From: Serratia entomophila
Lineage (GTDB): Bacteria; Pseudomonadota; Gammaproteobacteria; Enterobacterales; Enterobacteriaceae
DNA length: 64,000 bases
Assembly: GCF_021462285.1 (NCBI RefSeq)
Contig: NZ_CP082787.1
Location: 496,001 to 560,000, forward strand
Direction: 5' to 3'
How positions within the stretch are numbered: position 1 is the first letter of the stretch; the number at the start of each line of letters is the position of its first letter. The position numbers and the translations under genes are program-made. The notes under the pieces were generated by a model. That model worked only from the letters and a program-made list of their open reading frames with translations. It was not told where the DNA came from and made no database searches. This document shows positions 1 through 64,000 of the stretch, one piece after another.

Positions 1-689
1 AGCACGATGCCGATAACCGACACTTCGCCCACCCGGCCGGGGCGCAGGTAGCGCATGTAGATGCCCATAAACAGCGCGATCGGCACGGTGGAGCAAACGG
101 TGAACACGCCCCACGGGCTTTCCGCCAGCGCTTTCACCACGATAAGGGCCAGCACCGCCAGGATGATGATCATGATCAGGAAGCAGCCGAACAGCGCGAT
201 GGTGCCCGGTATCGGCCCCATTTCCTTTTTGATGATCTCGCCGAGCGAGGCGCCGTTGCGGCGCGAGGAGATGAACAGCACCATAAAGTCCTGCACCGCC
301 CCCGCCAGCACCACGCCGCCCAGCAGCCACAGCGTGCCGGGCAGGTAGCCGACCTGTGCGGCCAGCACCGGGCCCACCAGCGGCCCGGCGCCGGCGATGG
401 CGGCGAAGTGGTGGCCGAACAGCACGTTCTTGTTGGTCGGCACGTAGTTCAGGCCGTCGTTGTTGACCACCGCCGGGGTGGCGCGGCCGGCGTCCAGCCT
501 CATCACCTTGCTGGCGATGTACAGGCTGTAGTAACGGTAGGCCACCAGATACACCGCCACCGAAGCGACGACGATCCACAGTGCGCTGATGCTTTCACCG
601 CGGCGCAGCGCCACCACGCCCAGGCAGGCGGCGCCGAGTATCCCCAGCAGCATCCAGGGCAGGTGCTTTAAAATCCCCTCTCGTTTCAT
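1..689 (-). CDS. btsT: Pyruvate/H+ symporter BtsT (CstA family), N-terminal part
   Basis: The first 229 residues of an inner-membrane transporter; the C-terminal two thirds lie beyond the left edge. BtsT imports pyruvate with protons and belongs to the CstA carbon-starvation family. The translation contains the family hallmarks FGHHFAAIAGAGPLVGPVLA and GAVQDFMVLFISSRRNGASL, and the stretch AESPWGVFTVCSTVPIALF agrees with E. coli BtsT better than with its paralogue CstA. Several hydrophobic helices are visible (residues about 10-25, 36-52, 115-135 and 160-180). The start is the ATG at 687-689, preceded by an AGGA-type ribosome site. A direct repeat resembling a BtsR site lies about 170 bp upstream, which supports the BtsT assignment. 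Confidence 0.93.
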   Translation of the reverse strand, partial: MKREGILKHLPWMLLGILGAACLGVVALRRGESISALWIVVASVAVYLVAYRYYSLYIASKVMRLDAGRATPAVVNNDGLNYVPTNKNVLFGHHFAAIAGAGPLVGPVLAAQVGYLPGTLWLLGGVVLAGAVQDFMVLFISSRRNGASLGEIIKKEMGPIPGTIALFGCFLIMIIILAVLALIVVKALAESPWGVFTVCSTVPIALFMGIYMRYLRPGRVGEVSVIGIV

Positions 690-860
690 TGAGGTATCCT
701 TAATTCCAGTCTGCAAAAAATGAATGAGTTCATCCGCTTATAAGATGTTTCAGGATTTGGTGCGGATGTCGGTCGCGGGTTTGGTTCAGCGACAGCTCAT
801 CATCGCCGGCGGCGTGCAGGGAAGACATGCGAATTTCAGTCAGCGGTTCAATCCGCCGGG

Positions 861-889
861 TGAACGGTTGCAAATGCGCGGTGAGCGGT
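861..889 (-). promoter_or_regulatory. Candidate BtsR (YehT) response-regulator site upstream of btsT
   Basis: TGAACGGT at 861-868 and TGAGCGGT at 882-889 form a direct repeat with exactly 13 bp between them. Read on the btsT strand they are ACCGCTCA-N13-ACCGTTCA. The motif recalled for E. coli BtsR is ACC(G/A)CT(C/T)A repeated with a 13-bp linker, so there is a single mismatch. The site lies about 172 bp before the btsT start, inside a 335-bp region (690-1024) with no convincing gene. The match is seen in the sequence; the function is inferred. Confidence 0.7.
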
Positions 890-1024
890 TTGCTGAAGAT
901 TGCGTCATTAACTACCCTGGCGCCAGGCACGCCAGTTGGGTATGCGAAAAGCAACGCATGCGGCTCCACGAATCAACTATGGGCACCCTGCTATGCATTC
1001 ATTTCAGGGCGGAATGGAGGTGAG

Positions 1025-1204
1025 ATGAAGTACGTCTTGATGTCTGTGCCGGAAAGCGGCCTGCTGTTGCCGACCCTGTGCCTCAAGCTGCCGACGGACA
1101 CTTTCGCCGCGCTCAAGGCAAATCTGCAGAACCAGCTGGATAGCCCGGCGGTGGTGGAGGCTGCAGAGCAACATCTTAAGATCTATCCAATCAGCATGGT
1201 ATGA
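1025..1204 (+). CDS. Small protein of unknown function (59 aa)
   Basis: Not recognised. The ATG at 1025 follows a good ribosome site (GGAGG at about 1016-1020). The 59-residue product is acidic to neutral with no clear signal peptide; the middle is rich in Leu, Ala and Gln and could form one amphipathic helix. A longer in-frame ORF exists upstream, but its extra residues have no start signal. It stands alone between btsT (divergent) and the bacteriocin locus (convergent). It could be a real small protein or chance; the ribosome site is the main argument for it. Confidence 0.4.
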   Translation: MKYVLMSVPESGLLLPTLCLKLPTDTFAALKANLQNQLDSPAVVEAAEQHLKIYPISMV

Positions 1205-1308
1205 GTGTCCCTTTATCACGTTAAAAATCAATATAATCGAACGTAGATAATGGGGTGGATTAAAAAGACAATGAATATCAAAGTGTTGGGAGAGAACGCC
1301 ACAAGGAA

Positions 1309-1342
1309 CAACGTCCAACAAACCCTCGTTTGCTGGACGTTG
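1309..1342 (-). terminator. Hairpin after the second immunity gene (copy 1 of a repeated element)
   Basis: CAACGTCCA (1309-1317) pairs with TGGACGTTG (1334-1342), with an inner CAAAC/GTTTG stem and loop CCTC. It sits just downstream of the immunity gene ending at 1374. An almost identical hairpin follows the other immunity gene at 2062-2087. Confidence 0.65.
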
Positions 1343-1373
1343 TTTAAAACGCACTTATCGGAAAGTGCCGCGG

Positions 1374-1649
1374 TTATTCGATACCGTATTTTTTCTCGGT
1401 TACGAATGCGGGGGCTTTCCAGTTCGGGCCTTTTTTATAACCACCTTTTCCATTAGATGAAATATAGCCTTTTTCGCGCATATTTTTCACTAAAGAAATA
1501 AGTTCAATATTTGATATGCGACTATTTCCATGCGTGGTGCAGTAACCATCTAATTGAGGGTGTGATACCCCATCATCTCTTCGCCCAGATAGGAATAAAA
1601 CTATCTCCTGGATTTGTTCATTTTCAAACATCGATTTGAAATCAATCAT
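1374..1649 (-). CDS. Probable immunity protein for the orphan toxin tip
   Basis: A 91-residue soluble protein, starting at the ATG at 1647-1649 because AGAGGAAG stands just before it; an upstream ATG at 1676 overlaps the toxin and has no such site. It starts 16 bp after the stop of the orphan toxin tip on the same strand, the standard order for a toxin and its immunity protein. I do not recognise the family with certainty. The sequence has a helical N-terminal half and a Gly/Lys-rich segment (SSNGKGGYKKGP) near residue 70. The function is inferred from position, size and the shared terminator hairpin. Confidence 0.6.
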   Translation of the reverse strand: MIDFKSMFENEQIQEIVLFLSGRRDDGVSHPQLDGYCTTHGNSRISNIELISLVKNMREKGYISSNGKGGYKKGPNWKAPAFVTEKKYGIE

Positions 1650-1665
1650 AATTCTTCCTCTAAAT

Positions 1666-2037
1666 TTATTCATCACCGGCTTTTAGTGCTTCTGGAGTGT
1701 ATAGCAGAGAGCGGTCGCTACTTAATTTGTAGTCTTCCAACGTCGCTGTATGGGTGTTATTCCAAGTAGCACCGTCATCCTCAGGAGACACTCCGTCAGA
1801 TACACCCAGTGCACGATAACGTTCCAGCTCCCTGATTTCGTGAGTATAAAAACGTTTGTCGATATCGGTGGGCTGCAGTTCCCCCGTTAGGATTTTCTCC
1901 AGACGGTCGATCATCACTTTGTTATCGGGGGATTCGCCAAACCGCCCGGTATGCAGTTTCACCTTGTCCACGTCGGCGCGGTCAATACTGGCGCCTTTCC
2001 AGTCCAGATTCTGGATGGGGCCGCCAGCCTTTGGCCC
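1666..2037 (-). pseudogene. Orphan C-terminal toxin tip (displaced bacteriocin/polymorphic-toxin domain)
   Basis: An open frame of about 123 codons begins directly after an in-frame TGA (2038-2040) and has no ATG; the first usable codon is a GTG at 1971. The sequence (RADVDKVKLHTGRFGES near the start, then KRFYTHEIRELERYRALG and WNNTHTATLEDY) recalls C-terminal tips I associate with CdiA/haemagglutinin-type polymorphic toxins of enterobacteria. It lacks any delivery or receptor domain. With its immunity gene it forms an orphan module behind an intact toxin-immunity pair, as often seen in Rhs and CdiA loci. It is probably silent unless recombined onto a bacteriocin N-terminus. Confidence 0.6.
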
Positions 2038-2061
2038 TCAGATCCCATTACCAAAGAAAAT

Positions 2062-2087
2062 GTCCAGCAAACCCTCGTTTGTTGGAC
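2062..2087 (-). terminator. Hairpin terminator after the colicin D-type immunity gene (copy 2)
   Basis: GTCCA (2062-2066) pairs with TGGAC (2083-2087) around an inner CAAAC/GTTTG stem with loop CCTC. On the minus strand it is followed by a T-rich run (ATTTTCTTT), as expected for a Rho-independent terminator. It is nearly identical to the hairpin at 1309-1342. Confidence 0.7.
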
Positions 2088-2123
2088 GTTACTCGAAACG
2101 TAATTTTCAGAAAAAACAGTAGA

Positions 2124-2396
2124 TTAAAGCAGCTTGAATTTTTCTAGCGTTGCTTTTACTTCCTTTCTTAATCCGGCCTCGTCTAGCTCATAATTTTCAC
2201 GATCGGAATCAGGATTATAACAGTCAGCTAAACAGAAAATAGTAGACGATGCTTCATCTACGTCTTTACCATCGATTGATAATTTTCCCATATCTCTCTC
2301 TGCTTTCCACATTGAAATATATGGATCAGCAAATTTGTTTGCGTCAATACTTGAACTGACAAATTCTTTTGCTAAATCAGTTAATTTTTTACTCAT
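2124..2396 (-). CDS. Colicin D-type immunity protein
   Basis: A 90-residue protein that resembles the colicin D immunity protein (ImmD), most clearly at the C-terminus: NPDSDRENYELDEAGLRKEV followed by LEKFKLL, against PDADRANYEIDDNGL and LEKFKL recalled from ImmD. ImmD blocks the active site of its tRNA-cleaving toxin. The protein is acidic (many Asp/Glu), as expected for a partner that mimics the tRNA backbone. The ATG overlaps the bacteriocin stop by 4 bp (ATGA), so translation is probably coupled. A terminator hairpin follows. The family call is from memory of the sequence and no alignment was computed. Confidence 0.85.
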   Translation of the reverse strand: MSKKLTDLAKEFVSSSIDANKFADPYISMWKAERDMGKLSIDGKDVDEASSTIFCLADCYNPDSDRENYELDEAGLRKEVKATLEKFKLL

Positions 2397-4129
2397 CTCA
2401 GTATTCCTTTCTCTATATAATTTTTATACTGCTGGCTGTTTACATCTAGTTTCCACCCAGAAATAAACGAACCATCTTTACTAGTAACAACCACTTTATT
2501 GGTTTTGTAATTAAAAAAGACCTTGGAATCTTCAACCAGTAAATAAGTGCCTTTTTCTACTGTACCTTTATCCTCTAAGTGTGCCTCTAGAGCATCACGA
2601 AATTTAGTCAATGTTTCACGATTTTTCTTCGTATCATTGATACCAAAATCACTAGCATGCTTAAGATACTTTTTATCCAATTGTTTCCGGGTAAAACGAC
2701 CCGAATCTAAAGGATCGCTCACCATCACATAGATGGCTTCTACGCCCGCCTCCGTCGCATCCGGCTGCCACAGGATAAAGTCCTGCAAATCCTGCACCAC
2801 ATCCGCCGGGAAGGTCGTGACCACGATACTGTCCGCCTGCCTGACATCGGTGCCGGTATGCACGGGCGACGCGGGCACCGGTGAACCGTTGCCGGTATGT
2901 GATGGCGCTGCCGGCCCGGTTGGCACCGGATTTATAAGTATCGTCCGCGCAGGCACGTCTCCGATGGCCGGCAACGTGATTGTATCCAGTCCCGTCTGTT
3001 CGTCACGCACCGTTCTGAATATTGGCACGCCCGGCGACACACCGCCAACGCCGGTTCTGACAAAGTTTACACGCTGACTGCCATTATCGTCAGTGGTGAT
3101 AAACCCGCGTACCGGCAAATTGACCGAGGTCATGCCGGGCTGGATTGTCGTCGTACCTGCCGCCAGGCTCGCCTGCAGGGCAAACAGATTGACATCCCGG
3201 CCTGGAACCTGGGCACTTCCTGCTCCGGCTTCAGTCGGGTAGAAGCCGAGTGCAAATGCACCGAGCACCGCCCCTGCCGCGACTGCGGTACCGGCTCGGA
3301 TACTGCCCACCTCACTGGCTCCCCGCCACAATGCGCTCGAGGCCCAACCGGCCAGTTCGCTCGAGGTCGTCATCACGCCTTGTCCAAGCGTCGACATCTG
3401 AAGTACCCCTGGAGCACGATTGAGCACCATGGCGCCTGCGGCCGACAGTACGGCCGTGGCCGCTCGGGCTTTTTCGGGCGTGTACGCCGGGGTGTCCAGC
3501 AAACCCACCTTGCCGAACAGGGCTTTCCTGGCTTCTTCGGCCTTGCGGGCTTCCTCGGCCTTGCGGGCTTCCTCGGCCTTGCGGGCTTCCTCGGCCTTGC
3601 GGGCTTCCTCGGCCTTGCGGGCTTCTTCGGCCTTACGAGCAGCCTCCGCCTTAGCTGCAGCATCAGCAGCCTGATGCTTGCTTAGCGCGTTTTGAATATC
3701 GTCGGTGACCTGGACAACCGCTTTGGCCTGCGTTTGTTTTGCCTCATTGGGCAAGGTTTTTATCACCGTGCGATTATTGTTGCTGCCCCCGGTTTCATAC
3801 CGCGTTGTGACCGTATCAGGCATCAGGTTATGCGATTTTTGCCAGGCGTCAACGATTTGCTTTTGGGATGACGGTTGCTTATCGAGAGGCTGTTTGTCAA
3901 ACGCATTGCGCATTACCTTATACGTTGGTGTGGACGTCGCGGCGAGCGTGCTCGTGGGAAGGGATTGCCTTACCGCATCGCCAATCGCCGCATTGATAAG
4001 CGTCCCGTCGATAGGCCCGTCGCCGGCCCAGCTGCCACCGGAAATATGGTTTTCCGTTTTTATCTGCGCCTCAGTTTTTGTGCTGCCGGGAGTGTGGGTG
4101 GTAGGCGATGATTTGACCAGGGAACTCAA
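2393..4129 (-). CDS. Colicin D-type S-pyocin-like bacteriocin (tRNA nuclease), main body
   Basis: A 578-residue frame ending in a colicin D-like nuclease domain: LDKKYLKHASDFGI, TKKNRETLTKFRDALEAHL and KGTYLLVEDSKVFFN match the catalytic region that cleaves the anticodon loop of tRNA-Arg; Lys and His of the KKY-KH segment correspond to its catalytic cluster. Before it lies an S-type-pyocin-like domain (about residues 330-480, ending GVEAIYVMV), and near residues 160-200 a charged coiled coil made of an EEARKA repeat. The annotated start is only a TTG at 4129. The frame continues upstream without change as far as a TAA at 4151-4153, beyond which the same frame encodes the glycine-rich N-terminus. 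The intact gene would be about 677 codons, close to colicin D (697 residues). Confidence 0.87.
   Translation of the reverse strand: MSSLVKSSPTTHTPGSTKTEAQIKTENHISGGSWAGDGPIDGTLINAAIGDAVRQSLPTSTLAATSTPTYKVMRNAFDKQPLDKQPSSQKQIVDAWQKSHNLMPDTVTTRYETGGSNNNRTVIKTLPNEAKQTQAKAVVQVTDDIQNALSKHQAADAAAKAEAARKAEEARKAEEARKAEEARKAEEARKAEEARKAEEARKALFGKVGLLDTPAYTPEKARAATAVLSAAGAMVLNRAPGVLQMSTLGQGVMTTSSELAGWASSALWRGASEVGSIRAGTAVAAGAVLGAFALGFYPTEAGAGSAQVPGRDVNLFALQASLAAGTTTIQPGMTSVNLPVRGFITTDDNGSQRVNFVRTGVGGVSPGVPIFRTVRDEQTGLDTITLPAIGDVPARTILINPVPTGPAAPSHTGNGSPVPASPVHTGTDVRQADSIVVTTFPADVVQDLQDFILWQPDATEAGVEAIYVMVSDPLDSGRFTRKQLDKKYLKHASDFGINDTKKNRETLTKFRDALEAHLEDKGTVEKGTYLLVEDSKVFFNYKTNKVVVTSKDGSFISGWKLDVNSQQYKNYIEKGILR
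3531..3638 (-). repeat. Six 18-bp tandem repeats coding for EEARKA
   Basis: Six head-to-tail copies of an 18-bp unit (GCTTCCTCGGCCTTGCGG on the + strand; the first and last vary slightly), giving (EEARKA)n in the bacteriocin coiled coil. The units are in frame, so copy-number changes would lengthen or shorten the rod without breaking the frame. Confidence 0.95.
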
Positions 4130-4150
4130 AACACGGATAGACCTTCCGTT

Positions 4151-4426
4151 TTAATCGACAAATGAAGTGTTTTCCGCTGTCATGACGATGCCATTCATGG
4201 TGGGATGACCATTCCTGTCAATCACCACAGGCCCAAACGGGGTCATGTAGCTGTCACCGACATTTAGGGTTTCCACCCCCGTCGAAGAGCCGGAATTATC
4301 GCGATCGCCACCATTATTACCCGTTGACTCTGTTGGCCCGGGGCGGTCCCGGTCACCAGAAACCGTCATGTTCTCTTCACCGTCCGGCGACTGCAGGCTG
4401 AATCTTGCATTCACATTAAAAAACAT
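4151..4426 (-). CDS. N-terminal segment of the bacteriocin, cut off by an in-frame TAA
   Basis: A 91-residue frame with a clear start (AGAGGC before the ATG at 4424-4426). It carries a Gly/Asp/Asn-rich stretch (about residues 24-50) like the flexible translocation regions at the N-termini of colicins and klebicins, then GDSYMTPFGPVVIDRNGHP. It ends FVD-TAA, and the same frame continues NGRSIRV into the bacteriocin. One base change (for example AAA, GAA or CAA to TAA) would explain the break. It could instead be a separate small accessory protein, but the shared frame, the natural read-through sequence and the summed length argue for one split gene. Confidence 0.7.
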   Translation of the reverse strand: MFFNVNARFSLQSPDGEENMTVSGDRDRPGPTESTGNNGGDRDNSGSSTGVETLNVGDSYMTPFGPVVIDRNGHPTMNGIVMTAENTSFVD

Positions 4427-4511
4427 AAAGTGCCTCTTTTTATCAACGCATTATAAATATCCTGTTATGTGGGCAGCGCGAAAAAATGAGCCCACGATAA
4501 ACAAGTGACAC

Positions 4512-5336
4512 TCAGGTATTTAAAATGGCTTTTTCCAGCGCCGTCAGCCGCACTTCAAAGGCGTCTCGCTCGGCCTCCCGGCGTGAACGCTCGTCCTTGA
4601 GTGCCTCAACCAACAACGCCACCACGCCGTTGATATTGATGCTGCGGGCATCATTCAGCACGCTACCGTCATTGAGTTTAATGTCGGTCTGGGTCACCGA
4701 CTGCGGCAGAACCGCTTCCACTTCCTGGGCAATCACCCCGGCTTCCGGCATGCCCTGTTTGAGATAGGTGTAGCCGCCAATTTTGCCGAGTTTGTCCAGC
4801 GCGCTGTCAATGGGGGTGATTTCCGTTTTCATTCGGGCATCGGAACTGATATTCCAGCCACCGCCGGTGATGGCGTAGCCGTCTTGCTTGAAGACGAACC
4901 AGTTATTTTTACTGCCATCGCCAACGTGCATCACGAGCTCGTTGTGGCTCACGCTGTCCTGGTGGTAAATATTGGCCTGTTTGTTATTCGGTCCCTGCAG
5001 ATACAGTCCCTTGGTACTCGATTCTTTGCTGCCATCGGCATTCTGGGGGCGGTTGGCGAAGAACCAGGCGTCAGCGTTGCGCTTGGTCAATTGCCCAGCG
5101 GAAAGCTCGGCGTTGGCTTTAACCTGAATTTCATTCCAGTTTCCGTTCATGTCACGGTAAGAGAGCAGACCATAGTTATCACCATCACCGGTCATCCGCG
5201 ATTGCATCAGCATGATTGAGGTTTTATCGCCGCTGGTGAATTTGCTTTCGATGGCGGCTGAATAATAGATTTGCCCTTTGATGAGCGGCGAGGGGCCGGT
5301 CATCGTTGTAGTGATACTGGCGTTGTGCGAAATCAT
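4512..5336 (-). CDS. Tail-fibre-like protein, C-terminal fragment with peptidase S74 chaperone
   Basis: A 274-residue frame whose last ~110 residues are an intramolecular chaperone (peptidase S74) domain: SDARMKTEITPI, then GVIAQEVEAVLP, SININGVVALLVEALK and a terminal coiled coil. These domains trimerise phage tail fibres and cut themselves off. The first codons (MISHNAS) are an internal Met of the original protein. The real beginning is the neighbouring frame (5333-5749), and the two are separated by a 98-bp tandem duplication. Removing one copy restores a 380-codon gene. As it stands the product is probably non-functional. Confidence 0.8.
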   Translation of the reverse strand: MISHNASITTTMTGPSPLIKGQIYYSAAIESKFTSGDKTSIMLMQSRMTGDGDNYGLLSYRDMNGNWNEIQVKANAELSAGQLTKRNADAWFFANRPQNADGSKESSTKGLYLQGPNNKQANIYHQDSVSHNELVMHVGDGSKNNWFVFKQDGYAITGGGWNISSDARMKTEITPIDSALDKLGKIGGYTYLKQGMPEAGVIAQEVEAVLPQSVTQTDIKLNDGSVLNDARSININGVVALLVEALKDERSRREAERDAFEVRLTALEKAILNT

Positions 5337-5489
5337 TGCACCGCCGGAGATATCAACGCCATTGAGTAATGCTGCTCTGCCCGAGGCGAGGGGCCGGTCA
5401 TCGTTGTAGTGATACTGGCGTTGTGCGAAATCATTGCACCGCCGGAGATATCAACGCCATTGAGTAATGCTGCTCTGCCCGAGGCGAGG
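5287..5489. repeat. 98-bp tandem duplication inside the tail-fibre gene
   Basis: 5287-5391 and 5385-5489 are identical over 105 bp at an offset of 98 bp. Since 98 is not a multiple of three, the second copy shifts the reading frame. The identity of the copies points to a recent event. Confidence 0.97.
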
Positions 5490-5749
5490 TTAAATCCGAA
5501 AGGCCGTAACGTGCTCCACTGTCCATCCTGAGCCTGACCTTCCGGCGTGGTCATCATATAAAAATTTTGGCCGTCATTACGCAGTATCACACCGGTTTTG
5601 CCGGTGGCCAGGCGGAAGCCGTTAGCCGATGTGGAGACGATTTCACCGTCGCTGACGATACGTTTGCGCAGCGTGGTGAGGGATTTGAGCTCGGTGATGT
5701 CGTCATTGACACCGTTCAGTACCTGCGCGTTTTTGTTTTGTTCTGCCAT
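5333..5749 (-). CDS. Tail-fibre-like protein, N-terminal fragment (frameshifted by duplication)
   Basis: 138 residues from an ATG at 5749 with a good ribosome site (GAGGAG). The N-terminal part (residues 1-117) contains a predicted short helical region followed by beta-rich sequence typical of fibre proteins. After ISHNASITTTMTGPS the frame is lost because the 98-bp unit is repeated, and the last ~14 residues are out-of-frame translation. No other phage structural genes are nearby. A LexA-type box stands 116 bp upstream, so the gene and the bacteriocin behind it are probably SOS induced together. Confidence 0.78.
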   Translation of the reverse strand: MAEQNKNAQVLNGVNDDITELKSLTTLRKRIVSDGEIVSTSANGFRLATGKTGVILRNDGQNFYMMTTPEGQAQDGQWSTLRPFGFNLASGRAALLNGVDISGGAMISHNASITTTMTGPSPRAEQHYSMALISPAVQ

Positions 5750-6352
5750 GATAACTCCTCGATTTATTAATAACTTCCTGCCATGTAATTAGTTCAGGCT
5801 CGCACTTGATAGGTCGTTAACTGCGTGGCGCCTTCAGGGCGAACTTGCCTGCAAAGAACATAAATACTGTATTTATATACAGTAAAATAAGTGTGCCGGG
5901 ATATAAATGTCAAATGATGATGGTTATCATTTGTTGTGTGGTGGCGGATACAAAAGGGGGGAAAGCCGGCCTGCGCTCAGTCCAGGCTGCTTTACAACAC
6001 TGTGATGGTTAAGGATGAAAAGTTGACGTCTGAGGGGCTCCAGATGAATCGGCGTTGCAGCGTCTGCATATGGTCAGTACTAACGACAGAGCAACACAGG
6101 AGGATGCTGTAGCCCCTTCCTTATTATTGCTGCATAGGCAACACCCGCCCGACAGCCGCTGCTGCCAATGCAGCAGCCGGTATATGCCGTTCTTGCTCAA
6201 CCTGCGGTTTTTCAACCACATCCCTCCAGCGGGCGGTTGGCACGCATCCTGCTAAAGGATTTATAACCAAAACACTGATTGCATTATCTGTAAATCAATA
6301 ATGGTTATATGCACGCCGCATAACGGCGCCGACATTCAGAGGGAGAGGAAGC
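5750..6352. other. 603-bp intergenic region between the bacteriocin locus and sfnG
   Basis: It holds the LexA box (5865-5884); a dyad CAAATGAT-N7-ATCATTTG at 5911-5933; and, near sfnG, an inverted repeat ATAACCA (6263-6269) / TGGTTAT (6302-6308) that ends about 44 bp before the sfnG start and could be an operator. The stretch 5940-6250 shows no gene I can support; small frames there lack ribosome sites. Confidence 0.5.
5865..5884. promoter_or_regulatory. LexA (SOS) box
   Basis: TACTGTATTTATATACAGTA matches the enterobacterial LexA consensus (TACTGTATATATATACAGTA), with the invariant CTG-N10-CAG at 5867-5882. It lies 116 bp before the tail-fibre-like gene and heads the leftward bacteriocin locus, so SOS control of bacteriocin synthesis is likely. 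Confidence 0.9.
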
Positions 6353-7447
6353 ATGTCAGCAGCAAACAACTCGCAGCAGCCCATACGGTTCGCCTACTGG
6401 GTGCCGAACGTGTCCGGCGGGCTGGTGATCAGCAACATTCCGCAGCGCACCGGCTGGGATATCGGCTACAACCGCAAGCTGGCGCAGATCGCCGAGCGCG
6501 CCGGTTTCGATTACGCGCTCACCCAGATCCGCTTCACCGCCGGTTACGGCGCCGACAATCAGCACGAGTCGGTGTCGTTTTCGCAGGCGCTGCTGGATTC
6601 CACCGAGAAACTGAAGGTGATCGCCGCGCTGCTGCCGGGGCCGTGGAACCCCACGCTGGCGGCCAAGCAGATCGCCACCATCAGCCACCTTTCGGATGCG
6701 CGCATCGCGGTCAACATCGTCAGCGGCTGGTTCCGCGGCGAGTTCAAGGCCATCGGCGAGCCCTGGCTGGACCACGAAGAGCGCTATCTGCGTTCGGAGG
6801 AGTTCATCCGCTGCCTGCGCGGCATCTGGACCGAGCCCAGCTTCACCTTCGCCGGTGACTTTTACCGCTATCGCGATTACTCGCTGAAGCCCAAGCCGCT
6901 GGATCCGCTGCCGGAGATCTTCCAGGGCGGCAGCTCGCGGGCGGCGCGCGACATGGCGGCGCGGGTGTCGGACTGGTACTTCACCAACGGCAACAGCGTG
7001 GAGGGCATTCGCCAGCAGGTGGACGATCTGCAGACCAAGGCCAGGGCCAACCATCATCGGGTCAAGGTGGGGGTGAACGGCTTCGTCATCGCGCGCGATA
7101 GCGAGCAGGAGGCGCAGGCGGTGCTGCAGGAGATTATCGACCACGCCAACCCGGAGGCGGTGCAAGGATTCGGCCACGAAGTGAAAAACGCCGGGGCGGC
7201 TTCGCCGGAGGGCGAGGGCAACTGGGCCAAATCCTCGTTCGAGGACCTGGTGCAGTACAACGACGGCTTTAAAACCAACCTGATCGGCACGCCGCAGCAA
7301 ATCGCCGAGCGCATCATCGCGCTGAAAGACGCCGGGGTGGACCTGATGCTGCTGGCGTTCCTGCACTTCCAGGAGGAGGTAGAGTTTTTCGGCCGCGAGG
7401 TGATCCCGCTGGTGCGCGAACTGGAGCGCCGGCGGGCCGCGGCCTGA
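6353..7447 (+). CDS. sfnG: Dimethylsulfone monooxygenase SfnG (FMNH2-dependent)
   Basis: A 364-residue flavin monooxygenase of the luciferase-like family. SfnG cleaves dimethylsulfone to methanesulfinate using reduced FMN supplied by a separate reductase, allowing organosulfur to serve as a sulfur source. The sequence follows Pseudomonas SfnG over its length: FAYWVPNVSGGLV near the N-terminus, NIVSGW at 121-126, IFQGGSSRAARDMAARVSDW, then EGEGNWAKSSFEDLVQYNDG and the C-terminal HFQEEVEFFGREV. The start has a strong ribosome site (GGGAGAGG). It is a single gene with no adjacent reductase, and its stop almost touches the convergent gene at 7450. Regulation by sulfur status is probable but not shown. 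Confidence 0.92.
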   Translation: MSAANNSQQPIRFAYWVPNVSGGLVISNIPQRTGWDIGYNRKLAQIAERAGFDYALTQIRFTAGYGADNQHESVSFSQALLDSTEKLKVIAALLPGPWNPTLAAKQIATISHLSDARIAVNIVSGWFRGEFKAIGEPWLDHEERYLRSEEFIRCLRGIWTEPSFTFAGDFYRYRDYSLKPKPLDPLPEIFQGGSSRAARDMAARVSDWYFTNGNSVEGIRQQVDDLQTKARANHHRVKVGVNGFVIARDSEQEAQAVLQEIIDHANPEAVQGFGHEVKNAGAASPEGEGNWAKSSFEDLVQYNDGFKTNLIGTPQQIAERIIALKDAGVDLMLLAFLHFQEEVEFFGREVIPLVRELERRRAAA

Positions 7448-7449
7448 GA

Positions 7450-8151
7450 TCAGTAAATCTTCCTGGCGTTGATGCCGGCGGGGAAAATGCCGGTGGCGAA
7501 GATGTGCCCGTCCACCTGGATATGGTCGTCGGGCAGCATCTCCAGCGGGTATTCCCCGGCCAGATAGTTGAGGAAGTTGTTGCGATCGTCGATCGAAGGG
7601 AAGCCGAGCAGATCGTAATAGAACAGCGACGCGATCAGCCCGTGATGTTCGGGGATCCGCTTCAGCAGCGCCGCCGACGGGAACGGCAGGTGGAAGAAGA
7701 ACGCGCAGGCGTTCAGCAGCCCCTGCTCCTTCAGCGCCTGGCCGCAGGGCAACAGCTGATAGTCGTCGATGCAGATGATGTCATCCGGGCACAGGTATTC
7801 GCTGGCGATATCGGCGAAGCGCCGGTTGAGCTGGCGGTAGGCGCGGTAGTTCTCCGGCGTGAAGTGCGCTTTCTCCGGCTGGTTATGGAACACCGGCCAC
7901 AGGCCGTCGTGGTAGTAGCCCTGATAGTGGCGGCAAAATTCCTCTATCGACAGCGGGAAGGTCACCTGCTCATAGCCGGCGCTGTGCCGGTAGCTGATCG
8001 GGCGCCGGCCGAAGTTCTGCACCTCGCCGTTCCAGCCCAGCCACAGCCCCTGATCGTCGTCCACCAGGCCGCCCGCCGACAAGGTTTGGCTGGCGCAGGC
8101 CAGATCCTGGCTGTCGCACTGCTTATTCGAGATCAACACCAAACGAGACAT
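7450..8151 (-). CDS. Half-length GT20 protein (N-terminal domain of trehalose-6-phosphate synthase only)
   Basis: 233 residues that align with the first half of OtsA (about 474 residues): MSRLVLISN at the start, GLWLGWNGE, LWPVFHN, DDIICIDDYQLLPCG and FFFHLPFPS. The His of FFxHxPFP, catalytic in OtsA, is kept. OtsA IHDYH is changed to IDDYQ and the Arg at position 10 to Lys. The protein stops at FATGIFPAGIN, exactly where the second Rossmann domain with the UDP-glucose-binding Arg/Lys pair should begin. A complete glycosyl transfer is therefore unlikely without a partner; it may bind a sugar phosphate or act in an altered reaction. It is the last gene of a leftward cluster with a GNAT acetyltransferase and a glutamine-synthetase-like ligase. 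Confidence 0.75.
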   Translation of the reverse strand: MSRLVLISNKQCDSQDLACASQTLSAGGLVDDDQGLWLGWNGEVQNFGRRPISYRHSAGYEQVTFPLSIEEFCRHYQGYYHDGLWPVFHNQPEKAHFTPENYRAYRQLNRRFADIASEYLCPDDIICIDDYQLLPCGQALKEQGLLNACAFFFHLPFPSAALLKRIPEHHGLIASLFYYDLLGFPSIDDRNNFLNYLAGEYPLEMLPDDHIQVDGHIFATGIFPAGINARKIY

Positions 8152-8164
8152 GGTCGCTTCCTTC

Positions 8165-8569
8165 TCAGTGAATGGATCGGGCGGTTTGCAGCGCGCCGCA
8201 GGCCCGCCACGGCGTCAGGCCGGCCGGCGAGCTCACGCGCAGGCCGCGCATCGCCGGGTGCGCCAGGCAGCAGCGCATCAGCCAACTGCCCAGCCCGACG
8301 CCGCGGTATTCGGCGCTGATGAACAGCAGGCTGACCGACGCCCGGGTGGCGTAGTCGGTCACCACCCGGGCGAAGCCGAGCTGGTGGCGTTTGCGATACA
8401 GGCCAAAGCACAGGTTGCGGCTATCCAGCGCGGCCGGATCGATGTCCTGCCGCAGGCAGCGGCGCAGGAAATCGGCGTCCAGTAATCGCCGGTCGGTGCT
8501 GATATGAAAGGCGCCTTTGCGCCAGCACAGGATGGGCTGATGTTCAGTGAAGATCGGTAGCGACTGCAT
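8165..8569 (-). CDS. GNAT-family N-acetyltransferase
   Basis: 134 residues with the GNAT fold signature: LGFARVVTDYATRASVSLLF (strands 2-4) and the acetyl-CoA loop EYRGVGLGSWLM (Q/R-x-x-G-x-G/A type) about two thirds along. The ATG at 8567-8569 has an AAGGA site; ten further residues upstream have no start support. It lies 13 bp before the half-GT20 gene and 74 bp after the glutamine-synthetase-like gene on the same strand, so it probably belongs to one transcript. The substrate is unknown; an amine or amino-sugar product of the neighbouring ligase is a reasonable guess. Confidence 0.72.
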   Translation of the reverse strand: MQSLPIFTEHQPILCWRKGAFHISTDRRLLDADFLRRCLRQDIDPAALDSRNLCFGLYRKRHQLGFARVVTDYATRASVSLLFISAEYRGVGLGSWLMRCCLAHPAMRGLRVSSPAGLTPWRACGALQTARSIH

Positions 8570-8643
8570 GTTGATGGTTATCCTTTTTCGGGCAAACATA
8601 TCCTGCCGCCCGCAGCGAAAACGGGCGGCGCAACAAGGGGGCG

Positions 8644-10014
8644 TTAAAGCATCCAGCCGAGCTCCGCGGCGGTCACCTGCTCTTCAAAGCGGTGCAGTTC
8701 GGCGCTTTTGCAGGTGTGCCACAGGGTGCAGAACGCCGGGCCGAGCAGCTCGCGCAGCGGCTGGCTGTGGCGGAACAGCGCCAGGGCCTCTTGCTGGCTG
8801 AGCGGCAGCGGCGCGGCGCCGTCGTTCTCGTAGCCGTTGGTGGCCGGCGGCAGCGGCAAAGGCTGTTCCAGCCCGTGCAGCAGGCCGCCGAGTATCGCCG
8901 CCAGCGCCAGATAGGGGTTGGCGTCGGCGCCCGCCAGCCGGTATTCGATGCGCTGATTGGCGCCGTCGGCGCAGGGCAGGCGCAGCGCCACCGTGCGGTT
9001 GTTGTGGCCCCAGGAGGCGCGCAGCGGCACGTGCATGCCGGGGCGGAAACGGCGGAAGGCGTTGATATTGGGCGCCAGGATCGCCATCGACGCCGGCATC
9101 AGCACCAGCATGCCGGCCATCGCCTGCTGCATGTTGTCGCTCAGCTCGCCCGGCGCGCCGGTCAGCAGATTCTCGCCATGCTCGTCCTGCAGGCTGATGT
9201 GGAAATGCAGCCCGCTGCCGGCGGCGTGCGCGCAGGGCTTGGCCATAAAGCAGGCGTGCTGGCGGTGCCGTTCCGCCATCTGCCGCGTCAGCCTTTTCAG
9301 CGCCAGGATCTGGTCGCAGGCCTCCAGCACCCGCGGGCTGTGGTGCAGATTCAGCTCGTACTGGCCGGAGGCGGCCTCGGCCACCACCCCGCTCAGCGGC
9401 AGCCCCTGCAGGCGGGCGTGCCGTTCGATGTCGTGCAGCAGGGCGTGGTGGCGCTCGGGCGCATCCACCGCGAAGCTCTGCGTCGGGCATGGGTCGGCGT
9501 CCGCCGGTTGCTGCGGATCCTGCAGATAAAACTCCAGCTCGGCCGCCACCACCGGGAAGCAGTTGCGGGCGTGCAGGCGCTTCAGCACCTGCTGCAGCAC
9601 CACCCGCGGTTCCAGCTCGCAGGCGCCGCCGTCGGCGTTTTGCATCGTCAGCAACAGCTGCGCATGGCGCTGCGGATCGCGGGCGCAGGGGCGCAGCGTG
9701 CCGGGCACCGGCAGGCACAGGCGATCCGGTTCGCCCGCCAGCTGCCCCAGCCCGCTCTCTTCAATCACCCGGCCGTGCAGGTCCATGGCGTAAATCGACA
9801 GCGGGAAATAGCAGCCTTTCTCCAGCGAGAACGCCTCGGCGATCGGCAGCCGCTTGCCGCGTAGCTGGCCGTTGAGATCGTTGAGGTAAATATCGAGCTG
9901 TTCGGTATCCGGATAGCGCTGCAGATATTGCTCCAGCTCTTTACGGAATGAACGGCCGTGCAGGGCGGGGATCTCCGCCAGCATAGGGTTGAAACCGATG
10001 ATATTAGCGTGCAT
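8644..10014 (-). CDS. Glutamine synthetase family ligase (PuuA-like)
   Basis: 456 residues of the type I glutamine synthetase fold: N-terminal beta-grasp domain (about 30-110), then catalytic elements AAELEFYL (metal ligand Glu), HFHIS, RPGMHVPLRASWG-NNRTVALR (ATP/substrate Arg) and RIEYRLAGADANPYL. Members outside GlnA usually join glutamate to an amine (gamma-glutamylputrescine synthetase PuuA and relatives). The Tyr adenylylation region of GlnA is not obvious. AGGAGGG precedes the ATG. It is the first gene of a leftward cluster with an acetyltransferase and a half-GT20 protein. The PuuB-like oxidase and aldehyde dehydrogenase that usually accompany PuuA are 40 kb away in this window, so the substrate is open. 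Confidence 0.82.
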   Translation of the reverse strand: MHANIIGFNPMLAEIPALHGRSFRKELEQYLQRYPDTEQLDIYLNDLNGQLRGKRLPIAEAFSLEKGCYFPLSIYAMDLHGRVIEESGLGQLAGEPDRLCLPVPGTLRPCARDPQRHAQLLLTMQNADGGACELEPRVVLQQVLKRLHARNCFPVVAAELEFYLQDPQQPADADPCPTQSFAVDAPERHHALLHDIERHARLQGLPLSGVVAEAASGQYELNLHHSPRVLEACDQILALKRLTRQMAERHRQHACFMAKPCAHAAGSGLHFHISLQDEHGENLLTGAPGELSDNMQQAMAGMLVLMPASMAILAPNINAFRRFRPGMHVPLRASWGHNNRTVALRLPCADGANQRIEYRLAGADANPYLALAAILGGLLHGLEQPLPLPPATNGYENDGAAPLPLSQQEALALFRHSQPLRELLGPAFCTLWHTCKSAELHRFEEQVTAAELGWML

Positions 10015-10251
10015 GGCGCCCTCCTAATCGGAGGCGAACAACGACCAGCGGCAGGGATAAACGCATGAGACAACCACTCTTGTGAGGCCATATTGGCGAT
10101 GTGAAAAGGGTATCTGCGGCGTGCAAAACTGTCTGTAAAAACGCCGTAACGTTAACGGGCCGCGGAATAAAAATGCCGTAAAGAGCGCGGCGGGTTGACC
10201 GGGTCGGCACGGTCTATACTGGCGAGACGGGCCGTAGAAGGAGAGATAACG

Positions 10252-10551
10252 ATGAAGAGAATAGGGCTGCTTATCGCCGCGCTGGCCGCGTTCAACGCCA
10301 CTGCGTCTTCCCCACAGGCGTGGGCCAAGAGCGAACGGGCGATGCGCGCCGCCTGCCTGAAAGCCAGCGGGCTAAAAAACGCCAGGGTGGAAGGGGAGAT
10401 TATTCACTACGGTGACGACGTCGGTTATTCGGCGCTGTTTATCGGCGGCCGCTACCCGCAGCCGTTTATGAAGAATAAGTCGGGCAGGGAGCTGTGTTTA
10501 TATCAGCGCGCCACACAGAAGGCGGCGGTGCAGGCGGTGGAGGGGGATTAG
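10252..10551 (+). CDS. Small exported protein of unknown function (99 aa)
   Basis: Start at the ATG at 10252 after AAGGAGA. A signal peptide is evident (MKRIG then LLIAALAAF, cleavage near the AWA-K junction at about residue 25). The mature part has two Cys (in AACLKASG and ELCLYQ) that could form a disulfide, and a central beta-like GDDVGYSALFIGG. Not recognised; probably periplasmic. It diverges from the glutamine-synthetase-like gene and its stop overlaps the end of the convergent membrane-protein gene by 4 bp. Confidence 0.6.
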   Translation: MKRIGLLIAALAAFNATASSPQAWAKSERAMRAACLKASGLKNARVEGEIIHYGDDVGYSALFIGGRYPQPFMKNKSGRELCLYQRATQKAAVQAVEGD

Positions 10552-10973
10552 ACCGACTTCAGGAGATAGTTCAGGAGACACATGATGATTAAGAGTGCTC
10601 CTTGTAACATTAATAATCTGAAATCATTACGGATCCAATTTTTTAACCTTGGTGATGAAGCTGCTCGAACGAAATCGTAGGTTTTGGGACTTAGCCAAAC
10701 GTTGCGAGTCAGTTTTAATTTCCGGTTGTTCAAAATCCAACGAAACCACTGGGCTTTTAGTGAAACACCGATGAAGTTAAGGTTGTCCGCTATCACGACA
10801 AAAAGTGGAACAGGGTGTTTACTCACCACATAGTGTTGATAAAAGAGATCAAACTCTTTTTTATGAAGTCGATAGTAAATAAATTGGATAATAGCGATAA
10901 GAAGGAAAAGAAAGAATAGTAATACCACTAAGAGTTTTATCTCTTTTATGTAAGACTCAATATAATTGATCAT
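10548..10973 (-). CDS. Membrane protein, second tandem paralogue (candidate immunity protein)
   Basis: 141 residues starting 2 bp after the stop of its upstream paralogue, with no strong ribosome site of its own, so probably translated by coupling. It has an N-terminal transmembrane helix (about residues 13-33), the shared motif HKKEFDLFYQHY, SLKAQWFRWIL, LSPKTYDFV, and a second hydrophobic segment at the C-terminus. It is a clear paralogue of the protein at 10976-11374. Two related small membrane proteins behind a Gly/Ala-rich hydrophobic-tail protein is a layout typical of a pore-forming toxin and immunity proteins. The role is inferred. Confidence 0.6.
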   Translation of the reverse strand: MINYIESYIKEIKLLVVLLFFLFLLIAIIQFIYYRLHKKEFDLFYQHYVVSKHPVPLFVVIADNLNFIGVSLKAQWFRWILNNRKLKLTRNVWLSPKTYDFVRAASSPRLKNWIRNDFRLLMLQGALLIIMCLLNYLLKSV

Positions 10974-10975
10974 TT

Positions 10976-11374
10976 TTATACGCTGATTTTGATGAGATAA
11001 ATAAAAATACAGCCCACGGTGGTAATAATGGCTTCTACGAGCAAAAGTATAAAGTCCATCGCCAGCCACTTCTGTAGCTCAGGAGAGGCGGTTTTTTGCA
11101 CGAAATCGTAGGTTTTCGCATCGAGCCAAACTTGATCCCTTATTTTTATTTTTTTCCTTTTCAGAATCCAAAGAAACCACTGTGCTTTCAATGAGGTTCC
11201 AAGCATGCCGAGGCTATCGGCAAAGGCGACGTAGGGCGGAATAAAATGTCCGCTGCCGGCGTAACGTTGATAGAAAGCATCAAACTCTTTTTTATGGCGA
11301 CGGTAACCAATGAACTGGATGAAGGCGCTTAAAACCAGCAATATCAAACACGATATGACGATAAATTTCATCAT
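10976..11374 (-). CDS. Membrane protein, first tandem paralogue (candidate immunity protein)
   Basis: 132 residues; its start overlaps the stop of the upstream gene (ATGA-type). Transmembrane helices at about residues 3-22 and 110-130, with a conserved soluble middle: HKKEFDAFYQRY, SLKAQWFLWILKRKK, LDAKTYDFV and SPELQKWL. It shares these blocks with the next gene, so one arose by duplication. The family is not named here. Its position directly after a hydrophobic-tailed candidate effector suggests that it protects the inner membrane. Confidence 0.62.
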   Translation of the reverse strand: MMKFIVISCLILLVLSAFIQFIGYRRHKKEFDAFYQRYAGSGHFIPPYVAFADSLGMLGTSLKAQWFLWILKRKKIKIRDQVWLDAKTYDFVQKTASPELQKWLAMDFILLLVEAIITTVGCIFIYLIKISV

Positions 11375-12375
11375 TCACCTACCACTAACGTCGTCAAATA
11401 ATCGGAACCCATGCCACCCAGTGTGGATCCTGCTGCGCCGCCTATAGCGGCTCCAGCGATACCACAAACGATCGCACCTGTTCCTGCTGTTGCTGCACCT
11501 AACACAATTGAACAGGCTGCAATCGCAAGACCTGCACCTGCATTCCCTACCCAAATCCCCGCCGCAGTACTTGCCGCAAAATGACTGTATCCCTTCACCG
11601 CGATCTTGGCGCACTCCTGTTCGCGACCGGTGGTGCAGGCGTTGTAGACGTCGTTGGTGGTATTCAGCCCACTCAATCCGATGCCGATCCAGCCGCCGGC
11701 TTTCATAAACTTGGCCGCCCGGCTGGCGCTGTCGACGTAGTTCGAATAACCCTTGATGGCGCCGACGCCGGCGGTGCTCCATTCATGCACCAGCGATTTA
11801 CTGGAGAGCCCTAGCGCGTGTTTGATTTGCGCATACTCTTTCATATTGAGTTGAGCACGAGTAAGGCGATTCAGTAACGGTTTTAATGTACCGAACAGCC
11901 GCGCTCGTTCCACCTGAAACTGGGTGCCAATCAACGCGCCACTCGTGCGGAACTGATTTTGGTAGGTTTTTTCAATCTCGACCAGGATATTTTTGATCTG
12001 GCTGAAGTAGCGTTCTCCGGCATCCGAAGCCAGCCCGACGACCGTTTCCCCATAGCTGGTGAAGGCGGCGATAGCGGCGTAATTGCGGTGCAAGAAGGTG
12101 GAGAAATCGCTGTCACCAGCTTTCACCGCTTTGCTGGTGCGGCTCTTGGCCTGCATCAGGGCGGCGATCTGCGTAGATTGGTTATGATTGCGCGGATCGG
12201 CGACGATCAGCATTTGCCCCGGTTGAACCAGCGGCGTATCGGCATTGAGCTGCATAAAAAAGCGTGCCGCTTCCGATGGCTTGCCACCGAACAGATAGTT
12301 GGCGTGGAAGGCGAGCGGGCCGGTTTGTTGGGCGATGCAATAGCCCGGTGCAATGCTGCTGGACTTCTGTTCCAT
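11371..12375 (-). CDS. Candidate pore-forming effector/toxin with Gly/Ala-rich hydrophobic C-terminus
   Basis: 334 residues from the ATG at 12373-12375 (AGGAGG nine bases upstream). The N-terminal ~55 residues end in LNADTPLVQPGQMLIVADP, which resembles the tail of a LysM-type or effector-loading segment. The middle (60-210) is helical. The last ~110 residues include two long hydrophobic stretches (GNAGAGLAIAACSIVLGAA and GAIVCGIAGAAIGGAAGS) that could insert into a membrane as a hairpin. No signal peptide is present. With two downstream membrane paralogues it resembles type VI secretion pore-forming effectors and their immunity proteins, but no VgrG, Hcp or PAAR gene is in the window. Function is inferred from layout. 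Confidence 0.5.
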   Translation of the reverse strand: MEQKSSSIAPGYCIAQQTGPLAFHANYLFGGKPSEAARFFMQLNADTPLVQPGQMLIVADPRNHNQSTQIAALMQAKSRTSKAVKAGDSDFSTFLHRNYAAIAAFTSYGETVVGLASDAGERYFSQIKNILVEIEKTYQNQFRTSGALIGTQFQVERARLFGTLKPLLNRLTRAQLNMKEYAQIKHALGLSSKSLVHEWSTAGVGAIKGYSNYVDSASRAAKFMKAGGWIGIGLSGLNTTNDVYNACTTGREQECAKIAVKGYSHFAASTAAGIWVGNAGAGLAIAACSIVLGAATAGTGAIVCGIAGAAIGGAAGSTLGGMGSDYLTTLVVGE

Positions 12376-12483
12376 GTCGAAAAGCCTCCTTATTTTTAGG
12401 AAACTTAACATTTTCTACAGGGTGGTAACAGGTTCTGGCTCACGCTCTCGATCGGAGAATCATCTGAAAATGCTGGTGCCGCT

Positions 12484-13383
12484 TTACCCGCCACTCCCCG
12501 CCATCTCCCGTTCGATTACCGTCGCCAGCGCCTGGGCGGCGGAAGAGAGCTGATGCTGCGCCAGGCGGATCAGTCCCACCCGCCGTTCGATGATCGGGCC
12601 AAACAGCGGCACGCACACCGCCCCCAGTTCGCCCATCTGCCGTTCGCACAGCGCCGGCACCGCGCTGGCGCCGAGGCCGTTGGCCACCATGCGGCCGACC
12701 GTCACCAGCTGATGGCTTTCAAACGCCACCTCCAGCGTTCTGCCGCTGCGCGCCAGCTCCTGCTCCAGCAGCAGGCGCACCGCCGAAGGGCGCTGCAGGG
12801 TGATGAAATCCAGCGTCAGCAGCTCCTTCCAGCTCACCTGCGCCCGGTGCGCCAGCGCCGAATCCTTCGGCACCACCGCCACGAATCGGTCGCTGCACAG
12901 CGGGGTGAAGTGCAGGCTGTCGCTTGGCTCCGGTTCGAAGGCGATGCCCATCTCCACCCGGCCTTCGCGGATCATTTCAAACACCTGCTCGTTAATCACG
13001 TCGTGCACCGCCACGTTGATGCCGGCATAGCGATCGCGGAACGCCTTGAGGATCGGCGGCAGCGGGTTGCCGGCGAATGACGGCATGGCGGCGATTGCCA
13101 CCTTGCCCCGCTGCAGGGTGAAACGCTGGCGCATCGCCTCTTCCGCGTTGTCCCAGTCCGCCAGCAGCTGGCGCGCCATCGGAAAGAAACTTTCCCCCTC
13201 CGGCGTCAACGCCACCCGGCGGGTGGTGCGCAGCAGCAGCGGGCCGCCCAGCGCCTCTTCCAGCCCGCGGATCGCCAGGCTGAGCGCCGGCTGGGAAATA
13301 TTCAGCCGCTCGCTGGCCTGGGCGAAGTTAAGAGTGTGAGCTACCGCTAAAAACGCGCGTAACTGTTTGATGCTCATTTTCAT
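12484..13383 (-). CDS. LysR-family regulator, divergent from the 3-hydroxybutyrate operon
   Basis: 299 residues with a LysR winged helix-turn-helix at residues 5-62 (LRAFLAVAHTLNFAQASERL, then ISQPALSLAIRGLEE) and a co-inducer domain with the usual two lobes. It diverges from the CoA-transferase gene across 168 bp of AT-rich sequence containing several ATTAA/TTAAT half-sites, the standard geometry for a LysR activator and its target operon. The probable co-inducer is 3-hydroxybutyrate, acetoacetate or a CoA derivative, judging only from the operon. A second in-frame ATG two codons in is an equally possible start. Confidence 0.85.
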   Translation of the reverse strand: MKMSIKQLRAFLAVAHTLNFAQASERLNISQPALSLAIRGLEEALGGPLLLRTTRRVALTPEGESFFPMARQLLADWDNAEEAMRQRFTLQRGKVAIAAMPSFAGNPLPPILKAFRDRYAGINVAVHDVINEQVFEMIREGRVEMGIAFEPEPSDSLHFTPLCSDRFVAVVPKDSALAHRAQVSWKELLTLDFITLQRPSAVRLLLEQELARSGRTLEVAFESHQLVTVGRMVANGLGASAVPALCERQMGELGAVCVPLFGPIIERRVGLIRLAQHQLSSAAQALATVIEREMAGSGG

Positions 13384-13551
13384 TTTTGTTTTGGTTAACT
13401 CTTTGTAAATTTAAGGTTAACGATTGATTAATAAAAATTCTAAATGAATGGGGCATAAAAACAAAATTAACAAATCATTTTTGTGACCTGAAGATGCCTT
13501 GGCGTAAGCAAGGGCATTTCGCCCTGCGCCACAGAATTCAGGGGCAAGGAT

Positions 13552-14250
13552 ATGGCAGGGTTCGACAAACGCGTCGGCAGCTATCAGGAAGCGCTGGATG
13601 GCCTGACGGACAACATGACGGTGCTGGCGGGCGGTTTCGGCCTGTGCGGCATCCCGGAAAACCTGATCAATGAGATTCGCCGCCGCGGGGCGCGCGGCCT
13701 GACGGTGGTCTCCAACAACTGCGGCGTCGACGGCTTCGGCCTTGGGCTGCTGCTGGAAACCCGCCAAATCCGCAAGGTGGTCGGTTCCTACGTCGGCGAG
13801 AACGCGCTGTTCGAACAGCAGGCGCTCAGCGGCGAGCTGGAGGTGGAGCTGACGCCGCAGGGCACGCTGGCGGAGAAAATCCGCGCCGGCGGCGCCGGTA
13901 TTCCGGCGTTCTTCACCGCCACCGGCTACGGCACTCCGGTGGCGGAAGGCAAGGAGGTGCGTGAGTTCAACGGCCGCCCCTACATCATGGAAACCGCCAT
14001 CACCGGCGACTTCGCCATCATCAAAGGCTGGAAGGCCGACCACTTCGGCAACGTCATCTATCGCCATACCGCGCAAAACTTCAACCCGCTGATGGCCACC
14101 GCCGGGCGTATCACGGTGGTGGAGGTGGAAGAGATCGTCGCGCCGGGCGAGCTGGATCCGGCGGCGATCCACACCCCGGGCATTTACGTCGACCGGCTGA
14201 TCCAGGGCAGCTTCGAAAAGCGCATCGAGCAGCGCACCCTGCGGGCATAA
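13552..14250 (+). CDS. scoA: 3-oxoacid CoA-transferase subunit A
   Basis: 232 residues, the normal length for subunit A of SCOT/AtoD-type enzymes. It carries [13 protein letters not shown] near residue 26 and [19 protein letters not shown], both family markers (glycine-rich CoA-binding loop). With subunit B it moves CoA from succinyl-CoA or acetyl-CoA to acetoacetate. AAGGA precedes the ATG. First gene of a six-gene operon; 11 bp to scoB. The symbol follows the ScoA/ScoB naming; AtoD is the E. coli counterpart. Confidence 0.9.
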
Positions 14251-14261
14251 GGAGAACAGGC

Positions 14262-14915
14262 ATGCTTACCCGTGAACAAATGGCGCAGCGCGTGGCGCAG
14301 GAGCTGCAGGACGGTTACTACGTCAACCTGGGCATCGGCATCCCGACGCTGGTGGCCAACTACGTGCCGCCGGGCATGGACGTGATGCTGCAGTCGGAAA
14401 ACGGCCTGCTGGGGATGGGCGAGTTCCCGACCGAACAACAGCTGGACGCCGACATGATCAACGCCGGCAAACAGACCGTGACCGCGCGCATCGGCGCGTC
14501 GATCTTCGATTCGGCGCAGTCGTTCGCCATGATCCGCGGCGGCCACGTCGATCTTACCGTGCTGGGGGCGTTCGAAGTGGACGTCGAGGGCAACATCGCC
14601 TCGTGGATGATCCCCGGCAAGATGGTCAAGGGCATGGGCGGCGCGATGGATCTGGTGGCGGGGGCGGAGAACATCATCGTGGTGATGACCCACGCCTCCA
14701 AGGGCGGCGAATCCAAGCTGCTGCCGCGCTGCACGCTGCCGCTGACCGGCGCCGGCTGTATCCGCAAGGTATTGACCGATTTGGCCTATCTGGAAATCGA
14801 GGACGGCGCCTTCGTGCTGCGCGAGCGCGCGCCCGGCGTCAGCGTGGAAGAGATCGTCGCCAAAACCGCCGGCCGGCTGATTGTGCCGCCGACGGTGCCT
14901 GAAATGCGTTTCTAG
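14262..14915 (+). CDS. scoB: 3-oxoacid CoA-transferase subunit B
   Basis: 217 residues. [15 protein letters not shown] at the N-terminus and [11 protein letters not shown], whose Glu is the residue that forms the covalent CoA thioester, identify the catalytic subunit. [15 protein letters not shown] and the C-terminal domain are complete. It acts as a heterodimer with the upstream subunit A to activate acetoacetate to acetoacetyl-CoA. The following thiolase starts 14 bp downstream. Confidence 0.92.
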
Positions 14916-14929
14916 AACTGGAGGTGAAT

Positions 14930-16120
14930 GTGCAACAACGTGAAGTGGTTATTGTGGCCGCCACCCGCACCCCGGTGGGCGGCTTTCACGGCGCGCTGGC
15001 GCCGCTGACGGCGGTGGAACTCGGCACCGTGGTGGTGAAAGCGCTGCTGGAACGCAGCGGCGTGCCGCCGCAGCAGGTGGATGAAGTGATCCTCGGCCAG
15101 GTGCTGACCGCCGGCTGCGGCCAGAACCCGGCGCGGCAGACGGCGTTGAACGCCGGGCTGCCCGATGCGGTGCCGGCGCTGACCGTCAACAAGGTGTGCG
15201 GCTCGGGCCTGAAGGCTGTCCAGTTGGCGGTGCAGGCCATCCGCTGCGGCGACGCCGAAGCCGTCATCGCCGGCGGCCAGGAGAGCATGAGCCAGTCGCC
15301 CTACCTGATGAACGGCGCGCGCGCCGGTCTGCGCCTCGGCCACGCCCAGCTGGTCGACAGCGTGATCCACGACGGCCTGTGGGACGCCTTCAACGATTAC
15401 CACATGGGCATCACCGCCGAGAATCTGGCGGAGAAATACGCCATCAGCCGCGAAGAGCAGGACGGGTTTGCGCTGGCTTCGCAGCAGAAGGCCCAGGCGG
15501 CGCAGCAGGCCGGGCGCTTTGCGCAGGAAATAACCCCGGTCACGGTGCCGAAGCCGAAGGGCGAAGCGCTGCGCGTCGAGCGCGACGAACAGCCGCGCGG
15601 CGACACCAGCCTGGAAGGGCTGGCGCGGCTGCGCCCGGCGTTTCGCCAAGAGGGGACGGTGACCGCCGGCAATGCGTCATCGCTGAACGACGGCGCGGCG
15701 GCGGTGCTGCTGATGAGCGCCGAAAAGGCCGCCGAGCTGCAGTTGCCGGTGCTGGCGCGCATTGCCGGCTATGCCGCCGCGGGCGTCGATCCGGCGTTCA
15801 TGGGCATCGGCCCGGTGCCCGCCGCGCGCCGCTGTCTGGAGAAGGCCGGCTGGTCGCTGGACGAGGTCGATCTGATCGAAGCCAACGAAGCCTTCGCCGC
15901 GCAGGCGCTGGCGGTGGGTAAGGAGCTGGGCTGGGATGCGGAGCGGGTTAACGTCAACGGCGGGGCGATAGCGTTGGGCCACCCGATCGGCGCTTCCGGC
16001 TGCCGCATTCTGGTCACGCTGCTGCACGAGATGCAGCGCCGTGAAGTGAACAAGGGGCTGGCGATGCTGTGCATCGGCGGCGGGCAGGGCGTGGCGCTGG
16101 CGGTTGAGCGCGTTGGATAA
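14930..16120 (+). CDS. Acetyl-CoA C-acetyltransferase (thiolase)
   Basis: 396 residues from the GTG at 14930, placed 5 bp after GAGG; an upstream in-frame GTG at 14924 overlaps the ribosome site. All thiolase residues are present: nucleophilic Cys90 ([11 protein letters not shown]), the NEAFAAQ loop, [14 protein letters not shown] with the catalytic His, and LCIGGGQG with the second Cys. It splits acetoacetyl-CoA into two acetyl-CoA, the exit step of ketone-body breakdown. Operon position between the CoA transferase and the hydroxyacyl-CoA dehydrogenase fits this use. Confidence 0.92.
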
Positions 16121-16132
16121 CCCGAGGAGATC

Positions 16133-17059
16133 ATGATGCGTTCACCTGAGTATGTGGTGCTGGGCGCCGGGCTGATGGGGGTTGGCATCGCCAGCCACTT
16201 TGCCCGCCACGGCCACGCGGTGCTGCTGTATGACCCGGATCCGCAGCGGCTGGCGGAAGCGCCGGCGGTAGTGGGCGGCATTCTGGCGGAGCTGAGCGCG
16301 GTGGGGCAGTTCGCCGCCGCCGATCGTGACGCCGCGCTGGCGCGGCTGAGCGTGAGCGGCCAACTGAACGACGTGGCGCGCGCCCGGCTGCTGATCGAAG
16401 CGATCCCCGAGCGGCTCGAGCTGAAGCACGCGCTGTACGAGCAGCTGGAGGGGCTGATCGCCGACGACGCGGTGATCGCCAGCAACACCAGCGGCCTGCC
16501 GCCGGACGAGCTGGCGGTGCGCATGACCCATCCGCAGCGGCTGCTGATCGCCCATTTCTGGAACCCGCCGCACCTGATCCCGCTGGTGGAGATCGTGCCC
16601 GGCAGCGCCACCGAGCCGCGTCATCTGGCGGCGGTGCAGGCGCTGCTGAGCGGCATGGCGCTGGAGGCGGTAGTGCTGGATCGCGCCGCGCCGGGCTTTG
16701 TCGGCAACCGGCTGCAGTTTGCGGTGCTGCGCGAGGCGCTGCACATCGTGTACAGCGGCATCGCCAGCGCCGAGGTGGTGGATCAGGTGATGCGCGCCTC
16801 GCTGGGGCGGCGCTATGCGATGGTCGGCCCGCTGGAGGCCGCCGACATGACCGGGCTGGAAACGGTGGCGGATATCGCCCGCCACCTGCTGCCGGAGCTG
16901 GCGACCGATAGCGGCATGATGGCGCTGGTGGCGCAGCGCCTGCAGCAGGGCGATACCGGGCTGCGCAGCGGCCAGGGGTTTTATCGCTGGGATGAAGCGC
17001 GCAGGGAGCGCATCCAACAGAGGCGGGCGCACCAGCTGCGCTTTGCCCTGAAACCTTAA
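16133..17059 (+). CDS. 3-hydroxyacyl-CoA dehydrogenase (NAD-dependent)
   Basis: 308 residues. The N-terminal Rossmann fold starts VVLGAGLMGVGIASHFARHG (GxGxxG). LIEAIPERLELKHALY, SNTSGLPP and LLIAHFWNPPHLIPLVEIVPG include the catalytic His and the substrate-binding Asn/Ser. The C-terminal helical domain carries PGFVGNRLQ. The enzyme interconverts 3-hydroxybutyryl-CoA (or a related acid) and acetoacetyl-CoA, which gives the operon a second route into acetoacetyl-CoA. A carnitine- or gulonate-dehydrogenase-like specificity cannot be excluded, since these share the fold. Confidence 0.85.
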   Translation: MMRSPEYVVLGAGLMGVGIASHFARHGHAVLLYDPDPQRLAEAPAVVGGILAELSAVGQFAAADRDAALARLSVSGQLNDVARARLLIEAIPERLELKHALYEQLEGLIADDAVIASNTSGLPPDELAVRMTHPQRLLIAHFWNPPHLIPLVEIVPGSATEPRHLAAVQALLSGMALEAVVLDRAAPGFVGNRLQFAVLREALHIVYSGIASAEVVDQVMRASLGRRYAMVGPLEAADMTGLETVADIARHLLPELATDSGMMALVAQRLQQGDTGLRSGQGFYRWDEARRERIQQRRAHQLRFALKP

Positions 17060-17104
17060 TTTCTCACTCCGTACCTGACAATAACAATGAGACTGAGGTG
17101 ACCG

Positions 17105-18496
17105 ATGAGCGTTTTGATTGCCCTGGCAGCACTGGGATTACTGATGCTGGCCGCCTACCGCGGCTACAGCGTGATTTTGTTCGCCCCGATCGCCGCGCTG
17201 GGCGCGGTACTGTTGACCGACCCCGGCGCGGTGGCGCCGACCTTCACCGGGCTGTTTATGGAAAAAATGGTTGGCTTCGTCAAACTCTACTTCCCGGTGT
17301 TCCTGCTGGGGGCGGTGTTCGGCAAGCTGATTGAGCTGTCCGGTTTTTCCCGCTCGATCGTAGCGGCGGCGATCAACCTCCTCGGCCGCCGCCACGCCAT
17401 TCCGGTGATCGTGCTGGTGTGCGCGCTGCTGACCTACGGCGGGGTATCGTTGTTCGTGGTGGCGTTCGCGGTGTATCCGTTCGCCGCCGAGCTGTTCCGC
17501 CAGAGCGGCATTCCCAAGCGGCTGATCCCGGCGACGGTGGCGCTCGGCGCGTTCTCCTTCACCATGGATGCCTTGCCCGGCACGCCGCAGATCCAGAACA
17601 TCATCCCGACCAGTTTCTTCGGCACCAACGCCTGGGCCGCGCCCTGGCTGGGGCTGATCGGCTCGCTGTTCATCATTGCGGTCGGGCTGCTGTATCTTGA
17701 ACGCCAGCGGCGCAAGGCGCAGCTGAGCGGCGAGGGCTACGGCACCGAACTGCAGAACGAACCGGAAACCCCGGACAACATCAACCTGCCCAATCCGCTG
17801 ATCGCCATTATGCCGTTGATCCTGGTCGGGCTGCTCAACCTCGGTTTCACTCACTGGATCCCGCAGTGGTATGGCGCCAGCCACCAGCTGCTGCTGCCGG
17901 GGCTGGCCAAGCCCATCGTCACCGAAGTCGGCAAGATCACCGCCATCTGGGCGGTGGAGGCGGCGCTGGTGTCGGGTATTCTGCTGGTGGTGGTTTTCGG
18001 CTTGCGCAATATTCGCGGGCGGCTGGCGGAAGGCAGCAAAACCGCGGTCAGCGGGGCGATTCTGGCGGCGATGAACACCGCCTCGGAATACGGCTTCGGC
18101 GCGGTGATCGCCGCGCTGCCGGGCTTTATGGCGCTGTCGCACGCGCTGGCGGCCATTCCCAATCCGCTGCTGAATGAGGCCGTCAGCGTTACCCTGCTGG
18201 CCGGCATCACCGGCTCGGCCTCCGGCGGCATGAGCATCGCGCTGGCGGCGATGTCCGACAGCTTCATCGCCGCAGCCCATGCGGCGCAAATTCCGCTGGA
18301 AGTGCTGCACCGGGTGGCCGCGATGGCCAGCGGCGGCATGGATACCCTGCCGCACAACGGCGCGGTGATCACCCTGTTGGCGATCACCGGCCTCAGCCAC
18401 CGGCAGGCCTATGGCGGCATCTTCGCCATCACCCTGATCAAGAGCGCCGCGGTGCTGTTCGTTATCGGCGTGTTCTACCTGACCGGCATTGTTTAA
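17105..18496 (+). CDS. GntP-family permease, probable 3-hydroxybutyrate/short hydroxyacid importer
   Basis: 463 residues with about 12 transmembrane helices, no signal peptide. GntP family members (gluconate, D-serine, hydroxybutyrate) are proton symporters; the C-terminal region with GITGSASGGMSIALAAM and MDTLPHNGAVITLL is characteristic. Located immediately before the hydroxybutyrate dehydrogenase gene (12 bp), so the natural substrate is most likely D-3-hydroxybutyrate or acetoacetate. Confidence 0.87.
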   Translation: MSVLIALAALGLLMLAAYRGYSVILFAPIAALGAVLLTDPGAVAPTFTGLFMEKMVGFVKLYFPVFLLGAVFGKLIELSGFSRSIVAAAINLLGRRHAIPVIVLVCALLTYGGVSLFVVAFAVYPFAAELFRQSGIPKRLIPATVALGAFSFTMDALPGTPQIQNIIPTSFFGTNAWAAPWLGLIGSLFIIAVGLLYLERQRRKAQLSGEGYGTELQNEPETPDNINLPNPLIAIMPLILVGLLNLGFTHWIPQWYGASHQLLLPGLAKPIVTEVGKITAIWAVEAALVSGILLVVVFGLRNIRGRLAEGSKTAVSGAILAAMNTASEYGFGAVIAALPGFMALSHALAAIPNPLLNEAVSVTLLAGITGSASGGMSIALAAMSDSFIAAAHAAQIPLEVLHRVAAMASGGMDTLPHNGAVITLLAITGLSHRQAYGGIFAITLIKSAAVLFVIGVFYLTGIV

Positions 18497-18508
18497 AGGA
18501 GCGATACC

Positions 18509-19279
18509 ATGAGTTTACAAGGCAAAACCGCGCTGGTGACCGGCTCGACCAGCGGCATCGGCCTCGGGCTGGCGGCCAGCCTGGCCGCCGCCGGCGCACG
18601 CGTGATCCTCAACGGCTTCGGCGACGTGGAGCAGGCGCGGGAACAGATCGCCCGGCTGGGCGCGCAGCCCGGCTATCACGGCGCCGATCTCAGCGATCCC
18701 GAACAGATCGCCGACATGATGCGCTATGCCGAACGGGAGTTCGGCGGGGTGGACATTCTGGTGAATAACGCCGGCATTCAGCATGTGGCGCCGGTGGACC
18801 AGTTCCCGGTCGACAAATGGAACGCCATTATCGCCATCAACCTGTCGTCGGTGTTCCACACCAGCCGGCTGGCGCTGCCCGGTATGCGCCGGCGCAACTG
18901 GGGGCGCATCATCAACCTGGCCTCGGTGCACGGGCTGGTGGCCTCGAAGGACAAATCGGCCTACGTGGCGGCCAAGCACGGCGTGGTGGGGCTGACCAAA
19001 ACCCTGGCGCTGGAAACCGCGCGCACGCCGATCACCTGCAACGCCATCTGCCCCGGCTGGGTGCTGACGCCGCTGGTGCAGCAGCAAATCGACCAGCGCA
19101 TCGCCGCCGGGGTGGAACCGCTGCAGGCGCGTAACGATCTGCTGGCGGAGAAGCAGCCTTCGCAGGAGTTCGTTACCCCGCAGCAGCTTGGCGAACTGGC
19201 GCTGTTTCTGTGCAGCGAGGCGGCGGTACAGGTGCGCGGCGCCGCCTGGAACATGGACGGCGGCTGGCTGGCGCAGTAA
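18509..19279 (+). CDS. bdhA: D-3-hydroxybutyrate dehydrogenase
   Basis: 256-residue short-chain dehydrogenase with TGSTSGIGLGLA (NAD loop, residues 11-22), NNAG at 86-89 and the catalytic Ser139, Tyr152 and Lys156. Additional hydroxybutyrate-dehydrogenase features are IQHVAPVDQFPVDKW and the C-terminal AWNMDGGWLAQ. It oxidises D-3-hydroxybutyrate to acetoacetate in the cytoplasm. Last gene of the operon, followed by a 9-bp-stem hairpin. Confidence 0.92.
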   Translation: MSLQGKTALVTGSTSGIGLGLAASLAAAGARVILNGFGDVEQAREQIARLGAQPGYHGADLSDPEQIADMMRYAEREFGGVDILVNNAGIQHVAPVDQFPVDKWNAIIAINLSSVFHTSRLALPGMRRRNWGRIINLASVHGLVASKDKSAYVAAKHGVVGLTKTLALETARTPITCNAICPGWVLTPLVQQQIDQRIAAGVEPLQARNDLLAEKQPSQEFVTPQQLGELALFLCSEAAVQVRGAAWNMDGGWLAQ

Positions 19280-19288
19280 TTTCCCTTC

Positions 19289-19310
19289 CGGAGCGCGCCG
19301 CCGCGCTCCG
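19289..19310 (+). terminator. Hairpin at the end of the 3-hydroxybutyrate operon
   Basis: CGGAGCGCG and CGCGCTCCG form a perfect 9-bp stem around CCGC, 10 bp after the bdhA stop. Only a short T-rich tail (TTATTA) follows, so termination may be partial. Confidence 0.75.
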
Positions 19311-19642
19311 TTATTACCGCTATAAATAATATCAATTCGTGATGATTTACCCTGAGTAATAATATTTATTTGTTATTAACTATGAAAAAACGCGGGTAAC
19401 AGTTCGGGTATTTTTCCGATTCAAAAGAGCGAATTGGTTTATTAAATGTTCGATAAATTACATTTTATTTCCCTGGGTTACAATTAAATACCTTTGTGGC
19501 GAAAATCAATCCCGTTTCAGATAACGACAGGCTATGACATGAAATTTTAACTCTTGCGCCATTTGCACACATCGGGTAATTGTTTATGCGTGGCTTAAGA
19601 CCACCGTATTAATAAAAATAACTTATTCGGGCAGGGGTAATA
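19311..19642 (+). promoter_or_regulatory. AT-rich leader of the porin gene
   Basis: About 330 bp without a gene, clearly richer in A and T than its surroundings, as usual before enterobacterial porin genes. Several TATAAT-like hexamers are present (for example around 19320-19330 and 19603-19625), and I cannot choose one with confidence. No specific operator recognised. Confidence 0.4.
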
Positions 19643-20779
19643 ATGAGAAACATAAGAACGCCAATATTTATTGGCGGCGTCGTGCTGTCGGCGTTATCCG
19701 GCGGCGCGCAGGCTGAGATCACCATTTTAGATAAAAACCCGCAGAGCAATGTGTTGCTGGCGCCGCTCAGTTTAAAGGTGGGCGGCAGCATTCGCCCCGA
19801 GTGGATCTTCAATAACGGCCCGGAACCGGGCTATTACAAAAACGGCCACGACGGCGGCACCCGTTTCCGCTTCAGCGGCGACTATGCGCTGACGCAGGAC
19901 ACCTCAATTATCGGCTACTACGAGTGGGGCGTCGATCTGGCGCACGCGCTGAGCTGGGACGGCCACTACAACGAAGACGGCCAGCGCGACTATCAGCGCC
20001 AACTCTACGCCGGCTTTAAAGACGACCGCTACGGCACCTTAACCTATGGCCATCAGTACGGCATTTATTATTCCGTGGTGGGCATTAAAAGCGACGTCTG
20101 GGATAACGACGGCCATGCGGGCGGCACCGGCATCGGTATTTCCGGCGACTACGACGGCGGCAATAAACCGAAGAACAGCATTAAATACACCAACGATTTC
20201 GGCCCGGTTACCTTATACGCTAACTATTTATTGCCGGAAGACGATCTGCATACCGCCGATAATCTCAGCTATCGCCGCAAGGGCGGCGGCGGGTTGGGCT
20301 TCGACTATAAGGTGACGAAAGAATTAACCTTCAGCGCCGCCTACAGCTACACCGACGCGAAGATTAAAGACAACCTGTATAACGAGAAAGATTACCACCA
20401 GCAGCTGTCCGGCACTGCGCTGACCTGGCAGCCGAACAACTGGTATATCGTCGGCACCGCCAGCTATTACAAAGACTACGTGCCGAGCACCCGCGAACGC
20501 ACGCTGTCGCACTTCTTCGCCGGCGACGGCTATGGGGTGGAGGGATTTGTCGGCTATACCTTCAACATCGACAAGCCGTTCCTGAAGTCTATCCAGCCTT
20601 ACGTGGCGGCGGATTCGCTGCAGTTGAAGGGCGACGAGGAATACCACGCCAACCACGTTTACCTCGGCGCGGGCACCACCATCGGTTACGGGCTGTCGGT
20701 GTACGTCGAACGCACCCTGGCCCACAGCAGCGACAAAGAGCCGGACTCCACCTGGGTCACGGTGTTCTACGACTTCTGA
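19643..20779 (+). CDS. Outer-membrane porin (beta-barrel)
   Basis: 378 residues with a signal peptide (cleavage after GGAQA, about residue 24) and a sequence made of alternating aromatic beta strands (TRFRFSGDYALTQDTSIIGYYEWGVD, given here only in part of its length, then YAGFKDDRYGTLTYGHQYG) ending in VFYDF, with the C-terminal Phe required for BAM assembly. YAGFKDDRYGTLTYGHQYG is the constriction-loop region of Gram-negative porins. It follows the hydroxybutyrate operon but has its own promoter region and a strong terminator. It may admit small acids, but no substrate can be read from the sequence. Confidence 0.85.
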   Translation: MRNIRTPIFIGGVVLSALSGGAQAEITILDKNPQSNVLLAPLSLKVGGSIRPEWIFNNGPEPGYYKNGHDGGTRFRFSGDYALTQDTSIIGYYEWGVDLAHALSWDGHYNEDGQRDYQRQLYAGFKDDRYGTLTYGHQYGIYYSVVGIKSDVWDNDGHAGGTGIGISGDYDGGNKPKNSIKYTNDFGPVTLYANYLLPEDDLHTADNLSYRRKGGGGLGFDYKVTKELTFSAAYSYTDAKIKDNLYNEKDYHQQLSGTALTWQPNNWYIVGTASYYKDYVPSTRERTLSHFFAGDGYGVEGFVGYTFNIDKPFLKSIQPYVAADSLQLKGDEEYHANHVYLGAGTTIGYGLSVYVERTLAHSSDKEPDSTWVTVFYDF

Positions 20780-20789
20780 TGCGTGACTC

Positions 20790-20813
20790 AAGCCGGCGAA
20801 AGCCGGCTTTTTT
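20790..20813 (+). terminator. Rho-independent terminator after the porin gene
   Basis: AAGCCGGC-GAAA-GCCGGCTT followed by TTTT. It overlaps the end of the convergent AraC gene and probably works in both directions. Confidence 0.92.
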
Positions 20814-21633
20814 ACATGGTGATAATGCCGCCGGCCGTTGGGCCAGAGGCGTTTCTCTCCGCCAGATAGCGCGCCGGGGGTTTGCCCACCGCTTTCCTGA
20901 ACATGGTGACGAAGCCGCTGGCGCTCTCGTAACCCAGATCCAGCGCGATCCGCTGCACGCTTTCCCCCTGAGTTAACCGCTGCAGCGCCAGCATCACGTG
21001 CAGCTGGCGCCGCCAGTGGCCGAAGCTCATCCCCATTTGTTGCTGCAGCGTACGGCTGAGCGAGCGCTCGCTCATGCCGATGCGCTGCGCCCACTGGCTG
21101 AGGGTCGATTTGTCCGCCGGGCTTTGCAGCATGCGCTCCATCAGCTGGCGGATGCGCGCATCGTCGGACACCGGCAGGTGCAGGTTTTCTATCGGCGCGG
21201 CCGCCAGCTGATCCAGCAGCACCGCCGTCAGCCGCCCCTCCGGCCCCTGTTCGTCGTAGAAGGGATCGAAGGTGCTGGCCTGCAGCAGCAGCTCGCGCAG
21301 CAGCGGCGATACCGACAGCGTGCAGCAGCTCTGCGGCAGGTGAGCGGCGGCCAGGGGATCGACAAACAGGCAATAGGCTTCGGTCGAGCCGGCCCCCTGC
21401 GCATTGTGCAGTACGTTGCCGGGCATCCACAGCGCGCACTGCGGCGGCACCAGCCACAGGCCGTTCTCCACCTCGCAGCGGATCATGCCGCGCACGGTGT
21501 AGATCAGCTGCGCCTTGCGATGGCGATGCGGGGCCACTTCCCAGTCTTCATCAATAGTCGAACTTTGCGCCGCGAAGATGGCGCGCGGCACCTGGTCGAT
21601 ATCAAAGCGCGGGCGGGTGATGTGTACTGTCAT
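20812..21633 (-). CDS. AraC-family transcriptional regulator (cupin sensor type)
   Basis: 273 residues from the ATG at 21631-21633; a longer frame upstream reads AT-rich sequence and is unlikely. N-terminal cupin-like sensor domain (HRHRKAQLIYTVRGMIRCEVE, shown in part; then WMPGNVLH), C-terminal double helix-turn-helix (LSQWAQRIGMSERSLSR and VQRIALDLGYESASGFVTMFRK). The layout is that of NimR/YeaM-type regulators, which usually control a neighbouring efflux gene; here no transporter is adjacent, and the target is unknown. Confidence 0.82.
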   Translation of the reverse strand: MTVHITRPRFDIDQVPRAIFAAQSSTIDEDWEVAPHRHRKAQLIYTVRGMIRCEVENGLWLVPPQCALWMPGNVLHNAQGAGSTEAYCLFVDPLAAAHLPQSCCTLSVSPLLRELLLQASTFDPFYDEQGPEGRLTAVLLDQLAAAPIENLHLPVSDDARIRQLMERMLQSPADKSTLSQWAQRIGMSERSLSRTLQQQMGMSFGHWRRQLHVMLALQRLTQGESVQRIALDLGYESASGFVTMFRKAVGKPPARYLAERNASGPTAGGIITM

Positions 21634-21753
21634 GAGAATTATTCTCACTTTGGCGTAAATGAAAAATATTATGTCCTGATTGCGCAATGCGGTCTAGCGT
21701 CGCCGCCGATAAAGTAAGCGTCTGTGCCAAGTGCCTTTTCAAGGATGCCTATA

Positions 21754-22131
21754 ATGTCTCTAGATTCCGCTAATTTTCCGCTGGTGTGGATGCGTCGGAA
21801 CGGGCGCGATACTCAGGCCGAACTGGCCGCGTTCAGCGCGCTGCTGGCGCGCGCCGAACCCTTCGTCATTTTATCCGATCGCCGCGTGGGGGACGCCGGG
21901 GAAGAGCCCAACCGCGACCAGCGCACTCAGGTGGCGCTGTGGAAGCGCGATAACCGCGAGGCGCTGAAGCGGTGGGTGAAGGGCATGATCATGCTCGAGC
22001 CGGACGCGGCACAATGCGCGGCGGCCGAAGCCTTTGCCGAATACGCCGCCAAATTCTGGGGCTACCCGGTGCTGGTCGCCGCCGATGAGGCGCGGGCACG
22101 GCTGCTGGCCGTCACTTTACTGAGCGAATGA
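21754..22131 (+). CDS. Conserved-looking cytoplasmic protein of unknown function (125 aa)
   Basis: The start is the ATG at 21754 with AAGGA 8 bp before; ten further upstream codons lack support. The protein has no signal peptide or membrane helix. Features seen: LVWMRRNGRDTQAELAAFSALL, VILSDRR near the middle and WVKGMIMLEPD. It ends 10 bp before the next regulator gene and may be co-transcribed with it. I do not recognise the family. Confidence 0.65.
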   Translation: MSLDSANFPLVWMRRNGRDTQAELAAFSALLARAEPFVILSDRRVGDAGEEPNRDQRTQVALWKRDNREALKRWVKGMIMLEPDAAQCAAAEAFAEYAAKFWGYPVLVAADEARARLLAVTLLSE

Positions 22132-22141
22132 GGAGATGCCG

Positions 22142-23017
22142 ATGCATCAGCAACAGGTAATTGCGCAACTGCTGGCCTGGATCGAGCAGAGCCTGGATCA
22201 GCCGTTGACGCTGGACGATATCGCCGCCAAATCCGGCTATTCCAAGTGGCACCTGCAGCGCATGTTCAAACAGCAGACCGGACATATTCTCGGCACCTAC
22301 GCCCGGCGCAGAAGGCTGACCGCCGCCGCGCGCGAGCTGCGGTTGACCAGCACCAGCGTGGCCTGCATCGCCGATACTTACCAGTTCGATTCGCAGCAGA
22401 CCTTTACCCGCGGTTTCCGCAAGCAGTTCGGCCTGCCGCCGGCGGTCTATCGCCGCAGCCAGGACTGGTCAAGCTATGGTCTGCAGCCGCCGCTGCGCCT
22501 GACGGGCGAGCCGCTGCCGCCGGGCGATATCATCACGCTGCCGGCGATGCGGCTGGTCGGCCACACCCAGCGCCGCAGCTGTACGCTGGGGCAGCTGCCG
22601 CACTCGAAATGCGAGCTGCGCCGCCACGCCTGGCGCCAGATGCAGCGCCCGCAGACGCCGCCGGCGGTGGTCTACGGCCTTACCAGCCTGGAGGCCGATC
22701 GCCAGCGCAGCGGCAGCCAGCGCATGGCCTATACCGTCGCGCTGCCGGACGAAGGCGCGGAAGGGGAGCGGGTGCTCATCGAACAGGGCGACTACGCCAG
22801 CTTCGCCTACCAGGGGCAGGCCGAAGGGCTGCAAGACTTTATCGCCCGGCTGTACGACACCGCAATGCCGCAGATGAACGCCATTCGGCGCCCGGGGCAG
22901 GATATCGAGCGTTTCTACCCGGCGCAGGGGGGAAGCTGCCCGTTTGGCGGCGCGGCGATCCGCTGCGAATACCTGATCCCGATCCGCCGCGCAGAGCCGC
23001 TGGCCGCCGCCGGTTAG
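22142..23017 (+). CDS. AraC/Rob-type regulator with GyrI-like effector domain
   Basis: 291 residues. The N-terminal ~105 residues are a MarA/SoxS/Rob DNA-binding domain: LTLDDIAAKSGYSKWHLQRMF and VACIADTYQFDSQQTFTRGFRK, then FGLPPAVYRR. The C-terminal half (about 120-285) is a GyrI/SoxR-binding-like ligand domain (GDYASFAYQGQAEGL and the closing YLIPI). This is the architecture of Rob. Rob proteins activate efflux and stress genes. The ATG at 22142 is preferred over one at 22136 because AGGAG would touch the latter. Confidence 0.85.
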   Translation: MHQQQVIAQLLAWIEQSLDQPLTLDDIAAKSGYSKWHLQRMFKQQTGHILGTYARRRRLTAAARELRLTSTSVACIADTYQFDSQQTFTRGFRKQFGLPPAVYRRSQDWSSYGLQPPLRLTGEPLPPGDIITLPAMRLVGHTQRRSCTLGQLPHSKCELRRHAWRQMQRPQTPPAVVYGLTSLEADRQRSGSQRMAYTVALPDEGAEGERVLIEQGDYASFAYQGQAEGLQDFIARLYDTAMPQMNAIRRPGQDIERFYPAQGGSCPFGGAAIRCEYLIPIRRAEPLAAAG

Positions 23018-23189
23018 CGGCGTTTTTCACATTATTTCGTCTTGGTATCGCCTCAGGTTACAAAAAATTGCGATATTGTTTCGGTAATGGTTCACACTTT
23101 TGCCGATGTGCACATATAATGCGCATCCGGTCATTCATGGCCGCAGAAACCTATACCCATAACTGCCAGTGGCCTCCACCAACACGAAG

Positions 23190-24110
23190 ATGAAAATGAG
23201 CATTCGCGCGTTATTAACCCTGTTTACGGCACTGGTTGCATTCAGCCAGGCTGCCTTCGCCGTTGTATACCCTCTGCCGCCTAAAGACAGCCGTCTGGTG
23301 GGGGAAAACATCCAGATCACCGTGCCGGAAGACAGCAAGCTGCCGCTGGAGAGCTTCGCCGCTCAATACCAGATGGGCCTGAGCAACATGCTGGAAGCCA
23401 ACCCGGGGGTGGATCCTTTCCTGCCGAAGGCCGGCAGCACCCTGACCATCCCGCAGCAGCTGATCCTGCCGGACGCGCCGCGTGAAGGCATCATCATCAA
23501 CAGCGCCGAGATGCGTCTGTACTATTACCCGAAAGGCACCAACACCGTTATCGTGCTGCCAATCGGCATCGGCCAGCTGGGTAAAGATACCCCGCTGAAC
23601 TGGACCACCACGGTGCAGCGCAAGAAAGACGGCCCAACCTGGACGCCAACCGCCAAGATGCGCGCAGAATACGCCGCCGACGGCGAGATCCTGCCGGCGG
23701 TGTTCCCGGCCGGCCCGGACAACCCGATGGGCCTGTATGCGCTGTACGTCGGCCGCCTGTACGCCATCCACGGCACCAACGCCAACTTCGGCATCGGCCT
23801 GCGCGTGAGCCACGGCTGCGTGCGCCTGCGCGCCGACGACATCAAATTCCTGTTCGACAACGTGCCGGTCGGTACCCGCGTGCAGTTCATCAACGAGCCG
23901 GTGAAGGCCAGCGTGGAGCCGGACGGCTCGCGTTACCTGGAAGTGCACAACCCGCTGTCGGCTAACGAAGAGCAGCTGCAGTCCAAGGATCCGGTCCCGC
24001 TGACCCTTTCTGCCCCGGTCGGCAAAGTGCTGATGGACACCGCGGTTAACCAGAGCGAAGTGGACGCGGCGATCAAAGCCCGTTCCGGCATGCCGGTTAA
24101 AGTGAACTGA
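23190..24110 (+). CDS. ldtB: L,D-transpeptidase LdtB (YbiS)
   Basis: 306 residues with a signal peptide (cleavage after AAFA) and an ErfK/YbiS/YcfS/YnhG domain. The catalytic motif [20 protein letters not shown] contains the active Cys in SHGC. The segment [19 protein letters not shown] and [10 protein letters not shown] agree with E. coli LdtB better than with LdtA. LdtB anchors Braun lipoprotein to meso-diaminopimelate of peptidoglycan in the periplasm. A second ATG two codons later (23196) is also possible. A canonical terminator follows. Confidence 0.92.
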
Positions 24111-24138
24111 TAGCCGCAGGCTTCAGTGAGAGTGATAA

Positions 24139-24164
24139 AAAGACGCCTGCGGGCGTCTTTTTTT
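24139..24164 (+). terminator. Rho-independent terminator of ldtB
   Basis: AAAGACGCC-TGCG-GGCGTCTTT followed by four further T residues. Confidence 0.95.
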
Positions 24165-24364
24165 ATGCCTGTAAAACATGTTGTTGTGTGTGCGTTCGCA
24201 ATGATGTCCTCAGCGTTGCACAGAAAGAAGTCATTATGCGCGTCATCATGCAAACCGGGTTTCTCATGGTGGTCATCATCAACGTTTGAAGTGATGCTGG
24301 CGGGGAGGAATGCTCTGGAAAAGTATTTCACTCAGTGCTATGTTTTTACAGGAAGCCCGTCGCA

Positions 24365-24745
24365 ATGCGTACATTTAAAACTTGTTGGTTTAGCAGGAAA
24401 GCTCGGGCTCACGGCATCACCGATAAGGCGTTGTGTCGGGCAGTAAAAGATGTGCAACGCGGTTTGGCTGCGGATTTAGGCGGTGGTGTATTTAAAAAAC
24501 GTCTTAATCATAATCGCGACCGGGCATTGGTATTAGCGAAAAACGGTCGGCACTGGGTGTTTGTTTTTTTGTTTTCCAAGCAGGCCCAGGCCAATATCAC
24601 TGGGGTGGAATTGCAAGCTTTTCGCAAGCTAGCGATGCAATTTGGCGCGTTGAGCGACGACCTGGTCGAGTCCCTGGTTGTGAAAAAAGAATGGATGGAG
24701 ATTTGCCATGAAGCAGGAAAAAACGTTTCGGAGCCCGGCCTTTGA
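24365..24745 (+). CDS. RelE/HigB-type toxin of a toxin-antitoxin pair
   Basis: 126 residues starting MRTFKTCWFSRKARAHGITD. The segment AVKDVQRGLAADLGGGVFKKRL, the dot-like basic run NRDRALVLAKNGRHWVFVFLFSK and KLAMQFGAL are typical of the RelE/HigB-like family that cleaves mRNA on the ribosome. The antitoxin frame starts inside its last 38 bp. In this subfamily the toxin gene comes first, the reverse of RelBE. The pair sits between ldtB and the decayed exbD copy, at the left border of the fimbrial island. Confidence 0.82.
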   Translation: MRTFKTCWFSRKARAHGITDKALCRAVKDVQRGLAADLGGGVFKKRLNHNRDRALVLAKNGRHWVFVFLFSKQAQANITGVELQAFRKLAMQFGALSDDLVESLVVKKEWMEICHEAGKNVSEPGL

Positions 24746-25031
24746 GGCGATTCACAGCGCCGCTGAAGGATTGCATCGTACTGGCGCCATTTCTCTGGAA
24801 ACCCTACGTAGCTTTAATGAGTCTTGTCTTGCTCCGGTCGAGATATTGCAGCCTCAAGAGATCAAAGCCTTGCGTGAGCAGTTACGTTTAAGCCAACCGG
24901 TTTTTGCCCGTTATCTGAATACCAGCGTGTCGACCGTACAGAAATGGGAAACGGGGGTGAAACGGCCGAGCGGCGTGTCGCTCAAGCTGCTTTCGGTCGT
25001 ACGCAAACATGGGCTTCAGGTTTTGTTGTAG
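24708..25031 (+). CDS. XRE-type antitoxin (HigA/NadS-like)
   Basis: 107 residues with a C-terminal helix-turn-helix (IKALREQLRLSQPVFARYLN, then STVQKWETGVKRPSG) of the lambda-repressor type. It overlaps the toxin gene by 38 bp, which couples their translation. It would bind its own promoter and neutralise the toxin. Confidence 0.85.
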   Translation: MKQEKTFRSPAFEAIHSAAEGLHRTGAISLETLRSFNESCLAPVEILQPQEIKALREQLRLSQPVFARYLNTSVSTVQKWETGVKRPSGVSLKLLSVVRKHGLQVLL

Positions 25032-25044
25032 TGGCCGTTTGGGT

Positions 25045-25341
25045 TGTCACTATTTTAACATTGCCCTCTCTGGCCTTGTTTTTATGAAATGCCGGCCCGC
25101 GATTATTCCGATAAAACTATCGCCAATTAATAAGTTATATCTCCGCGTTCACCACCCGTCATTGAAAAAATCCTCGAAAAAACGCCACACTGTGAGAATA
25201 AGATCATCAAAGCGTAACGGAAGGTAAACAAACGCCTCTTAGTTGGCCGCTTTGCTTTTGCAAAGGGGGGGCATGCGCAACTGGAACGAACCGAAGAAGA
25301 AGGCCATCGTCCCCTGGGCGCCGATGAGCGGCTGGTCGTAG
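25045..25341 (+). repeat. Left copy of the exbD 5' region (direct repeat with 37775-38038)
   Basis: About 285 bp of imperfect identity to the region that precedes and starts the intact exbD at 38006. Shared landmarks include TGTCACTATT at the left end, a CGATA-N4/5-TATCG dyad, GTTATATCTCCGCGTTCACC, GGTAAACAAACGCCTC and GCTTTGCTTTTGCAA just before the ATG. It marks the left side of the 12.7-kb fimbrial block. Confidence 0.9.
25273..25341 (+). pseudogene. exbD remnant
   Basis: It starts MRNWNEPKK like the intact exbD (38006), then jumps 153 bp to the part that reads KKAII in the intact gene. The join lies in a repeated GAAGAA stretch. A 1-bp loss then shifts the frame and a stop follows after 22 codons. 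The deleted part contains the only membrane helix, so no function remains. Confidence 0.9.
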
Positions 25342-25380
25342 GGTAGTGGCGTGAGGTCAAAGTGGAAATGAAAAGTGAGT

Positions 25381-25405
25381 ATTAGCCGGGCACAACCCGG
25401 CTAAT
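25381..25405. terminator. Hairpin between the exbD remnant and the FidL-like gene
   Basis: ATTAGCCGGG-CACAA-CCCGGCTAAT, a perfect 10-bp stem, 16 bp after the stop of the leftward ToxS/FidL-like gene. The T-rich run is weak on both strands. Confidence 0.7.
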
Positions 25406-25420
25406 ATTTAATGTGAAAAA

Positions 25421-25903
25421 TTAGTTTAATAGGCCGGCTTTTTTTCCGCATATAACATAAGGAAGAGATCTTTCCTGTATATAGTACACATCATTTCCTA
25501 TTTTATTAAAGCTTATATAGTTTTTGTTTTTGTACTTAGAACTGGATGAAACTAATCCCCGTGGACTGTTGTCGTTCCTCCTTCTATTTTCCTTTGAAAC
25601 GGAAACCGTATAAACGCCATCATGATCCATATCGGAGTAAGTAAATATAAGATCTCTGTCTATAGTGTATCTTTTATCATGGGAAATAAAGCTGCCTATT
25701 TCAGTTTTAAATCCAGTGTTGTCACTGTATAAGAAGTAATTAACGCTCAATCTGATGGTTTCTTTGGTTAATATGTTTGTTTCTTGCAAATAGAAATGAC
25801 AAGAACCTACTAATTCCCTTTTCGTTTTATAGTAGGTAAGTATTAAGCCAAGTGAAATCACCATAAAAGAAATGGCGATGATTATCTTTGCATTTCTAAT
25901 CAT
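25421..25903 (-). CDS. ToxS/FidL-like membrane partner of the neighbouring regulator
   Basis: 160 residues with one N-terminal transmembrane helix (residues 6-24) and a periplasmic domain of about 130 residues rich in Ser, Tyr and Asn. It contains KRYTIDRDLIFTYSDMDHDG, which recalls FidL-type proteins found next to membrane-bound winged-helix regulators. Its start overlaps the regulator stop by 4 bp (ATGA). It probably stabilises or senses with the regulator, as ToxS does for ToxR. Codon use is AT-rich compared with the core genes in the window. Confidence 0.68.
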   Translation of the reverse strand: MIRNAKIIIAISFMVISLGLILTYYKTKRELVGSCHFYLQETNILTKETIRLSVNYFLYSDNTGFKTEIGSFISHDKRYTIDRDLIFTYSDMDHDGVYTVSVSKENRRRNDNSPRGLVSSSSKYKNKNYISFNKIGNDVYYIQERSLPYVICGKKAGLLN

Positions 25904-26646
25904 TTAATCACTCTCGTTGTCACACAATTTTCATGATTATTATTTTTGTTGACCTCGCAATGTCCAATTAGTATGTAGTTACTCATGTTTTCATTTACGG
26001 CATAAAAGATATCATAGCGTTGCGATTTGCAAGAGTTTATAATATCAGTGTGTATCGATATATTTTCCAAAACTTGCTCTTTTGTTGTTTTTATTAAGTT
26101 CCCTAAGGCGTATACGTTGCACTTCCCAACTTTCTCTATTACAGGTGCGGTGTATTCCTTCATTTTTATTTTTTTATCCCATTTGAAATAAGTTAACGAC
26201 ATTGCACTTAAAGAAAAAAGCAAGACTGTAAAAATAAAATAAACCCTACTATTGTTAATAGCCTTGTTTTTAGTTTCTTTTTTTTGTTCAACTCCTTCGC
26301 TTTCAATAAAGTCACTCTCTATTAAGGTCACGTTAGTTGCCAATTGAAACCCGACCTTATGGATGGTAACGATCAGCTTTTCATTTTCTCCTAAACTAAT
26401 GAATGCCCGTCTCAACTCGCTGGTGGCAGAGTAAAGATTATTATTAGACGGCGTTAGGCCAAAATTCTCCCAAACGTTTTTTAACAAATGCTCCCTACTT
26501 AAAACCGCATCACCATGCTGAATGAACTCCATCAGCAATCTGGCAGACTGATTTGATAAGGAAATTTCTATCTCTTCATCTTTCAACGAAGATAGCTGTT
26601 TTGAGTCAGGTGTGAATCTAATCCAGTCATTTATTATATAAAACAT
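25900..26646 (-). CDS. ToxR/CadC-type membrane-anchored transcriptional regulator
   Basis: 248 residues. The N-terminal winged helix (about 1-105; SNQSARLLMEFIQHGDAVLS, then LLKNVWENFGLTPSNNNLYS and LIVTIHKVGFQL) is OmpR-like without a receiver. A single transmembrane helix lies at about residues 133-152, followed by a short periplasmic domain with three Cys. This is the ToxR/CadC layout. It diverges from the fimbrial operon across 372 bp, so fimbrial control is the obvious inference. The gene is AT-rich like its partner, which suggests transfer. Confidence 0.82.
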   Translation of the reverse strand: MFYIINDWIRFTPDSKQLSSLKDEEIEISLSNQSARLLMEFIQHGDAVLSREHLLKNVWENFGLTPSNNNLYSATSELRRAFISLGENEKLIVTIHKVGFQLATNVTLIESDFIESEGVEQKKETKNKAINNSRVYFIFTVLLFSLSAMSLTYFKWDKKIKMKEYTAPVIEKVGKCNVYALGNLIKTTKEQVLENISIHTDIINSCKSQRYDIFYAVNENMSNYILIGHCEVNKNNNHENCVTTRVIK

Positions 26647-27018
26647 TTTATCTCTCTTTCAGTTTTTTCTGATGGGTTTTAACGTTGTTATGATGGTTAG
26701 TCAACCGACAGAAAATATACGGTGTATTCAAACTAAGTGGATTAGTTTAAATAACGTTGTTTATTTTTGTTATTTTTTTGTTTTTTTCTGTTTTTGTTTG
26801 TTTTGTAGTTTTAAATTCTATTTTTTTGATAATTTTTAATACAAATACCTTTTTTTAGTTTTAATGTTTAATCTTTGTCTCGTCGGTAGGGAGGCGGGGC
26901 ATCAGCTCTCATTAGTCTTTACAGGCTTCCTGAGAAAGGAAGAGGGCCGACATACACATACGGATACACCGTGTTTATTCGCATGTTTATTTAAATATCA
27001 TCAAGGAATAACTAAAGA
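26647..27018 (+). promoter_or_regulatory. AT-rich control region between the ToxR-like gene and the fimbrial operon
   Basis: 372 bp without a gene. The centre (26750-26870) consists mainly of T-runs on the + strand, the kind of bent, H-NS-prone DNA often found upstream of fimbrial genes. CTTCCT-GAGAA-AGGAAG at about 26928-26944 is a short dyad in the probable leader. I saw no long inverted repeats like those that bound fimS-type invertible promoters, and no recombinase gene is present. Confidence 0.5.
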
Positions 27019-27549
27019 ATGAAACTGAACAAAATCATGTTAGCCACCGTTGTGACTCTGGGTCTGTCTTCTATGGTGGCACAGGCTGCGAATCAGGGGC
27101 AGGGGGCTGTAAAATTTACTGGGGCGATTATTGATGCACCTTGTTCAATTTCTCCTGAGTCGGTAGATCAGACCGTGGAGCTGGGCCAGGTTTCTAATTC
27201 TTTGTTGAAGAAAGGTGGTAAGTCCACACCAAAAGCATTCACTATCGATCTGGAACACTGTGAGGTTGAAAATGGTAAAAATAATGTTTCCGTGACCTTT
27301 ACCGGCATTGAATCAGCCACTCAGAAAGGCATGCTGAGCATTTCTGGCCAAGCCTCTGGCGCCAGCGTCGCTATTACTGACGCCGGCGGTAAAATCGTCG
27401 AGCTTGGTAAATCCAGCCCGCTGACTGGCGTTAACGAAGGCAATACCGCGCTGCGCTTTGCTGCTTATCTGCAGGGGGATGGCGCATCATCAACAGTCGT
27501 TCCTGGCGATTTCACCGCCGTTGCTGACTTCACCTTAGCCTACCAGTAA
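27019..27549 (+). CDS. Major fimbrial subunit (MrpA/FimA type)
   Basis: 176 residues with a signal peptide (cleavage after MVAQA) and the pilin fold: GAVKFTGAIIDAPCSISPES with the first conserved Cys, LEHCEVENG with the second, and the C-terminal beta-zipper FTAVADFTLAYQ with the penultimate Tyr. The glycine 14 residues from the end and the alternating hydrophobic N-terminal strand are donor-strand features. First gene of the operon; a stable hairpin follows, which would raise its expression over the downstream genes. Confidence 0.92.
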   Translation: MKLNKIMLATVVTLGLSSMVAQAANQGQGAVKFTGAIIDAPCSISPESVDQTVELGQVSNSLLKKGGKSTPKAFTIDLEHCEVENGKNNVSVTFTGIESATQKGMLSISGQASGASVAITDAGGKIVELGKSSPLTGVNEGNTALRFAAYLQGDGASSTVVPGDFTAVADFTLAYQ

Positions 27550-27578
27550 TTGTTTTAACGATTATTTCTTAGTGCGAT

Positions 27579-27607
27579 TTGGCATGCGGGCAAAGCCTGC
27601 ATGCCAA
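27579..27607 (+). terminator. Intra-operon hairpin after the major pilin gene
   Basis: TTGGCATGC and GCATGCCAA form a 9-bp stem extended by GGGC/GCCT around AAA. It lacks a T-run, so it is more likely an mRNA-stabilising or attenuating structure that sets major pilin above the minor components. Confidence 0.75.
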
Positions 27608-27639
27608 CTTAAACAGCGCGAGGAATGAGGGAGATATAA

Positions 27640-28167
27640 ATGCGTATCATAGTGTTTACTTGCATATTTATAACCAGCTTGATGCCCGCTATGGCAGGGA
27701 ATACCTATTTTGGTTGGGGAGTGGTAAATATGCAAGGAGCCATTATTGATACGGCCTGTGCCATCGCCATTGAGAGTCGCGATCAGTCTATCGATATGGA
27801 TGTGGTGCCACTGGCCGATATTACGCGCGACGGACAAGGACGAAGAAAACCTTTTTCTATCGAATTGGTTAATTGTGAGCTTGAACGTCAGCAGGGTAAA
27901 AAACCGAGTTGGACGCAATTCCAGGTGACCTTTGATGGTGATGCGGAAGGTGACTTATTTGGTGTTCGTGGCGAAGCCTCTGGCATCGCTCTGCAAATTA
28001 CTGATGAGCTCGGGAATATTGCGCTGCCGGGTCGCCCTTTGCCGCGGGAAGATATTTTTTCGGGAAATATGAGGCTGAATTATAACCTCAGGCTGGTCGC
28101 TAACCAGCATGCACTGAAATCCGGAGATTATTTTTCTTCTATCCGCTTCAAACTTGATTATTTCTGA
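27640..28167 (+). CDS. Fimbrial subunit, probable anchor/terminator (MrpB/PapH type)
   Basis: 175 residues; signal peptide ends at MPAMA. Pilin features: VNMQGAIIDTACAIAIES with the first Cys, LVNCELERQ with the second, and a C-terminal SIRFKLDYF that ends in Phe rather than the usual Tyr/Gln. Second position in the operon and divergence from the major subunit fit the MrpB/PapH class, which stops growth and anchors the rod. The role is inferred from order. Confidence 0.8.
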   Translation: MRIIVFTCIFITSLMPAMAGNTYFGWGVVNMQGAIIDTACAIAIESRDQSIDMDVVPLADITRDGQGRRKPFSIELVNCELERQQGKKPSWTQFQVTFDGDAEGDLFGVRGEASGIALQITDELGNIALPGRPLPREDIFSGNMRLNYNLRLVANQHALKSGDYFSSIRFKLDYF

Positions 28168-28229
28168 AGGGAATAAAGCGACGCCAATATCGGCGGGACA
28201 GGGCGAATAACGATTAAAGGTTGAAAGGT

Positions 28230-30803
28230 ATGAGAGTGTCGCTTTCTGGGAAATGGGTGCGCCTTCAGACGCTGGGGCTGTGTATTTCTCTGGCGCTGGG
28301 GACGCCGTCGACAGTGGTGTTCGCTGCCGAAGAGATCCAATTCAACACCGACGTGCTGGACGTTAATGACCGGAAAAATATTGACCTGAGCCAGTTTGCG
28401 CGCGGGGGATACATCATGCCGGGCGCTTACGGCATGGTGGTGCACATTAATAAGAATGAGCTGCCGGAGAAGCCGATTCAGTTCTACGTGCCGGAAAATG
28501 ATCCGAACGGCAGCCGGGCCTGTATCAATAAGGCCCTGGTCGAACAATTGGGCCTCAAAGAGAGCGCAATGAAGGGCCTCACCTGGTGGCATCAGGGGGA
28601 GTGCCTGGATGAGGGCAGCGTGGCGGGCATGTCGGTAAAAGGGGATCTTTCCACTTCTTCTCTCTACCTGAGCATTCCGCAGGCGTTCCTCGAGTATACC
28701 GACGAGAACTGGGATCCGCCGTCGCGCTGGGATGAGGGCATCCCTGGGCTGCTGTTCGATTACAACCTCAATGCCCGGACGCAAAAGAACCAGCGTAGCG
28801 GAACCAACGGCTACTCGCTGAGCGGCAACGGCACCGCCGGCGCCAACCTGGGTGCCTGGCGACTGCGCGCCGACTGGCAGGCCAACCTGGATCACCAGAC
28901 CGGAGCGGGCTTATCGACCAGCAAACAGCTGGACTGGGGCCGCTACTATGCCTACCGGGCAGTGCCGTCGCTGCGTTCGAAAATGACGCTGGGAGAAAGC
29001 TACCTTGACTCCGGCATGTTCGACAGCTTCCGTTTCACCGGGGCCAGCCTGGTCTCGGACGACAACATGCTGCCGCCCAACCTGCGCGGTTACGCGCCGG
29101 AAGTCTCCGGCGTGGCCAGGACCAATGCCAAAGTGACCGTCAGCCAGCAGGGGCGGGTGCTGTACGAGACCACTGTGGCGGCCGGGCCGTTCCGTATCCA
29201 GGACATCAACGATGCGGTTAGCGGCGAGCTGAACGTGCGCGTGGAAGAGCAGGATGGCGGCGTGCAGGAGTTTGTGATGAACACCGCCAGTATCCCGTAC
29301 CTGACGCGCCCAGGCTCGGTGCGCTTCAAGCTGGCGGCGGGCAAGCCTTCCGACTTCGGGCACCATGCGCGCGGGCCGCTGTTCGGCACCGGCGAGTTTT
29401 CCTGGGGGGTGAGCAACGGTTGGTCACTGTACGGCGGTGCGCTGGCGGGCGGCGACTACAACGCGCTGTCGCTGGGTATCGGCCGGGATCTGATGGTGCT
29501 GGGAGCGCTGTCGTTCGACGCCACCCAATCGCGGGCGCGGTTGCCGCAGGAGGGCGGTACGCTCAGCGGCGGTTCTTACCGTCTGAGCTACTCAAAGAAC
29601 TTCGACGAATACGACAGCCAGGTAACCTTCGCCGGCTATCGCTTCTCGGAGCAGAACTTCATGAGCATGAACGAGTATCTGGACGCCCGTGACTACGGCG
29701 AGCGCACCGGCGGTGGCAAGGAGATGTACACCATCACCTTCAACAAGCACTTCCGCGACTGGGGGCTGAGCAGCTATCTCAACTACAGCCACGAGACGTA
29801 CTGGGATCGCCCGGCCAACAACCGCTACAACCTGACGCTGTCGCGCTATTTCGACGTGGGGCGGTTCCGCAACGTGAGCCTGTCGCTGTCGGCCTACCGC
29901 AACGAATACAACGGCACTAAAGACGACGGCGCGTACCTGTCGCTGTCGATGCCGTGGGGGGATCGCTCGACCCTGGGCTACAACACCACGCTCAACCGCA
30001 GCGACGCGACGCATCGGGTGAGCTATTACGACCGGGTCGACGAGCGCAACAACTACCAGCTGAGTACCGGCGCGTCGCGCAGCGGCGCCAGCCTGAGCGG
30101 GTATTACACCCACGATGGCGATCTGACTCAGATGAGCGCCAACGCCAGCTACCAGGAGGGGCGTTACCGCGCGGTCGGGCTGTCGGCCCAGGGGGGCATG
30201 ACGCTGACGGCCGAGGGCGGAGCGCTGCACCGCAGCGGTTCGGGGGGAGGGACTCGCATGCTGATCGACACCCACGGCGTGCCGGAGGTGCCGGTGCGCG
30301 GCTACGGCAGCGTCAGCCGCACCAACGCCTGGGGCAAGGCGGTGATTGGCGATGTGAACAGCTACTACCGCAACAAGGCCAGCATCGACCTGAACCAGCT
30401 GGGTGACAACGCCGAGGCTATCACTTCAGTCGTGCAGGCGACGCTGACAGAGGGGGCGATCGGTTACCGCCAGTTTGAGGTGATTGCCGGTGAGAAGGCG
30501 ATGGCGGTGATCAAACTGGCCGACGGCAGCGAACCGCCGTTCGGCGCCAGGGTGTTGAACGCCCGCAAGCAGGAGACCGGCATCGTCAGCGAAGGCGGCA
30601 GCGTATATCTGGGCGGCATCAACGCCGGCGAGACGATGAGGGTGCACTGGAACGGCGGGGCGCAGTGCGAGGTGCGCCTGCCGGCGCCGCTGCCGGCAGA
30701 TATGCTGATGAACACCTTGTTGCTGCCGTGCCATCCGTTGGATAAGCCGGCGATGGAGCCGAGACAGGATGCAAAATCGTCATCGCCGAGTGATGACGTT
30801 TAA
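28230..30803 (+). CDS. Fimbrial outer-membrane usher
   Basis: 857 residues. Start at the ATG at 28230 (AAAGG nine bases before); a TTG three codons earlier is less likely. Signal peptide to about residue 33, then an N-terminal chaperone-binding domain (FNTDVLDVNDRKNIDLSQF), a 24-strand beta-barrel with the plug (GYAPEVSGVARTNAKVTVSQ, PGPFRIQDIND-like AAGPFRIQDINDA) and C-terminal domains ending in a Cys pair (GGAQCEVRLP and LLPCHP). It forms the pore that assembles and exports the pilus. The length is normal for the family. Confidence 0.96.
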   Translation: MRVSLSGKWVRLQTLGLCISLALGTPSTVVFAAEEIQFNTDVLDVNDRKNIDLSQFARGGYIMPGAYGMVVHINKNELPEKPIQFYVPENDPNGSRACINKALVEQLGLKESAMKGLTWWHQGECLDEGSVAGMSVKGDLSTSSLYLSIPQAFLEYTDENWDPPSRWDEGIPGLLFDYNLNARTQKNQRSGTNGYSLSGNGTAGANLGAWRLRADWQANLDHQTGAGLSTSKQLDWGRYYAYRAVPSLRSKMTLGESYLDSGMFDSFRFTGASLVSDDNMLPPNLRGYAPEVSGVARTNAKVTVSQQGRVLYETTVAAGPFRIQDINDAVSGELNVRVEEQDGGVQEFVMNTASIPYLTRPGSVRFKLAAGKPSDFGHHARGPLFGTGEFSWGVSNGWSLYGGALAGGDYNALSLGIGRDLMVLGALSFDATQSRARLPQEGGTLSGGSYRLSYSKNFDEYDSQVTFAGYRFSEQNFMSMNEYLDARDYGERTGGGKEMYTITFNKHFRDWGLSSYLNYSHETYWDRPANNRYNLTLSRYFDVGRFRNVSLSLSAYRNEYNGTKDDGAYLSLSMPWGDRSTLGYNTTLNRSDATHRVSYYDRVDERNNYQLSTGASRSGASLSGYYTHDGDLTQMSANASYQEGRYRAVGLSAQGGMTLTAEGGALHRSGSGGGTRMLIDTHGVPEVPVRGYGSVSRTNAWGKAVIGDVNSYYRNKASIDLNQLGDNAEAITSVVQATLTEGAIGYRQFEVIAGEKAMAVIKLADGSEPPFGARVLNARKQETGIVSEGGSVYLGGINAGETMRVHWNGGAQCEVRLPAPLPADMLMNTLLLPCHPLDKPAMEPRQDAKSSSPSDDV

Positions 30804-30822
30804 CCCGCAATCAATAATGTTG

Positions 30823-30840
30823 CCAGGCCGCAGGGCCTGG
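30823..30840 (+). other. Short hairpin between usher and chaperone genes
   Basis: CCAGGCC-GCAG-GGCCTGG, 20 bp after the usher stop. No T-run; probably an mRNA-processing or stability structure. Confidence 0.55.
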
Positions 30841-30869
30841 AATGAGAAGAGAGGCGCAAGAGCGAAGTG

Positions 30870-31661
30870 ATGATGACGAAACACAGAGAACAGGGCTCGG
30901 CGGCGTTCGTGAGCAAACGCAGCTTAAGCAGGGCGGCGTTGGCCGTCGCCCTGTTGGGCGCGGTGGCGCAGCAGCAGGCCCAGGCGGCGATCGCGCTGGA
31001 TCGCACCCGAGTGGTGTTCGACGGCGGCCAGAGGTCGGTGAGCCTGAACGTCAGCAACCAGAACAAGCAGCTGCCATACCTGGCGCAGGGTTGGATTGAG
31101 GATGAGGAAGGCAGCAAGATCCAGAGCCCCCTGACGGTGTTGCCGCCGGTGCAGCGCATCGAGCCGGGCAAGCCGAGCCAGGTGAAAATCCAGGCGTTGC
31201 CGGCGGCGAAGCTGCTGCCGCAGGACCGTGAGACGGTCTATTACTTCAACCTGCGGGAGATCCCGCCAAAGAGCAATAAGCCGAATACGCTGCAGATTGC
31301 GCTGCAAACGCGCATCAAGCTGTTCTACCGGCCGTCGGGCATTGCGATGGAGAAGAACGCACCGCCGCCGCAGGAGCAGCTGACGCTGAGCCGGCAGGGC
31401 GACAGCTACCTGGTGAACAACCCGACGCCGTACTACGTCACCCTGGTGGATGCGGGTAACAAGAAAGGTGGTCCCGGCGTCAAAGGCTTCGCACCGATGA
31501 TGGTGCCTCCGAAGGGCAGCCTGCCGCTGACGGTCAGCGCGGCCAGCGTGGGGAACAGCCCGGTACTGACCTACGTCAACGACTACGGCGGCCGCCCGCA
31601 GCTGAGTTTCAGCTGCAGCGGCGCTACGTGCGCGGTGGTGCCGGAGAAGAAAGGCGGGTAA
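30870..31661 (+). CDS. Periplasmic fimbrial chaperone (PapD family)
   Basis: 263 residues, with an unusually long N-terminal region before the signal peptide core (cleavage near QAQA-AI, about residue 39). The mature protein has RTRVVFDGGQRSVSLNVSN (G1 strand region), YLAQGWIEDEEG, the FNLREIPP motif and the conserved basic residues (Arg in DRTRVVF, Lys in RIKLFYRP) that anchor the pilin C-terminus. A disulfide pair is present near the C-terminus (SFSCSGATCAVV), as in FimC/PapD-like subsets. Three overlapping starts exist (GTG 30867, ATG 30870, ATG 30873). Confidence 0.94.
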   Translation: MMTKHREQGSAAFVSKRSLSRAALAVALLGAVAQQQAQAAIALDRTRVVFDGGQRSVSLNVSNQNKQLPYLAQGWIEDEEGSKIQSPLTVLPPVQRIEPGKPSQVKIQALPAAKLLPQDRETVYYFNLREIPPKSNKPNTLQIALQTRIKLFYRPSGIAMEKNAPPPQEQLTLSRQGDSYLVNNPTPYYVTLVDAGNKKGGPGVKGFAPMMVPPKGSLPLTVSAASVGNSPVLTYVNDYGGRPQLSFSCSGATCAVVPEKKGG

Positions 31662-31697
31662 CCGCTCCAGACAATAGCAGTGACGCGGGAGGCGACA

Positions 31698-32354
31698 ATG
31701 GCAAAGAACACGGGCAGCAAGGCGCAGTTCGTCCCCTGGCTCAGTGAGTTGCGTTATTACGGGACGCTGGGCGGGCTGGCGCTGATGGTGCCGCTGACCC
31801 TGGGGATGACGCTGTGGCTGCTGCCGTCGGCGCAGGCGGTGGACAACTGGAACGTCGACGGGGCGAATGGCACTTTGTATGTGCACGGTGCGCTGACGGA
31901 GAGCGCCTGCCGGCTGGAGATGACCAGCGCGCGCCAGGATATCGCGCTGGGCGAAACGGGTACGGGGCGGCTGCAGGCGGTCGGTTCCCAGGGCGAGCCG
32001 GTAAGGTTCGAGCTGCGTCTGGCGGACTGCCTGCGCAACTCGGCGGGCAGCCGCGACCTGCGCCGCGGCGGCACGGTCAGCGCGGACGGCCAGCCGGCAG
32101 TAACGGTGAGCTTTCGGGCCGTGCGCGATGCGGATAACTCGCAGCTGGTGAAGGCGGAGGGCGTTTCCGGGCTTGGATTGCGCCTGGAAGATGCGCGGGG
32201 CGACGATGTCCGGCTGGGCAGCCGCGGCGCGCCGCTGCTGCTGATGCCAGGGCAGGATACGCTGACCTATAGGGTTATCCCTGAACGGACGCCGGCGAAT
32301 CTGATGGCGGGGAGCTATCGGGCCGTGGTGGACTTTCATCTGAGCTATGACTGA
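31698..32354 (+). CDS. Minor fimbrial subunit (MrpE-like)
   Basis: 218 residues. The leader is long, with a hydrophobic core at about residues 24-45 (LGGLALMVPLTLGMTLWLL) and cleavage after SAQA. The mature part is a pilin domain: GTLYVHGALTESACRLEMTS (first Cys), FELRLADCLRNS (second Cys) and a closing AVVDFHLSYD. It is longer than the major subunit. Order after the chaperone matches MrpE of Mrp-type operons. The exact role (adaptor) is inferred. Confidence 0.82.
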   Translation: MAKNTGSKAQFVPWLSELRYYGTLGGLALMVPLTLGMTLWLLPSAQAVDNWNVDGANGTLYVHGALTESACRLEMTSARQDIALGETGTGRLQAVGSQGEPVRFELRLADCLRNSAGSRDLRRGGTVSADGQPAVTVSFRAVRDADNSQLVKAEGVSGLGLRLEDARGDDVRLGSRGAPLLLMPGQDTLTYRVIPERTPANLMAGSYRAVVDFHLSYD

Positions 32355-32382
32355 GGCGGGCAGTACGATGGAGAGAGCCGTA

Positions 32383-32877
32383 ATGACGCTGAACGACCGG
32401 CTGGTCCGGCGTGGTCTGGCGGGCCTGCTGGCCGCCCTGCCGCTGCTGGCCCAGGCGTCGAACTCGGTCACGGTGACGGTGAAAGTCACCGTAGTTGAGC
32501 AGCCGCCGTGCGTTATCAATAACGACAGGGTAATTGAAGTGGACTTTGGTGACATTATCGCACCGCGGGTGGATGGCAACCAATATCTGCAAACGGTCGA
32601 TTACAGCCTGGAGTGCAAGGGACAAATGACCAACGCGATGAGGCTGGCCATCCAGGGTAACCCCACCCCGTTTGATAACACGGCCCTGCAAACCAATGTG
32701 GCGGACTTCGGCATTGCGATACGGGCTGACGGTCAGCCGCTGCCGCTAAACAATTGGATGAATTTCACTTACCCGAACAAGCCTGTGTTGCAGGCGGTGC
32801 CGGTGAAACGAGCAGGGGTAACCTTGCCGGGCGGGGATTTTAGCGCCGGCGCCACGCTGATGGTGCATTACCAGTGA
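32383..32877 (+). CDS. Minor fimbrial subunit (MrpF/PapF-like adaptor)
   Basis: 164 residues from the ATG at 32383 (GGAGAG upstream); another ATG at 32368 would lengthen the leader. Signal peptide ends at LLAQA. Pilin elements: VTVKVTVVEQPPCVINND, VDFGDIIAPRVDG, YSLECKG and a closing FSAGATLMVHYQ. It is followed at 11 bp by a paralogous subunit that shares VDFGD-type and FxAGATL motifs, so the two arose by duplication. Confidence 0.82.
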   Translation: MTLNDRLVRRGLAGLLAALPLLAQASNSVTVTVKVTVVEQPPCVINNDRVIEVDFGDIIAPRVDGNQYLQTVDYSLECKGQMTNAMRLAIQGNPTPFDNTALQTNVADFGIAIRADGQPLPLNNWMNFTYPNKPVLQAVPVKRAGVTLPGGDFSAGATLMVHYQ

Positions 32878-32888
32878 AGGAGGGGATC

Positions 32889-33380
32889 ATGAAGACAACG
32901 CCCATTCTCACGTTCATCGCGGTCATGCTGAGCGGCGCATCGCTGCAGGCGGCGGAAAATATGAGTTTCCGGGGGACATTGCTGGAGCATCCGCCCTGTG
33001 AAATCAATGGGGGGCAGCCGATAGCGATTGATTTTGGCGATGTCGGCGTCAATAAGGTTGATGGCGAGAATTACGCACAGACGTTCCAGATAATATATGA
33101 CTGCAAGGGCACCAGTACCGACAAAATATTACGTTACGTCGGCAATGCCACCGCCTTTGATCCGGCGGCGGTGCAGAGCAATATTCCGGATTTTGGTATC
33201 CAACTCCGGCATACCTCTCTTCAAGGCGTAACCTCGCCGTTTGCCGTGGGGAGCACGTTGCCTATCCCCGCCTATGTGGGCTCATCGACATTTATCGCCA
33301 CGCCGGTAAAGAAGGCGAGTGCTGAGCTGCAGGACGGCGCCTTTACCGCGGGTGCGACGTTGCAACTTGAATACCCGTAA
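32889..33380 (+). CDS. Minor fimbrial subunit (paralogue of the preceding gene)
   Basis: 163 residues from the ATG at 32889 (AAGGAGGGG before it). Signal peptide ends at LQAAE. LLEHPPCEINGGQPIAIDFG, NKVDGENYAQTFQ, YDCKG and FTAGATLQLEYP parallel the upstream subunit closely. Both are probably tip or adaptor proteins linking adhesin to rod. Confidence 0.82.
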   Translation: MKTTPILTFIAVMLSGASLQAAENMSFRGTLLEHPPCEINGGQPIAIDFGDVGVNKVDGENYAQTFQIIYDCKGTSTDKILRYVGNATAFDPAAVQSNIPDFGIQLRHTSLQGVTSPFAVGSTLPIPAYVGSSTFIATPVKKASAELQDGAFTAGATLQLEYP

Positions 33381-33390
33381 AGGAGTGGAG

Positions 33391-33927
33391 ATGCGTATCA
33401 AAAATGTGACCTGCGCCCTGCTGTTGCTGGGAGTCAGCGCTCATGCGCCGGCCGCGGCGCCGCCGTCGGTGAATATTTCGTATACCGGTAACCTGGTGAC
33501 GGATCCCTGCACTATCTTGCCGGGGGATGAAGAAATCCAGCTGGATTTCGGTACGGTTATCGACAAATACCTGTACCTGAATAGCCGCACGCTGGGGCAG
33601 CCGTTTGAGATACGTCTGGCCGAGTGCGATCTGGAATTGGGCAAAACGGTAAAGGTCACCTTTACCGGCACGGAGAATACGGCGTTGCCGGGGCTACTGG
33701 CCATCGACGCGGCCAGCGAAGCAACGGGCATCGCGATAGGGCTGGAGACGCTGGAAGCGAAACCGCTGTGGCTCAATAAAGAGAGCGGCGACTATCCGCT
33801 GCAGGCGGGCAATAGCCGGATCGCGCTGAAGGCCTATGTGCGGGGAGAGCCGAAGGCGATAACGGACAAAACGATAGGGCGTGGGCCATTCAGCGCGGTG
33901 GCGACGTTCAACCTGGAATATGAGTAA
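33391..33927 (+). CDS. Minor fimbrial subunit (MrpG-like)
   Basis: 178 residues; the ATG at 33391 follows GGAGTGGAG. Signal peptide ends at PAAAP. Pilin features: ISYTGNLVTDPCTILPGDEE (Cys one), IRLAECDLELG (Cys two), VTFTGTENTALPG and a closing FSAVATFNLEYE. By order and domain it corresponds to MrpG, the subunit next to the adhesin. Confidence 0.82.
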   Translation: MRIKNVTCALLLLGVSAHAPAAAPPSVNISYTGNLVTDPCTILPGDEEIQLDFGTVIDKYLYLNSRTLGQPFEIRLAECDLELGKTVKVTFTGTENTALPGLLAIDAASEATGIAIGLETLEAKPLWLNKESGDYPLQAGNSRIALKAYVRGEPKAITDKTIGRGPFSAVATFNLEYE

Positions 33928-34162
33928 AGCAGCACTGCGGTGAGAGAGGATTGAACTTCATTTATTTGGAGACAGTTCAGGATAATAAAACAGGTTTTTT
34001 GCGGCACGGCGAATATGACAGCTCCGTTGCTAGCAGAAAATATTATAGGAACATCGTGGATCGGCTGTCGGCATTATTTAAAATCCGGCGGTCGGTTTTT
34101 TTCTCGATGATTTTCTCATTAAAACCGGGCATTAATGAATAAACCAGGTTACAGGAGTAATT

Positions 34163-34999
34163 ATGCGATACGCCCTCATTTTCTTGAGCGCTATGTGTAT
34201 CTGGCCAGCGTATGGCGAAACGCTAAAATGGCCGCGCCTTACCGATCCGAAAATAACATCATGTTCTAACAGTAGCGGCGGCTATTGTGATTCCAGTGTC
34301 AGCTATTCCCATTCGGGGACCGGCTTCGACTACGGAGAGCCCCAGATGTCAAAGCCGACGACCACGGCGACCTCGATCAGAGCCTATGGCGTACACTGTG
34401 ATTACGGGAGTTCTGTACCTGGATATGAAAAACCGTTTTCCGGCTGTGTTTGGAGAACTGATACTGGCTCACATAACCCGACATTAACCGGGAAATGCCA
34501 AACCATTGCGGGCGGCAGCTGGGCGCTTACCCAGGACAGCACCTGCGCGACCAGCACGACCTGGACTGGGCACACTGGGGCAGGGCCGGGGGGCGAATGC
34601 GTCATGTTTGGCTATATGTCCGGGTCGAGCCTGTATACCCCGTACGGCGTGATAAGCGCGTTGAGCGCAGCGAATGGCGGGGACCGATTCTGCCAAAAGC
34701 CGTTGCCGCCCGGTGTAACCTGCGATATCGAATTGCCGAGCCCGCTGCTGGACCATGGGGTGATGGTGCCGACGGCGCGCAGCGTTCGCAAGATCAATGG
34801 CACTGTCGAATGTGGCACCAAGCCGAAAATCAGTTTCGTTGGTGGGGATGAGCTCAATCTCGCCGTGGGCATACGCACCAAATTAACGGCACAGCTGACC
34901 AATGGCACCCAGCTGGAGATAAGTTCCGATCTCACGACAACGAACGCCGCCGCCGGAGATCATCGCGCCTCTACGGTCCTGGTTGTTTCCCCTTGGTGA
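34163..34999 (+). CDS. Fimbrial tip adhesin (MrpH-like)
   Basis: 278 residues, ATG at 34163 after CAGGAG. Signal peptide cleaved after AYG (about residue 18). Two domains are visible: an N-terminal Cys-rich, Ser/Thr/Gly-rich receptor domain (about 19-190, with at least eight Cys) and a C-terminal pilin-like domain from GVTCDIELPSPLLDHGVMVP onwards. This two-domain form and the terminal position identify the adhesin. MrpH of Proteus binds with a His-coordinated zinc; several His are present here (HSGTG, VHCDYG, HNPTL, TGHTG), but I cannot assign the site. Composition is more AT-rich than the preceding subunits, suggesting separate exchange. Confidence 0.8.
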   Translation: MRYALIFLSAMCIWPAYGETLKWPRLTDPKITSCSNSSGGYCDSSVSYSHSGTGFDYGEPQMSKPTTTATSIRAYGVHCDYGSSVPGYEKPFSGCVWRTDTGSHNPTLTGKCQTIAGGSWALTQDSTCATSTTWTGHTGAGPGGECVMFGYMSGSSLYTPYGVISALSAANGGDRFCQKPLPPGVTCDIELPSPLLDHGVMVPTARSVRKINGTVECGTKPKISFVGGDELNLAVGIRTKLTAQLTNGTQLEISSDLTTTNAAAGDHRASTVLVVSPW

Positions 35000-35278
35000 T
35001 GTATTTAAGTTATTTATTCATTGTTTTCTTAGCGTCGATGCGGCTCACCCGATCACGATTGAATGAGATGAATATATTTCAGTTATTGTAACCGTGATTT
35101 TTAATCATATTAATCGGGTTGATTAAGTAGGCTATTTTTATTCGTCAGTTATGAGTGCGAACCCCTATTGGGCATCGGCATGACGAAGGGTATGCCACGT
35201 TAGTGGTGCCTGCTATCGCGCAGGTCAATATCGTCGTGGAAATTAGCCGCGAAAAATAAGGTCTCTAGAGGAATTGAA
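35000..35278 (+). other. Intergenic region after the adhesin gene
   Basis: 279 bp without a gene, AT-rich in the first half. No clear terminator or operator was recognised. It probably contains the promoter of the LuxR-lipoprotein-FKBP set, with AGAGGA just before the LuxR start. Confidence 0.35.
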
Positions 35279-35893
35279 ATGAATCACCGTTTTATTGTCG
35301 CGATTCAGGACAACAACCGTTTTTTTGCTCAGGGGGTAGAACACCTCTTGCGCGACTATTTTACGCGGCACGGTAGGGAGGTGCAGTTCGTGAGGGCGCC
35401 TTATAGCGAAATAGTTGACTTGCTGATCCTGACCGAATCGGGAAGGGGAGCATTGCCGCCCTGTCGTCTGATGGATGTTCCCTGGCGTGATGGGCAGACG
35501 GCGATCATCACCATCAGGGAGCCGCAGCACCGGCCAGGGATTTCCATGTCTCCGTGTCGTAGTCGCAGGGGGGTTATCGGCCGGCGGGACAAGATATCCA
35601 CAGTGACCCACCTGATAGATCGGGCGCTGGAGTGGCGGGCCGATGGGGCATTCTTTCAAGCCAGGTGCGAACGCTGCACCCGAACGCTCACCCCCCGAGA
35701 GTTTGAGGTGCTGCGCTGCATACACTATGAGCTCGAGCCGGCCCGGGTCTGCCGGCTCCTGCACTTAAGCCCAAAGACGCTCAGCAGCCATAAACGCACG
35801 GCCATGCGCAAGCTGGGATTTCAACGTAACCATGAGCTGTATCGATGGCTGCGCCAAGGCGGCCTGGATTTTGAAAAGAGAGTGAAATCGTGA
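35279..35893 (+). CDS. LuxR-type regulator with degenerate receiver, linked to the fimbrial operon
   Basis: 204 residues. C-terminal LuxR helix-turn-helix at about 138-195: TRTLTPREFEVLRCIHYELE, VCRLLHLSPKTLSSHKRTAM and RKLGF. The N-terminal ~120 residues start like a receiver (FIVAIQDNNRFFAQGVEHLL) but lack an evident phospho-acceptor Asp in the expected place, so it is probably not controlled by phosphorylation. AGAGGA precedes the ATG. Its stop overlaps the lipoprotein start (GTGA). This suggests a second control layer for the fimbriae or for the lipoprotein/FKBP module. Confidence 0.8.
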   Translation: MNHRFIVAIQDNNRFFAQGVEHLLRDYFTRHGREVQFVRAPYSEIVDLLILTESGRGALPPCRLMDVPWRDGQTAIITIREPQHRPGISMSPCRSRRGVIGRRDKISTVTHLIDRALEWRADGAFFQARCERCTRTLTPREFEVLRCIHYELEPARVCRLLHLSPKTLSSHKRTAMRKLGFQRNHELYRWLRQGGLDFEKRVKS

Positions 35894-36312
35894 ACAGAAG
35901 CCTGAGTCCAACACGTTCTATCCTGATGCTGCTGGCAAGCGTCGTCCTGCTGAGCGGCTGCGCCAAAGGCAAGCCGTCCCCCGCAGTGACCCAAAGCGCC
36001 GCGGCCGACGAGGTGGTTCAAGCAGAGACGGATCAAACCAAAGCGCAGCGTGAGGCAGACAGACTGACGCAGTGTCAAAAGGAGCTCGAGGCGCTCGAGG
36101 GTATCGACCCGGAACGGCAAAAAACGCTGCGCCAGGAATTTGACCGGCTTATGAGCGGGGCGGCGCAGTACGCCGGGTTGCGAACGCGGGTCAACTCGGA
36201 GACGCAGGATACGGTGGATGCGCTGTACCGTTACAAGGTTAATCGCATGTGCGCCAACATTACGCAGGCCATGCTGAACGGGCTGGCTGAGCGCGGGGAG
36301 CGGCTGAAATGA
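35890..36312 (+). CDS. Small lipoprotein of the fimbria-linked module
   Basis: 140 residues with a GTG start overlapping the LuxR stop. The signal peptide has a lipobox LLSGC (Cys24), so it is lipid-anchored; residue +2 is Ala, which favours the outer membrane. The mature part is helical, with charged coiled-coil character (AEDQTK-like heptads, QKELEALEGIDPERQKTLRQ) and two further Cys. The family is not recognised. Its stop overlaps the FKBP start by 4 bp, so both are made together. Confidence 0.72.
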   Translation: MNRSLSPTRSILMLLASVVLLSGCAKGKPSPAVTQSAAADEVVQAETDQTKAQREADRLTQCQKELEALEGIDPERQKTLRQEFDRLMSGAAQYAGLRTRVNSETQDTVDALYRYKVNRMCANITQAMLNGLAERGERLK

Positions 36313-37625
36313 TCCCTGTGCACAATGGGCTCCGTCTGCGCCGGCTGGCGGCTGCATTGGCACTGATCTGTCTGCCGGGTGGCGCGGTGCGTGCGGAGGA
36401 TGGCGTGCCGGCGTTGCTGCAGTTTGCCGAACAGTACCGCAGCAGCCAGCAGCCGGCGGCGCCCGCGAATCAGCCGGCGGCAGCGCAGAGCAATGCGCCG
36501 GCGGCGAGTGATAAGGGTTGGCGCAGCACGCTTAAGCAACGCGAGGAGCAGCTCGGTCAACTGAAGGGCGCGCTTCGCGAGCAGGATAAACAGTTGGCGG
36601 CATTGCGCCAGGCGCTCGCTGTAGCGGAAAAAAACGCGCGCCCGGAATCAACGCCGGGCGTCAAACCGGCCGATTTTGTTCCGTTGCGCCAATGGGTCAG
36701 TCAGTTGAGTACGGCGGTGCGGGGGACTCCGGATGCTCAGCGAAGCGCCGAGCTTATCACGCAGGCTCGCCAGCAGATGGCGCACAGCCAACAAGCATTG
36801 GCCGCCAGTCAGCAGCAGTTGGGGGCATTGAAAATGCGCCTGGATGATATGAAAACGCAGTTGCAGCAGAATAGCGCTCGTGAGCAGCAGGCGCTGGCGC
36901 GCGAGGCGGAACAGGATCGGCAGGTGCTTCAGCTGCAGGACGATATAAAAGGGCTGCGCGAACGGGCGAAATGGCTGGTTAAGCCAGAGGAGCTGGCCAA
37001 ACCCGAGAGGCGCCAGGCCTATGCCGCCGGCAGTGCGCTTGGGCGCGACATCATCGAGATGCTGACTGAGCGCCAGATGTGGGGGATAACTGCCGATCGC
37101 CAGACCGTGCTGGCCGGTGTGATCGACGCCTTTTCCGGGCAGTATCAGTTGACCACCGATGTGTTGTCCAGAGCGTTGACGGAGTCGGAGACCGCCGTCG
37201 ATCGCGCAAGAAGCGCGTTTGGCGAGACTCAGCGGCAAAAGAACGATGCCTTCATCAACGCGTTCAAAAAGGAAAAAGGCGTCATCCAGGCGCCATCCGG
37301 CTTTTGGTATCGGGTGGATTATGCCGGTGATGCAGCGCTTGCCGACGATGCCGTCGTCGATGTGGTGGTCAGGGAGTCTTTGACCGATGGCACGGTGATC
37401 CAGGACATGGATTTGACGGGGAAGGTGCTGTCGCAGCCGTTGACGGATTTCCCGCCGCTGTTCCGCGAGGCGATTGGCCTGCTGAAAAACCATGGCTCGC
37501 TGACGATGGTCGTGCCGCCGGCGTTGGCGTATGGCGAGGCAGGCTATCCGCCCAAGGTGCCGGCGAATGCCACCATGGTATATGAGTTGCGCATCGACAA
37601 CAGCCGGCCTGCAGATAAGCGATGA
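36309..37625 (+). CDS. Periplasmic coiled-coil FKBP-type peptidyl-prolyl isomerase
   Basis: 438 residues. Signal peptide cleaved after GAVRA (about residue 29). A long coiled coil follows (about 75-220; KQREEQLGQLKGALREQDKQ, then repeated Gln/Ala heptads), then an FkpA-type dimerisation region (YAAGSALGRDIIEML, about 237-250) and a C-terminal FKBP domain (about 330-432; DGTVIQDMDLTGKVLSQPL, VVPPALAYGEAGYP, PANATMVYELRIDN). FkpA-like proteins fold exported proteins; the extra coiled coil is unusual. It probably assists fimbrial assembly together with the lipoprotein. Confidence 0.82.
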   Translation: MIPVHNGLRLRRLAAALALICLPGGAVRAEDGVPALLQFAEQYRSSQQPAAPANQPAAAQSNAPAASDKGWRSTLKQREEQLGQLKGALREQDKQLAALRQALAVAEKNARPESTPGVKPADFVPLRQWVSQLSTAVRGTPDAQRSAELITQARQQMAHSQQALAASQQQLGALKMRLDDMKTQLQQNSAREQQALAREAEQDRQVLQLQDDIKGLRERAKWLVKPEELAKPERRQAYAAGSALGRDIIEMLTERQMWGITADRQTVLAGVIDAFSGQYQLTTDVLSRALTESETAVDRARSAFGETQRQKNDAFINAFKKEKGVIQAPSGFWYRVDYAGDAALADDAVVDVVVRESLTDGTVIQDMDLTGKVLSQPLTDFPPLFREAIGLLKNHGSLTMVVPPALAYGEAGYPPKVPANATMVYELRIDNSRPADKR

Positions 37626-38005
37626 GCTTGGGATAACAAGGAGATTGGCAAGGAGAGCGCCCAGGTGATGCCGGTTGCGCGATGCGCCGGCCTTGCTCGG
37701 GTATGGCACCAGGGGTGAGAGCGGCGGCGGTTCGACGGGCGTCAGCCGCCGCCCGTAATCATTGCCGTCATTTCTGTCACTATTATCACATAGGCGCCTC
37801 GCTGGCCTGTTCCCCGGTAGGCCGGCTCCGCGATTATTCCGATAAAAACTATCGCCAATTAATGAGTTATATCTCCGCGTTCACCACCCGGCATTGAAAA
37901 AATTCTCGCAAAAACTCCACACTGTGAAAATAAGATCACAAAAGCGTAACGAAAGGTAAACAAACGCCTCCTATATTGGCTGCTTTGCTTTTGCAAGGGG
38001 GCGCC
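37626..38005 (+). promoter_or_regulatory. Control region of the exbD-tonB operon
   Basis: 380 bp without a gene. A GGCGGCGG/CCGCCGCC hairpin (37723-37753) near the end of the FKBP transcript may terminate it. From 37775 the sequence is the right copy of the duplicated exbD leader, with a dyad CGATA-AAAAC-TATCG at 37840-37854 that is kept in both copies and is a candidate operator. A TATATT hexamer near 37972 could be a -10. I found no clear Fur box. Confidence 0.5.
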
Positions 38006-38038
38006 ATGCGCAACTGGAACGAACCGAAGAAGAACAAA
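37775..38038 (+). repeat. Right copy of the exbD 5' region (direct repeat with 25045-25341)
   Basis: Intact copy, ending inside the exbD gene. A further 40 bp of similarity to the left copy lie at 38182-38222, on the far side of the 153 bp missing from the left copy. Confidence 0.9.
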
Positions 38039-38413
38039 GCGCACATCGAGCTGATCCCGATGATCGACGTGATGATGTTTTTGCTGGTGTTTTTTGTCTT
38101 GATCAGCCTGAACGTCATTCCTGCTCTGGGGCTGAAAACCCAGCTGCCGTCCGCCGGCAGCGCGCAGCAGCTTAAGCCGCAGAAGAAGGCCATCATCACC
38201 CTGGGCGCCGATGAGCAGCTGCAGCTGGACGGCCAGCCGATCGCGCTTGACGCGCTGGTCAGCACGCTGAAGCAGCAACAGCAGCAAAATCAGACCACCA
38301 CCATTATCGTCAACAGCGACAAGGGCGTGGCGGTTGAGCGGCTGGTGGCGGTGATGGACAACCTGCGTCAGGGCGGTTTCTTCTCCGTCTCTATCGCCAC
38401 CCGGAAGCTGTGA
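38006..38413 (+). CDS. exbD: ExbD-type energiser of a dedicated TonB system
   Basis: 135 residues. Short cytoplasmic N-terminus, one transmembrane helix (about 20-42: PMIDVMMFLLVFFVLISLNV, with the essential Asp in MIDVM), and a periplasmic domain ending QGGFFSVSIATRKL, typical of ExbD/TolR. The start is the ATG at 38006; codons before it belong to the leader. First gene of the operon exbD-tonB-receptor-exbB-pld; tonB begins 1 bp after its stop. An unusual order, as exbB is normally next to exbD. Confidence 0.9.
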   Translation: MRNWNEPKKNKAHIELIPMIDVMMFLLVFFVLISLNVIPALGLKTQLPSAGSAQQLKPQKKAIITLGADEQLQLDGQPIALDALVSTLKQQQQQNQTTTIIVNSDKGVAVERLVAVMDNLRQGGFFSVSIATRKL

Positions 38414-38414
38414 C

Positions 38415-39146
38415 ATGTATCTGCTCTATCGTTCACGTCACCTCTTCAGCTGGCTGCCGGCCCTGATCGTCGCCGGCTTTTTGCTGTTCGCCAGCCAGCA
38501 GGCGGCGCTGAAAATCCAGCCGCACTATGATGAAACCACCATGGAGCTGGCGTTGGTCGAGCCTGAACCTGCGCCGGCGCCGGAAACGCCGCCGGAGCCG
38601 CAGCCCGAGCCGCCGCCGCCGGAGCCTGAACCTGTCCCTGAACCGATCGTGCCGGCCCCGGAGCCGATCGTCGAGGCCAAGCCGGTGCCAAAACCGCAGC
38701 CGAAGCCGAAGCCAAAACCGGTAAAGGAGAAGACCAAACCGGTGGAGAAAGCGAAACCGGCGCCGGTGCAGCCCGCGCCGCGCGCTTTGGTCAGCAAGCC
38801 GGCGGCACAGCCCGCCCCGGCCGCGCCGAAGGTTAACGCCCAGGCGATCGAAAACGGCTATCTGCAGGCGCTGCGCCGCGAACTGGAACAAACCAAACGC
38901 TACCCCAGCGGGCGCCAGGCTTCGCTGGAACGGCCGCAGGGCAACGTCGAGGTGTGGCTGGAGGTCGACCGCAGCGGCCGGGTGTTGTCTTCCGGCATCG
39001 CCAGCAAGGCCGCCAACATGCTGCTGAACCGCGCCGCGATGAGCAGCCTGCAAAGCATCAGCCAGGTTAAGGCGTTCCCCAGCGAGGCCTTCGCCGGGCA
39101 AACAACCAAAAGATTTACGGCAACATTCAATTATCAGGCGCCTTAG
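38415..39146 (+). CDS. tonB: TonB-type energy transducer
   Basis: 243 residues: an N-terminal transmembrane anchor (about 13-30), a long Pro/Glu then Pro/Lys spacer (about 45-135), and a C-terminal domain of about 90 residues (YLQALRRELEQTKRYPSGRQ, RPQGNVEVWLEVDRSGRVLS, then FNYQAP). RYPSGRQ-GxVEVWLEVDRSG is the TonB fold signature. It would span the periplasm and deliver proton-motive force to the receptor encoded next. It is a second TonB apart from the housekeeping one (not in the window). Confidence 0.92.
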   Translation: MYLLYRSRHLFSWLPALIVAGFLLFASQQAALKIQPHYDETTMELALVEPEPAPAPETPPEPQPEPPPPEPEPVPEPIVPAPEPIVEAKPVPKPQPKPKPKPVKEKTKPVEKAKPAPVQPAPRALVSKPAAQPAPAAPKVNAQAIENGYLQALRRELEQTKRYPSGRQASLERPQGNVEVWLEVDRSGRVLSSGIASKAANMLLNRAAMSSLQSISQVKAFPSEAFAGQTTKRFTATFNYQAP

Positions 39147-39185
39147 CGCCAGGGTTAATCGTTTGATTTTTATGGGATGCACACA

Positions 39186-41429
39186 ATGAAATCTTTTAAT
39201 CGATCTGGGATTTATCTGGCGGTGATGTCGGCCATATTACCGGGCGCGGCGCTGGCGGCGGAAGGCACCGACGTCGGCACCATCAGCGTCAAGGGGCAGT
39301 CGCTCGGCGGCGGCATGATGGTGCAGGACGACAGCGCCAAGGCGCGATCCACCGTTACCAAAGAGGCGATGGACAAGATGCCGGCGGCGGCCAACGCCAT
39401 CGACAAGCTGAAGTACACGCCGGGCCTGAACGTCAACAGCAACGACGCCAGCGGCCTGAGCGGCGTCGACTACACCATGCGCGGCATGAACTCGGATCAG
39501 ATCGGCCTGTCGATGGACGGCATCCCGATCAACGACTCCGGCAACTACGCGGTGTATCCGAACCTGCTGGGCGACTCGGAAAACCTGGAGGAGGTGTTCG
39601 TCACCCAGGGCTCCTCCGAGGCGGACGGCCCGCACATCGGCTCCAGCGGCGGCAACATCGGGCTGGTGACGCGCCGGCCGGCGAAAGACTTCGGCGGCTT
39701 CCTCAAGCAGACGCTGGGCAGCAACAACCTGAGCAAAACCTTCGCCCGTCTGGATACCGGCGAATACAACGGCTTCAGCAACTGGCTCTCTTATTCGCAC
39801 ACCGAGGCCAAAAAGTGGCGCGGCGAGGGCCGCCTGTACTCCGACAAGTTCGAGATGAACTCGCTGTACGAAGACGGCAACGGCAACAGCAGCAATCTGA
39901 TCATGAAGTACAACCGCCAGGACAACACCAACTACAACACCCTGAGCAAGGCGCAGTTTCAAAACGACGGCCGCGACACCGACTACGCCACCACGCCGGA
40001 ATACAACAGCAAGGGGCAGTTGAACAAATACTACAAAATCGAGCGCAACCCGTTCGAGACCTTCACCCTGTCGTTCAGCCAGAAGCTGCAGCTGCGCGAC
40101 AACCTGTCGCTGACCCTGCAGCCTTATTACTACTGGGGCAACGGCGGCAGCTTCACCGGCCAGACCGCTTCGGTGCTGTCCAGCACCTCCAGCAAGGCCG
40201 GGCAGTACGATCTCAGCAACCTGAAATCCAACACCTATTACCGCCCGTCGTGGACCCAGACCTGGCGCCCGGGCATCACCACCAAGCTGAAGTGGGACAT
40301 CAACGACCAGCACAGCCTGGATATCGGCTACTGGTATGAGCGCGCGCGCCAGCTGCAGACCCAGCCGTTCATCAGCATCAAGGACGACGGCAACCCGGCG
40401 CAGATCTCCGGCAAGCCGGGCGGTTCCGATCAGGTGAAAGACGCCAACGGCAACACCGTTCAAGGGCGCAACCAGTACACCATCACCCCGGCGCAGAAGG
40501 TGTGGCTGCAGGACACCTGGTACGCCACGCCGGACTGGACCTTCGTCGGCGGGCTGGCCTATCAGTACGTCGAGCGTAAAGGGGATAACCGCGGCAGCCT
40601 GACCAACCGGCCGGAAAAACGCGACGCCAAATATCACGAATTCCTGCCGAACTTCAGCGCCAGCTACAAGCTGAACCAGCAAAATCAGCTGTTCTACAAC
40701 CTGACGCGCAACATGCGCACCCCGCCAAACTACGTGCTGTATAACGTCGGCGATTCGATCAGCACCAAGCCGGAGCTGAGCTGGAACCACGAGCTGGGCT
40801 GGCGCTTCCAGCAGGAAGACATGCTGCTGAGCGCCACGCTGTTCTACATGCGTTACAGCGATCGGCAGATCTCCACCACCAACTCGTCCGGCGATTTCGA
40901 GATGATGAACATCGGCAACGTGGAGAACAAAGGCCTGGAGCTGGAGTGGAGCGGCCAGCTGCCGCACAACTTCAATTACTACACCTCTTATACCTACACC
41001 CAGTCGAAGCAGAAGAGCGATATCGTCAGCAACGGCGGCCTGCCGCTGCCGACCTCCGGCAAGGAAGTGCCGAACGTGCCGAAAAATCTGCTGAACATGA
41101 CGCTGGGCTATGACGACGGCCTGTACTACGGCAGCGTCAGCGGCAAATACGTCAGTGCGTTCTACGGCGATCTGACCAACGACGAGAAGATCGGCGGCCG
41201 TACGGTGTTCGATCTGGCGGCGGGGGTGCATCTGCCGGTAGACAAAAAGATCGTCAAAAGCGCGGCGCTGCGTTTCGGCATCAGCAACCTGTTTGACAAG
41301 GAATACCTGACCTCGGTGCGCACCACCACCTTCAACGCGGTGCCATACGGCGGCGTGAAGGCCAGCACGCCGTATTACAACGTCGGGGAAGAACGTACCT
41401 TCAGCGTCTCGCTGGAAGCCACCTTTTAA
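39186..41429 (+). CDS. TonB-dependent outer-membrane receptor
   Basis: 747 residues from the ATG at 39186 (GGGATG nine bases before). Signal peptide ends at GAALAA (about 22). A possible TonB box GTISVKG follows. The plug (about 45-170) has TVTKEAMDKMPAAANAIDKL, TMRGMNSDQIGLSMDGIPIN and VTQGSSEADGPHIGSSGG; the 22-strand barrel ends FSVSLEATF with terminal Phe. It resembles FecA-like/siderophore-type receptors in architecture, but I recognise no substrate. Being encoded with its own TonB/ExbBD and a phospholipase D it probably takes up an unusual ligand. Confidence 0.92.
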   Translation: MKSFNRSGIYLAVMSAILPGAALAAEGTDVGTISVKGQSLGGGMMVQDDSAKARSTVTKEAMDKMPAAANAIDKLKYTPGLNVNSNDASGLSGVDYTMRGMNSDQIGLSMDGIPINDSGNYAVYPNLLGDSENLEEVFVTQGSSEADGPHIGSSGGNIGLVTRRPAKDFGGFLKQTLGSNNLSKTFARLDTGEYNGFSNWLSYSHTEAKKWRGEGRLYSDKFEMNSLYEDGNGNSSNLIMKYNRQDNTNYNTLSKAQFQNDGRDTDYATTPEYNSKGQLNKYYKIERNPFETFTLSFSQKLQLRDNLSLTLQPYYYWGNGGSFTGQTASVLSSTSSKAGQYDLSNLKSNTYYRPSWTQTWRPGITTKLKWDINDQHSLDIGYWYERARQLQTQPFISIKDDGNPAQISGKPGGSDQVKDANGNTVQGRNQYTITPAQKVWLQDTWYATPDWTFVGGLAYQYVERKGDNRGSLTNRPEKRDAKYHEFLPNFSASYKLNQQNQLFYNLTRNMRTPPNYVLYNVGDSISTKPELSWNHELGWRFQQEDMLLSATLFYMRYSDRQISTTNSSGDFEMMNIGNVENKGLELEWSGQLPHNFNYYTSYTYTQSKQKSDIVSNGGLPLPTSGKEVPNVPKNLLNMTLGYDDGLYYGSVSGKYVSAFYGDLTNDEKIGGRTVFDLAAGVHLPVDKKIVKSAALRFGISNLFDKEYLTSVRTTTFNAVPYGGVKASTPYYNVGEERTFSVSLEATF

Positions 41430-41437
41430 CTGAATAC

Positions 41438-41475
41438 CCCGTCGTCTTTCAGGCTGCGGCCTGCAAGACGACGGG
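41438..41475 (+). other. Long hairpin between receptor and exbB genes
   Basis: CCCGTCGTCTT (41438-41448) pairs with AAGACGACGGG (41465-41475), with an inner CAGG/CCTG stem. No T-run follows. It probably separates high receptor expression from lower exbB-pld expression by RNA processing or attenuation. Confidence 0.75.
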
Positions 41476-41490
41476 CAAGAGGGCCATTGA

Positions 41491-42141
41491 ATGAACGCTA
41501 ATCTGCTGCACGACATTATTTTCTACGTGATGTACGCCGCGCTGGCGATTGCGCTGGTGATCATTATCGAACGCACGCTGTACTTCGCCTACACCCAGCG
41601 CCAGGCGCGCCGCCTGGAACAGGCGCTGACGCCGGAGGTGCGCCGCGCCGCCGATCTGCCGGATGAGGTGACCCAGCGCAACAGCCTGCCGCTGGCGGTG
41701 ATCGTGCCGGTGCTGGAGCAGAAACACCGCGCCGGCGACCGCGAAGCGATCGGCGATCTGATCGACGCCCAGTACCTGCTGAGCAAGCCGCTGATGGCGC
41801 GCGGCCTGTGGCTGCTGGAAACCGTGGTCACCGCCGCGCCGCTGCTGGGGCTGCTGGGCACGGTGATGGGCATCATCGAAACCTTCAAGGCGCTGGCCGC
41901 GTCCGGCGTCTCCGAGCCGAGCCTGGTGTCGGCCGGCATGGGTACCGCGCTGTACGCCACCGGGCTGGGCATCGCCATCGCGCTGCTGTGCCTGGTGGGC
42001 AACAACTTCCTGCAGAGCCGCATGGAACGCATCAACGAACTGCTGAAGGTGCTGCTGATCCGCGCCGGCGCGCCGGCCAGCCGCCCGGAAAACGACGGCC
42101 GCGAGCAATGGGTTGACAGCGGGGCGCCGCGCTATGCCTAA
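41491..42141 (+). CDS. exbB: ExbB-type proton-channel subunit
   Basis: 216 residues of the ExbB/TolQ/MotA family with three transmembrane helices (about 7-25, 108-130, 150-172). LETVVTAAPLLGLLGTVMGIIETFKAL and GMGTALYATGLGIAIALLCLVGNNF, quoted only in part here, contain the conserved Gly/Thr of the proton path and the (E/D)-T-T-like segment. Works with ExbD and TonB of this operon. Its stop overlaps the next start by 8 bp, so ExbB and the phospholipase are translationally coupled. AAGAGGG stands before the ATG. Confidence 0.92.
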   Translation: MNANLLHDIIFYVMYAALAIALVIIIERTLYFAYTQRQARRLEQALTPEVRRAADLPDEVTQRNSLPLAVIVPVLEQKHRAGDREAIGDLIDAQYLLSKPLMARGLWLLETVVTAAPLLGLLGTVMGIIETFKALAASGVSEPSLVSAGMGTALYATGLGIAIALLCLVGNNFLQSRMERINELLKVLLIRAGAPASRPENDGREQWVDSGAPRYA

Positions 42142-43384
42142 TGGCCATCCATCACGGCGGCCGCTGGGCCGCCTTTATCGGGCATTGTGGGGCAGCTGTT
42201 TGTTGATATTGAGCCAGAGCGCCGCGGCGCGCTTTGAGATCCCCGGCTATGAGCTGGTCTATACCGCACCGGCGGAAACCGCGTTGCAGGCCGATGACCT
42301 GCGCAACACCGCCGAGGTGTGGCGGCAGATGTTCGATGCGGCGAAGACCCGCATCGATCTGGGGCAGTTTTACGTGGCGAACCAGAGCGGTTCGCTGCTG
42401 GACGGCGTGTTGCAGCATCTGAAAGCGGCCGGTGAGCGCGGGGTGAAAATCCGCTTCCTGATGGAAGAGAAGGGCGTGCGCCTCTCCACGCCGGAAACGC
42501 TGGAACAGCTGAAGGCGATCCCCAATCTGGAGCTGCGCATCATTCCTTACGCGCGGCTGAGCGGCGGCATACTGCACGCCAAGTATCTGCTGGTGGACGG
42601 CGAACAGGCGTTTGTCGGCAGCCAGAATTTCGACTGGCGCGCATTGGCGCACATTCACGAAACCGGGCTGCGCATCAGCGACGCCAGGGTGGTGGGGCAG
42701 ATCCAGACGATCTTCGAACAGGACTGGCAGGCCCAGGCGCTGCTGGCTCAGGATAAGCCGGTGCCGGCGCTGCCGTACCGGCCCGCCGCGGAAACGCCGC
42801 AGGGCAACTACCTGGCCGCCAGCCCGCGCGACTATAACCCGGCCGGGGTGATCGATTCGCAGGTGGAGCTGCCGCGCCTGTTGGCTAACGCCAAACAGCG
42901 GGTGCGGGTGCAGGTGATGGACTATGCGCCGTTATCCTATGGCGCACAGCACAGCCGGCCTTATTATGCGACCATCGACAATGCGCTGCGCGCGGCGGCG
43001 GCGCGAGGCGTGCACATCGAGCTGATGGTGGCCAACTGGAACACCAAAAAGCCGGATATCGCCTGGCTGAAGAGCCTGGCGCTGGTGCCTAACGTACAGA
43101 TCAAGGTGGTGACCATTCCGCCGGCCAGCGGCGGTTTTATTCCGTTCGCCCGGGTGATCCACAGCAAGCTGATGACCATCGACGGCGAAATCGCCTGGAT
43201 CGGCACCAGCAACTGGACCGGCGGCTATCTGGACAACTCGCGCAATTTGGAGCTGGTGCTGCACAGCGCGGCGATGAGCCAGCGGCTGGATACGCTGTAC
43301 AGCCAGCTGTGGGGCAGCGTCTACGCCGAACCGCTGAGGCTGGACTATGACTATCCGGCGCCGAAGCCGGGCGGCGAGTCCTGA
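42134..43384 (+). CDS. Periplasmic phospholipase D-family phosphodiesterase
   Basis: 416 residues; start at the ATG at 42134 inside the end of exbB. A signal peptide is evident (LLILSQSAAA, cleavage near residue 33). Two full HKD motifs are present: HAKYLLVDGEQAFVGSQNFD and HSKLMTIDGEIAWIGTSNWT, so the enzyme should be active on phosphodiesters (phospholipids, nucleic acids or teichoic-type polymers). The pairing with a TonB receptor and a private TonB/ExbBD is unusual and suggests processing of an imported or surface substrate. The specificity cannot be read from the sequence. Confidence 0.88.
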   Translation: MPNGHPSRRPLGRLYRALWGSCLLILSQSAAARFEIPGYELVYTAPAETALQADDLRNTAEVWRQMFDAAKTRIDLGQFYVANQSGSLLDGVLQHLKAAGERGVKIRFLMEEKGVRLSTPETLEQLKAIPNLELRIIPYARLSGGILHAKYLLVDGEQAFVGSQNFDWRALAHIHETGLRISDARVVGQIQTIFEQDWQAQALLAQDKPVPALPYRPAAETPQGNYLAASPRDYNPAGVIDSQVELPRLLANAKQRVRVQVMDYAPLSYGAQHSRPYYATIDNALRAAAARGVHIELMVANWNTKKPDIAWLKSLALVPNVQIKVVTIPPASGGFIPFARVIHSKLMTIDGEIAWIGTSNWTGGYLDNSRNLELVLHSAAMSQRLDTLYSQLWGSVYAEPLRLDYDYPAPKPGGES

Positions 43385-43421
43385 TTATCAGGGCGCGGTT
43401 TACCGCCGCGCCCGTGGTTTT

Positions 43422-44531
43422 TCACCGCTGCCAGCCGGCCTTTTCCAGCGCCGTCAGCAGCTGTTCGGCGCTCAATCCTTCCGCTCGATGGCCGTTGCCG
43501 CTGACGGTATTGGCCGCCAGCAGCGCATTCACGATAGCCTCTTCCACCGCCTCCGCCGCCGCGGCGAACAGCGCCGAAATATAGTCGTTGTTCAGCATGC
43601 GCAGCGGGGTGGTGAACGCCCCCTTGTTGGCGTAATCGGCGGGCGGCAGGCCGTCGTTGCCGGTGGCGAAGGCGATGAAGATGTCGCCGCTCGAGTCCTC
43701 GGTGCCGCCGCCGGTGCGGGCGATGCCGATGCCGGCGCGCTGCGCCAGCCGCGCGCACTGGTGCGGCAGCAGCGGCGCGTCGGTCGCCAGCGCCACCACG
43801 ATCGACCCCATGCCCGGGTGCGGCAGCTGCGGCTGGAACGGTGAATGAAGGTGCTTCAGATGCCGCCCCACCGGGTAGCCGCCCACCAGCAACGCATCAC
43901 GCTTGCCGTGGTTGGCTTGCACGATGGCGCCGACCGTCCAGCCGCCCTGCTCGGCGGGCAGACGCCGCGACGCGGTGCCGCTGCCGCCTTTGAATTCATG
44001 GCAGATCATACCGCTGCCGCCGCCCACCGCCCCTTCCTGCGGCAGGCCGTCGCCGGCCGCCGCCAACGCCTGGCGCACGTGCTCGGGTTTGACGTGGAAG
44101 CCGTTGATGTCGTTAAGCAAGCCGTCGAAGGTTTCCATCACCACCGGCATATTCCAGTACAGCCCCCGATCGTCTGCCGGCAGCGCTTCGCGCTCCAGTG
44201 CGATCAGGCTGTCGCGCACCACCCCCACGCTGTGGGTGTTGGTGAAGGCGATCGGGCTGGTCAGCAGGCCGGCTTCGCGCACCCATTCCAGGCCGGTGGC
44301 GTCGCCGTTGCCGTTCAGCACGTGCACGCCGGCAAAGCAGGGCGACCGGCGCGCCAGCCCGGCGCGCGGTTCAATCACCGTCACGCCGGTGCGCACGCTG
44401 CGGCCGTCCGCCAGATCGGCATGGATGCTGGCGTGGCCGACGCGCACGCCGGGCACGTCGGTGATGGCGTTAAGCGGGCCGGGCGTGCCCTGGCCGATGG
44501 TGATGCCCAGATCCTGCGCGCGTTGCGTCAT
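43422..44531 (-). CDS. DmpA/BapA-type aminopeptidase (peptidase family S58)
   Basis: 369 residues from the ATG at 44529-44531 (AAGGAGA 8 bp before; two more codons upstream are possible). The family is an Ntn hydrolase that self-cleaves before a Ser; PGMGSIVVALATDAPL contains this Ser. GVTVIEPR, NGNGDATGLEW, TNTHSVG and GAVGGGSGMICHEFKGGSG are the substrate-pocket motifs. DmpA enzymes release N-terminal D- or L-amino acids, and the BapA branch releases beta-alanine from beta-peptides such as carnosine. The neighbouring beta-alanine genes favour the second reading. No signal peptide is seen. Confidence 0.85.
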   Translation of the reverse strand: MTQRAQDLGITIGQGTPGPLNAITDVPGVRVGHASIHADLADGRSVRTGVTVIEPRAGLARRSPCFAGVHVLNGNGDATGLEWVREAGLLTSPIAFTNTHSVGVVRDSLIALEREALPADDRGLYWNMPVVMETFDGLLNDINGFHVKPEHVRQALAAAGDGLPQEGAVGGGSGMICHEFKGGSGTASRRLPAEQGGWTVGAIVQANHGKRDALLVGGYPVGRHLKHLHSPFQPQLPHPGMGSIVVALATDAPLLPHQCARLAQRAGIGIARTGGGTEDSSGDIFIAFATGNDGLPPADYANKGAFTTPLRMLNNDYISALFAAAAEAVEEAIVNALLAANTVSGNGHRAEGLSAEQLLTALEKAGWQR

Positions 44532-44533
44532 GG

Positions 44534-45910
44534 TCATTCTCCTTCTGGTGTAGGTTCAGCTAAGGGGGCCGGCTGGCGGCCGCGCATATAGCTCAGCGTC
44601 AGGCCAAAGCAGACGATGCCGGCAATGATAATAAAGTCTTTCGGGCTGCTGGCGATCAAAATCGTCCACAGCACGTACAGGCAGGCGAGCAGCGCTATCG
44701 CCACCGGCAGCGGCCACAGCGGCATCAGGTACGGGTGGTGGAAGCGCCGGCGGCGGCGGCTGATCAGCGCGGCGATCGCCATGATGATGTACACCAGCAG
44801 CAACAGGATCACGGTAAAGGAGGTCAGATCGCCGAGGTTGGAGCAAAACGCCAGCAGCGCCGAAGGCACGCCGAACAGCAGGGTGGCGACCCAGGGGGTG
44901 CCGAAGCGCGGGTGGATGATTTTCAGCGCCCGGTTGACCGCCGGCAGCCAGAAACCGTCGCGGCCGCTGGAGAACATCATGCGGCTGAACTGCGCCACGA
45001 TGGCGATGATGGCGTTGAACACCGACAGGTAAATCGCCCCGCTGACCACCCGCGCCAGCGTCGGCCCGCCGAGCTGGGTGACCACGTAGCCGACCGGATC
45101 GGCTTGCCTGGCCATTTCGCTCAGCGACGGCGAGCCGATCAGCAGCGCGGTGAAGGGCACCAGCTCGACCAGCACCACGATGAACAGCGTCAGCATAATG
45201 GCCAGCGCCATCGGCTTGCCCTGTTCGCGCATGTCTTCCGCCATATACACCGCCGCGCCGTAGCCGTTGTAGGAGAACAGCGCCACGCCGACCATCGCGA
45301 CGATCAGGGGCAGAGAAACCGGCGACAATACCCCTTGCTGATCCAGCATCACCGGCGCGGTGAGGATTGCGCTGCTCTGGTGCGGGTTGCTGAAGCCCAG
45401 CCAGGCGATCAGCGCCAGCACCGCCACTTCCACCACCAGGAACGCGCCGGTCAGCAGGGCGTTGGCCTTGATGTTGAAAATGGCGCAGGCCCCGCCGACC
45501 AGCACGGTGAGCATACCGGCGGTGGAGGCGTCAAAATCGCTGCCCAGCGCGGTGTTCAGGTAGGGCACAGCGCCGGTGGCCAGTACCGCCGGTACGAACA
45601 GCGATGCGCTGAGGATAAACAGATAGGTCTGCAGCCCGCACAGGGTGCCGAACAGCCGCTTGATGATGCTGTATTCGCCGCCGGCGCTGGGGTGTGCGGC
45701 ACCGAGTTCGGCATAGCACAGGGCGATGGCGGCGGCGACCAGGGCGGCTATCAGAAAAGAAAGGAACGCGCCGCTGCCGGCGCTGGCGATCGCCAGCGGG
45801 GCGATGACGAAGATCGAGCTGGCGGGCGTAACGCCGGAGGCGGTAATCATCACCACGTCGAGGACGCTGAGATTACCTTTGAAAGTCTGTTCTGCTGCGG
45901 GCTCTTTCAT
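44534..45910 (-). CDS. APC-family amino-acid permease (BauD-like)
   Basis: 458 residues, about 12 transmembrane helices. The N-terminus FKGNLSVLDVVMITASGVTP and VVLVELVPFTALLIGSPSL are APC features (unwound helix 1 and helix 6). Start at the ATG at 45908-45910 with GGAG before it. The stop overlaps the peptidase start. By position it imports beta-alanine or a beta-alanyl peptide, as BauD in the Pseudomonas bau cluster. Confidence 0.82.
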   Translation of the reverse strand: MKEPAAEQTFKGNLSVLDVVMITASGVTPASSIFVIAPLAIASAGSGAFLSFLIAALVAAAIALCYAELGAAHPSAGGEYSIIKRLFGTLCGLQTYLFILSASLFVPAVLATGAVPYLNTALGSDFDASTAGMLTVLVGGACAIFNIKANALLTGAFLVVEVAVLALIAWLGFSNPHQSSAILTAPVMLDQQGVLSPVSLPLIVAMVGVALFSYNGYGAAVYMAEDMREQGKPMALAIMLTLFIVVLVELVPFTALLIGSPSLSEMARQADPVGYVVTQLGGPTLARVVSGAIYLSVFNAIIAIVAQFSRMMFSSGRDGFWLPAVNRALKIIHPRFGTPWVATLLFGVPSALLAFCSNLGDLTSFTVILLLLVYIIMAIAALISRRRRRFHHPYLMPLWPLPVAIALLACLYVLWTILIASSPKDFIIIAGIVCFGLTLSYMRGRQPAPLAEPTPEGE

Positions 45911-46038
45911 TGTGAATGACTCCATTAACGCGTTAGTGAGTTGTTTTTGCTGTCGGGCACTGTGCAGGAATTAAATGGAGCGCGCGGATCCCAAGCCGCA
46001 GCCGGAAATCCATGGGGGATAGTCTTGTTGGCCTCCCC

Positions 46039-47541
46039 TTAGCCAGACGGGAAGCTGAAGCTGGCGTGCCGGGCGTCGCCGGATGAAGGCCAGCGTTGGG
46101 TAATGGTTTTGCGTTTGGTGTAGAACCTGACCGCGTCTGGGCCATAGGCATGCAGATCGCCAAACAGCGAGCGTTTCCAGCCGCCAAACGAGTGGTAGGC
46201 CACCGGCACCGGCAGCGCGACGTTGATCCCCACCATGCCGACCTGAATGCGGCTGGAGAAGTGGCGCGCCGCCTCGCCGTCGCGGGTGAACAGGCAGGTG
46301 CCGTTGCCGTATTCGTGGGCGTCGATCAGGTCCATCGCCTCCTGCAGCCGGTTGACGCGCACCACGCCCAGCACCGGGCCGAAGATCTCCTCCTGATAAA
46401 TCCGCATGCCGGGCGTAACCCGGTCGAACAGCGTCGGGCCGAGGAAATAGCCCGCGCCGGGCCGCCCGTCGGCGCCCTGCACCTGCAGTTGCCGCCCATC
46501 GACCAGCAGCTCGGCGCCTTCGGCCACGCCCTGATCGATATAACCTTTGACCTTCTGGTAATGCTGCAGGGTGACCAGCGGCCCCATATCGTTGCCGCTG
46601 TCGTTGCCCGGCCCGACGCGCATTGCGGCCATCTGTCGGCGCAGCCCGGCGATCAACGCCGCGGCGGTGTCGTCGCCCACCGCCACCACCAGCGGAATGG
46701 CCATGCAGCGCTGGCCGCAGGAGCCGAAGGCCGCGCCCATCAGCGCGCTGACCGCGCCGGCGATATCGGCGTCCGGCAGCACCACCGCATGATTCTTGGC
46801 GCCGCCCAGCGCCTGCACCCGTTTGTTCTGGCCGCAGCCGGTGTGATAGACGTGCTCCGCCACCGGCGTCGAGCCGACGAAGCTGACGGCCTTGACGCGA
46901 TCGTCATGCAGCAGCGTTTCCACCGCTTCGCGATCGCCGTTGACCACGTTCAGCACCCCCGGCGGCAGCCCGGCCTCCGACGCCAACCGGGCGATATACA
47001 GCGTAGAGGAGGGCACGCGTTCGGAGGGTTTCAGCACGAAGGTATTGCCGCAGGCTACCGCCATCGGCCACATCCACAGCGGCACCATCGCCGGGAAGTT
47101 GAACGGCGTAATGCCCGCCACCACCCCCAGCGGCTGGAACTCGCTCCAGCTGTCGATGCCCGGTCCCGCGTCCTTGCTGTGCTCGCCTTTCAGCAGCTCC
47201 GGCGCGTAGCCGGCGTATTCGATGTTCTCGATGCCGCGCTGCAGTTCGCCCATGGCGTCGCTGTGCACCTTGCCGTGTTCGGCGGTGATCAGGCGGCAGA
47301 TGGCGTCGGCATGCTGTTCCAGCAAGGTCTTGAGCTTCAGCATGATGCGCGCGCGCTTCAGCGGCGGGGTGTCGCGCCAGGCCGGGTAAGCCCGTTCGGC
47401 GGCGGCGATTGCCCGCTCCACCGTGGCGCGGTCCGCCAGCTGCACTTCCTGCCGCGATTGGCCGGTGGCCGGATCGAACACCGGCTGGCTGCGGGCGCCG
47501 CCGTTGGCGGATTCCCCGTTGATCCAATGGGCAATGGTCAT
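46039..47541 (-). CDS. mmsA: (Methyl)malonate-semialdehyde dehydrogenase, CoA-acylating
   Basis: 500 residues. MmsA/BauC family: LGVVAGITPFNFPAMVPLWM, KPSERVPSS, the catalytic Cys in GQRCMAIPL (about residue 286) and the C-terminal FGDLHAYGPDAVRFYTKRKT. It converts malonate semialdehyde (from beta-alanine) to acetyl-CoA, or methylmalonate semialdehyde to propionyl-CoA. The transaminase gene lies 12 bp upstream on the same strand, which points to the beta-alanine role. Confidence 0.92.
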   Translation of the reverse strand: MTIAHWINGESANGGARSQPVFDPATGQSRQEVQLADRATVERAIAAAERAYPAWRDTPPLKRARIMLKLKTLLEQHADAICRLITAEHGKVHSDAMGELQRGIENIEYAGYAPELLKGEHSKDAGPGIDSWSEFQPLGVVAGITPFNFPAMVPLWMWPMAVACGNTFVLKPSERVPSSTLYIARLASEAGLPPGVLNVVNGDREAVETLLHDDRVKAVSFVGSTPVAEHVYHTGCGQNKRVQALGGAKNHAVVLPDADIAGAVSALMGAAFGSCGQRCMAIPLVVAVGDDTAAALIAGLRRQMAAMRVGPGNDSGNDMGPLVTLQHYQKVKGYIDQGVAEGAELLVDGRQLQVQGADGRPGAGYFLGPTLFDRVTPGMRIYQEEIFGPVLGVVRVNRLQEAMDLIDAHEYGNGTCLFTRDGEAARHFSSRIQVGMVGINVALPVPVAYHSFGGWKRSLFGDLHAYGPDAVRFYTKRKTITQRWPSSGDARHASFSFPSG

Positions 47542-47553
47542 GGCGTTTTCTCC

Positions 47554-48894
47554 TTATTCGGTGGCGTTAATGGCGTCGCCGAGGGCGTTGATCAGCGCAT
47601 CGATCTGCGCTTCGCTGCTGATGAACGGCGGCGCCAGCTGCAGGGTGTCGCCGCCGTAGCGCACGTAGAACCCCTTATCCCAGCAGCGCATCGCCGCTTC
47701 ATAAGGCCGGCGCGCCGGCTCGCCCGGCCGCGCCGCCAGCGTAATGCCCGCCGCCAGGCCGAGGTTGCGGATGTCGCTGATGTGCCGACAGCCCTGCAGG
47801 CTATGCACCGCCCGCTCAAAATAGGGCGCCAGCGCCTGCACGCGCTCCACCATATGTTCGCGCTGAATGATATCCAGCGTCGCCAGCCCGACGGCGCAGC
47901 CGACCGGATGGGCGGAATAGGTGTAACCGTGCGGGAATTCGAGCTGATATTCAGGTTCGTCGGTGGCCATAAAGGTCTGGTAAATATCCGGCCGCACCAC
48001 CACCGCGCCCATCGGCTGCGCGCCGTTGGTCACCTGCTTGGCGATATTCATGATGTCCGGCGTCACGCCGAACGCTTCGGCGCCGGTCAGCGCGCCGCAG
48101 CGGCCGAAGGCGGTGATCACTTCGTCGAAAATCAGCAGGATGTTGTGCTGGGTGCAGATCTCGCGGATGCGCTGCAGGTAGCCGACCGGCGGCACTATCA
48201 CCCCGGCGGAGCCGGAGAAGGGTTCGACGATCACCGCGGCGATGGTCGAGGCGTCGCGCAGCGCGATAATGCGGTTCAGCTCCTCCGCCAGTTCGGCGCC
48301 CTGCTGCGGCATGCCGCGCGAAAAGGCATTGCTGGCCAGCAGGGTGTGCGGCAGATGGTCGGCTTCGGCGCCGGCGCCGAACGCCTTGCGGTTGCCGGCG
48401 ATGCCGCCGACCGAAATGCCGCCGAAGTTAACCCCGTGATAGCCTTTTTCCCGGCCGATAAAGCAGGTTTTGCCGGCCTGACCTTTGGCCCGCCAGTAAG
48501 CGCGCGCCATTTTCAGCGAGGTGTCGGCCGCCTCCGAGCCGGAGCCGGTGAAAAACACGTGATCCAGCCCGGCCGGAGTCATCGTTTTAATCTTGTTGGC
48601 CAGCTCAAAGGAGAGCGCATGGCCGAATTGAAACGCCGGCGAATAATCCAGCTGCGCCAGCTGGCGCTGAGCGGCGTCGGTAATTTCCTGGCGGCCATGC
48701 CCCAATCCGCAGCACCACAGCCCGGACAGCCCGTCAAAAATCTTGCGGCCGTCCTGGCTGGTATAATAAACCCCCTCAGCCCGGCTGATGATGCGCGGGT
48801 TGGCTTTAAAATTTCTATTACCGGTAAAAGGCATCCAGTGCGCCTCTAACCATTCGGCATCGAGTCTATTAATCGGGTGATTTTCAGCAGCCAT
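47554..48894 (-). CDS. bauA: Beta-alanine:pyruvate transaminase (BauA-like)
   Basis: 446 residues from the ATG at 48892-48894 (GGAGG six bases before). Class III PLP enzyme; it follows Pseudomonas BauA over long stretches: EWLEAHWMPFTGNRNF, HVFFTGSGSEAADTSLKMAR, FDEVITAFGRCGALTGAEAF and NIAKQVTNGAQPMGAV with the PLP Lys. Transfers the amino group of beta-alanine to pyruvate, giving malonate semialdehyde for the next enzyme. First gene of the leftward operon bauA-mmsA-permease-peptidase. Confidence 0.9.
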   Translation of the reverse strand: MAAENHPINRLDAEWLEAHWMPFTGNRNFKANPRIISRAEGVYYTSQDGRKIFDGLSGLWCCGLGHGRQEITDAAQRQLAQLDYSPAFQFGHALSFELANKIKTMTPAGLDHVFFTGSGSEAADTSLKMARAYWRAKGQAGKTCFIGREKGYHGVNFGGISVGGIAGNRKAFGAGAEADHLPHTLLASNAFSRGMPQQGAELAEELNRIIALRDASTIAAVIVEPFSGSAGVIVPPVGYLQRIREICTQHNILLIFDEVITAFGRCGALTGAEAFGVTPDIMNIAKQVTNGAQPMGAVVVRPDIYQTFMATDEPEYQLEFPHGYTYSAHPVGCAVGLATLDIIQREHMVERVQALAPYFERAVHSLQGCRHISDIRNLGLAAGITLAARPGEPARRPYEAAMRCWDKGFYVRYGGDTLQLAPPFISSEAQIDALINALGDAINATE

Positions 48895-49029
48895 GTTTTC
48901 CTCCGGACAGGAAAATAATGTCGATATATTCAATAACCTGAAGTGTTAATGAAATGTTGTGCAAAATTGACTATGTTCCGCTTCTTCTCTAATGTGAATA
49001 ATCATATGTCGAAACTTACTTAAGGTTTT

Positions 49030-49959
49030 ATGCAAGTAAAAAAGCGCGCGCTGCTGGGGCAATTGTCGGATATGGATCTGCGTTTGCTGCGGGTATTCAA
49101 AGCGGTGGTCGACTGCGGCGGCATGAGCGCCGCCGAGCTGGAGCTGAATATCAGCCTGTCGACCATCAGCAAGCACATCAAGGACCTGGAGCAACGGCTG
49201 GGGCTGACGCTGTGCCAGCGCGGGCGCGAGGGCTTTGCGGTTACCGATGAGGGGCTGCTTATCTACCAGGAAACCGTCAACCTGCTGGCGGCCACCGAGG
49301 CGTTCCGCCGCGGGGTGGACGAGGTGCACCAGCGCATGGGCGGCCAGCTGCACGTGGCGATATTCGACCATACGGTCAGCAACCCGCAGGCGCAAATAGG
49401 CCGGGCGATCGCCTTATTCAGCGAGCGCGCGCCGGAGGTTTCTTTGCAAATGTACGTTGAGCCGATTAATACCATCGAGCGCGGGGTAATTGACGGCCAA
49501 TTCCAAATCGGCATTATTCCCATGCACCGCAGTGCGGAAAGTTTAGCTTATAGTTCGTTATTTAATGAGAGGATGTTCTTATATTGCGGCGCACAGCATG
49601 AGTTATTTTCCGCCAGTCACGACGCGTTAAATTGGGATCTATTGCACAATTACGCCTTTGCCGGATTAGGCTATCATTCGCCGAATATGGAATTAAGCCT
49701 GCAGCAGCATTTGCACCGTAAGGCGACGGGGTTTGCCCAGGAATCTATTGCTACCTTAATCCTTTCCGGCAAGTACGTCGGCTTTTTACCGGATCACTAT
49801 GCGGCCTTTTTTGTCGCGCAGAATATGATGCGGGCAATAAAACCGGCGCTGTTCCGCTACCACTGCGAGTATTCCAGCGTGCTGCGGCGCTCGCCGATCC
49901 CGCAGCGGGTGGTGAAGCTGTTCCACGAGTGCCTGCTGGCGGCCCATGGAACAGCCTAG
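49030..49959 (+). CDS. LysR-family regulator of the beta-alanine cluster (BauR-like)
   Basis: 309 residues with an N-terminal winged helix (LSDMDLRLLRVFKAVVDCGG, then ISLSTISKHIKDLEQRLG). It diverges from bauA over 135 bp of AT-rich sequence, the geometry of P. aeruginosa bauR-bauA. Probable activator in response to beta-alanine. The C-terminal domain is of the co-inducer type. AAGG precedes the ATG. Confidence 0.85.
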   Translation: MQVKKRALLGQLSDMDLRLLRVFKAVVDCGGMSAAELELNISLSTISKHIKDLEQRLGLTLCQRGREGFAVTDEGLLIYQETVNLLAATEAFRRGVDEVHQRMGGQLHVAIFDHTVSNPQAQIGRAIALFSERAPEVSLQMYVEPINTIERGVIDGQFQIGIIPMHRSAESLAYSSLFNERMFLYCGAQHELFSASHDALNWDLLHNYAFAGLGYHSPNMELSLQQHLHRKATGFAQESIATLILSGKYVGFLPDHYAAFFVAQNMMRAIKPALFRYHCEYSSVLRRSPIPQRVVKLFHECLLAAHGTA

Positions 49960-49962
49960 CCT

Positions 49963-50055
49963 TTACTGGTCTTTCTTCTTGCCGAAAATCTTGAGCAGTA
50001 CGCCAACCAGAATGCCGATTGCGATGCCGGTGAAAATCCAGCTGATGATACCCAT
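49963..50055 (-). CDS. 30-residue single-helix membrane microprotein
   Basis: Translates as MGIISWIFTGIAIGILVGVL and then LKIFGKKKDQ. One transmembrane helix (about residues 5-24, with GxxxG-like spacing of small residues) followed by a short Lys-rich cytoplasmic tail. GGGAGA stands before the ATG. It lies between the LysR gene (stop 3 bp away, convergent) and the Fe-alcohol dehydrogenase. Unknown function; such proteins often regulate a larger membrane complex. Confidence 0.72.
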   Translation of the reverse strand: MGIISWIFTGIAIGILVGVLLKIFGKKKDQ

Positions 50056-50093
50056 GTCCGATCTCCCGCTATTGCTTTGATCTGATTATATAA

Positions 50094-51221
50094 TCATTCG
50101 ACGCGGAAAGCCCCCTCGATCATCAGCTGCCGCTGCGGTGGCGAATAGGCGATCAGTGAATTTTTGCTGTTGGATTTCTCCAGCGCAATCGCCAGCTCAT
50201 CGGCGGTAATCGGCAGGTCGTCCTGCCAGAACGGCGCGATGGCGTTACGGGTAATAAAGTCAATGAGATAGCGCTCCGGGCTGTCGCGCTGCTCCGGGAA
50301 CAGGCGCGCGGCCAGCTCGGCCATCAGCGCGCGCTGCTGCGGCTGTTGGCTGTCTGCCAGCAGTTCAAGGAACGGCAGCAGCAGGCGGCCGCACACCTGG
50401 CCGTGGTGATAGTCGCGCAGCGCGCCGATCTCGCCGGCGATGCCGTGGATCACCCCCAGCCCGGCGGCGCTCAGCGTCAGCCCGCCCAGATAAGAAGCCT
50501 GCATGATCGCTTCGCGCGCCGCCTCACTGCGGTTGAGCGCCGGCCAGGCATTGAGGAAGTGGCGGATGCCGGTCAGCGACATTTCACGCGTCATGGCGCT
50601 GGCGGTCTTCGACAGATAGGCTTCAAACAGGTGGGTAAAGGCGTCGATGGCGCAGTAGGCCAACACCTGGTCCGGCGCACCCGTCAGCAGCTGCGGATCG
50701 AGAATGGCGGTGTGCGGCACAAAGTTGTTGTGGCGCAGCGAGGCCTTCACCTTGCTGACCTGGGTGTCGGTGATCACCGCGTTCTGCGTCACCTCGCTGC
50801 CGGTGCCTGCGGTGGTCGGGATGGCGATCAGCGGTAAGGTGGCGCCGCTGATGTTGCTGTCGCCGACCTTTTCCATGTAGCGCAGCGTCGGCAGCGGATG
50901 CTCCACCAACGCGGCGAATGCCTTGGCGGCGTCCAGCACGCTGCCGCCGCCGATGGCCACCACGCGCCGCACTTTGCCGCGCCAGCGCGCTACCCAGGCG
51001 TCCAGCTCCTGCGGCGAAGCCTCGTGGCTGACGATCTCCGTGCCTGCCAGCAGCGGCGTCAGCTCATCCGCCAGCTCCGCATATACCGCGCCGTTGAGGA
51101 ACGAGCGGCAGCTGAACAGCAGCGTCGGCTGCGGGTCGGCGAGCAGCAGCGGCATCAGCTGCCGGATGCTGCCGTGGCCGAACCAGGTTTGACGATTGGC
51201 GACTATCTGGCTGGTGGACAT
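50094..51221 (-). CDS. Iron-containing alcohol dehydrogenase
   Basis: 375 residues from the ATG at 51219-51221 (AAGGAG upstream). Group III Fe-ADH: VVAIGGGSVLDAAKAFA (NAD loop), IPTTAGTGSEVTQNAVI, and metal ligands in DAFTHLFEAYLSK, VIHGIAGEIG and YHHGQVCG. Oxidises an alcohol to an aldehyde. It diverges from the LuxR regulator and amine/aldehyde genes on its right, which suggests that it belongs to the same amino-alcohol pathway. Confidence 0.86.
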   Translation of the reverse strand: MSTSQIVANRQTWFGHGSIRQLMPLLLADPQPTLLFSCRSFLNGAVYAELADELTPLLAGTEIVSHEASPQELDAWVARWRGKVRRVVAIGGGSVLDAAKAFAALVEHPLPTLRYMEKVGDSNISGATLPLIAIPTTAGTGSEVTQNAVITDTQVSKVKASLRHNNFVPHTAILDPQLLTGAPDQVLAYCAIDAFTHLFEAYLSKTASAMTREMSLTGIRHFLNAWPALNRSEAAREAIMQASYLGGLTLSAAGLGVIHGIAGEIGALRDYHHGQVCGRLLLPFLELLADSQQPQQRALMAELAARLFPEQRDSPERYLIDFITRNAIAPFWQDDLPITADELAIALEKSNSKNSLIAYSPPQRQLMIEGAFRVE

Positions 51222-51489
51222 GGTTTCTCCTTGGCGGGTGGGGGCAAAACCACAGCATAAGCCAGCCCCGGTGAAGGAACCACCGCTTTTCGCGCCAGGC
51301 GACAATCATTAACACATTAATCATTTCGGGCTTCCCGCGGCGTCAAGTTGTGATTTGTTTAACATGTAAACAATCCCGCCCTTGCATTTCCCCCATACGA
51401 ATGCTTTTTATAGAGAGACAGGCCGCAGTCAGGCAAAGGCTATCCGAAATCAGTTGATTGTTAATTTGTTAATGATGGCGAGGGCGGGT

Positions 51490-52248
51490 ATGGACATTCA
51501 GGTAGAGCGGTTGTCAGCGGTTGTCGATGCGGTGGCCAGCCCGCGCTTCTATCCCAGCCTGTTGGCCTGGCTGGAAGGGTTCTTCGCCTTCGATAGCGCC
51601 ATTGTCTACGGTTTCGAACGCGGCCAGGCGCCGCGCTGCCTGATGAAAGCGGAGCGGGAAAACAGCGACGCGGTCAACCAACTCTACCAGCAGGGCGCTT
51701 ACCTGCAGGATCCGTTTTACCAGGCGCTGAACGGCGGCGGTTCGCATGAGGTGTGCACGCTGCGCCAGCTGGCGCCCTGCGGCTTTTACCACAGCGATTA
51801 TTACCACAACTTTTACCGCAAAACCGGCTGGCGCGATGAAGCCGGCGTTCTGCTGCAGCTCACGCCGCAGCGCGGGTTGGGGGTGTTCTTCGGCTCGGCG
51901 CACCGGGCGGTGGGGGTGCGTTATCCGCAACTGGCGGCTCTGCGCGGCGCGCTGACGCTGGTGAAAAGCGTGGCGCGTTTGCACGGCGAAGTGGTGGCCG
52001 CGCCGGCGCGGGCAGAGAGCCAGGATGAGGGCGGTGCGCAGGCGCGCTATTTGCTGACGCCGCGCGAGCGCGAAATCGTCGATCTGATCCTCGCCGGCCA
52101 CGGTTCGCAGCAGATTGCCGAGCGGCTGTTCATCAGCCTGGGCACGGTGAAAAATCACCGCAAACACATCTACAGCAAGCTGAATATCGCTTCGCAGGCC
52201 GAGCTGTTCAGCCTGCTGCTGTCCACCCCGCAGCGGCGCAGCGCCTGA
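51490..52248 (+). CDS. LuxR-family regulator of the amine/alcohol cluster
   Basis: 252 residues from the ATG at 51490 (GAGGGCGGG before it); an upstream ATG at 51382 gives a longer, less likely N-terminus. C-terminal LuxR helix-turn-helix (LTPREREIVDLILAGHGSQQ, then IAERLFISLGTVKNHRKHIY). The N-terminal ~170 residues are a sensor domain with FFAFDSAIVYGFERG and YHNFYRKTGWRDE. The same architecture as the MoaR-like protein at 56614-57261. No adjacent autoinducer synthase, so the ligand is probably a metabolite. Confidence 0.85.
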   Translation: MDIQVERLSAVVDAVASPRFYPSLLAWLEGFFAFDSAIVYGFERGQAPRCLMKAERENSDAVNQLYQQGAYLQDPFYQALNGGGSHEVCTLRQLAPCGFYHSDYYHNFYRKTGWRDEAGVLLQLTPQRGLGVFFGSAHRAVGVRYPQLAALRGALTLVKSVARLHGEVVAAPARAESQDEGGAQARYLLTPREREIVDLILAGHGSQQIAERLFISLGTVKNHRKHIYSKLNIASQAELFSLLLSTPQRRSA

Positions 52249-52348
52249 ATGTTAAGTTTTGGTATCAAATGTCCCCAAGGGGACATGGCGGCGGCGCTGG
52301 GCGCTCCTGATAATCCGATGTTATGGCTGAGGGTAACGGGAGTGTGCA

Positions 52349-53650
52349 GTGAATAACGAAATCGAATCTTTAACCTACTACGCGGCGACCAAAAAATACG
52401 ATCTGCGCTTCCCGACGCTGGAAGAGGATCTGGACGTTGACGTGGTGATCATCGGCGGCGGCTTTTCCGGCATCAACACCGCGCTGGAGCTGGCGGAGAA
52501 GGGCATTACCAACATCGCCATCCTGGAGGGCCGCCATCTGGGCTACGGCGGCACCGGCCGCAACGGCGGGCAGGTGATGGCCGGCATCGGCCACGATCTC
52601 GAGAAGATCAAGCGCCATGTCGGCCCGTCCGGGCTGGAAACCATCTTTAAAATCAGCAACCTTGGCGCCGGCATTATCCGCGAGCGCATCAAGAAGTACC
52701 GCATCGACGCCGACTTTTGCTTCGGCTACGGCTACCTCGGCAGCAATGCGCGCCAGGAGAAAACCCTGCGCGGCTGGCTGAAGGAGTTCAAGGCGGTATC
52801 GCCCGACGAAGAGATCGAGCTCTACACCGGCGCAGAGGTAAAACAGGTGGTGGGCTCCGACGCCTATACCTGCGCGCTGAAGCACATGGGCGGCGGGCAC
52901 GTGCATTCGCTCAATCTGTTGTTGGGTGAGGCCCAGGCGCTGAGCGGCTACGGCGTGAAAATCTTCGAAAACAGCAGCGTGCTGAACGTGGAATACGGTT
53001 CGCGCATCACCGTGCGCACCGCGATAGGCTCGGTGCGCGCCAACAAGATGCTGTGGGCGTGCAACGGTTTCCTCAACGGCATGGACCCTTATATTTACGG
53101 CAAAACCATCAACACCTATGCTTTCCAGCTGGCGACCGAGCCGCTGCCGGACGAATTGATCCGCCGGATCAGCCCGATCCGCGGCGCCTACAGCGATATC
53201 CGGCCGGTGATCGATTACTACCGGGTGACCAATGAAAACCGGCTGCTGTTCGGCAGCGCCACTCGTTTGATCGAGTATTTCCCGTCGGATCTCAAGGCCT
53301 GGAACCGCAACCTGATGCTGAAGGTGTTCCCCTATTTGCAGGACGTGAAGATCGATCTGGCCTGGGGCGGCCCGCTGTGCTGCAGCGCCAACTTGTTCCC
53401 GCAGATCGGTACGCTGCCGGACCACGACAACGTGTTCTACGTGCAGGGGTATTCCGGCTTCGGCGTGACGCCGAGCCATATCGTCTGCAAGGTGCTGGCG
53501 GAGGGCATGAGCGAAGGCTCCGATCGTTACGATCTGATGAGTTCGATCCCGCACGTCAATATCTTCGGCAAGGACAAGCTGCGCCGGGTGATGACCACCG
53601 CCGGCAAAGTTTGGCACCAGACATCCGGCTATTGGAAAGGCCGCCGTTAA
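52349..53650 (+). CDS. FAD-dependent amine oxidase (PuuB-like)
   Basis: 433 residues with a GTG start. N-terminal FAD motif VVIIGGGFSGINTALELAEK at about 30-50, GYGGTGRNGGQVMAG, GGGHVHSLNLLLGEAQALSG and the C-terminal QGYSGFGVTPSHIVCKVLAEG. Sequence course and length match gamma-glutamylputrescine oxidase PuuB. It oxidises an amine to an aldehyde and ammonia. Followed by a cupin and an aldehyde dehydrogenase, which would complete the step to the acid. Confidence 0.85.
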   Translation: MNNEIESLTYYAATKKYDLRFPTLEEDLDVDVVIIGGGFSGINTALELAEKGITNIAILEGRHLGYGGTGRNGGQVMAGIGHDLEKIKRHVGPSGLETIFKISNLGAGIIRERIKKYRIDADFCFGYGYLGSNARQEKTLRGWLKEFKAVSPDEEIELYTGAEVKQVVGSDAYTCALKHMGGGHVHSLNLLLGEAQALSGYGVKIFENSSVLNVEYGSRITVRTAIGSVRANKMLWACNGFLNGMDPYIYGKTINTYAFQLATEPLPDELIRRISPIRGAYSDIRPVIDYYRVTNENRLLFGSATRLIEYFPSDLKAWNRNLMLKVFPYLQDVKIDLAWGGPLCCSANLFPQIGTLPDHDNVFYVQGYSGFGVTPSHIVCKVLAEGMSEGSDRYDLMSSIPHVNIFGKDKLRRVMTTAGKVWHQTSGYWKGRR

Positions 53651-53668
53651 CCCTCAGAGGAGAGAAAC

Positions 53669-54034
53669 ATGCAACCCTTACTGCTCAAGCAACCGCTGCC
53701 GGAACTGCTGGAAATCGGCAGCGTCAGCAACCTGGGCGCCACGGTGATCGCCGGTACGCCGAACGTCGGCGTGGCCAGCATCTTTGGCGAACCGACCGAC
53801 AACCTGAACTGCGGTATTTTCAGCTGCACCCGCGGCACCTTCGTGATGGAGTATCCGTTCGCCGAGCACGCCACCGTGTGGGAAGGCAGCGCGACGCTGA
53901 CCGACGAACGCACCGGCAAATCGGTGCAGTATCGGGCCGGCGACTCCTGGTTTGTGGAGAAAGGCACCCCGGTGCGCTGGGAGATCACGTCGGATCGTTT
54001 TGTAAAACACTACCTCGCCATTGTGGCGGGGTGA
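53669..54034 (+). CDS. Small cupin protein (DUF861/EutQ-like)
   Basis: 121 residues: single cupin barrel with YPFAEHATVWEGSATLTDER (motif 1 with His) and YRAGDSWFVEKGTPVRWEI (motif 2). Such cupins accompany amine and ethanolamine pathways, but their chemistry is often unknown. Lies 18 bp after the oxidase and 30 bp before the aldehyde dehydrogenase. Confidence 0.8.
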   Translation: MQPLLLKQPLPELLEIGSVSNLGATVIAGTPNVGVASIFGEPTDNLNCGIFSCTRGTFVMEYPFAEHATVWEGSATLTDERTGKSVQYRAGDSWFVEKGTPVRWEITSDRFVKHYLAIVAG

Positions 54035-54064
54035 TCTTTCACCGCTTGATACGAGGGCACGCAA

Positions 54065-55558
54065 ATGGGCGATATTACGCTGTTGCCGCAGGTGACGGCA
54101 TTTCTCGGCCGCCGTCACGGCCACTATATTCAGGGCCAGGCGCAGCCCGGCCAGGGCGCAGAAAGCTTTGCGGTGATCAATCCGGGCACCGGGCAGGCCA
54201 TCGCGCAGGTCAACGAGGGCGGGCAGGCCGAGGTAGACGCGGCGATGCAGGCGGCGCGGGCGGCCTTTGAGGGCGCCTGGGCCCGGGTGTCGCCGATGGA
54301 GCGCGGCAACTGCCTGACGCGGCTGGCGGATCTGCTGCAGGCCAACCGTGAAGAGCTGGCGCAGTTGGAAAGCCTGTGCTCCGGCAAAACCATTCAGCTG
54401 GCGCGCGGCCTGGAGATCGACATGGCCGCGCAGTTTCTGCGTTATTTCGCCGGCTGGTCGAGCAAGATCAGCGGCGAAACCCTCAACGTTTCTCTGCCGT
54501 CGTTCAACGGCGAACAGTACACCGCTTTCACCCGGCGCGAACCGCTGGGGGTGGTGGTAGGCATCATCCCGTGGAACTTCTCGATCATGATCGCCATCTG
54601 GAAGCTGGCGGCGGCGCTGACCTGCGGCTGCACGGTGGTGCTGAAGCCGAGCGAATACACGCCGCTGACCATGCTGCGGGTGGCCGAGCTGGCGAAGGAG
54701 GCGGGCATTCCCGACGGCGCCATCAACGTGGTGAACGGCTCCGGCGCGCGCCTTGGTCCGGCGCTGATCGCGCATCCGCACTGCGCCAAGGTCACCTTTA
54801 CCGGCTCGGTGCCGACCGGCATTGCGGTCGGCAAGGCGGCGATGGAGCAGGGCATCATCCGCGCCACGCTGGAGCTGGGCGGCAAGAACGGCGCGGCCTT
54901 CCTGGCGGACGTCTCGGTGGAGAAAATGGTCGACGGCATCATCGAGGCCGGTTACCTCAATCAGGGGCAGATTTGCGCCGCGGCCGAGCGTTTTTACCTG
55001 CCGAAAAGCCATATCGATGCGGTGCTGGAATTGCTGGCCCAGCGGCTGGGGGCAATGAAGGTCGGCTCTTCGCTGGATGAAAGCACCGAGGTCGGCCCGC
55101 TGGCCAACGAGGCGCACTACCGCAAGGTGCTGAGCCTGTTCGATCGCGCGCGCGCCGACGGCAGCCAGATTGTCTGCGGCGGCCATGCGCTGGCCGGCCC
55201 GGGGTTCTTCGTGGCGCCGACCGCCATCCGCGCCAACGGACCGAACGACGTGCTGATGCGCGAGGAGACCTTCGGCCCGGTGGGCACCTTCCTGGCCTAC
55301 GAAGACGAAGAGCAGATGATCGCCATGATGAACGATTCGCCCTACGGGCTGGCGGCCAGCCTGTGGACCAACGACCTCAGCAAGGCGATGCGCATGATCC
55401 CGCGCATCCAGGCCGGGACGGTGTGGGTCAACATGCATACCTTCCTCGATCCGGCGTTGCCGTTCGGCGGGGTGAAGTCGTCCGGCATCGGCCGTGAGTT
55501 CGGCAGCGCCTTTATCGAGCATTACACCGAGCTGAAATCGGTGATGGTGCGTTACTGA
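54065..55558 (+). CDS. NAD(P)-dependent aldehyde dehydrogenase (PuuC/phenylacetaldehyde type)
   Basis: 497 residues with the complete ALDH set: GIIPWNFSIMIAIWKLAAAL, KPSEYTPLT, TFTGSVPTGIAVGKAA, catalytic Glu in LELGGKNGA and catalytic Cys in GQICAAAERFY. C-terminal GGVKSSGIGREFG. Oxidises the aldehyde formed by the upstream amine oxidase or by the divergent Fe-alcohol dehydrogenase. Operon end; a strong terminator follows. Confidence 0.92.
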   Translation: MGDITLLPQVTAFLGRRHGHYIQGQAQPGQGAESFAVINPGTGQAIAQVNEGGQAEVDAAMQAARAAFEGAWARVSPMERGNCLTRLADLLQANREELAQLESLCSGKTIQLARGLEIDMAAQFLRYFAGWSSKISGETLNVSLPSFNGEQYTAFTRREPLGVVVGIIPWNFSIMIAIWKLAAALTCGCTVVLKPSEYTPLTMLRVAELAKEAGIPDGAINVVNGSGARLGPALIAHPHCAKVTFTGSVPTGIAVGKAAMEQGIIRATLELGGKNGAAFLADVSVEKMVDGIIEAGYLNQGQICAAAERFYLPKSHIDAVLELLAQRLGAMKVGSSLDESTEVGPLANEAHYRKVLSLFDRARADGSQIVCGGHALAGPGFFVAPTAIRANGPNDVLMREETFGPVGTFLAYEDEEQMIAMMNDSPYGLAASLWTNDLSKAMRMIPRIQAGTVWVNMHTFLDPALPFGGVKSSGIGREFGSAFIEHYTELKSVMVRY

Positions 55559-55566
55559 CGGCCCTG

Positions 55567-55592
55567 GCCTCTCTCCCGCCCGGGGGAGAGGC
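55567..55592. terminator. Bidirectional terminator between aldehyde dehydrogenase and hydrolase genes
   Basis: GCCTCTCTCCC-GCCC-GGGGGAGAGGC with one mismatch, followed by GTTTTG. It lies between two convergent genes. Confidence 0.85.
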
Positions 55593-55600
55593 GTTTTGCG

Positions 55601-56407
55601 TTATCCCAGCGCCCGCGCGATAAAATCGGTGATCCGCTTCAGGATCTGATCCCTGTTGATCTCGTTAAAGCTTTCATGACGCCCGCCGGGGTTGATCATG
55701 CGTTCCAAATCGCTGCCTTTCAGAATATCGATGGCGGTTTGCGTTTCGGCCGGCAGCACCAGGCGATCGTCGTCGCCGTGGATCCACAGGGTGGGCAGGG
55801 CGCCGAAGCCCGGGCCGGCGTTGATGTTGGCCAGCATCTGCTGCATGGCGCGCAATGTGGGGCGTTTGAACGGCCCGTGCCACACCAGCGGATCGGCCTG
55901 ATAGGCGGCGCCGACCGCCGGATCGCGCGACAGGGTGGCGATATCCAGCGGCGTATCGGGGATCTCCGCCAGCGCAAGCAGATCGGAGATCTGTGTTTTT
56001 CTGCCGATCAGCGGGCCGGAGAGCACCAGTGCGCGCACGCCGTCGCCGTAGCGCTGCACGTAGCGGGTGGCGATCATGCCGCCCATCGAGTGGCCAATCA
56101 CCACCAGCGGCAGATCGGGATGTTCTTGCCGAACATGGCTCACTATGCGCTCCACGTCGTCGACCACCGCGTCGTAGTCTTCAATCAATACGCGTTCGCC
56201 CTGCGACAGCCCGTGGCCGAGATGGTCGGGGCCGAACACCCGCGCGCCCTGCGCCTGCAGCGTGCGCGCCACATACTGATAACGACCGAGATGCTCGCCG
56301 TAGCCGTGCACCAGCAGCGCCAGATAGCCAGGGCGGTCATTGCCCCAGTCGTGCAGCGCAATATCGCCATGGCCGCCTTTGATAAAGCTGACTTTCTGTT
56401 CGTACAT
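55601..56407 (-). CDS. Alpha/beta hydrolase (monoacylglycerol-lipase-like)
   Basis: 268 residues from the ATG at 56405-56407; an earlier in-frame ATG at 56443 has no ribosome site, and the chosen one has only a weak one. HGYGEHLGRYQYVA (oxyanion region), VVIGHSMGGMIATRY (nucleophilic Ser), a later Asp in WIHGDDDRLV and His in GGRHESFNE complete the triad. This matches lysophospholipase/monoglyceride lipase proteins. Single gene, no clear partners. Confidence 0.82.
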   Translation of the reverse strand: MYEQKVSFIKGGHGDIALHDWGNDRPGYLALLVHGYGEHLGRYQYVARTLQAQGARVFGPDHLGHGLSQGERVLIEDYDAVVDDVERIVSHVRQEHPDLPLVVIGHSMGGMIATRYVQRYGDGVRALVLSGPLIGRKTQISDLLALAEIPDTPLDIATLSRDPAVGAAYQADPLVWHGPFKRPTLRAMQQMLANINAGPGFGALPTLWIHGDDDRLVLPAETQTAIDILKGSDLERMINPGGRHESFNEINRDQILKRITDFIARALG

Positions 56408-56613
56408 ATTATTTTTCTCATGCGAGGGGGCATCGGAAGTCATATTCAGCGTAGCGGTGACGGGGCAGGTTGTCAGGGGCGCTTGATGCGGCGACAGCGT
56501 CAGCCGGTTAATGCGGCCAATCCACCACCAGGCCGACAGCCGGAGGCCGCGCCATAAATGGCGAATTGGACTACAGGGTAAGTTCCTCCGCCATAAGCCG
56601 GGCGGTGAGGGTT

Positions 56614-57261
56614 TCAGCCGTGGGCGATAAAACCGCTGGAAACCAGCTCGGTGCGGTTCACCACCTCGGTCTTGGCGAAGATATTGCGCATGTGGGTTTT
56701 CACCGTCGACAGGGAAATGCCCAGCTTGAGCGCGATGCGTTTGTTGCTGGCGCCTTCGCGCACCATATTGACGATTTCCTGCTCTTTGGCGGTCAGCAGC
56801 TGCGCTTCGCCCCCGGGCAGCAGATCGCGCGTCGCCAGTTCGATCAGCGGCAGCACCGCCCGCAGGCGGCCGCGCTCCACCTCGGTAAACGGCGTATCGC
56901 GGATCAGCGACACCCCGGCGATAATGCGTTTGCGCTGGCGGATGAAAATCTCGGTAATGTCGCGCATGTCATTTGGCAACATAAAGTCATGATAGTAATG
57001 ACGATTGTCGGCGATCATCGCCGAACTCATGGCGACCATGGTGGTGTCTTGCCGGTGGAAGTTGGCCGGTTTCATCGGATCCAATTGCTGGAAGTGGTTC
57101 AAATACTGGTGATGGGTTTGGTCGGAGATGCCGTGCAAAATATAGTGATCGGGCCGCAGGTCCGGATCGACCAGATAAAACACCCCGGCGGACACTGGGA
57201 TCAGATGCGCAATGGTCGCCAGACAGCTGTTGATAAAGGCATCGGAAGCTGTGGTGTGCAT
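56614..57261 (-). CDS. moaR: LuxR-type regulator, MoaR-like (monoamine regulon)
   Basis: 215 residues from the ATG at 57259-57261 (GGAGG upstream). C-terminal helix-turn-helix: LTAKEQEIVNMVREGASNKR, then LGISLSTVKTHMRNIFAK. N-terminal sensor domain of about 140 residues. Klebsiella MoaR is a LuxR-type activator (about 220 residues) of the monoamine regulon, which includes arylsulfatase and moaEF. The gene lies next to atsA and the window also contains moaF, so MoaR is the best reading, though the name rests on context and not on a computed alignment. Confidence 0.72.
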   Translation of the reverse strand: MHTTASDAFINSCLATIAHLIPVSAGVFYLVDPDLRPDHYILHGISDQTHHQYLNHFQQLDPMKPANFHRQDTTMVAMSSAMIADNRHYYHDFMLPNDMRDITEIFIRQRKRIIAGVSLIRDTPFTEVERGRLRAVLPLIELATRDLLPGGEAQLLTAKEQEIVNMVREGASNKRIALKLGISLSTVKTHMRNIFAKTEVVNRTELVSSGFIAHG

Positions 57262-57749
57262 GATTACTTTCCTCCCTTTATCATTCAATCTGAGAGTATT
57301 TGTGGTCAATATATGAACGATACAAGCATAGTTGCAGCAAATCGGCAACACAATAAAAACATATTAACAACGTGAGCCCGATTGCAATAAAATACATAAA
57401 TAACAAGATGACAGCTGGCCTTATATCGGCATAACACCCTGGCCTATTGTCAGTTTCATTAATACATTAATGAAATTTTGTGCCTTTTTGTGCCCTTTTC
57501 CCACTGAATTTACAGCGGTTTCCTATTATTAACCCATTGCGGTAGCGCCAGCGTTCGGCGTGCTGCATTCCACCGTTACCGTTCCGGCTCCTCGTTCTTA
57601 AGAACGATAGCCAGGCTTTTCCGTTGCTTCCTAGACTGCAAATGAAGATAACGGCAGCCGGCGGCAAAAGGGTAAGACGAAAAAACTATGACCTTTCTCG
57701 GTTTGAGGGGTTCGGTTGTTCAACCCGCATGGCAATTGCAGGGAACGAG
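57262..57749. promoter_or_regulatory. Intergenic region between moaR-like gene and atsA
   Basis: 488 bp without a supported gene. The first 150 bp (AT-rich) carry the promoter of the leftward regulator. The right part contains the palindrome at 57593-57606 and a -10 like hexamer (TAGACT, 57632-57637). An atsA frame extends upstream to 57624 but without ribosome signals. Confidence 0.55.
57593..57606 (+). promoter_or_regulatory. Palindromic activator site upstream of atsA (candidate MoaR box)
   Basis: CGTTCTTAAGAACG is a perfect 14-bp palindrome, followed by ATAGCCAGGCTTTTCC and, 25 bp after the palindrome, TAGACT. The same arrangement with CGTCCTTAAGGACG occurs before the transporter gene at 60658-60671. 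Confidence 0.75.
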
Positions 57750-59468
57750 ATGATGATGAAGAAGAAAACGCTGGCGGTGGCGCTGGGCGGTGCACTGGGC
57801 GGCATGGCGCACGCGGCGGACGCCGAGCGGCCCAACGTGCTGATTATTTTGGTCGACGACATGGGGTATTCCGACATCAGCCCGTTCGGCGGCGAGATCC
57901 CCACCCCTAACCTGCAGGCGCTGGCCGAACAGGGCGTGCGCATGAGCCAGTATTACACCTCGCCGATGTCCGCACCGGCGCGTTCGATGCTGATGACCGG
58001 CAACACCAATCAGCAGGCCGGCATGGGCGGCATGTGGTGGTATGAAAGCACTGCGGCGCAGCCGGGGTACGAGATGCGCCTGACCGACCGGGTGACCACC
58101 CTGCCCGAACGTTTCCGCGATGCCGGCTACGCCACCATGATGGCGGGCAAATGGCATCTGGGGTATGTCGATGGCGCCAAGCCGACCGACCGCGGCTTTG
58201 AGCGCGCGTTCGCCTTTATGGGCGGAGGCACCAGCCATTTCGACGATGCCAAGCCGCTGGGCACCGTCGAAGCCTTCCATACTTTTTACACCCTGAACGG
58301 CAAGCGCGTCTCGCTGCCGCAGGATTTCTATTCCAGCAAGGCCTACGCCACCCAGCTGGAGCAGTGGATCCGCGATACGCCGCAGGATAAGCCGATCTTC
58401 GCTTACCTGGCCTTTACCGCGCCGCACGATCCGCTGCAGGCGCCGGACGACTGGATCGCCAGGTTCGACGGCAAATATGACGCCGGTTACCAGCAGGCCT
58501 ATCAGCAACGCATTCAGCGGCTGAAGGCGTTGGGGATCATTTCCGACCATACGCCGATGCCGACGCTGACGCTGGATAAGGAATGGCGGGCGATGACGCC
58601 GGAGCAGCAGAAATACGCGGCGAAAACCATGCAGGTGTATGCGGCGATGATCGCCTATATGGACGATCAGGTCGGCGAGGTGTTGAAGACGCTGAAACAG
58701 ACCGGGCGCGACAAGAACACGGTGGTGATTTTCGCCACCGACAACGGCGCCAATCCGGCCAGCGGTTTTTACTACGGCTCGGACCCGGCGTACTGGCGGC
58801 AGTTCGACAACAGCTACGCCAATATCGGCCGCAAGGGCTCCTTTATCTCTTACGGCCCGCACTGGGCTAACGTCAGCGATGCGCCTTACGCCAACTACCA
58901 TAAAACCACCAGCGCGCAGGGCGGCATCAATACCGATTTCATCATCTCGGCACCGCAGCTGAAGGGGCGTGGCGGCATCGATAAAACGCCGATGGCGGTG
59001 TATGACATCGCGCCGACGCTGTACGAGTACGCCGGTATCGATGCCGGTAAGCCGTTGAAGGGCAAACCGACGTTGCCGATGGTGGGGGTCAGCTTCAAGC
59101 GTTATTTCAGCGGCGATGCCGACAGCGTGCCGCGCTCGACCTACGGCGTGGAGCTGCATAATCAGGCGGCCTATGTGGACGGCATCTGGAAGCTGCGCCG
59201 GCTGGTGAAAGCCGGACCGACGGCGCAGATGGCCCCCTGGGGGCTGTTCAACCTGCAGGACGATCCGCTCGAGACGCGCGACCTGGCCGCCGCCCACCCC
59301 GAGCGGGTTAAGCGGTTGAGCGAGGCGTATCGGCAGTACGCCGACAAAGGCATGGTGATCGAAGCCAAGGGCGCCAAGATCGATTACCGCGGGGTGGACG
59401 CTAAAACCGGCGGCTACATTGGCCTCGATCCCGTCACCCATAAGCCCTTGCCGCAGGCGGCGGAATGA
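57750..59468 (+). CDS. atsA: Arylsulfatase, serine-type
   Basis: 572 residues; three consecutive ATG codons at 57750-57758 leave the exact start open, and the first is used. Signal peptide of about 22 residues ([15 protein letters not shown]). The catalytic motif [11 protein letters not shown] has Ser74, which is oxidised to formylglycine by the maturase encoded next; the Klebsiella enzyme uses Ser72. Further active-site parts: [14 protein letters not shown] with the metal Asp pair, [10 protein letters not shown] (Lys/His) and FATDNGANP. Exported to the periplasm, hydrolyses aryl sulfate esters to supply sulfate. Stop overlaps atsB by 4 bp. Confidence 0.94.
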
Positions 59469-60649
59469 ACCTGGCCCAGCTGCGCGCGCAGCAGATCCCG
59501 ATCGCCGCTGAACCGCGCGCGACGGCGCCTTTCCACCTGCTGGTGAAGCCTATTGGCGCCGGCTGCAATCTGGCCTGCAACTACTGCTACTACCCGCAGC
59601 GACAGGGCGAGCGAACGAAAAAGATGGACGACGGGCTGCTGGAAGATTTTATCCGCCGCTATATCTCCGCCCAGCCGCGCTACAGCCGCGAGATTAACTT
59701 TGTCTGGCAGGGCGGTGAGCCGCTGCTGGCGGGGATCGGCTTTTACAAGCGGGCGTTGGCGCTGCAGCAAAAGTACGCGCCGCCGGGCGTACGCATCAGC
59801 AACAGCCTGCAGACCAACGGCACGTTGCTGAACGCCGCCTGGTGCCGGTTGTTCAAGCAGCACGAGTTTATTATCGGCGTCAGCCTTGACGGCGACCGGC
59901 AGATTCAGGATGCGCATCGGCCGGATAAGCGCGGCGGCGGCAGCTATGAGGCGGCGCTGCGCGGCATCGCGCTGCTGCAGCAGTACCGCATCGAGTTCAA
60001 CCTGCTGGTGGTGGTGCACGACGGCGTGGCGGATCGCGCGCAGGCAATGTACGACCATTTTGTCGCCCTCGGCGCCCGTTACCTGCAGTTTCAACCGCTG
60101 ATGCTGGAGGGCGACGCCCCGGCCGCCGGGTACGGGCTGAACGCCGCCAACTGGGGGCGCTTCATGCTGGCGGTCTACCGCCGCTGGCGCGGGCAGGGGC
60201 ATTGGGGCAAGGTGTTCGTGATGAACATCGAGCACGTTTACGCGCAGTATTTCACCCAGGTCAGCCCCAGCTGCGTGCATGCCGAGCGCTGCGGCGGCAA
60301 TCTGGTGATGGAGCCGGATGGCCGCCTCTATGCCTGCGATCACCTGATCGACGCGCAGCACTATCTGGGGCATTTCGATCTGCGCACGCCGTTCGCGGAC
60401 CATGCCGCGGCGGCGGCCGCGATGGCGTTCGGCCAGGATAAAAGCCTGCGCCGCGAATGCCAGAGCTGCAGCGTGAAAAGCGTCTGCCAGGGCGGCTGCC
60501 CGGCGCACGTCGGCGCCGATCGCTACAATCGGCTGTGCGCCGGTTATTACGCCTTCTTTTCCGCGCTGCTTGAGCCGCTGCGCGCCTATCCGCGCAGCCC
60601 GCAGGGCGCCATGCAGTGGCGCGCCGCTGTGAGCGGCAGCACAGGTTGA
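59465..60649 (+). CDS. atsB: Anaerobic sulfatase-maturating enzyme (radical SAM)
   Basis: 394 residues; ATGA overlap with atsA. Radical SAM motif CNLACNYC (Cys34, Cys38, Cys41) and an SPASM-type C-terminus ([17 protein letters not shown]) for two additional 4Fe-4S clusters. The Klebsiella AtsB has nearly the same length. It oxidises Ser74 of the sulfatase to formylglycine with S-adenosylmethionine. Cytoplasmic; acts before AtsA is exported. Confidence 0.95.
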
Positions 60650-60657
60650 GCCCCGCT

Positions 60658-60671
60658 CGTCCTTAAGGACG
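60658..60671 (+). promoter_or_regulatory. Palindromic activator site upstream of the transporter-moaF operon (candidate MoaR box)
   Basis: CGTCCTTAAGGACG (perfect 14-bp palindrome), followed by ATAGTCAGCATTTTCC and TATAGT at 60697-60702, 25 bp after the palindrome. The spacing equals that before atsA. It lies 9 bp after the atsB stop. Confidence 0.75.
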
Positions 60672-60770
60672 ATAGTCAGCATTTTCCTTTCCTCTCTATA
60701 GTGAGATTACCGCCGCTGGCGGTGAAAAAACCTGCAAACAGCAGGGCGAAAACTATAAGAGGAAATAACC

Positions 60771-62264
60771 ATGAACCTGTCGTCGCGGCTGCACGCCCAT
60801 CTTGAACGGGGCAAGGTCGGATTCCCCACCACGCTGGCCAGTTCGGTCGGCGTGATTATGGCCAGTCCGGTGATCCTGACGGTCACCAGCGGCTTCGGCA
60901 TCGGCGGCGACACCTTCGCGCTGGCGATGCTGATCGCCTTCATCATGATGCAGGCTCAGCTCACCACCTTCTCCGAAGCGGCGGCGATGCTGCCGACCTC
61001 CGGCTCGGTATATGACTATATCGCCTGCGGCATGGGGCGTTTTTTCGCCATCACCGGGGCGCTTTCCGCCTACCTGATCGTGCACATCTTCGCCGGCACC
61101 GCCGAAACCATCCTGTCCGGCATCATGGCGCTGGTGAACTTCGAGCACCTCAACACCCTGATGGAAACCCACAACAGCTCCTGGATGGTCGGCGTCGGGC
61201 TGGTGATTATTTTTGGCCTGCTCAATGCGTTCGGCATCGAAGCCTTCGGCAAGGCGGAGATCGTGCTGACCTTCGCCATGTGGAGCACGCTGGTGGCTTT
61301 CGGCGTCGTCGGCCTGCTGTCGCCGCACGCGGTGCCGCTGGAAGGCTGGTTCGGCAGCACGCTGAGCCTGAACGATCCCTTTGCGGTGTTCAGCCTGATC
61401 GGTATGGCGATGTTCATGTTCGTCGGCTGCGAACTGGTGACGCCGATGGCGCCGGAGATCAAACGCTCGGCGCAGGTGATCCCGCGCGCCATGGCGTTGG
61501 GGTTGTGCGGCGTGGCGGTATGCATGGCGCTGTACGGCGCGGCGCTCAGCCATCAGGTGGAAAACGTGGTGGTGGACGCCGCCGGCGGCGTGCGGCTGCT
61601 GGATACGCCGATGGCCATTCCGGCCTTTGCCGGCCAGGTGATGGGCCAGTTCGGCAAATATTGGCTGGGCATCGGGCTGCTGCTGGCCGGCGCGGCGACC
61701 ATCAACACGCTGATGGCGGCGGTGCCGCGCATCTTGTACGGCATGGCGCTGGACGGTGCGCTGCCGCGTATGTTCGCCTATCTGCATCCGCGCTTCAAAA
61801 CGCCGGTGGTCGGCATTCTGGTGGCGGTGCTGATCCCCTGCGTGCACGCCTTCGCCATCCAGGGCAACCTCGATCGCATCATTCCGTTGGTGCTGGCGGC
61901 GGTGTGCGCCTGGGGCGTGGCCTACCTGCTGGTGACCTGCTCGGTGGTGATCCTGCGCATTCGTCGCCCGGACCTGCCGCGCGCCTATAAATCGCCGTGG
62001 TTCCCGCTGCCGCAGGTAGTCTCCAGCGTCGGCATCGTGCTGGCGATCTTCTATATCACCCCGCCGGGCATGAACCCGCGCGACGTCTACATTCCCTTCG
62101 GCTGGATGCTCGGCCTGACCGCCGCCTACGCGCTGTTCTGGACGCTGTGCGTGCAGAAGGTCAATCCGTTCAAACCGGTGCCGGTCGAGCAGGTGTTGGA
62201 AAACGCCTTCGCCAAAGCGGAAAAAGGGGAGGCGCAGTTTGATCGGCTTACTTCCCTCACTTAA
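60771..62264 (+). CDS. APC-superfamily amino-acid/amine permease
   Basis: 497 residues, about 12-14 transmembrane helices. The N-terminal segment GFPTTLASSVGVIMASPVIL (as VGFPTTLASSVG) and TPMAPEIKRSAQVIPRAM match APC transporters. First gene of the operon behind the second palindrome, so it probably imports a monoamine or aromatic amine. AAGAGGAAATAACC precedes the ATG. The next gene overlaps it by 26 bp. Confidence 0.85.
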   Translation: MNLSSRLHAHLERGKVGFPTTLASSVGVIMASPVILTVTSGFGIGGDTFALAMLIAFIMMQAQLTTFSEAAAMLPTSGSVYDYIACGMGRFFAITGALSAYLIVHIFAGTAETILSGIMALVNFEHLNTLMETHNSSWMVGVGLVIIFGLLNAFGIEAFGKAEIVLTFAMWSTLVAFGVVGLLSPHAVPLEGWFGSTLSLNDPFAVFSLIGMAMFMFVGCELVTPMAPEIKRSAQVIPRAMALGLCGVAVCMALYGAALSHQVENVVVDAAGGVRLLDTPMAIPAFAGQVMGQFGKYWLGIGLLLAGAATINTLMAAVPRILYGMALDGALPRMFAYLHPRFKTPVVGILVAVLIPCVHAFAIQGNLDRIIPLVLAAVCAWGVAYLLVTCSVVILRIRRPDLPRAYKSPWFPLPQVVSSVGIVLAIFYITPPGMNPRDVYIPFGWMLGLTAAYALFWTLCVQKVNPFKPVPVEQVLENAFAKAEKGEAQFDRLTSLT

Positions 62265-62826
62265 CCGCGCCTGGCGGCGGGCGCCGACGGGCTACCAGCC
62301 GGGCGCCACCCTCGACCGGCTGGCGCAGAGCCTGCGGCCCTATGCCTGCGAACGTTTGGCGCCGTGCCTGCTGCGGCTGCAACTGCCGCAGGGGCCGCTG
62401 ATTGAGATCAGCGAGCAGGTTCAGGCGCTGTTTATGGCGCACATCGTCAGCCATCGTTTTCGGCTGCAGGGGAACTGCGTTTTGCAGACGCCGCTGGCGC
62501 TGAACGTGATTGCCGGCGGCTGGCTGCGGCGGCGCGGGGTTATCTACCGCAGCCGCCAAAAGCATCCCGACGCGCAGCGGCTGCATGATGCGCTGCAGCG
62601 CTACCCGCAGATTGGCGAAACGCTGGCGCAGCTGGATTTTCGCCGCGTTCGGCTGGCGGTGGACGCCGGGCGCTGGACGCTGGATATCGAACATTTTGCC
62701 GCGTCGGAGGTGGTCAGCCGTTTGCCGGCCGGCCGCCGCTACCTGCGGCTGGACGCCGAACAGCGGCGGCTGCTGTTGAGCAGCCTGCTGATGTTCGGCC
62801 AACTGATGGAGAAGCTCAATGAGTAG
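62239..62826 (+). CDS. DUF3156-like protein of unknown function
   Basis: 195 residues with a TTG start chosen because GGGGAGG lies 6 bp before it, inside the end of the permease gene. Basic N-terminus, no membrane helix; LQGNCVLQTPLALNVIAGGW and YRSRQKHPDAQRLHDALQRY are its distinctive parts. I recall a DUF3156 family of this size next to amine transporters, but am not certain. Stop overlaps the SDR start by 8 bp. Confidence 0.72.
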   Translation: MIGLLPSLNRAWRRAPTGYQPGATLDRLAQSLRPYACERLAPCLLRLQLPQGPLIEISEQVQALFMAHIVSHRFRLQGNCVLQTPLALNVIAGGWLRRRGVIYRSRQKHPDAQRLHDALQRYPQIGETLAQLDFRRVRLAVDAGRWTLDIEHFAASEVVSRLPAGRRYLRLDAEQRRLLLSSLLMFGQLMEKLNE

Positions 62827-63601
62827 AGTCGTAGTGATTACCGGCGGCGGCACCGGGGTGGGCGCCGCCTGCGCCCGCCTGCTGGCCGCGCAGGGCGATC
62901 GGGTGTTTATCATCGGCCGCCGGCCTGAACCCCTGGCGGCGCTGGCGAAGGAGATCGGCGCGCAGGCGCTGGTGGGCGACGCCTCGAGCGGCGAAAGCTG
63001 GACCACGCAGCTGCTGCCGGCCATTTTGCGGCAGGCCGGGCGCATCGACTGCCTGATCGGCAGCGCCGGCGGCATGGGGTTCAAGCGCATCACCGAGATG
63101 ACCGACCAACAGTGGCAGCAGGCGATGGACAGCAACCTCAACAGCGCCTTCGCCAGCGCGCGCGCCTGCCTGCCGGAGCTGGTGAAAAGCGGCGGCAACC
63201 TGCTGTTTGTGGCCTCTATCGCCTCGCTGGCCGCCGGCCCGGAGGTGTGCGGCTACGTCACCGCCAAGCATGCGCTGATCGGCCTGATGCGCTCCATCGC
63301 CCGCGATTACGGTCCGCAGGGCGTGCGCGCCAACGCAATCTGCCCGGGCTGGGTCACCACGCCGATGGCGGATGAAGAGATGCAGCTGCTGATGGATGCC
63401 CATCAGATTTCATTGGAGCAGGCCTACCGCATGGTGTGCCGCGACGTGCCGCTGCGCCGCCCGGCCAGCGCCGAAGAAATCGCCCGCGCCTGCCGTTTTC
63501 TCTGTTCGCCGGACGCTTCAATCATCACCGGCGCGGCGCTGGTGGCCGACGGCGGTTCCACCATCGTCGACGTGCCGACGCTGGCTTTCACTTCCCTGTA
63601 A
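62819..63601 (+). CDS. Short-chain dehydrogenase of the monoamine (moa) operon
   Basis: 260 residues. VVITGGGTGVGAACARLLAA at the N-terminus (NAD loop), SASGM-like GSAGG, catalytic Ser in VASIASLAAG and Tyr/Lys in YVTAKHALIG. Corresponds by position to the ~30-kDa dehydrogenase encoded before moaF in Klebsiella (also called MoaE, unrelated to the molybdopterin protein). Substrate unknown. Confidence 0.8.
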   Translation: MSRVVVITGGGTGVGAACARLLAAQGDRVFIIGRRPEPLAALAKEIGAQALVGDASSGESWTTQLLPAILRQAGRIDCLIGSAGGMGFKRITEMTDQQWQQAMDSNLNSAFASARACLPELVKSGGNLLFVASIASLAAGPEVCGYVTAKHALIGLMRSIARDYGPQGVRANAICPGWVTTPMADEEMQLLMDAHQISLEQAYRMVCRDVPLRRPASAEEIARACRFLCSPDASIITGAALVADGGSTIVDVPTLAFTSL

Positions 63602-63611
63602 GGAGCGGCAA

Positions 63612-64000
63612 ATGAGTTCAGAAGCGGTATTTATTCAGGTCGGCGCGCTGGCGGAGGGCTTTGCGCCGCACGGCAACACGCTGGAACAGCAGCACGGGTT
63701 GGCGGGAACCCTGTTGACGCTGCGCTTTAGCGACGGCGAATCGCTGCGCTGCCGGTTCAGCGACGACCAAACGCTGGACTGGGGCGAGCAGCGCGGCGTC
63801 GCCTACCGCGCCACCAGCATCCGCCCCGGCGTGCTGTTTATCGACTTCCTCGATCCCCTGCGGCCCAACGCCAGCGTTACGCTGGTGTGCGATCGCAATC
63901 AGGGCAACTTCACCGCGGTGTACGGCCAACTGCCGAACGAGAGCCAGACGCGGCTGGACGCCTTCAGCCGGGTGGAGCAGGGGCTGCCGCTGACGGCGGT
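63612..64000 (+). CDS. moaF: MoaF family protein, N-terminal part (runs off the right edge)
   Basis: The first 129 residues of a MoaF-type protein: VFIQVGALAEGFAPHGNTLE at the start, LAGTLLTLRFSDGESLRCRF, then RPGVLFIDFLDP and RNQGNFTAVYGQLPNESQ. MoaF of Klebsiella is a member of the tyramine-inducible moa operon, needed for monoamine use; its chemistry is not known. GGAG stands before the ATG. The C-terminus is outside the window. Confidence 0.85.
   Translation, partial: MSSEAVFIQVGALAEGFAPHGNTLEQQHGLAGTLLTLRFSDGESLRCRFSDDQTLDWGEQRGVAYRATSIRPGVLFIDFLDPLRPNASVTLVCDRNQGNFTAVYGQLPNESQTRLDAFSRVEQGLPLTA

Follow-up and report, generated by a model that had tools for sequence, protein, structure and literature searches.

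Two palindromes located upstream of the arylsulfatase gene atsA and of an amine permease operon in Serratia entomophila very probably represent the conserved operator of the MoaR regulon. The operator is a sound finding, and we infer that its occupation activates transcription. The window, i.e., the whole stretch of 64,000 nucleotides that was analysed, contains the following genes related to this regulon:

51382-52248, + strand: luxR1, second LuxR-type regulator (GerE); the actual start probably lies some 90-100 bp downstream
52349-53650, + strand: FAD-dependent amine oxidase of the DAO family, PuuB-like (Pfam; the Klebsiella aerogenes counterpart is annotated puuB_3)
53669-54034, + strand: EutQ-like cupin (Pfam)
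54065-55558, + strand: aldehyde dehydrogenase, nearest to phenylacetaldehyde dehydrogenase StyD at a score below the cut-off (557.7 bits against 850)
56614-57261, - strand: MoaR-like LuxR-type regulator (GerE HTH PF00196, 55.6 bits, residues 155-208)
57750-59468, + strand: atsA, arylsulfatase (Sulfatase PF00884; tblastn matches in loci; K. aerogenes counterpart annotated)
59465-60649, + strand: atsB, anaerobic sulfatase maturase of the radical SAM type (TIGR03942, 392 bits, cut-off 349)
60771-62264, + strand: amino-acid/amine permease of the APC superfamily (AA_permease_2)
62239-62826, + strand: DUF3156 protein of the permease operon (Pfam)
62819-63601, + strand: moaE-like short-chain dehydrogenase (SDR; Pfam; K. 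aerogenes counterpart annotated MoaE)
63612-64000, + strand: start of moaF, which runs beyond the window end (K. aerogenes counterpart annotated MoaF)

An alpha/beta hydrolase is encoded on the opposite strand between the aldehyde dehydrogenase and the MoaR-like regulator gene, and a second SDR follows moaF just beyond the window end. The frames further on, read from translations alone, are presumably an HpcR-like regulator and hpa (4-hydroxyphenylacetate) genes. Such a gene order fits a route from tyramine to 4-hydroxyphenylacetate and onward.

The regulator which the initial annotation noticed beside the palindromes indeed ends in a helix-turn-helix of the GerE/LuxR type. The protein is 61% identical to a Klebsiella pneumoniae protein (locus L127), which in turn matches, at 94.7% identity over 89% of its length, the frame of K. 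aerogenes NCTC10006 annotated as 'Monoamine regulon transcriptional regulator', where the gene is annotated in a shortened form. Both in the window and in the loci of relatives the regulator is accompanied by atsAB / moaE / moaF genes. Its recognition helix, STVKTH(L/M)RNI, is nearly uniform, with one RHI exception. The structural model (mean pLDDT 86) finds its nearest folds in the quorum regulators RhlR, SdiA, and QscR over the full length (TM about 0.5), and also resembles GAF domains over about 150 columns; therefore, these matches assign the fold class only. A small molecule is the likely ligand of MoaR.

The two 14-bp palindromes are both perfect, as originally described, and the identical distance of 25 bp to the respective -10 hexamers holds for both promoters:

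57593-57606, + strand: candidate MoaR box 1, CGTTCTTAAGAACG then AT, upstream of atsA
57632-57637, + strand: -10 hexamer TAGACT, 25 bp past box 1
60658-60671, + strand: candidate MoaR box 2, CGTCCTTAAGGACG then AT, upstream of the permease operon
60697-60702, + strand: -10 hexamer TATAGT, 25 bp past box 2

Within the whole genome of 5,147,822 bp, exact copies of CGTYCTTAAGRACG occur only twice, upstream of atsAB and of the operon of the permease, DUF3156 protein, moaE-like SDR, and moaF, and exact copies of CGTYCTTNNGRACGAT are found at the same two places only. Looser matches are not enriched. At up to three mismatches, the window count is at chance level (6, mean of 100 shuffles 5.19), and at up to two mismatches the genome count is lower than that of the reversed pattern (34 against 139 per strand; 113 against 175 for both strands). 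Therefore, a copy is meaningful only when it is exact or nearly so and stands in the right place. As further targets, the one-mismatch genome matches at 1088713 and 1456184 were rejected, both lying in coding frames as far as the bases could be read, and the two-mismatch matches are fewer than in the reversed control.

The initial annotation also described the sequence ATAG(C/T)CAG and a TTTTCC block behind each palindrome. Of the former, only the first bases are strongly kept across genera: A in 100%, T in 97%, A or G at the third position, and mostly G at the fourth. The score of AT is partly given by construction because AT belonged to the search consensus. These first bases form part of the box's 3′ arm, and the TTTTCC block is largely confined to Serratia. 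The strict 14-mer was rejected as the whole box, as its central and 5′ positions vary outside Serratia, and the form with the central TTAAG is mainly that of Serratia.

The proposal depended on the palindrome recurring in other Enterobacterales, and it survived this check: a generalised box is found upstream of ats/moa operons or the permease, in Klebsiella, Raoultella, Enterobacter, Pluralibacter, Salmonella, Photorhabdus, Providencia, Xenorhabdus, Erwinia, and others. Searching GTDB genomes with the MoaR alignment yielded 76 loci, of which 64 are moaR loci; the other 12 (L161-L172), matching the HTH part only or little more, were left out. Among 61 permease starts in the 64 named loci (the split permease of Erwinia persicina CFBP8797 is counted twice), 41 carry an exact match to CGTYCTTNNGRACGAT, 8 a match with one mismatch, and 11 with two, and in 1 the box is absent. 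Thus, 60 of 61 starts, ranging from Serratia to Klebsiella, have the box at up to two mismatches, in comparison to 3 of 1559 for the permuted-consensus control. The permease promoters of the Klebsiella type have a degenerate 5′ half-site (CCACCTT, two mismatches) and a less clear -10, and the permease of Pluralibacter gergoviae lacks a box in the search at up to two mismatches. Where atsA heads the operon, as in Serratia, the box is present in all eight named loci (five exact, three with 1-2 mismatches); it is also present in six of six loci headed by atsB and four of five headed by moaE, the fifth, from P. gergoviae, having three mismatches. Around moaR in the 27 MoaR genomes described below, a relaxed box occurs upstream of the permease, atsA or atsB, moaE, the oxidase, and the aldehyde dehydrogenase. 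The 1.29 Mb of the 64 loci contain 67 exact matches, 61 of them on the coding strand and at most 320 bp upstream of a regulon gene, and the other six at most 450 bp from a regulon gene or moaR; 12 permuted palindromes gave no match each over the same 1.29 Mb. More distant MoaR relatives (30-34% identity) are encoded in Azoarcus, Pseudomonas and Burkholderia plasmids, and the one region of these that was read (L301) has no box.

The distribution of the box follows that of the regulator. Among 295 genomes of the family, 27 encode a MoaR-like protein (E ≤1e-20), and the permease ortholog (E ≤1e-100) is confined to exactly the same 27. An exact box occurs in 25 of the 27 MoaR genomes and in 7 of the 268 without MoaR (Fisher p = 9e-28, with counts that are not independent events because the genomes are related). 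All seven exact boxes in MoaR-less genomes lie within open frames of unrelated genes. In the MoaR genomes, the extended box likewise has two exact copies within open frames of other genes (G153:595093, G128:C26). Over the 295 genomes the box has 43 sites and the reversed control pattern 13, so the matches in MoaR-free genomes are at chance level. The named loci and the 295 genomes partly overlap (e.g., L099 and G170) and are not independent samples.

The pattern CGTNCTTAAGNACG is matched in 22 of the 295 genomes. Thirteen of its 15 Y/R-type sites, each with ATAG behind it, stand at ats, permease, or moaR genes (G000, G025, G254, G170, G078, G273, G074, G016, G032). The exceptions, in G031 and a second G074 site on contig 28, are away from regulon genes and without the following AT; their loci (L096, L093) gave no regulon-gene matches. 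In two genomes the box is on a contig apart from moaR, upstream of the permease in G273 and of atsB in G074. The A/G and mixed types of the pattern were rejected, being outside regulon genes in the loci examined, one per genome; one locus that is not of the Y/R type (L015) holds an aldehyde-dehydrogenase relative of 30% only.

The geometry of the promoters was described on 96 boxes, i.e., 92 distinct sequences, which were picked by a consensus match with at most two mismatches, so that the box columns themselves are selected. In 58 of the 92, a TANNNT motif begins 25 bp past the 14-mer; lesser peaks are at 36 bp (13) and 27 bp (11), and outside the consensus-selected box the information content peaks at the -10. 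The best match to TTGACA at a spacing of 16-18 reaches five of six bases in 1 of 92 and four of six in 29 of 92, and fewer in the rest. Such a design, with a -10 and without a good -35, is what an activator-dependent promoter looks like. With the hexamer placed at -12 to -7, the centre of the box would fall at -44.5.

The box very probably belongs to MoaR, because it is conserved at the regulon promoters and tracks the presence of MoaR. The initial suggestion of a MoaR site with an activator geometry near -45 is supported by this conservation and co-occurrence, together with the 25-bp spacing. We hold it, with considerable confidence, that both palindromes are operators of the 56614-57261 protein, activating from about -44.5. 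In the proposed mechanism, a dimer of MoaR, whose N-terminal domain probably carries an aromatic amine or the corresponding aldehyde, would bind the inverted repeat (in full, ATCGTYCTTWAGRACGAT), the centre of which lies about 44.5 bp upstream of the transcription start. The bound regulator would then recruit RNA polymerase to promoters which have a -10 but no good -35. MoaR would thereby switch on atsAB, so that sulfate is released from aryl sulfates. It would also switch on the permease-DUF3156-moaE-moaF operon, which would serve amine uptake and metabolism and lies beside the presumed hpa genes.

LuxR and TraR are activators with inverted-repeat boxes of 18-20 bp near -42.5. The MoaR system has in common with them the GerE HTH, a palindrome overlapping the -35 region, and a model close to SdiA, RhlR, and QscR. 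In contrast, the MoaR-like protein has no Pfam match to the autoinducer domain, and an aromatic amine or aldehyde is expected as its ligand. The MoaR operator sequence is also unlike the lux/tra boxes.

The closest known system is the monoamine regulon of K. aerogenes, in which MoaR is reportedly a positive regulator and is said to be linked to monoamine oxidase. Homologous MoaR, atsA, atsB, moaE, and moaF are shared, and the same box type stands at five promoters. In strain NCTC10006, where the annotated regulator lies beside MoaE, MoaF, AtsA, and AtsB, boxes are found upstream of atsB (one mismatch), moaE (one), the permease (two), the PuuB-like oxidase (one), and the aldehyde dehydrogenase (none). 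The same 20.6 kb includes two further two-mismatch matches (510, 9023) away from these promoters; therefore, the permease box of this strain leans on its position. The two systems differ in the gene order, which is atsA-atsB in the window and atsB-atsA in K. aerogenes, and in the permease, which in the window heads the moaE-moaF operon. Moreover, the source genome is without a copper amine oxidase, and the box at its FAD oxidase operon is a different one. In K. variicola, a moaR-permease-DUF3156-moaF-SDR set is found on a conjugative plasmid and has a box with one mismatch.

The initial annotation expected a genome scan to find the palindrome at tynA or other amine-oxidase genes, and the tynA part of this expectation fails. 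Copper amine oxidase (PF01179) is missing from the source genome and present in 8 of the 27 MoaR genomes, and none of these eight tynA genes has a box at up to two mismatches in the fetched upstream stretch of about 330-500 bp. Hence, tynA was rejected as a target of the MoaR box. The FAD-type PuuB-like enzyme is the amine oxidase linked to the box, and in Serratia even this carries a different one. The predicted core of the regulon is ats, moa, and the permease, joined in the Klebsiella type by a FAD amine oxidase; tynA is not part of this core. The tynA-feaB genes are controlled by FeaR, a regulator of the AraC type. FeaR and MoaR both serve aromatic-amine catabolism in Enterobacterales, and they differ in protein family and in the tynA regions, which were without the MoaR box where examined.

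The different box of the Serratia oxidase is a sister palindrome at the FAD amine-oxidase operon, which is a new addition to the earlier observation:

52269-52286, + strand: sister box ATGTCCCCAAGGGGACAT, exact for ATRTCCCYAARGGGACAT, between luxR1 and the oxidase; proposed luxR1 site
52309-52314, + strand: -10-like GATAAT, 22 bp after the sister box

The luxR1 gene (E ≤1e-40) is present in 15 of the 295 genomes, all of them with MoaR. The exact sister box is found once each in 13 of these 15 and in none of the 280 others (p = 7e-21). In the named loci with luxR1 it stands upstream of the oxidase in an exact form in 31 of 33 and with one mismatch in the other two, and GATAAT follows at 22 bp in 32. 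The sister box is absent (5-7 mismatches) at the 13 named loci without luxR1, where the absence of the gene refers to the fetched stretch of at most about 21 kb and is genome-wide only in the 295-genome set. The MoaR box shows the opposite pattern: of the 13 loci without luxR1, 12 have it upstream of the oxidase (the exception is Prodigiosinella), against 0 of 33 with luxR1. The half-sites AAGRACGAT (MoaR) and ARGGGACAT (second regulator) differ mainly in three inner bases. The recognition helices differ too: that of luxR1, which is likewise nearly uniform, reads GTVKNHRKNI in 31 named relatives and HRKHI in the window's own protein.

In the oxidase tree, built on 27 chosen of 46 sequences, the MoaR-box group forms one side of a fully supported branch. 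The MoaR tree gives the same split with weak support (59/95). A single split implies that the exchange of the oxidase box was essentially one event, and repeated handovers of the oxidase were rejected. The trees point to either one handover or one ancient difference. On balance, we favor a model in which two paralogous LuxR-type regulators divide the aromatic-amine pathway by means of two 18-bp palindromes, and in which the Klebsiella-type branch (Klebsiella, Raoultella, Enterobacter, Pluralibacter, Salmonella, Chimaeribacter, Erwinia, and Entomohabitans), where luxR1 is missing, came to have its oxidase under the MoaR box by a single operon handover through box replacement.

The presence of two such regulators raises the question of which protein reads the MoaR box. 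luxR1 is the most plausible other candidate, as a GerE-type regulator from the same window which is restricted to MoaR genomes (15/15). Such an assignment is, however, quite improbable: 12 of the 27 MoaR genomes have no luxR1, and 11 of them (all except G002) still carry the exact MoaR box, while all 33 named loci with luxR1 have the separate luxR1 box at the amine-oxidase operon, and the recognition helix of luxR1 differs from that of MoaR. The direction of the regulation could also be reversed, with MoaR on its box acting as a repressor relieved by the amine, since an operator near a promoter could work in either direction. We give this little credence too, as the box lies upstream of the -10, at the -35 position and mostly at the fixed 25 bp, a good -35 is wanting in nearly all promoters, and the K. 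aerogenes MoaR is reportedly a positive regulator.

The palindromes might finally be a leftover of promoter duplication or a functionless chance match. There are two copies in a single locus, their flanking sequence is alike within Serratia, and in most of the genomes matched, the reversed control is at least as frequent as the bare 14-mer when position 4 is left free. Against this, the box is kept across genera with diverged flanks and at separate promoters (atsB, moaE, permease, oxidase, aldehyde dehydrogenase), and the information outside the selected box gathers at the -10, which makes such an origin hardly credible.

With the palindromes taken as activating MoaR operators, MoaR would gain a defined binding site, and the monoamine regulon of any genome could be mapped from its sequence. 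Having both regulators and both boxes in a single window would provide a natural case of target separation between paralogous LuxR-type proteins, in which the helix residues and the bases to swap between MoaR and luxR1 are already visible. This paired arrangement is the part most worth following up.

A trace of gene loss was also observed at these promoters. In eight of the nine named Serratia loci which have the permease but not atsAB, the former atsA box is retained beside the permease box as a deletion scar. In the atsAB-less S. oryzae, another open frame separates the former atsA box from the permease box.

The former atsA box is retained beside the permease box in eight of the nine Serratia loci without the arylsulfatase and maturase genes atsAB. 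A cluster of moaR, permease, DUF3156, moaF and SDR genes is present on a conjugative plasmid of K. variicola (L300), where the MoaR box carries one mismatch.

L097, L099, L101, L102, L104, L105, L107, L112, moaR-permease interval: former atsA box retained
L300 6821-6836: MoaR box with one mismatch, plasmid cluster

In Photorhabdus khanii and Providencia stuartii (L115; L157), an additional MoaR-like match adjoins moaR.

A second palindrome, related to the MoaR box, is located upstream of the FAD amine-oxidase operon, and its occurrence follows the second LuxR-type regulator, luxR1.

Window 52269-52314: palindrome ATGTCCCCAAGGGGACAT, then GATAAT 22 bp further

Among the 15 luxR1 relatives, four (L255, L257, L258, L260) contain one or two inner stop codons each; the sister box is retained in the genomes of these stop-bearing relatives.

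The annotation of the K. aerogenes NCTC10006 record divides atsA into two pieces and marks moaR as shortened, and it treats several further genes near them likewise.

L299 6522-8256: atsA, split in the annotation
L299 10151-10600: moaR, shortened in the annotation
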